Origin: a virus
IMG/VR virus record: IMGVR_UViG_3300040751_000847
Coordinates: 1-21,247 of that record
DNA: 21,247 nt
Reading direction: 5' to 3' (one strand)
Numbering within the stretch: the stretch's first letter is position 1; every line of letters starts with the position of its first letter. Under the pieces are notes generated by a model. The model was given only the letters and a program-made list of their open reading frames with translations, had not been told where the DNA came from and ran no database searches. Both the position numbers and the translations under genes were made by a program. Below are positions 1 to 21,247 of the stretch, piece by piece.

Positions 1-1
1 T

Positions 2-124
2 GTGGACGCAAGCGCAATTGATCAGCAAAACCTTGTAGCATCGCTGATGTATTTAGCTTTTGAGTCAGGAAAGGTTGTTGGAAGGTCAGAACTTCAATCT
101 GAGTTAAAGCTGCTGCTGGCCTAA
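2..124 (+). CDS. C-terminal end of a hypothetical protein (5' partial)
   Basis: A frame open from the left edge ends at TAA 122-124 and gives 40 residues, beginning VDASAIDQQN and ending SELQSELKLLLA. The segment is a plausible amphipathic helical tail with no recognisable motif. The start lies outside the window, so neither family nor length can be judged. It sits 52 bp upstream of the next plus-strand gene, in the same direction, which is the main support for it being real. Its base composition is lower in GC than the genes that follow. Confidence 0.45.
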   Translation: MDASAIDQQNLVASLMYLAFESGKVVGRSELQSELKLLLA

Positions 125-176
125 AACATCGCCATCATAGCCGCCGCATTGGCCGCGCAAGTTGAAAGGATAAGAA

Positions 177-512
177 ATGAGTGATGCACCAGAAAAAATC
201 CGAACCAATGCTGCTGGCAATGCAATCGTTACGCCTCACCCTGTTTGGGATACGGACGTCGAATACATCCGCGCCGACCACGTTGACGCCCTTAAGCCTG
301 TGACGCATGGCCCGAATTGGGAAGGCTTTGCGCGTGACTTGATGGAACACTGGCCTGTGCGCGATGTGGACGGCTCGGAGTTGTTTGACGCAGCCTTGCG
401 AAACGGCCTGATCCAAGAAATCCCCGGCGGGTACGATCCAGAACAACACATTGACGCCGAGTGCGTCTGCCCGGAGAAAGGCGACCCTTGGTATGAGTAT
501 GCCTTCAAATAG
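177..512 (+). CDS. Small hypothetical phage protein
   Basis: This frame encodes 111 residues. ATG 177 has a good ribosome binding site, AAAGGA at 165-170 with 6 nt spacing. The protein is acidic and soluble with no signal peptide or membrane segment. The stretch WDTDVEYIRADHVDALKP resembles a short pattern (W..D..YIRAD) frequent in small phage and prophage proteins of unknown function. The C-terminal part has two Cys in the pattern ECVCPEKGD. I cannot assign a function. It is followed by tandem hairpins before the polymerase gene, so it probably ends a transcription unit that began to the left of the window. Confidence 0.7.
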   Translation: MSDAPEKIRTNAAGNAIVTPHPVWDTDVEYIRADHVDALKPVTHGPNWEGFARDLMEHWPVRDVDGSELFDAALRNGLIQEIPGGYDPEQHIDAECVCPEKGDPWYEYAFK

Positions 513-515
513 AAC

Positions 516-546
516 AAAAACCCCGCCGGTTGAGGCTCCGGCGGGG
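516..546 (-). terminator. Strong hairpin with T-tract on the minus strand
   Basis: CCCCGCCGG (521-529) pairs perfectly with CCGGCGGGG (538-546) around an 8-nt loop. The A-tract 516-520 lies on the 5' side, so the intrinsic-terminator arrangement (stem then T-run) is on the minus strand. On the plus strand the stem has no U-tract. It lies between two plus-strand genes, so its orientation is unexpected. It could block antisense transcription, or act as a plus-strand RNA processing or attenuating hairpin. Confidence 0.6.
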
Positions 547-547
547 C

Positions 548-569
548 GTATCGCTTGGGGTAGCGATAC
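548..569. other. Second perfect hairpin directly after the first
   Basis: GTATCGCT (548-555) and AGCGATAC (562-569) form a perfect 8-bp stem with a 6-nt loop (556-561). It starts one base after the preceding 9-bp stem. It has no T-tract on either side. Its role is unknown: it may be part of a tandem terminator or mRNA-stability structure in the 132-bp gap between the 111-aa gene and the DNA polymerase. Confidence 0.55.
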
Positions 570-606
570 CTGCGTCCGGCAGGCACGGCCATCCAGTCCT
601 CTGGGT

Positions 607-624
607 GTGCTTACACGTCAACAC
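607..624 (+). promoter_or_regulatory. Leader repeat copy 1 (upstream of DNA polymerase)
   Basis: GTGCTTACACGTCAACAC matches the copies at 7061-7078 and 8729-8746 at 15 of 18 positions each. It ends 20 nt before the DNA polymerase start. All three copies are on the plus strand in true intergenic gaps just ahead of genes, which suggests a phage promoter or regulator binding site. The function is inferred from position only. Confidence 0.45.
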
Positions 625-644
625 AAACAGGCATGTAGGTCAAT

Positions 645-2591
645 ATGGATATAGCTACCGTAGACTTAGAAACTTTCTGGGGCGTTGGACATTCCCTCAC
701 AAAGATGTCCCCGATCCAATACTGTATGCACAAAGACACCGACATTATCAGTTGCGCGTTTAAGTTCAACGACGGTCCAACCGAAGTGATTTTCGGGGAA
801 GACGAGGTAATAGAATATGCGTCCAAGGTGGACTGGTCCAAATACTTCGTGGTCGGCCACAACATGTCGGGCTTTGACGCCATGATATTGGCGTGGCGCA
901 TGGGTGTTAAGCCGAAACTCTGGGGCTGCACATTAGCCATGGCTCGACCGATTCACGCGAAGGATGTTGGCCTGTCTCTCGGCAAACTGGTTGAACACTA
1001 CGGACTCGGAGTCAAAGACAACACGGCTCTGGTGCAGACCAAGGGCAAACGACTGGCAGACTTCACGCTCGATGAAATCAACGCGATGCGGAAGTACAAC
1101 GCCGACGATGTTGACCAGTGCTATGGCCTGTTCAGACGACTCATCAAGCAGACACCCAAGGACGAATTGCGCCTCATCGACCTGACAATTCGTATGCTCG
1201 TTGAGCCACAGTTTGACGCAGACATTAACCTGCTGGCGCAGACCCACGAAGAGGAGTCAGAGCGCAAAGAGGAAGTTCTGCGGCAGCTCGGTGAAATTCT
1301 CTACAACGACGTACCAGCTAGGGCATCGGCGCGTATCATCCTCGGAAAAGACCTCGGAGACCCGGACGAAGTGCGGCGTATGCTCATGTCTGCGGCACAG
1401 TTCAGGTCTCTGCTGGAGGCTCTGGGTGTGGAAGTACCCACGAAGGTTTCACCAACCACTGGCAAGGAGATACCCGCACTGGCTAAATCGGACGAGGCGT
1501 TTCTGGCGTTACAGAAGCATGAGAACCCTCTGGTGGCACATGCTGCTGCTGCACGGCTCGATGCCAAGAGCACACTGCTGCAAACCCGGATCAACGCTTT
1601 CCTCGATGCAGCCCAAGCACACCCGAAGCGCAAGGTTCCTATCCCACTAAAGTATTATGGTGCGGATACGACAGGGCGCTGGTCAGGCTGGGGCTACAAC
1701 CCGCAGAACCTACCTCGCGTAAACCCGAAAGACCCGAAACCAACAGACGCTTTGCGAAAGTCACTGCGGGCACCCAAGGGGCATAAGGTTGTAGTAGCTG
1801 ACCTGTCCGGCATCGAACTGCGGGTCAACATGTTCCTGTGGAAAGTTCCCTACGCCATGGCGCTTTTTCAGGACGACCCAGAGAACGCCGACCTGTACCG
1901 ATACTTTGCCGCGAACGACCTCTACCACATACCGGAAGCAGAGGTGGAAAAGACCCAGCGGCAGGTAGGTAAAGTCGCTCACCTAGGTCTAGGTTTCGGC
2001 GCTGGCGGACCCACGTTCCAAGTGGTTGCCCGACTTATGGGTGGTGTAGACATGGACCTCGATGAAGCCCAGTCAGTGGTTAACAAATACCGTGCGGCGC
2101 ATCCAGAGATCGTCAAAGGCTGGAAGACGTGCCACCGCTCGCTGGCTACTATCATGCGTGGTGCGACAGGCGGTGCCATCGACCCGTGGGGGATGATTAT
2201 ACCAGTGCCGGAAGGTTTGCAGACACCCAAGGGGGTCATTCGATACCCGAACCTGCGGACGGAATATAACCCTGATCGGCAAAGCCAAGAGTTTGTCTAT
2301 GGCGACGGTCGGCACAAGGCTCGCATCTACGCTGGGAAGATCGACGAGAACATAGTCCAGCACCTAGCCCGCAATGTCATAGCAGATAACATGCTCACTG
2401 TGCAGCGCGTAACAGGCTACCGCCCTGCCCTGACTGTTCACGACGAACTTGTCTACGTGGCACCAGACAGCGAAGCTGAAGACCTGCTCGATGAAGTCCA
2501 GAAAATCATGCGGACACCGCCGACATGGTGGCCAGAGCTTGTCACTTGGAGTGAAGGCGACATCGCAGACACTTACGGTGACGCAAAGTAG
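645..2591 (+). CDS. Family A DNA polymerase with 3'-5' exonuclease domain
   Basis: This 648-aa protein is the probable replicative DNA polymerase. The N-terminal DEDDy proofreading domain shows D7-x-E9 (VDLET), D78 in GHNMSGFD and Y151-x3-D155 (YNADD). The polymerase domain shows motif A D386-LSGI-E391-L-R393, O-helix R439-x3-K443-x3-L447-G448, and motif C H599-D600-E601 (VHDELVY). No 5'-3' exonuclease domain is present, as in T7-like polymerases, and the length is somewhat below T7 gp5 (704 aa). The residue equivalent to E. coli Phe762 is Leu447, and Tyr766 is replaced by Phe451. ATG 645 has AGGT at 637-640 as a short Shine-Dalgarno sequence. The gene opens the replication block and is preceded by a leader repeat. 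Confidence 0.96.
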   Translation: MDIATVDLETFWGVGHSLTKMSPIQYCMHKDTDIISCAFKFNDGPTEVIFGEDEVIEYASKVDWSKYFVVGHNMSGFDAMILAWRMGVKPKLWGCTLAMARPIHAKDVGLSLGKLVEHYGLGVKDNTALVQTKGKRLADFTLDEINAMRKYNADDVDQCYGLFRRLIKQTPKDELRLIDLTIRMLVEPQFDADINLLAQTHEEESERKEEVLRQLGEILYNDVPARASARIILGKDLGDPDEVRRMLMSAAQFRSLLEALGVEVPTKVSPTTGKEIPALAKSDEAFLALQKHENPLVAHAAAARLDAKSTLLQTRINAFLDAAQAHPKRKVPIPLKYYGADTTGRWSGWGYNPQNLPRVNPKDPKPTDALRKSLRAPKGHKVVVADLSGIELRVNMFLWKVPYAMALFQDDPENADLYRYFAANDLYHIPEAEVEKTQRQVGKVAHLGLGFGAGGPTFQVVARLMGGVDMDLDEAQSVVNKYRAAHPEIVKGWKTCHRSLATIMRGATGGAIDPWGMIIPVPEGLQTPKGVIRYPNLRTEYNPDRQSQEFVYGDGRHKARIYAGKIDENIVQHLARNVIADNMLTVQRVTGYRPALTVHDELVYVAPDSEAEDLLDEVQKIMRTPPTWWPELVTWSEGDIADTYGDAK

Positions 2592-2719
2592 CATAAAACA
2601 AGACTTGAAAACGTGAGGTGGACACATAAGACGTCCCGTGGCAGTATAAACTTACATGAGCACACAAAAACGCACTTGTATGTGCATACGTGTTGCTAAA
2701 ACACCAAGGGGATGTTAAA
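2592..2719 (+). promoter_or_regulatory. Leader region with small dyads upstream of hypothetical gene
   Basis: This 128-bp gap has no gene. It contains the dyad GTATG-TG-CATAC (around 2678-2689) and a TTGCTAAAACACC stretch just before the ribosome binding site, partly like the 18-bp leader repeat but with a deletion. TTGAAA (2605-2610) and TATAAA (2645-2650) occur but are too far apart for a standard sigma70 promoter. A promoter or operator here is likely from position (the gap lies between two genes of an otherwise packed block), but I cannot define it. Confidence 0.25.
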
Positions 2720-3286
2720 GTGGTAAAAAGTAGAGAAAACGGAGGGCTTCGCCACACAACAGATTTGTTATTAGGAAGCCCAAGCAACGCCGCAGTTTGG
2801 TTAAAAACCGCTGACAGGTACATCCAGAGCTACTTGGAAGACCCCAAGGGGTTTGTTCTACCTAAAGACTACGCCTTCCTGCGACCGTTAATTGAGCACT
2901 ATGCCTACGACCTTGAGGGTTTCGTTCACTACGTTGTCGGCGTCCGCGACTGTTTTGAAAGAAAGACAGCGCCGTTCGTAAGTTTGCAGCAGCTATACCG
3001 AACCATCATGGGCAGGTACGTGCAACAGGTTCGCAGAGAACGCGCAGACAGAGCAATAGCCAAGGCTCAGGAACTTTATGGTGACACGGACTTTCACACC
3101 CGACTACAGTGGGTCTCCAAACTTGAGCACGACTGGGCGCAGAGGCGGCTAGATTTTCTGGCAAAGTATAGAGAGCGGTCAGAGAACAACAGGATTAGCA
3201 CCGACGAGCGCACTGAGCTGCTTGCTGAGTTTTGGGACGCGATAGAAACAGAAATACACAACGGGGAACTACCACCTTGGAACTAA
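2720..3286 (+). CDS. Hypothetical phage protein, 188 aa
   Basis: I recognise no family. The protein is hydrophilic and mostly helical, with a charged central segment rich in Arg, Glu and Lys (around QVRRERADRAIAKAQE) that could form a coiled coil, and it ends GELPPWN. There is no signal peptide or membrane segment. I choose GTG 2720 because AAGGGGA at 2706-2712 gives a strong Shine-Dalgarno sequence 7 nt upstream. The upstream in-frame GTG at 2690 would place that site inside the gene. It lies between the DNA polymerase and a PD-(D/E)XK nuclease and overlaps the latter by about 10 bp, so a role in DNA replication or processing is possible but unproven. Confidence 0.8.
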   Translation: MVKSRENGGLRHTTDLLLGSPSNAAVWLKTADRYIQSYLEDPKGFVLPKDYAFLRPLIEHYAYDLEGFVHYVVGVRDCFERKTAPFVSLQQLYRTIMGRYVQQVRRERADRAIAKAQELYGDTDFHTRLQWVSKLEHDWAQRRLDFLAKYRERSENNRISTDERTELLAEFWDAIETEIHNGELPPWN

Positions 3287-3942
3287 ATAAAGCATGGAGC
3301 TACTCTGCGCTCACAGCGTTCGAGACTTGCCCGCACAGGTTCAACCTGACGCGGGTGACGAAGAAGGTAACAGAACCGCAAACGGAAGCGACGATCTGGG
3401 GAAACAAAGTCCACAAGGCTTTGGAACTGTACGCCAGAGAGAGCAAGCCGTTACCGAAAGACCTCAAGCGGTGTGCTCGGTATGTCGATAAAATTATGAG
3501 CTATGAGGGCAAGCGCGTCATTGAAGAACGTGTGGCTCTGGATCGCAATTTGCGCCCCACCAAGTGGATGGCCAAAAACGTATGGGTGCGCGGTGTTATC
3601 GACATTGGCGTGGTTGGTTCGGAGCGGGCGTACCTGCTCGACTGGAAAACCGGAAAACGCAAGCCGGACTCAGACCAGCTAAAGTTATTCGCGGCATTGG
3701 CCTTCGCCATGTACCCATGGGTCGACAGCGTAGTGACCGGTTTCATCTGGCTCAAGTCCGGCGAGTTCGACAAAGAGGTGTTCACGCGTGACCAGCTGAC
3801 AGAAATCTGGGGCGAGTTTCACCCTCGCCTAAATCGACTTGCTAACGCGTATGCAGAAGACAAGTGGGCGAAGCGTCCGAGCGGGCTGTGCCGTAACTGG
3901 TGCCCGGTAGGTCAGAAATTGTGCGAATTTTGCGGACAGTGA
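3277..3942 (+). CDS. PD-(D/E)XK nuclease (RecB/Cas4-like)
   Basis: This 221-aa protein is a probable DNA exonuclease of the PD-(D/E)XK superfamily. The N-terminus WSYSALTAFETCPHRF is typical of RecB/Cas4-type nucleases. The core has a conserved His region (GNKVHKALELYA), then D122-W-K124 (YLLDWKTG) as the D-x-K metal site, then a QLKLFA motif. Cys18 plus C-terminal Cys205, Cys209, Cys216 and Cys219 could bind a 4Fe-4S cluster or zinc, as in Cas4/AddB proteins. No in-frame ATG fits. TTG 3277 is preceded by GGGGA (3263-3267) at 9 nt and starts the typical N-terminus. It overlaps the previous gene by 10 bp, which suggests coupling. Start codon choice is the least certain point. Confidence 0.88.
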   Translation: MELNKAWSYSALTAFETCPHRFNLTRVTKKVTEPQTEATIWGNKVHKALELYARESKPLPKDLKRCARYVDKIMSYEGKRVIEERVALDRNLRPTKWMAKNVWVRGVIDIGVVGSERAYLLDWKTGKRKPDSDQLKLFAALAFAMYPWVDSVVTGFIWLKSGEFDKEVFTRDQLTEIWGEFHPRLNRLANAYAEDKWAKRPSGLCRNWCPVGQKLCEFCGQ

Positions 3943-3948
3943 GGATGT

Positions 3949-4107
3949 ATGTGCCGTTTCGAAAGCGACGATATACGGTCAATGAGCGACAAAGAATTGG
4001 TCGAACACGTGACCAGACAGGAGAGTGTTACACCTCTGGAAAACGAGCTGAAACACCGGCTTGAGCATTACGTGGAAATCTACGGAGAACCTGAACAGTG
4101 GGAATGA
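3949..4107 (+). CDS. Small acidic hypothetical protein, 52 aa
   Basis: ATG 3949 to TGA 4107 encodes 52 residues (MCRFESDDIRSMSDKEL to GEPEQWE). GAGG at 3941-3944 gives a ribosome binding site with short (4 nt) spacing. The protein is predicted to be helical, with a DKELVEHV...LENELKHRLEHYVE stretch like a short coiled coil. The stop overlaps the ATG of the next gene (ATGA), typical of coupled phage genes. No function is recognised. A competing ATG at 3945 in another frame has worse spacing and a poor composition. Confidence 0.7.
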   Translation: MCRFESDDIRSMSDKELVEHVTRQESVTPLENELKHRLEHYVEIYGEPEQWE

Positions 4108-4424
4108 CACCAGAGGGCAAAGTAAAAAAGGCCATAAAAGAATACCTCAAGTCCATCGGGGCGTGGTACTATATGCCCGTGTCTAACGGTATGGGTAGAG
4201 TTGGGTGTCCGGACATTCTTGTCTGTTGGGAAGGTCGCTTTATCGCAATCGAAACCAAAGCTCCGGGTAAGCGCAAAAACACAACTCCAAACCAAGACCG
4301 AGAGATAGACGCGATCAATAGTGCTAACGGGTTGGCACTTGTCGTGGATGATGTGGAGCAGGTTAAGACTGCCTTCTCCCTCATAGAGCAAGGAGAAGAA
4401 TATGTCGAAATCCTCCAAAAATGA
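4104..4424 (+). CDS. VRR-NUC domain nuclease
   Basis: This 106-aa single-domain protein matches the VRR-NUC branch of the PD-(D/E)XK superfamily (virus-type replication-repair nucleases, related to the Holliday-junction-resolvase fold). Key residues are visible: G34-C-P-D37 (metal site), E50-T-K52 in FIAIETKAPG, and Q64. The N-terminus MTPEGKVKKAIKEYL is the usual start of the family. I choose ATG 4104, which overlaps the upstream TGA. GTG 4098 would add two residues and sits 8 nt from GGAGAA (4084-4089), so it is a credible alternative. Likely role: cleaving branched or replicating phage DNA. Confidence 0.92.
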   Translation: MTPEGKVKKAIKEYLKSIGAWYYMPVSNGMGRVGCPDILVCWEGRFIAIETKAPGKRKNTTPNQDREIDAINSANGLALVVDDVEQVKTAFSLIEQGEEYVEILQK

Positions 4425-4674
4425 GTTGGCGACTAAGGCGAAGTACAACAGACGCCCTGACGTCCAGAAGAAGCGCGTGGCCAACAACAAGGCGAGGCGC
4501 GAAGCCATCGCTGATGGCCGCGCAAAAAAGGGCGACGGCAAAGACGTACACCACGTCAAGCCTCTGGATAAGGGCGGCAGCACCGCAAAATCCAACACCA
4601 AGGTCGTCAGCCAGAAGACCAATCGCGGTTGGCGCAAAGACCACCCCGGCATGTACACGAAAGGAAAGACATAA
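4402..4674 (+). CDS. HNH-like endonuclease, small and basic
   Basis: This 90-aa, strongly basic protein has an AGGAG ribosome binding site (4391-4395) 6 nt before ATG 4402. The pattern DVHHVKPLDKGGS (H50, H51) followed by N65 and N74 or H81 resembles the beta-beta-alpha metal fold of HNH nucleases. The N-terminal 45 residues are Lys/Arg-rich and probably bind DNA. No zinc-knuckle cysteines are present. It overlaps the VRR-NUC gene by 23 bp and its stop overlaps the next ATG. Being small and tightly coupled, it looks like a phage gene rather than an inserted homing endonuclease. The family assignment rests on a short motif. Confidence 0.72.
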   Translation: MSKSSKNELATKAKYNRRPDVQKKRVANNKARREAIADGRAKKGDGKDVHHVKPLDKGGSTAKSNTKVVSQKTNRGWRKDHPGMYTKGKT

Positions 4675-4964
4675 TGTCCAAGGAAAAAGACCCGCGACTC
4701 GCTCGCGCTGGCGTCGATGGTTATAACAAGCCTAGACGCACACCGAACCATCCGACAAAATCCCACATCGTGGTCGCCAAAGCAGGCAGCCAAGTGAAGA
4801 CGATCCGGTTCGGAGAACAGGGTGCCACGACTGCCGGGAAGCCAAAAGCTGGCGAGTCCGAGGCTATGAAAAAGAAACGAGACAGTTTCAAAGCACGCCA
4901 CAGCAAGAACATCTCGAAGGGCAAGATGAGCGCGGCGTACTGGGCCGACAAAGTTAAGTGGTGA
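4674..4964 (+). CDS. Small basic conserved phage protein (possibly DUF6321)
   Basis: This 96-aa protein starts at ATG 4674, sharing its A with the upstream TAA, 7 nt after AAAGGAAAG. It is Lys/Arg-rich with a disordered middle. The C-terminus, SFKARHSKNISKGKMSAAYW followed by ADKVKW, is a signature I recall from a small conserved phage family, probably DUF6321, often found near nucleases and polymerases. Its function is unknown. The basic charge suggests DNA or RNA binding (inference). The DUF number is from memory and should be checked. Confidence 0.82.
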   Translation: MSKEKDPRLARAGVDGYNKPRRTPNHPTKSHIVVAKAGSQVKTIRFGEQGATTAGKPKAGESEAMKKKRDSFKARHSKNISKGKMSAAYWADKVKW

Positions 4965-4972
4965 GGTGTAGA

Positions 4973-5512
4973 ATGTCCAACGAAGAAGAACGAGTGTGGC
5001 GATACCTGCTGAACAACCGGCAGGCCGACGCGAAAGACGTAGCCCTGAACTGCGATGTCAGCGAGTTTTACGCACAACGACTCATCAACCGCATAAGCTC
5101 TGAAAACTGGCGCAAACCTGCTAACGTGTGGCCACATAATGCGCAGCAGGATGAAGGTCGCAAAGACGACCAAGACAAGCCCCGCATGGACTTGCTACCG
5201 CCAGAGATGCTGGACGCTGTGGCTATGGTTCTTACTTTCGGCGCGGGAAAATATGGTGAGCGCAACTGGGAAAAGGGGATGGCGTGGGGCCGACCCTACG
5301 CTGCACTATTGCGCCACATGAACGCGTGGTGGGCTGGCGAAGATAAAGACCCGGAAACTGGGATGTCCCACCTGTGGCACGCTGGGTGCTGCATAGCGTT
5401 CCTGATCGCCTTCGAGTGTCGCGGTAGCGGCACAGATGACCGTAAAAAACTTGGAGTGTTTAGCGATGCTGGTGTGGCCCCAGAAAAAAGCTCTGATACT
5501 GAAATCGCGTAG
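4973..5512 (+). CDS. Winged-helix + dATP/dGTP diphosphohydrolase-like protein
   Basis: This protein has 179 residues. Residues 1-48 look like a helix-turn-helix/winged-helix unit (EERVWRYLLNNRQADAKDVA, DVSEFYAQRLINRI). Residues 67-155 match the all-alpha NTP-pyrophosphatase-like family annotated as dATP/dGTP diphosphohydrolase: KPRMDLLPPEML, FGAGKYGERNWEKG, YAALLRH, WWAGEDKDPETGMSHLWHA. Family members are related to MazZ of Z-DNA phages, which removes pyrophosphate from dATP/dGTP. No PurZ gene is in this window. The likely role is shaping dNTP pools. ATG 4973 follows GAGGTG (4963-4968). The 3' end overlaps the helicase gene by 47 bp. Confidence 0.85.
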   Translation: MSNEEERVWRYLLNNRQADAKDVALNCDVSEFYAQRLINRISSENWRKPANVWPHNAQQDEGRKDDQDKPRMDLLPPEMLDAVAMVLTFGAGKYGERNWEKGMAWGRPYAALLRHMNAWWAGEDKDPETGMSHLWHAGCCIAFLIAFECRGSGTDDRKKLGVFSDAGVAPEKSSDTEIA

Positions 5513-7037
5513 CCCCGACCGCATACTGAACACGATCCCGACAGCAAAGACATTCACAGTCAAAGGCACTCCATATGTAGCTGTGCCTCACAAGCCTGAC
5601 GAGACCCGTGTTCTCCGCGCGATGGGTTACGAAGCCCCTGCCCCGATCCGACACCTGTATGATTGGCCGGGTAGGTACAAACCGTTTGTGGCACAACGAG
5701 AAGCCGCTGCTTTCCTGTCGATGTATCCGAGAGCGTTCAACCTGTCAGAACTTGGCACAGGCAAGTCGCTGGCGTCTCTTTGGGCATACGACTACCTCAA
5801 AAAGATCGGTAGGGTGAACAAAGCCCTCATCATCTCACCACTATCCACACTGGAGCGCACATGGGCTGATGAGGTTTTCCAGCACTTTCCACATCTGGAG
5901 TGTGCTGTTCTCCACGGCTCTAAAGACAAACGGATCAAGCTGCTCAAACAGGATGTAGACATCTACATCATCAACCATGATGGTGTGAAGATCATCGAGC
6001 CGCATCTGAAAGATCGACCAGACATTGATCTGGTTATCATTGACGAGATCGCACAAGCCGCGCGTAACGCCAGTACCGACCGCTGGAAGGCTATAAATCG
6101 CGTGGTTAACCGGCACGATATACGCCGAGCGTGCTGGGGTATGACGGGTACTCCGACACCCAACGCTCCTACAGACGCATGGGCGCAGTGCCGCTTGGTT
6201 GTTCCCGATAAGGTGCCGCCGTACTTCAACCGCTTCAAACACCAAGTAATGAAGCAGATGTCCCAGTTCGTGTGGGTGCCCAAGAAGGAAGCCACGCAGG
6301 TCGTCAACGAGGTGATGCAGCCAGCCGTGCGGTTCACCAGAGACGAGTGCTTGGACCTGCCACCGCTCATGTTTGAGACGCGTAGTGTTGGTCTGACGAA
6401 GGAGCAGGACAAAGCGTACAAAGAGATGGTGTCCCGGCTCAGGGCTGAAGCCGACCAAGGCGAGATCACGGCAGTCAACGAGGCTGTTAAGATGGCCAAA
6501 CTGGTGCAGATCGCCTGTGGTGTGGTGTACGCCAACGACGGCTCAGAAGTCACGATACCGGCCAGCCCTCGCATCGACGAGGTGCGCAACATCGTCAGTA
6601 CCGCTGAGGGTAAGGTTATCGTGTTTGTACCGTTCGTGTCCTCGGTCAACATGGTTGCCAAGGAACTCAGTAAGAATTTCACCGTCGAGATTATCCACGG
6701 TGGGGTTAAGAAAGACGAGCGCGACCGCATCTTCGGCGCGTTTCAGAAAAGCAAAAGCCCGAGGGTTTTAGTGGCCCAACCGGCTGCCATGTCCCACGGC
6801 CTCACACTTACGGCGGCGTCCACGATAGTCTGGTACTCGTGCGTGACGTCAAACGAAGTCTTCGAACAAGCCAACGGGCGTATCAACCGCCCCGGCCAGA
6901 AGATGAACAACTTTATCATCATGCTCGAAGGCACACCCGTGGAGCAGCGCATCTACAAACGACTGCAAAACAAGCAGAAGATGCAGGGCGCTCTGTTGGA
7001 TGAAGTTAAAGCGGGACGGTCAGCTGTGATCGCTTGA
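5466..7037 (+). CDS. SF2/SNF2-family DNA helicase
   Basis: This 523-aa ATP-dependent translocase shows all main SF2 motifs: motif I E-L-G-T-G-K100-S, motif II D193-E194-I-A, motif III WGMTGTPTPN, motif V-region AMSHGLTLTAAS and motif VI Q468-A-N-G-R472-I-N-R475-P-G-Q478. The last is characteristic of SNF2-like proteins. It probably remodels DNA or forks, or displaces proteins or R-loops during phage replication and recombination. I choose ATG 5466 because GGAG (5453-5456) is 9 nt upstream and the resulting MLVWPQKKALILK start is typical of phage homologues. ATG 5436 is an alternative but lies further inside the upstream gene. Confidence 0.95.
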   Translation: MLVWPQKKALILKSRSPDRILNTIPTAKTFTVKGTPYVAVPHKPDETRVLRAMGYEAPAPIRHLYDWPGRYKPFVAQREAAAFLSMYPRAFNLSELGTGKSLASLWAYDYLKKIGRVNKALIISPLSTLERTWADEVFQHFPHLECAVLHGSKDKRIKLLKQDVDIYIINHDGVKIIEPHLKDRPDIDLVIIDEIAQAARNASTDRWKAINRVVNRHDIRRACWGMTGTPTPNAPTDAWAQCRLVVPDKVPPYFNRFKHQVMKQMSQFVWVPKKEATQVVNEVMQPAVRFTRDECLDLPPLMFETRSVGLTKEQDKAYKEMVSRLRAEADQGEITAVNEAVKMAKLVQIACGVVYANDGSEVTIPASPRIDEVRNIVSTAEGKVIVFVPFVSSVNMVAKELSKNFTVEIIHGGVKKDERDRIFGAFQKSKSPRVLVAQPAAMSHGLTLTAASTIVWYSCVTSNEVFEQANGRINRPGQKMNNFIIMLEGTPVEQRIYKRLQNKQKMQGALLDEVKAGRSAVIA

Positions 7038-7078
7038 CGTTAGCACATCTGTGCACTAACGTGCTAACACATAAACAC
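7034..7078 (+). promoter_or_regulatory. Promoter/operator region of the AlpA-like gene, with leader repeat copy 2
   Basis: TTGACG (7034-7039), 17 nt, then TAACGT (7057-7062) is a possible sigma70 promoter with a weak -10. An inverted repeat GTTAGCAC (7039-7046) / GTGCTAAC (7061-7068) overlaps it, as expected for a regulator site. The second arm is also the start of the 18-bp leader repeat GTGCTAACACATAAACAC (7061-7078), which differs from the 8729-8746 copy at 2 positions and from the 607-624 copy at 3. It ends 14 nt before the gene start. The exact promoter is inferred. Confidence 0.4.
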
Positions 7079-7092
7079 ATATGGAGTAAAAA

Positions 7093-7287
7093 ATGAACCT
7101 CCTTAAACCAGAGGAAGTGGCCTCCAAATTGGGGATCACCAAGACTTCGCTGCCCAACCTGCGACGGCGTGAGGCGACTTTTCCGAAGCCTATTCGGGTG
7201 TCGCAGCGCGTTCTTCGGTGGAACGAAGAAGAGATTGACCAGTGGTTGACCAAAAGAAAGGAACCAGAAAATGCCAAAAATAACTGA
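7093..7287 (+). CDS. AlpA/MerR-type helix-turn-helix protein
   Basis: This 64-aa protein matches the small AlpA/excisionase-type DNA-binding fold: PEEVASKLGITKTSLPNLRR (helix-turn-helix), then FPKPIRVSQRVLRWNEEEID (wing and third helix, ending in a short DQWL helix). GGAG at 7083-7086 is 6 nt before ATG 7093. Family members act as transcription activators or as recombination directionality factors for tyrosine integrases. An integrase gene lies 5.6 kb downstream, so it may be the excisionase or a lysogeny regulator (inference). Its 3' end overlaps the next gene by 17 bp. Confidence 0.88.
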   Translation: MNLLKPEEVASKLGITKTSLPNLRRREATFPKPIRVSQRVLRWNEEEIDQWLTKRKEPENAKNN

Positions 7288-7672
7288 CGTCGATGACGTC
7301 ACCCTCTTAAAATTCTTCATCGCGTTGCGAGACCGCCGTGCAGAACGGAAGGCCGCTTACCAAGCCGATGATGAAGACGACCGTAACAAGCAGGACAAGA
7401 TCGAGATTGAGTTCCTGCGCCGGTTTAACGAACGTGGCATCGACAACGTGTCTGCCCGTGGTGTAGGCACCGCCTACAAATCCACTCGTTCCTCGGCCAC
7501 TGTGGCTGACTGGGACGGTCTCTTGGGTCACATTCAAGAGAATGATGCTTGGGAATTGCTGGAGCGACGCGTCAACAAGACCGCTGTAGAGCAGTTCAAA
7601 GCTGTTAACGACGACCTGCCTCCCGGTGTAAATTGGGCAGAGACTCAGGTTGTTAACTTTCGCCGCAAATAA
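7271..7672 (+). CDS. Conserved phage protein of unknown function
   Basis: This 133-aa protein starts at ATG 7271, 8 nt after AAAGGA. The N-terminal half is a charged helix (FIALRDRRAERKAAY and following) that may form a coiled coil. The C-terminal half has the conserved-looking block TAYKSTRSSATVADWDGLL then AWELLERRVNKTAVEQF and PPGVNW. I recall this pattern from a family commonly placed beside the SSB-like and helicase genes in phage replication modules, but its function is not known to me. The position directly before the SSB candidate supports a replication or recombination role. Confidence 0.82.
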   Translation: MPKITDVDDVTLLKFFIALRDRRAERKAAYQADDEDDRNKQDKIEIEFLRRFNERGIDNVSARGVGTAYKSTRSSATVADWDGLLGHIQENDAWELLERRVNKTAVEQFKAVNDDLPPGVNWAETQVVNFRRK

Positions 7673-7683
7673 AGGACATAGAA

Positions 7684-8688
7684 ATGTCGAATGATATGAT
7701 CGCCATCAAGGCGTCTTCGCTGCCAGCTCACCTCCGCAAGAAAGACAAAGTTGAGAACCCGTTTGCCGCCGCAGTAAGCAGTGGTGGGTTCCCCCTGATT
7801 TCGATCAAGGGCAAGGTATTCCACGTAGTCCGTGGAGATGAACGCACACTGGTCACAAAGCCGAACGACGAAGACGAAGCAGCCGGTTCGTTGGAAGTCG
7901 TTATCCTCGCAACAAACCCAAACAAGTCAAAGGTGTACTACGCCCACGGCTACGAGGAAGGCAGTTCGGCCAAGCCCGAGTGCTACTCCAACGACGGCAT
8001 CCAGCCAGCCGCAGACGCCGAAGACCCGCAGTCCAACAAGTGCGCTACGTGCCCACATAACCAGTGGGGTTCTCGCATCACGGATAATGGGTCCAAGGGT
8101 AAGGCTTGCGCCGACTCCATGCGACTGGCTGTGGCTCCTGCGGGTCAGCTCAACGACCCGATGTTGCTGCGTGTCCCTGCCGCGTCTCTGAAAGTTCTCG
8201 GTTCCTACGGTTCGCAACTGGCCAAACGTGGTGTTGCTCCGGAGCATGTCGTGACCAAGATTAGCTTCGACTACAACGTGGCTCACCCGTCCCTGCTGTT
8301 CAAAGCTGTCCGGTTTATCGACGAAGATCAACTCGCGGAGATCGAGCAAGTTCTTCAGGATGAAGAAGAAATGATCGGCAACATCACCGGCGTTTCGGGT
8401 GGAACCATGAGCGAGAGCGAAGTGGAAGGTGACATCGCTGGCACCCCGCCGAAGCGCTCCAAAGCACTGAAAGAGGCAGAGGATGAGGCCGAGGCCAAGC
8501 CGAAGAAAGCCAAGGTTCGTGTTGAGGATGAAGACGAGGACGAAGGCGAAGAAGAAAAGCCCAAGACCGCGCCAAAGAAATCCGCTAAAAAGCCGGAACC
8601 TAAGCAAGAACCGGAAGGCGAAACAGAGTCGGTTGATGACTACGACACCATCGACGAGGCGCTGGATAACTTAGACTTCGACGACTGA
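7684..8688 (+). CDS. Probable ssDNA-binding protein with acidic tail
   Basis: This protein has 334 residues. Residues 1-240 form the folded part, with four Cys (C100, C120, C123, C142) arranged C-x19-C-x2-C-x18-C, a possible zinc site as in T4 gp32. Residues about 250-315 are a Lys/Glu-rich disordered linker. The end, DDYDTIDEALDNLDFDD, is strongly acidic with a near-terminal Phe, like the partner-binding tails of gp2.5, gp32 and bacterial SSB. The location between helicase and primase genes fits. No enzyme motif is seen. The SSB call comes from architecture and context, not from a recognised OB-fold signature. AAGGA (7672-7676) is 7 nt before the ATG. Confidence 0.65.
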   Translation: MSNDMIAIKASSLPAHLRKKDKVENPFAAAVSSGGFPLISIKGKVFHVVRGDERTLVTKPNDEDEAAGSLEVVILATNPNKSKVYYAHGYEEGSSAKPECYSNDGIQPAADAEDPQSNKCATCPHNQWGSRITDNGSKGKACADSMRLAVAPAGQLNDPMLLRVPAASLKVLGSYGSQLAKRGVAPEHVVTKISFDYNVAHPSLLFKAVRFIDEDQLAEIEQVLQDEEEMIGNITGVSGGTMSESEVEGDIAGTPPKRSKALKEAEDEAEAKPKKAKVRVEDEDEDEGEEEKPKTAPKKSAKKPEPKQEPEGETESVDDYDTIDEALDNLDFDD

Positions 8689-8695
8689 TGATCCA

Positions 8696-8725
8696 TGGGG
8701 GCGGGTCAGTCTAGGTCTGCCCCCA
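8696..8725. other. Hairpin after SSB-like gene
   Basis: TGGGGGC (8696-8702) and GCCCCCA (8719-8725) form a 7-bp GC-rich stem with a 16-nt loop just after the stop of the SSB-like gene. No T-tract follows on the plus strand. It could be a weak terminator or an mRNA 3'-end stabiliser ahead of the primase promoter region. Confidence 0.4.
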
Positions 8726-8728
8726 AAC

Positions 8729-8746
8729 CTGCTAACACGTAAACAC
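8729..8746 (+). promoter_or_regulatory. Leader repeat copy 3 (upstream of primase-helicase)
   Basis: CTGCTAACACGTAAACAC matches the 7061-7078 copy at 16 of 18 positions and the 607-624 copy at 15 of 18. It ends 11 nt before the primase-helicase ATG. The following TATGGTGG also resembles the ATATGGAG after copy 2, so part of the similarity includes the ribosome binding site. It is probably a promoter or a regulator binding site. Confidence 0.45.
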
Positions 8747-8757
8747 TATGGTGGATC

Positions 8758-11700
8758 ATGGACACAAAGTCATTTTTAGACCACGTAATGCCGACGACAG
8801 GACTTCGTGTCTTGGGCTTTCCGCGAGTTTATCCGAATGGCAAGAAAGGTTTTAAGCACCGCAGCTACGAAACCAACGAGGAAGCAACCAAGGCTGCTCT
8901 CAAACTAGACCACCAAGGCGAGACTGTGTATTTCGCCGTACATGGGTTCGGTGATTGGTACAAAGACCCAAAGAGCGGAAACCTAAAAATACGGAAGGCC
9001 GACAACGTAGTGGCCTGTAGGTCGCTCATCGACGACTACGACGTATCCCCAGACAAGAACGCCAAGGCGCGGGCGGAAGGAAAACCGGAGCCGTGCTACG
9101 AAACCAAGAAAGACGCGTTCGATGATCTGGTTCGGTTTGCCAAAGAGCTTCGTCTGACACCAACAATCGTCTCATCCGGTGGCGGCTATCACACATATAT
9201 CACGCTGGACGAAGACATTAGCGCAGACGACTGGGTAGAACTCTCGCGCATGAAGCGGGACATACTTCGCCATCTGAAGATTAAGTTCGACCCCATGGTG
9301 GATAAAGACCCGGCTCGAATACTGCGACCTGTCGGAACACATAACTACAAGTACGATGAACCGGTTGAGGTGACAGCCCTCAAACTTGGAAAGGTCTACC
9401 CGGTAGAGACAGTCCGCCAGCGCCTCCAAGATTACACGAAAGAGCACGGCGTAGAGCCGTCGATGGAGCGTAGCTACGCAACGAACAACAAGGCCGATAA
9501 CCCTTTTGCTGCGGCGCTGGGAGACTTCCCACCGTCTGACCCACACAAAGTTGCGGAGCGTTGCGCTGCTGTTCGGGCAATGCGAGACGAAGGTGGCGAT
9601 ATACCAGAGCCACATTGGTGGGCAGCCATAGGCGTTCTCCGGTTCTGCGAAGGTGGTGAGGAAATTATCCACGAGTGGAGCAGCGGCTACGACGGCTACA
9701 GCTACGAAGAAACTCAGACAAAGATCGACACTTGGGAAGTGGGATCAACGTCTTGCGAAAAGATGGACGATGTTATCGGGTGTAAGGCGGACTGCCCGTT
9801 TGCCGACAAATGTAAATACCCGGTGCAGCTTGGGTACACCGAGGAAGCAGAGTCGGTCTCCACGGAAACCAAGCCTTCCAAACCCCCGTTCGGTGGCGGT
9901 GAAGACGACGATACGACTACAAGCAACGAGCCGCCAAAACACAAGGCTGTAACCATCGAAGGCCAGTTAATACCCTACTGGCCCACCACAGGCTACCGCT
10001 GGAACGGCGTTAACCTATCCAAAGCCTTTGTCGATGAAGAAGGTCTAATCCACTGGACACCGTTCTGTAAGGCGTTCGCCTACCCTGTCAATCGCATCAG
10101 GGACAGCGAGGGCAAGTGGGTCATTCACTGGCGTGCCAAGGAAAGGAACGGTGACTGGCGCGAGTTCTTCATGCCGACAGCCGAGCTGGCTTCAACAGAC
10201 ATGATGGCAAAAACCCTAGCCGCCAACGAGGTCTTTCTTGCCCGCACAAAAAACGCGAGAGGTGCCATGGCTGAGTTCACTGAAACACTTATCCAAACGC
10301 TGCAAGAGTGGCGCGTCGAAACCAAGACATACAAACAACTTGGTTGGACCGAAGACAAAACCGGCTTCGTTCTAGGCAACACGATCATCACGGAAAAGGG
10401 CGAAGAACCCGTGTTGTGCGACGACAACATGCCGCCTGATATAGCCGGGGACTTTGGAACGTCTGGGACATTGGACGAGTGGATCGACAACATCGACGTG
10501 CTCTACAACCGACCCGGAGCCGAGCCGTTTCAGTTTGCGCTGTGCCACTCCATGGGATCGGCACTGGTAGACTTTTTCGAGTCATCTAACTGGCACGGCA
10601 TACCGCTGGCGTTCACAGGGCACGGCGGTACAGGTAAGTCTACCGCATCCAAGATCGCCTGCGGCTTCTATGGCAGACCGAAACTCATGGAGCGTCAGAC
10701 AGGAGAACAGGGTTCGACACTTGGTGCAGCAATCAAGCGGCTCTCTGTTATGGGTTCTATACCCATGCTGTTGGACGAGTTCTCGGGCCGATCAGCGGAC
10801 GAGCTGACGCGCACAGGCTACGCACTGGCCAACGGTAGAGACAAAGAGCGTCTGAAAAACACGGGCGGCTTCTCCACCATGGGTGACGAGTGGTACAAAA
10901 ACAGCTTCATTACCTCCAACGATGGTATCCACGAGACGATCTCCAAACTACCGGCAGGGTACAAGGTGGAAGCTACCCAGCTTCGCTTCTTCGAAGTTCA
11001 GTTGCCGAAGGACTACCGGACCAGTGTTTTCCCGGACATCTCCCAGAGTTTCATCGAACACCACATGGATCATGTGTACGGCCATGCCTGCCGCCCGTTC
11101 ATTCGGTTCCTGATTAAAAACCAGAAGTGGGTGAAGCGGCAGATCGTGGCTGCACGGGACAAGTTCAACCCGAAGTCTGCGGACGACAACAAGGAACGCT
11201 TCTACCGTGACGCCATCGTGACAGCCCTCGTGGCTGGTAAAATCGCGGAACGTCTTGGCCTCATAAAGTTTGATGTGAACGCCATGAAGAAGTGGGCGCT
11301 GAACCACGTGGTGTCGATGCGAGACAGCCGCAAAGAGAACAACATAAGCACCGCTGAGCACCTGTCCAAAATGATCTCGTCGCTCAACGGACGACTCATC
11401 GTCACCAAGCACGTGAATGACGGTCGCAGCAGCGTGCAGGAAATGCCGCTTGCCCAGATCAGAGGGCCGGTAGTCGGGCGCGTCTGCACCGAAGATAAGG
11501 TCGTCTACTTGGCATCGGCAGCGATCACAGAATACTGCAAGGATAACGGCATACAGCCGTCTGCCATCCGAGAAGAAATGGATCGCGCCAACCTGCTGGT
11601 GCCTTTCCCTAACGGTAAGCTACACCACACGGTCAGACTTGGTGCCGGAACGACAGAAGCCAGCACAGTATGCCGCGCCTACCAGCTCAACTACGACCTG

Positions 11701-11760
11701 CTCTACTACGGCAAGTCTCTCAAGCTAGCGGTCAACAACCAACAAACCAAAACAAACTAG
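8758..11760 (+). CDS. Primase-helicase (AEP primase + PriCT + AAA-type helicase)
   Basis: This 1000-aa protein is a probable primase-helicase. Residues about 60-230 look like an archaeo-eukaryotic primase: D93-Y-D95, S140-G-G-G-Y-H145, and DPARILRPVGTHNYK. Residues about 260-365 resemble a PriCT domain, with Cys in SCEKM, GCKADCPFADKC and YPVQLG. Residues about 400-800 form a helicase related to the DUF927 type, with Walker A G621-H-G-G-T-G-K627-S and Walker B LLD673-E674. The C-terminal 200 residues are uncharacterised and basic. ATG 8758 has only a weak GGTGG (8750-8754) close to it, but the N-terminus reads naturally. It likely primes and unwinds phage DNA. Confidence 0.9.
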   Translation: MDTKSFLDHVMPTTGLRVLGFPRVYPNGKKGFKHRSYETNEEATKAALKLDHQGETVYFAVHGFGDWYKDPKSGNLKIRKADNVVACRSLIDDYDVSPDKNAKARAEGKPEPCYETKKDAFDDLVRFAKELRLTPTIVSSGGGYHTYITLDEDISADDWVELSRMKRDILRHLKIKFDPMVDKDPARILRPVGTHNYKYDEPVEVTALKLGKVYPVETVRQRLQDYTKEHGVEPSMERSYATNNKADNPFAAALGDFPPSDPHKVAERCAAVRAMRDEGGDIPEPHWWAAIGVLRFCEGGEEIIHEWSSGYDGYSYEETQTKIDTWEVGSTSCEKMDDVIGCKADCPFADKCKYPVQLGYTEEAESVSTETKPSKPPFGGGEDDDTTTSNEPPKHKAVTIEGQLIPYWPTTGYRWNGVNLSKAFVDEEGLIHWTPFCKAFAYPVNRIRDSEGKWVIHWRAKERNGDWREFFMPTAELASTDMMAKTLAANEVFLARTKNARGAMAEFTETLIQTLQEWRVETKTYKQLGWTEDKTGFVLGNTIITEKGEEPVLCDDNMPPDIAGDFGTSGTLDEWIDNIDVLYNRPGAEPFQFALCHSMGSALVDFFESSNWHGIPLAFTGHGGTGKSTASKIACGFYGRPKLMERQTGEQGSTLGAAIKRLSVMGSIPMLLDEFSGRSADELTRTGYALANGRDKERLKNTGGFSTMGDEWYKNSFITSNDGIHETISKLPAGYKVEATQLRFFEVQLPKDYRTSVFPDISQSFIEHHMDHVYGHACRPFIRFLIKNQKWVKRQIVAARDKFNPKSADDNKERFYRDAIVTALVAGKIAERLGLIKFDVNAMKKWALNHVVSMRDSRKENNISTAEHLSKMISSLNGRLIVTKHVNDGRSSVQEMPLAQIRGPVVGRVCTEDKVVYLASAAITEYCKDNGIQPSAIREEMDRANLLVPFPNGKLHHTVRLGAGTTEASTVCRAYQLNYDLLYYGKSLKLAVNNQQTKTN

Positions 11761-11769
11761 GAGAACTAA

Positions 11770-12288
11770 ATGCACGTTATGGTGGACTTAGAGACTATGG
11801 GTAATCGACCCAACGCGCCGATTGTTGCTATCGGTGCGGTCTCCTTTGACAAGAACGGCGTGGTGGATGGGTTCTACGAAACCACACCACTCCAAGAAGC
11901 GATAGACGCCGGTGCGGTGATGGACCCAGACACAGTGTTGTGGTGGCTCAAACAAGACGAAGCCGCTCGCATGGAGTTGACCAAACCCGCTAGCTCATCG
12001 CTGTCTGCTGCACTGGATCGGTTCGCCGTGTTCGTTGCGGACTTTGGAACAGACGGAGTTTGGGGCAACGGTGCCAGCTTCGACAACGTGATCCTACACG
12101 AAACCTACCGCCGTATGGGTCGGCAGTCTCCTTGGCCCTTCTGGAAAGACCGCTGCTATCGCACCGTCAAAAATATGTTTCCTGAAATCGAAATGAAGCG
12201 CGAGGGAACACACCACAACGCACTCGACGATGCCAAATCTCAGGCCATCCACCTTCTGGAAATCGACGACACTTGGGGGTTCCTGTGA
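11770..12288 (+). CDS. DEDDh 3'-5' exonuclease (Rv2179c/RNase T-like)
   Basis: This 172-aa protein shows the DEDDh exonuclease residues: D6-x-E8 (MVDLETMG), D105 in GASFDNVI, and H149-x4-D154 in HHNALDDAKSQA. It resembles Rv2179c-like 3'-5' exoribonucleases often carried by phages. The substrate could be RNA or ssDNA ends. The DNA polymerase already has its own proofreading domain, so this is a separate activity. AGGAG (11759-11763) precedes ATG 11770. The stop overlaps the GTG of the deaminase gene, implying coupling. Confidence 0.92.
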   Translation: MHVMVDLETMGNRPNAPIVAIGAVSFDKNGVVDGFYETTPLQEAIDAGAVMDPDTVLWWLKQDEAARMELTKPASSSLSAALDRFAVFVADFGTDGVWGNGASFDNVILHETYRRMGRQSPWPFWKDRCYRTVKNMFPEIEMKREGTHHNALDDAKSQAIHLLEIDDTWGFL

Positions 12289-12734
12289 CAAACCCTCTGG
12301 ACACAACCCGACTAAAAGACTGGGCTATGGGCATGGCTGAGCATGTTTCTCTGTTGAGCAAAGACCCGAGCACCAAAGTTGGCGCGGTGATCTTTGATGA
12401 GCGCCGCCGCCTAGTATCCGCAGGGTACAACGGGTTCGCCAGAGGCGTGGCTGACAGCCAAACAAGATTGCACGACCGTGAGACCAAGTACAAACTGACG
12501 CTTCACGCGGAGAAGAACGCAATCATGTTTGCTACGGCACCACTCTACGGCTGCACACTCGTTGTCACTCACCCCTGCTGCTCGCAGTGTGCCGCTCTGG
12601 TTATCCAGTCTGGCATCAGCCATGTTGTCTGGAAAGCGCCTGTAGCGTCATTCAGAGAGCGTTGGGCTGCTGACCTCAAGCTAACGCGTGAGCAGTTCAA
12701 GGAAGCCTGCGTGGCAGTTGAGGAGCTTGGATGA
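12285..12734 (+). CDS. dCMP deaminase
   Basis: This 149-aa zinc deaminase converts dCMP to dUMP, feeding dTMP synthesis. The zinc and proton-shuttle motif is H74-A-E76 (LHAEKNA). The second zinc motif is C99-S-Q-C102, with Cys98 where a Pro normally precedes the first Cys. The N-terminal KDPSTKVGAVI is characteristic of the family. I choose GTG 12285, which overlaps the previous TGA (GTGA) and follows GGGGG (12275-12279) by 5 nt. A TTG at 12273 would overlap more and lies on the ribosome binding site. No thymidylate synthase is in this window. Confidence 0.93.
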   Translation: MTNPLDTTRLKDWAMGMAEHVSLLSKDPSTKVGAVIFDERRRLVSAGYNGFARGVADSQTRLHDRETKYKLTLHAEKNAIMFATAPLYGCTLVVTHPCCSQCAALVIQSGISHVVWKAPVASFRERWAADLKLTREQFKEACVAVEELG

Positions 12735-12910
12735 CCCCAAACCACAAAAAGCCGATGCACATTAAACGAAATCGGCTCAACCCGTTCAGCAAGAAAACCA
12801 GACTAGGACTAGCTGTAAAATCCTACGAAGCCCAGAACGACAAGAAGTCTGTGACGCTTGCAAACCCACCTTGGGTGTCAAAGACGAAGGCCGGAGACAG
12901 CATCCATTAA
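12731..12910 (+). CDS. Small basic hypothetical protein, 59 aa
   Basis: ATG 12731 overlaps the deaminase TGA (ATGA) and is preceded by an excellent AGGAG (12721-12725) at 5 nt. The product is 59 residues, very basic (HKKPMHIKRNRLNPFSKKTR), with no recognised domain. The strong ribosome binding site and stop-start overlap argue that it is translated. Its last 33 bp overlap the 3' end of the integrase gene on the other strand, a tail-to-tail junction with no room for a separate terminator. Confidence 0.7.
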   Translation: MTPNHKKPMHIKRNRLNPFSKKTRLGLAVKSYEAQNDKKSVTLANPPWVSKTKAGDSIH

Positions 12911-13888
12911 GTGTCCCGGTGCAAGATGGGCGTACTGCTCTGTTACAGCTATTGAACTGTGGCCCGCCAGAGTTTGAACTGTTCGCAGCGGTACGCCCTG
13001 CATTACTAAATGACTTATGAATGTGTGGCGAAGCTCGTGTATTGTACCGTCTACACCAGCGCCCTCACAAGCTGCTTTGAAACGCACGTGCATAGTAGAA
13101 GCAGACATCTTGGGTAAGACACTACCGGTCTGCCCAAAAGCCCGCAGAGACACCAAGGCTCTCTCACATCCGGGCGAAATCGGTACATCCCTCCACCTTC
13201 TGTTTTTGGTACTGTGCTGCGCTGTCGATAATACTCGAACGGCGTTCGGGAGCACGTTGCTCCACTGCAAAGCTCTGGCTTCGCCGGACCTAAGACCTGT
13301 GTTCGCCAAGAACCTCCAGACCGCTGCGTACTTTGGATCGGCTGCGTAAATCTGTTCTAACTGCTCAGATGTGAAGAACTTGCGCGGGTTGGCCTCCATG
13401 ATCTGAAGCGGCTTTACTCCACGTATCGGACTAACCGGGATAACACCCCAGTCAACGGCCTTGTTCACGGCTGCTTTCAGTATTTTCAATTCTAAATTTA
13501 CAGTGGCTCGTCGCCGCTGCCGCCCAGTCCTCTCGGATATTTCTTTGGCTCTGCCGTGCTTCCAGCGATCCACCAAGTGCGGGTCCAAGCTGGCCAAGCG
13601 GTGTTTGCCAAACTCCGGAATGAAAACCCTGTCGAACAGGCTGCGGCGCTTTTTGAACAAGCTGGGGTTCTCCCCCTCGTACCACGACAGGTAATCCTCC
13701 ACAAACTCCCCGAACGTACAGTTGGCTCTGGCCACAGTCACGCCGCCGGTGTGTAACTCCAGCTCTTTGGCTGCCTTGGCAGTCAGGGCTGCTTTTTTGT
13801 CCGAGGTGCGCAACGACTCATACTTCGGCACACCTTCTTCGTACCACTTAATCCAGTAGGTTTTCCCGCGCTTGTAGATGGTCGCCAC
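12878..13888 (-). CDS. int: Tyrosine recombinase / phage integrase
   Basis: This 336-aa site-specific recombinase has a visible catalytic set: R200 (NTGLRSGEARAL), H284-x2-R287 (HELRHTF), H310 (LAGHSS) and nucleophile Y319 (TEQYAHL). The N-terminal residues 1-50 look like an arm-binding domain (TIYKRGKTYWIKW), and residues 55-145 a SAM-like core-binding domain. All key residues are intact. The start is GTG 13888 with GGAG upstream on the minus strand. It would integrate the phage into the host chromosome, and the AlpA-like protein at 7093 is a candidate directionality factor. It is transcribed against the replication block, and a sigma70-like promoter lies at 13916-13944. Confidence 0.96.
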   Translation of the reverse strand: MATIYKRGKTYWIKWYEEGVPKYESLRTSDKKAALTAKAAKELELHTGGVTVARANCTFGEFVEDYLSWYEGENPSLFKKRRSLFDRVFIPEFGKHRLASLDPHLVDRWKHGRAKEISERTGRQRRRATVNLELKILKAAVNKAVDWGVIPVSPIRGVKPLQIMEANPRKFFTSEQLEQIYAADPKYAAVWRFLANTGLRSGEARALQWSNVLPNAVRVLSTAQHSTKNRRWRDVPISPGCERALVSLRAFGQTGSVLPKMSASTMHVRFKAACEGAGVDGTIHELRHTFISHLVMQGVPLRTVQTLAGHSSIAVTEQYAHLAPGHLMDAVSGLRL

Positions 13889-14104
13889 AACATTCTCCGA
13901 CTGTCACTAATTGTAACTGTACGCAGATGCTCAGGTTCGTTCAAGTCCGTTCATACAAACACGTAAGCATGTGTTGGCGCGTTAAGTTATTGTTTTTCCA
14001 GCATTACTGGAAACGCTACTTTTTGCACATGCTTACTCACGGTATCCTCTTTACCCGTTACAAATCAATAACTTACGATGTCGCTGTAACTGTTTTTGTA
14101 ACCG
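13889..14104. other. Candidate attP region with nested dyads and TGTAAC repeats
   Basis: This AT-rich region upstream of the integrase has no gene. Its centre, TTTCCAG (13995-14001) CATTA CTGGAAA (14007-14013), is a perfect 7-bp dyad with a 5-nt centre, like a tyrosine-recombinase core. It is surrounded by GTAAGCATGTG (13963-13973) / CACATGCTTAC (14026-14036) and TAAGTTATTG (13983-13992) / CAATAACTTA (14066-14075). TGTAACTGT occurs at 13912-13920 and 14085-14093, TGTAACCGT at 14097-14105, and the inverse of TGTAACGGG at 14054-14062, possible arm sites. The attP assignment is inferred from this layout and the adjacent integrase. Confidence 0.5.
13916..13944 (-). promoter_or_regulatory. Sigma70-like promoter for the integrase
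   Basis: On the minus strand TTGAAC (plus 13939-13944) is followed after 17 nt by TACAGT (plus 13916-13921), each matching the sigma70 consensus at 4 of 6 positions with ideal spacing. The -10 is 28 nt from the integrase GTG. It overlaps one TGTAACTGT repeat, so integrase or a regulator could control its own expression. Confidence 0.4.
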
Positions 14105-14105
14105 T

Positions 14106-14144
14106 AAAAAAGCCCGACACAGAGGGGAGGACTCCATGTCGGGC
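14106..14144 (-). terminator. Intrinsic terminator of the giant-protein transcript
   Basis: On the minus strand GCCCGACA (plus 14137-14144) and TGTCGGGC (plus 14112-14119) form a perfect 8-bp stem, followed by six T (plus 14106-14111 are A). It lies 56 bp after the stop of the giant gene and ahead of the integrase region, so it would stop late-gene transcription from running into the integrase. Confidence 0.8.
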
Positions 14145-14199
14145 CAGTGCGGGGTGCCAGCCCCCTTCGGCGGGTCGGGAGAACAACAACCGCCGTTTC
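14145..14199. other. Short 3' untranslated stretch of the giant gene
   Basis: This stretch lies between the stop of the giant gene and its terminator. It contains only short GC-rich partial dyads (for example CCC/GGG around 14161-14180) with no coding potential that I can support. Confidence 0.4.
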
Positions 14200-17100
14200 T
14201 TAATACCCCATCATATCCTGAACGCGGCGCTCGCTCGTCACTTGGCGTCGTGGCGCTCGCATAAGGTTGGTCACTGGTTGCCTACGCAACGCGGACGGAG
14301 CGTTGTTGAAGAACGGGCGAACCCGATCTTTGGCTTTCTGGAGGCCTCTCCACTCCTGCCGCAACTCAGCCATCTTTTCGCGGTCGCGGCTTCTGTTGGC
14401 TTGGACGTACTCACGGTTAAGCCTGCCGGTCTCTTTGGAGAACCACTGCTCCAACTCGTACTGCTGCCCACGCGTCCACTTGATCTTGTTGATCTCGGTG
14501 GATGGTAGATTGATGGCGTTGCTCAGAAGGTCGAACATATCGAACTCCCGTGGGTCTGCTACGACGTCGCCGTTGCGCAGCGTGTACCCGTCTTGAGAGT
14601 AGCGGTACGACTCCATAACAGAGCGTATGCCTCGCGGTGCCGCATACTCTGCTGCGCGGAACGGCTCACCCTTGGACAAAAACTCCAGCATATTGCCAAA
14701 GTTCCTGACTGTGGACGCGGTGGGGCCGAGGCCAACGCTCGCCACAAAATTCAACATCCCATCGGGTGTAGCTTCGGGGCGCACGAAGTTGGAGTTGTAC
14801 GGTTGAAAGATGTCCGACTGAGAGAGTTTGGTGGACATGTCCACACCAAAGAACGCCGGGACGCCACGGGCGATGAGATCGGCCATACCCTCATTGTCTG
14901 GGAACAGTTCTTCTCGCACCCAACGCTCTAGGTTCTCCGGTTCTTCTTCGTCGCCCGTCATGGACAGGAACGCCCACATCAAAAAGTTAGCGGCTGGGAT
15001 ACCGACAGCACCGGCCATGGCACCAGTGTAACCGAGCAGGAACGCCGAGGTTCTAGCCCCAGCGATTTTTGCTTCTCTGGACTCGCCACGGAACGCTTGC
15101 TTGAACGCCGAAGCGTGCAACCACGCCATCATAAGCTGGTACTTGCGGAACTGCGTAGTGACCCTTGGGAGATTGTCGATTAGGAGCGGAGCGTCCATCT
15201 TGGAAAAGTTACCCTGCGTGTCCTCGACCACCGAGATCGCGTATTCCTCCGGCGACATGTTGTACAGGCGTCGAGCTTTCTGTGGGTTAGCCAGCGCAGC
15301 GTCATAGGCCGCTACCGCAGAAGAAATACGGTTGTTGGCTTCGACAAACCGAGCGATCTGATACAGGCGGTGCGTCATGTTACGGAACGCGCCGGTAAAG
15401 TTGTTCAGAGACTCGTAGCCTGTGTCGAACCGGTTTTCGATGTTGAGGTCTTCCTCCATACCCACATCCAGAAGCTGGCGCAGCTGAAGCGTTTTAAGAA
15501 GCTGACGGTACTTGGGCGGTGCCTTGTCCGTGTCGATGGTGATCTTGTTGTTCATGTCAACAAACCCCATGGTGGCTGCTGTACCCAGCTGGCGCATGAA
15601 GCTCGTGTCGATGACGCTGCTACCGACTTTGTACCCTCGGATCAGGCTGCCCCAGACTTTGTTGTGGTTGCCCATCTCGCCAGCGATCTTGCCCACCGAA
15701 ATGATAGGCTGTGTGGCGTTCGTGATGTGGTAGCCGAGGCTCGTGGTGAGCATGTAGACCGTGTTAAACGCCAGAATGTTGTCAGCCAGTTTGGACAGCA
15801 TACCCGTGCGGGAAGTCATCACATTTTGGTACTTAGCCACGAGGGTGTTGTAGACCGGCGACAGCGCGGAGGGGCGCTTGCCTGCTTCTTTTCTCGCGTT
15901 AATCAACGCCTCGTTGATCTCAGCGCCGTGTTTCATCTGGGAAATCAGACGCGCTTGAGAGCGACCGTGCGACACGAACGACCGGATCATGTCTTTGTCG
16001 AAACCTGCGCGGTTCATGCGGCGGGCACCGGACAGGCGGGCGTTACTTTCTTCGAGCGACTGGAAGTAGAGGTCTTTGATGAGGGTGTCCAGCGAAGCCT
16101 TGGCGCGGGCATCCAGTCCGGCTTTTTCGTCAGCCTTCAGCGCAGCCATGACTTTCTGATAGACTTTCGGGCTGGCTTCTCGCGGCCCTGTCTGATCCTC
16201 AAACTTCTCGGACGCTTCTGCGTAGGCGTACTTTTTCCCGTTCTCCTTTGCGAACTTGTTTGCTGCACCCTGCGTGTCAAAGAAGCTGACGACGTAGTGC
16301 TGCGCGTCGGACTTCAGTTTCTCAACCTTGGCTTCATTGAGCTTGTTGTTCTGCGCACGGAAGTCGGCCTCGGCGTCCAGCAAGTCTTGTGATTTGAGGA
16401 CAGCCACATAATCCCCGAAGCGTTTGAGCGGCGCGTATGGACCTTCCAGCTTGCTGTCGAAGGCGAACAGTTTGGACACGCCAAGTTGCTTGGCAATGTC
16501 GGACATCATCTGGCGAACATCCTCGCCGTGCTGGAAGATGTCTTTGACGACCTGCTGTTCTTCCGGTGTGAGCCGGTCAAACTTCTGTTTCATAATCGGG
16601 TCGATCTTGACCTTCTTGCCCTTAATCTGCGGGTCGTAGCCCCACTTCTGGAAGAACGTGGACGTAGCCAAGAAGTCGTTAATCAGTGTTGTCCGCTCAG
16701 GCGCAAACTCTCTGGCTCGAATGGCCAGACCTTCGACCTTGCCGATGATTTCATTGTAGGTCTGCTCAGCCTCCAGCATTTTATCGTACCAAGTTTTGGC
16801 CGAAGGCATTTCGTCTCGAACGTCGCGGATGTAACGAGACAGAAACTTTGTGGAGTCCAACGGTCGCTGGAAGATGGTCCGCGCGTTACCCATGAACTGC
16901 GCTGTCTTGGGTCCACCAAAGTTTTGCTCCACCCAGTTTTGTTGGGCTTGGGCACGTTGAGTCAGCGAGTTTGCGCCATATCGCACTTCGCTGACCGTGT
17001 TTTCTGTATCACTAACTGCGGTGCCCGGAGAAGCTGCGGCGACAATCAAATTTTTGTCGTTAAAGATAACGCGGTTGTACGTTATATCGTCAGCCTGCGG

Positions 17101-20100
17101 GTCGATAATATAGCGATCCCGAGTGGCGGCATCCGCGTACTTAAACCCCTTAACGCCGTTTTGGTCCAGCCAAGCAGAAACTGCGGCTGCGTTGGACATG
17201 AACCGGTTAGGGATAGACTCTACAAAGGAGAGAGCTTCCGGCGACAGGTCCGCTTTTAATTTGTTAGCTACGTTACTGTTGGCCAACCCGGCGTAAATTG
17301 CTCCCACAGAAACGCTTTTGGAAGGGTCATCAAAAAGGTCATTGCGGTTGCGTTGTGGTTCAATCGACGCCATCAAAAGAGTGTAGGCTTCGTCTGTCAA
17401 ATTATCCATCGCACGACTAAACGCCGGATCGTCTTCCCAGTTGGCGTACCAATCGGACAGCTCGTTGTCAGATACTGTAGTGTCCACTCGCATAAGGCTG
17501 CCTGTCGGTACTCCATCCGGGTACTCGACTTTCTCCAGCTCTCTTTGGATACCGTCCAGTTCCTGCTGCGAAAACAGTTGGCGGTTTTCTGTTGGGTGAA
17601 GTAAATCACTTAGTGGTAGTGGCGGAAAATTAGCGTCGGGCGTGGCTGCGTCAACTACTAGCGTATTACGTCCTATGCGCCTAACTACTGCATTTTTGCT
17701 TAAAATGCGACCCAAATCCCTGTCTAACACTAAGTCTCGTTCACCTAGGTATAGGTCTCCATCATAGGCTGGCTTTTGGAAAGGCTCCCCAAAACCGTTC
17801 TTTAGCCGAACTCCGGGGGTTCGTAGTTTTTCTGCGACAGTCTTGACGCTTTCCACTGGCAACTTGGGTTTATCGTTACGGCGTGTGCGCTGCGCTGCGT
17901 TCTTTTCCATCGCGCGGAGGTAGCCACGGGCAATACCGAAATTCTCTGCGAGGTATGTGCCGAAACCAAATGCCTGCGCACCCTCTCCGGTGCCCATGTA
18001 GTTGTGGTTGAACCGACGGAAATCCACTCCGGAGCCATGCTTACTCGTTGACAGGTCAATTCGAGCAGCGCCATATGCGGCATCAACCATGTTCTGCATG
18101 GTTATCTTGTCGGCGTCGAACAGGTTGAGTTTGCGCACAGCCCGCTTAAACGCAGCGTAGAGGTCTCTTACCAACCTGCCGATTGGCGTCTGAACTGTCG
18201 GTGTAACACCGTAAGCGGCTGCGCCTTCCAAGAAATAAGCGATAACCTCGCTCTCCATGTCGGTATCTGCATAAAATCCGGAAAGTCGCCCGCTTGAGAA
18301 GTTAAGCATGGCTTCTTTGGCAACCTTGTGCTCCAGAGACCCGTCTGCGTTTGTCGCCCACTCTCTGATCCGAGACACCATAGCGATCTTGTTTTCCGGC
18401 GACAGCCACCGGTCTACACCTATGTGCCCGCCAACCTCGTGCATAAACGCCGCAAGTTCTTGACCAGCTGGGATGCGGCTGGTGATGAAGTGTGCGTGAG
18501 ACTCGCCCTTTCTGTCGCGCACCACATACCCAAAGGGTTTGTTTTTCTTGAGTTCGCTAACGTCAACCGGGGGCAACACGCCGCTCTCGACGTCCGCTAT
18601 TAGATCGGCCTCGCTCTCGTAGACGTGAATGCGCGGGTGCGACCGCTTACCCGTTAGGTCTTCGACCACATTAGCCATGCTCTCAGGGGAAGCAAAAGCC
18701 AGAGGGTCCATATCGGCGTAGGGGTCGGCATCAGGACTGAAACCATAGCTCGGCTTCTGGTTAGGTCCGCCTTCATTCAGCTTAGCTTCCAGCTTCGCTT
18801 TATCCGCCTCGAAGTCGATGCTCGCCGGGTTCTTGAACGGGTTGAGGTTGTTGGTGAACGCCGGGTTGATCTTGTCCCACTGCTCTTGAGTCAGTGAACC
18901 AAGCCAGTCAGCCAGTTGAGCGGCTTCTGTGAGGTCGGGGTTACTCCACAGAGCGCTGTTGATACCTTCCTTTTCGGCGTAGCTTTCCTTGAACGACTTT
19001 TGGTTCCGCAACTCTTTGGGGGTTGGGTCCGCGTCACTCATGGCCTTGGCGTCAGCCACCGCAGCGTCACGCATTTGACGCTGGGTCTGCGGCGTTACAA
19101 TTTGTTTCTTTTTACGCGTCTCGACGACCGGAGTCTTCTTCGGCGTCTGGGTTACTTCTGTTTCTTGTCCCCTGACCGGGCTAGGCGCTCCATCGCTGGC
19201 GACAGCTTGTGCCCCAGCTCCAGTCTCTTTTTCACTATTGGGCGCAGAGTCTCGTTTACTTGCTTCATCAGTTTGATCTCTTGCGCCCGTGTCATTCCCT
19301 TGTTTGGTTTCTTGTCCACTGGCTTTTTCCTTTGCTGGTGCGAAGTCTCGCACAATCTCGTCGAACGCGCGTTCGATGTTGGTAAACCTGTCACTCCGAC
19401 CGCGATCCTGCAAGAAGTCGATAACAGCCTCAGCCCAAGCCCGCTGTTCTGCCGGTGTCAGTTCGTTAAAGTCAGGGTCGTCCGTGGTTGAGAACCTGCG
19501 CCATTGGGCGGCAAAAGCCTCTCTCTGGTCTTTTACAACACGGTCAACAAAATCGACCTGCACTGTTTCAGCTTTTTCCTCCGCTGGAGACATAATCTCA
19601 CTGTCGGTATCTGCGGCGGACGTGTCTTCTGTGTAGAACGCCTCCAGCTGGGCGTCGGTCATGCCAGCTTTAACGAACTGCTTGATCTCGTTCTTCTGCG
19701 CGGAGGTCAGCGAGGCGCTTGGTAGAACTTCGCTTTTTTTCTGGCCTTCCTTGACCTTTGGCAGCGGCTTGCCTGTGCGCAGATGCTCGGCATACTGCCG
19801 GACGCCCGCTATGTTTCGCGTAGAAGTAAGTTCAGACTCGTTGGCGATGGTGCTCTTGTTGGCAGAGTCCACGATGGTCATGTTCGCCGCGTCACCAGCA
19901 ACATCAGCGTTATCCAGAGCATCAAACATGTTGGCTTCGTCGAGGTCAGCGGCTGCGGCTGCGGCGTCTGCTGCGTTATCTACAGCGTCAATGTCACCTA
20001 GTAGTCCTGTGGCATCTGTGTCTGCGGCTTCGGAAACCACCATGTCGGCACGTTCACGGCGAGCCGTGTTAACAGCACCGAGTGCCCCTACCATCTGCTC

Positions 20101-21247
20101 GGGGGTTACTCCTTGGGCTTCTGCGATTTTCTTGATCGCGCGAGAAATATACCCATTGACGGCCTTGGTTGCGTTCTCGCCCTTGAGTCCGGCAGCCTTG
20201 GCGATCTCGCTGTTGATGTAGTTGCCGGACTGATCCACCACCGTGCTGTCTGTGCCAGCGGTGTAGTTATCCCGCAAAACTCTCCATACTTTGGCTTCGT
20301 TGCCTTTCAGTTTCGCTTTGGCCTCAACAACCGGAGAGAACAGCTGACTCACCAGACGTGCTGACGCGCTTTCGGCTTTGTTGGCTGTCTCGGCGTCGCG
20401 GATTTCGGTCAGCGCCTTAGTGAGTTCATCCGTTTTTGGCGCTTCCTGCTTAGGCTCGCTGTTCGGCTTCTTCGCGTCGATGATGGCCTTGACGTCTGCC
20501 AACTTCATCTTGGTGTTGTTGAGTGCATCCTTGACGTCTTTGTATTCCGTGTCGTTTTCCAGAGCGTCTTTGCCGAACGCGGCTTCTGCGTCGGCCCGCA
20601 ACTCAGAGCGTTTGAGTATAGTCTTTTTAGCCTTGGTTTTAGTCGCTGGGATTGCCTCGACGTCCAAAGCGACACGATTTGCCGTGGCTTCTTCTGCCTC
20701 GGCCTTCGCAACAGTCTCCTCGCGCACCGCTTCCTCAAGCAGCGTTTCGATGCGAGGTTTCTTGCCTTCGCCGCGAGAATACAGGTTTGCGGATTTCTCC
20801 ACGCCCTGAGACAGCGATGGGTGATTGATTTCCCAGTCCGGACCAAGCTGCTCCTCAAACGTCTGACGCCACTGCTCTTTCTTGGTGAGCTTTTTGGGTT
20901 TCGCCGGAGCCTCTTGGGCCGGGGCTGCTTCTGTTGCAGTTTCTTGGGCCGGGGCTGCTTCCGGCTGCACGTTGTTTTGTGCCGCTTTAGGTTTCGGTGC
21001 AGGCTTCTCAGCTTTAGGTGCAGCGTTAGGCTTTTTGGTTTGTTTTGGCGCGGCGTACTTCGCAACCAGTGTGCTCAGCGCAGCAGAGCGGGCTTCTGGC
21101 TCCATGGCGGCAGCAACAGTGATCTCGTTGGCCAGATTTTCACGAGCGGCCTGATCCAGTGTGACGCCACGGGCTTCGATGATTTCGACGGCAATATCCA
21201 CAGGTGTGCGCGGCGCAGCCGGTACTGTTTCGGTTGCGGTGCTTTCG
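14200..21247 (-). CDS. Giant polyvalent protein: Zn-peptidase, ADP-ribosyltransferase-like, PLxRFG (5' partial)
   Basis: The frame stays open to the right edge, so the true start lies outside. Numbering here is from the in-window GTG 21201, giving 2333 residues. Residues 50-400 are Ala/Pro/Lys-rich and mostly disordered. Around 850-1000 a zincin-like peptidase shows H921-E-V-G-G-H926 with Glu983 or Glu985 (MESEVIAYFLE) as a possible third ligand. From about 1045 to 1350 lies a domain like ART-PolyVal (GTGEGAQAFGFGTYLAEN, then WLDQNGVKGFKYAD and YNRVIFNDKN). PLKRFG (1591-1596) is the PLxRFG motif. The helical C-terminal third holds hydrophobic segments (about 1805-1835 and 2050-2081). Such proteins are thought to be packaged and ejected into the host to act early or against defences (Iyer and colleagues' polyvalent-protein work). 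The C-terminal part resembles podovirus internal virion proteins. A terminator follows at 14144-14106. Confidence 0.9.
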   Translation of the reverse strand, partial: ESTATETVPAAPRTPVDIAVEIIEARGVTLDQAARENLANEITVAAAMEPEARSAALSTLVAKYAAPKQTKKPNAAPKAEKPAPKPKAAQNNVQPEAAPAQETATEAAPAQEAPAKPKKLTKKEQWRQTFEEQLGPDWEINHPSLSQGVEKSANLYSRGEGKKPRIETLLEEAVREETVAKAEAEEATANRVALDVEAIPATKTKAKKTILKRSELRADAEAAFGKDALENDTEYKDVKDALNNTKMKLADVKAIIDAKKPNSEPKQEAPKTDELTKALTEIRDAETANKAESASARLVSQLFSPVVEAKAKLKGNEAKVWRVLRDNYTAGTDSTVVDQSGNYINSEIAKAAGLKGENATKAVNGYISRAIKKIAEAQGVTPEQMVGALGAVNTARRERADMVVSEAADTDATGLLGDIDAVDNAADAAAAAADLDEANMFDALDNADVAGDAANMTIVDSANKSTIANESELTSTRNIAGVRQYAEHLRTGKPLPKVKEGQKKSEVLPSASLTSAQKNEIKQFVKAGMTDAQLEAFYTEDTSAADTDSEIMSPAEEKAETVQVDFVDRVVKDQREAFAAQWRRFSTTDDPDFNELTPAEQRAWAEAVIDFLQDRGRSDRFTNIERAFDEIVRDFAPAKEKASGQETKQGNDTGARDQTDEASKRDSAPNSEKETGAGAQAVASDGAPSPVRGQETEVTQTPKKTPVVETRKKKQIVTPQTQRQMRDAAVADAKAMSDADPTPKELRNQKSFKESYAEKEGINSALWSNPDLTEAAQLADWLGSLTQEQWDKINPAFTNNLNPFKNPASIDFEADKAKLEAKLNEGGPNQKPSYGFSPDADPYADMDPLAFASPESMANVVEDLTGKRSHPRIHVYESEADLIADVESGVLPPVDVSELKKNKPFGYVVRDRKGESHAHFITSRIPAGQELAAFMHEVGGHIGVDRWLSPENKIAMVSRIREWATNADGSLEHKVAKEAMLNFSSGRLSGFYADTDMESEVIAYFLEGAAAYGVTPTVQTPIGRLVRDLYAAFKRAVRKLNLFDADKITMQNMVDAAYGAARIDLSTSKHGSGVDFRRFNHNYMGTGEGAQAFGFGTYLAENFGIARGYLRAMEKNAAQRTRRNDKPKLPVESVKTVAEKLRTPGVRLKNGFGEPFQKPAYDGDLYLGERDLVLDRDLGRILSKNAVVRRIGRNTLVVDAATPDANFPPLPLSDLLHPTENRQLFSQQELDGIQRELEKVEYPDGVPTGSLMRVDTTVSDNELSDWYANWEDDPAFSRAMDNLTDEAYTLLMASIEPQRNRNDLFDDPSKSVSVGAIYAGLANSNVANKLKADLSPEALSFVESIPNRFMSNAAAVSAWLDQNGVKGFKYADAATRDRYIIDPQADDITYNRVIFNDKNLIVAAASPGTAVSDTENTVSEVRYGANSLTQRAQAQQNWVEQNFGGPKTAQFMGNARTIFQRPLDSTKFLSRYIRDVRDEMPSAKTWYDKMLEAEQTYNEIIGKVEGLAIRAREFAPERTTLINDFLATSTFFQKWGYDPQIKGKKVKIDPIMKQKFDRLTPEEQQVVKDIFQHGEDVRQMMSDIAKQLGVSKLFAFDSKLEGPYAPLKRFGDYVAVLKSQDLLDAEADFRAQNNKLNEAKVEKLKSDAQHYVVSFFDTQGAANKFAKENGKKYAYAEASEKFEDQTGPREASPKVYQKVMAALKADEKAGLDARAKASLDTLIKDLYFQSLEESNARLSGARRMNRAGFDKDMIRSFVSHGRSQARLISQMKHGAEINEALINARKEAGKRPSALSPVYNTLVAKYQNVMTSRTGMLSKLADNILAFNTVYMLTTSLGYHITNATQPIISVGKIAGEMGNHNKVWGSLIRGYKVGSSVIDTSFMRQLGTAATMGFVDMNNKITIDTDKAPPKYRQLLKTLQLRQLLDVGMEEDLNIENRFDTGYESLNNFTGAFRNMTHRLYQIARFVEANNRISSAVAAYDAALANPQKARRLYNMSPEEYAISVVEDTQGNFSKMDAPLLIDNLPRVTTQFRKYQLMMAWLHASAFKQAFRGESREAKIAGARTSAFLLGYTGAMAGAVGIPAANFLMWAFLSMTGDEEEPENLERWVREELFPDNEGMADLIARGVPAFFGVDMSTKLSQSDIFQPYNSNFVRPEATPDGMLNFVASVGLGPTASTVRNFGNMLEFLSKGEPFRAAEYAAPRGIRSVMESYRYSQDGYTLRNGDVVADPREFDMFDLLSNAINLPSTEINKIKWTRGQQYELEQWFSKETGRLNREYVQANRSRDREKMAELRQEWRGLQKAKDRVRPFFNNAPSALRRQPVTNLMRAPRRQVTSERRVQDMMGY

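Follow-up and report, generated by a model that had tools for sequence, protein, structure and literature searches.

A giant polyvalent protein, most likely ejected from a podovirus-like virion, and the exchange of its peptidase/ADP-ribosyltransferase-like cassette between near-identical phages

Introduction

Iyer et al. predicted the polyvalent proteins from sequence data in 2017 (PMC5512222). They are described as giant, multidomain proteins whose genes adjoin virion genes, and their domains include zincin-like metallopeptidases (MPTases), with HEXXXH among the listed motif variants, and ADP-ribosyltransferases (ARTs) with His/Tyr/acidic motifs. Anthrax lethal factor and the N4 virion RNA polymerase (gp50) are connected there in recognizing the peptidase, and the ART clade is described as H-Y-D and predicted to be active. 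Two known systems invite comparison in the same source: N4 gp50, which is ejected, is of giant size and has a zincin-like MPTase in its C-terminal region, and T4 Alt, an ART that the head delivers along with the DNA (PMC5512222).

Two further systems are relevant. NCBIfam family NF032893 (tail-700), found for example in Klebsiella phages LASTA and SopranoGao, comprises a C-terminal region of ~700–900 aa with PLxRFG. In T7, gp14, gp15 and gp16 follow a small-medium-large order (PMC8954989). A literature search returned no reported test of the enzymatic modules in phages of this kind, and no experiment on the family.

The locus described here lies in a 21,247-bp IMG/VR virus fragment (hereafter, the window). 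The class of its giant protein and the domains were described in 2017 (PMC5512222); the present analysis adds a strain-level exchange of the enzymatic block and a possible link to an ejection scaffold.

The giant reading frame

The features of the locus are collected in Table 1. A minus-strand frame of 2348 codons is free of stops and open to the right edge of the window, as a sequence-only reading of this DNA had stated; the log10 probability of such a frame by chance is approximately -41 at the base composition of the window. The same reading held that the protein continues past the window. This was confirmed in a near-identical phage contig, IMGVR_UViG_3300041403_000175 (L002/L007), which was found by scanning viral contigs with the C-terminal third of the giant protein and which has the complete gene (an ORF of 2817 aa). 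Residue 1 of the window protein corresponds to residue 639 of L002, and the window protein is without ~638 N-terminal residues; a polypeptide of nearly 3000 residues is encoded by a single gene. The ATG start of the complete ORF is preceded by AAAGGAAA, a good ribosome-binding site. The apparent GTG start at 21201, which had already been doubted, was rejected because it has no Shine-Dalgarno sequence and the frame continues in L002. Between the window and this relative, pN/pS was 0.05 (C part) and 0.15 (N part); therefore, the coding is real and the common parts are under purifying selection.

The N-terminal arm is charged and of low complexity, and a conserved segment of ~85 aa (residues ~747–830) directly precedes the exchanged cassette. 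Residues ~318–400 (window 20047-20295, minus strand; NEAKVWRVL...IAKAAGLKGENATKAVNGYISRAIKKIAEAQGV) are kept in L002-L005 and resemble a winged helix-turn-helix; Pfam gave no credible family match for them. The earlier guess that more effector domains lie upstream fared poorly, as the 638 N-terminal residues of L002 matched no Pfam or PHROGs family. Additional modules do occur elsewhere in the wider family: a further metallopeptidase (L012), an inorganic pyrophosphatase (the giant protein of Rhizobium phage RHph_TM3_14A), and transglycosylase, methylase and helicase modules (Klebsiella phage SopranoGao). In L025 (470-3669), the giant gene is broken into three frames, probably by sequencing errors or decay.

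Table 1. Coordinates of the features of the giant gene and its surroundings in the window.
Feature	Position	Strand	Basis or remark
Giant polyvalent protein gene, 5' end missing	14200..21246	(-)	2348 of ~2986 codons, by comparison with relative
GTG listed as apparent start; not the real start	21199..21201	(-)	No Shine-Dalgarno; L002 frame runs on
N-terminal arm common to L002/L007	18773..21246	(-)	94.8% DNA identity
Exchanged cassette, 1819 bp	16954..18772	(-)	blastn breakpoints and protein comparison; 1312-bp unrelated block in L002/L007
Zincin-like MPTase domain, residues 845-1056	18079..18714	(-)	Motif, family alignment, model
HEVGGH (HExxxH) zinc-binding motif, residues 936-941	18424..18441	(-)	Motif and family conservation
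Invariant downstream acidic residues E1000, E1007	18226-18249	(-)	Family alignment (A2)
ART-like domain, residues 1067-1424	16975..18048	(-)	Motifs; PF18760 cut-off not reached
ART motif 1 histidine H1070 (HGS)	18037..18039	(-)	Family motif
ART motif 2 tyrosine Y1098 (GTGEGAQAFGFGTYLAE)	17953..17955	(-)	Family motif
ART motif 3, N1391-D1397 (NRVIFND)	17056..17076	(-)	Family motif
C-terminal PLxRFG / NF032893 domain, residues 1438-2347 (~910 aa)	14206..16935	(-)	NF032893; possibly a T7 gp16-like ejection scaffold
PLKRFG signature, residues 1606-1611	16414..16431	(-)	Motif
Lone segment over the transmembrane-like hydropathy cut, residues 2076-2094	14965..15021	(-)	Kyte-Doolittle cut 1.5
Tyrosine integrase	12878-13888	(-)	Directly downstream of giant gene

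Genomic context and relatives

Replication genes occupy the plus strand of the window from 0.6 to 12.7 kb: a family A DNA polymerase, a PD-(D/E)XK nuclease, VRR_NUC, an SNF2 helicase, a DUF927 primase/helicase, an exonuclease and a deoxycytidylate deaminase. The frame at 4958-5512 (plus strand) has a dATP/dGTP pyrophosphohydrolase as its best PHROGs match; another of its matches bears the label “endolysin; inhibits RNA polymerase”, probably a naming error in the library. The position of the integrase next to the giant virion gene suggests a temperate phage. No tRNA gene that could obviously serve as the attachment site was found within the window.

On the contigs of relatives, the gene order starts with a head-tail adaptor/portal, the major head protein and an internal virion protein (phrog_511, 531 bits) and proceeds through tail fibres, a 341-aa protein and a 563-aa protein to the giant gene, with which the large genes of the virion operon end, and then the integrase. 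Both these contigs and the syntenic RHph_TM3_14A place it among the late virion genes. The 341-aa protein matches “virion structural protein” and phrog_4287, “DNA ejection protein” (1e-12); the 563-aa protein had no database match and would correspond to gp15 by its place in the order. The L002 trio (341, 563 and 2817 aa) is in a gp14-gp15-gp16-like order, and the giant protein, like gp16, is last and largest. Judged by the major head protein, the closest isolates are the Rhizobium phages RHph_TM (43%), then Roseobacter CRP phages and others. RHph_TM3_14A has the same genome layout; where the ART would be expected, its giant gene (2307 aa) encodes the inorganic pyrophosphatase together with a peptidase motif that reads HEATH.

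Exchange of the central cassette

The window and L002/L007 share 94.8% DNA identity from the right edge to 18773 and 97.7% from 16953 on. Between these arms, the 1819-bp cassette of the window and the 1312-bp block of L002/L007 have no detectable DNA similarity, and both junctions are in frame. The peptidase/ART block has been swapped whole between two near-identical phages, with both arms constant. In the window, the cassette encodes the peptidase and then the ART-like domain; the L002/L007 block encodes ~190 residues without assignment, then a peptidase 30% identical to that of the window. The ~190-residue part resembles ART motif 2 alone. Only 36 columns of the block aligned to the ART profile, with a probability of 50%, and its reading as an alternative ART is tentative. 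The composition of the cassette is not distinctive (GC 53% vs. 56%). A scan for close relatives using the cassette alone as the query found none, because the cassette is exchanged in the close relative.

Similar module changes separate the members of further close pairs, at least four in number (L010/L012, L047/L077, L049/L093 and L060/L067). The flanks of L010/L012 are 91% and 95% identical, and L012 has the additional peptidase module; L060 and L067 differ by a replacement within the ART, of its second half. On the C-terminal tree (53 proteins), the presence of the window-type ART requires 10 changes, nine of which are forced by starred branches, so that it changed at least nine times.

The peptidase and ART-like domains

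The zinc-peptidase motif noted in the sequence-only reading is present as HEVGGH, i.e. HExxxH and not HExxH. In the family, this motif is accompanied by an invariant Gly pattern; relatives L003, L004 and L014 have HExxH instead. The HEXXH/HEXXXH helix and the Glu in a later helix that characterize the MPTases of polyvalent proteins were thus both found (HEVGGH, E1000/E1007). A structural model of the cassette (mean pLDDT 60.5) was of moderate quality in the peptidase and of poor quality in the ART. A VIA comparison placed anthrax lethal factor (Z = 5.7) and residues 2139-2351 of N4 gp50 (Z = 4.9) in its first four rows, with weak values in the range that the tool calls non-specific. Foldseek gave no match of this model in the PDB at E ≤ 0.001. 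One relative (L012:3029-12697; 3222 aa) has two HExxxH metallopeptidase domains, the first of which is missing from the near-identical L010.

The ART-like domain, also anticipated, begins ~10 residues past the peptidase. Its motifs (HG[TS], GEGxQAxGxGxYxA and Nx[VI][VI]F[NDS][DE]) recur in ~30 loci, and the order peptidase, ART, C-terminal domain recurs in 30 contigs. Judged by motif, H1070, Y1098 and the acidic D1397 may correspond to the strand 1 His, strand 2 Tyr and strand 5 Asp of ART-PolyVal / Tox-ART-HYD2, the strand assignment of D1397 being tentative with so poor a model. Unlike the ARTs of the polyvalent proteins of PMC5512222, the domain is too divergent for PF18760 (ART-PolyVal): a direct search gave nothing in the window and at most 14.9 bits in relatives (curated cut-off, 31.2 bits). 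Searches of the cassette by Pfam, padloc and PDB sequence had no match, and Pfam found no ART in the full protein or in an L005 slice, both of which included the HG motif. A protein of Sulfitobacter phage phiGT1_5, which is 41% identical to the ART-like domain over 76 aa, scores 30.0 bits against PF18760, just under the cut-off. Because this relative nearly reaches that value, the most fitting label for the domain is a divergent ART-PolyVal relative. In phiGT1, the ART-PolyVal-like protein (L039:4918-6081) is encoded on its own by a small gene, annotated as hypothetical, that lies downstream of the portal gene at a distance of two genes.

In motif 3, Asn occupies the position of the usual PARP-like catalytic Glu, and the acidic D1397 is at the strand end; enzymatic activity of the putative ART is therefore not assured. 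The notion that this Asn marks a dead enzyme was dropped, since the residue is present in nearly every family member and in phiGT1_5 and since the clade is described as H-Y-D (PMC5512222).

The C-terminal domain

The PLxRFG signature was also recognized in the earlier reading and is found as PLKRFG. NF032893 (“PLxRFG domain-containing protein”) matches residues 1647-2328 with 182.9 bits, exceeding its cut-off of 100, and 18 sequences could be aligned across ~900 aa of the domain. Of the “hydrophobic helices” formerly described, one 19-residue segment passed the hydropathy cut; the plural was an overstatement.

The model of this domain had a mean pLDDT of 68.6 and no Foldseek match in the PDB at E ≤ 0.001. 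In VIA, four of the top seven rows were podophage core or ejectosome proteins (E1004, T7 9jyy, PhiM1 and 7eyb “core proteins”), at weak Z values of 5.2–5.4 over 208–232 aligned residues, again in the range termed non-specific by the tool. Among the BFVD matches were large polyvalent proteins and, at E = 3e-4, the internal virion protein of LKA1. In profile-profile comparisons, the gp16 proteins of T7, LKA1 and phiKMV ranked first of 15 phage proteins; the scores were no better than that of reversed T7 gp16, i.e. there was no significant sequence similarity. A scan of genome contigs with the C-terminal alignment confirmed no relative. Because the Z values are weak and the reversed control scores as well, the possible relationship to T7 gp16-type ejection cores is a lead, not proof. 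T7 gp16 also differs in having a lysozyme domain, for which (as for a lytic transglycosylase) Pfam gave no N-terminal match in L002 residues 1-640 or the window protein, and the latter bears a peptidase and an ART-like domain.

Discussion

The giant protein most likely belongs to the internal virion proteins that are ejected. For the locus in full, mechanism included, the best explanation is that a temperate phage of podovirus-like type encodes a polyvalent protein of the virion interior that serves in ejection, and we assign this a probability of roughly 0.68. The protein joins an MPTase and an ART-like domain to the PLxRFG domain; at least two unrelated predicted enzymatic domains reside in one polypeptide, the mark of a polyvalent protein (PMC5512222), and the label given by the sequence-only reading is upheld. 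By analogy with N4 virion RNA polymerase, P1 DdrB and T4 Alt (PMC5512222), packaging, ejection, release of modules and ADP-ribosylation of the host may be envisaged. The C-terminal domain would act as a T7 gp16-like scaffold, holding the protein in the head core and carrying it through the ejection channel with the DNA; the metallopeptidase would cut the protein, either inside the head or once it has entered the cell, freeing its modules; and the ART-like domain would ADP-ribosylate one or more host proteins in the first minutes of infection. Exchange of the block could then retune the early attack to host or competitor. The analogies are partial: the RNA polymerase module of N4 gp50 has no match in the window protein, and T4 Alt, similar only in its manner of working, is a stand-alone enzyme of the R-S-E type from another clade.

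The two enzymatic domains might instead be structural or processing modules only, with the peptidase maturing the protein in the procapsid and the ART serving as inactive filler or docking. The Asn at the canonical catalytic Glu, the processing of P1 DdrB before packaging (PMC5512222) and the complete absence of the ART from some members would accord with this. We nonetheless regard it as unlikely, given that the H and Y motifs and the terminal acidic residue are kept in ~30 divergent loci, a retention unexpected for inert filler, and that Iyer et al. predict activity for the H-Y-D clade. A role as a DarB/Ddr-like anti-restriction protein that shields incoming DNA is suggested by a PHROG name (phrog_10089, “DarB-like antirestriction”; 5e-28, residues 1581-2308) and by the similar annotation of many relatives. 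That match is limited to the common C-terminal domain of a 4647-position profile; SopranoGao has an N-terminal SLT, a methylase and a helicase where the window protein has its peptidase and ART-like domain and no methylase or helicase module, and the label is inherited from fused modules. This role is judged quite improbable.

As for the exchange itself, the window and its relative are both metagenome-derived contigs, and the L002 cassette was seen in one contig only, as might be expected of an assembly chimera. Yet the reading frame is kept at both junctions, the domain order of the window recurs with its linkers in the 30 contigs, and the independent close pairs also show module replacement; an artifact is very improbable. 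The exchange of the block is therefore taken as biology, and it is not mentioned for near-identical phages in the excerpted portions of PMC5512222. It is conceivable, although we would wager somewhat against it, that a constant ejection scaffold and a peptidase/ADP-ribosyltransferase block swapped as a unit between co-circulating strains form a virion-delivered analogue of polymorphic toxins, with different enzymes attacking the newly entered cell.

Two near-identical phages whose giant proteins differ in a single clean block offer a natural experiment, with one scaffold and two enzyme payloads, and the exchange makes the function of polyvalent modules testable. The probable tie between the widespread PLxRFG domain and ejection cores would likewise suggest a role open to testing for a domain that at present bears no label but “tail” or “DarB-like antirestriction”.
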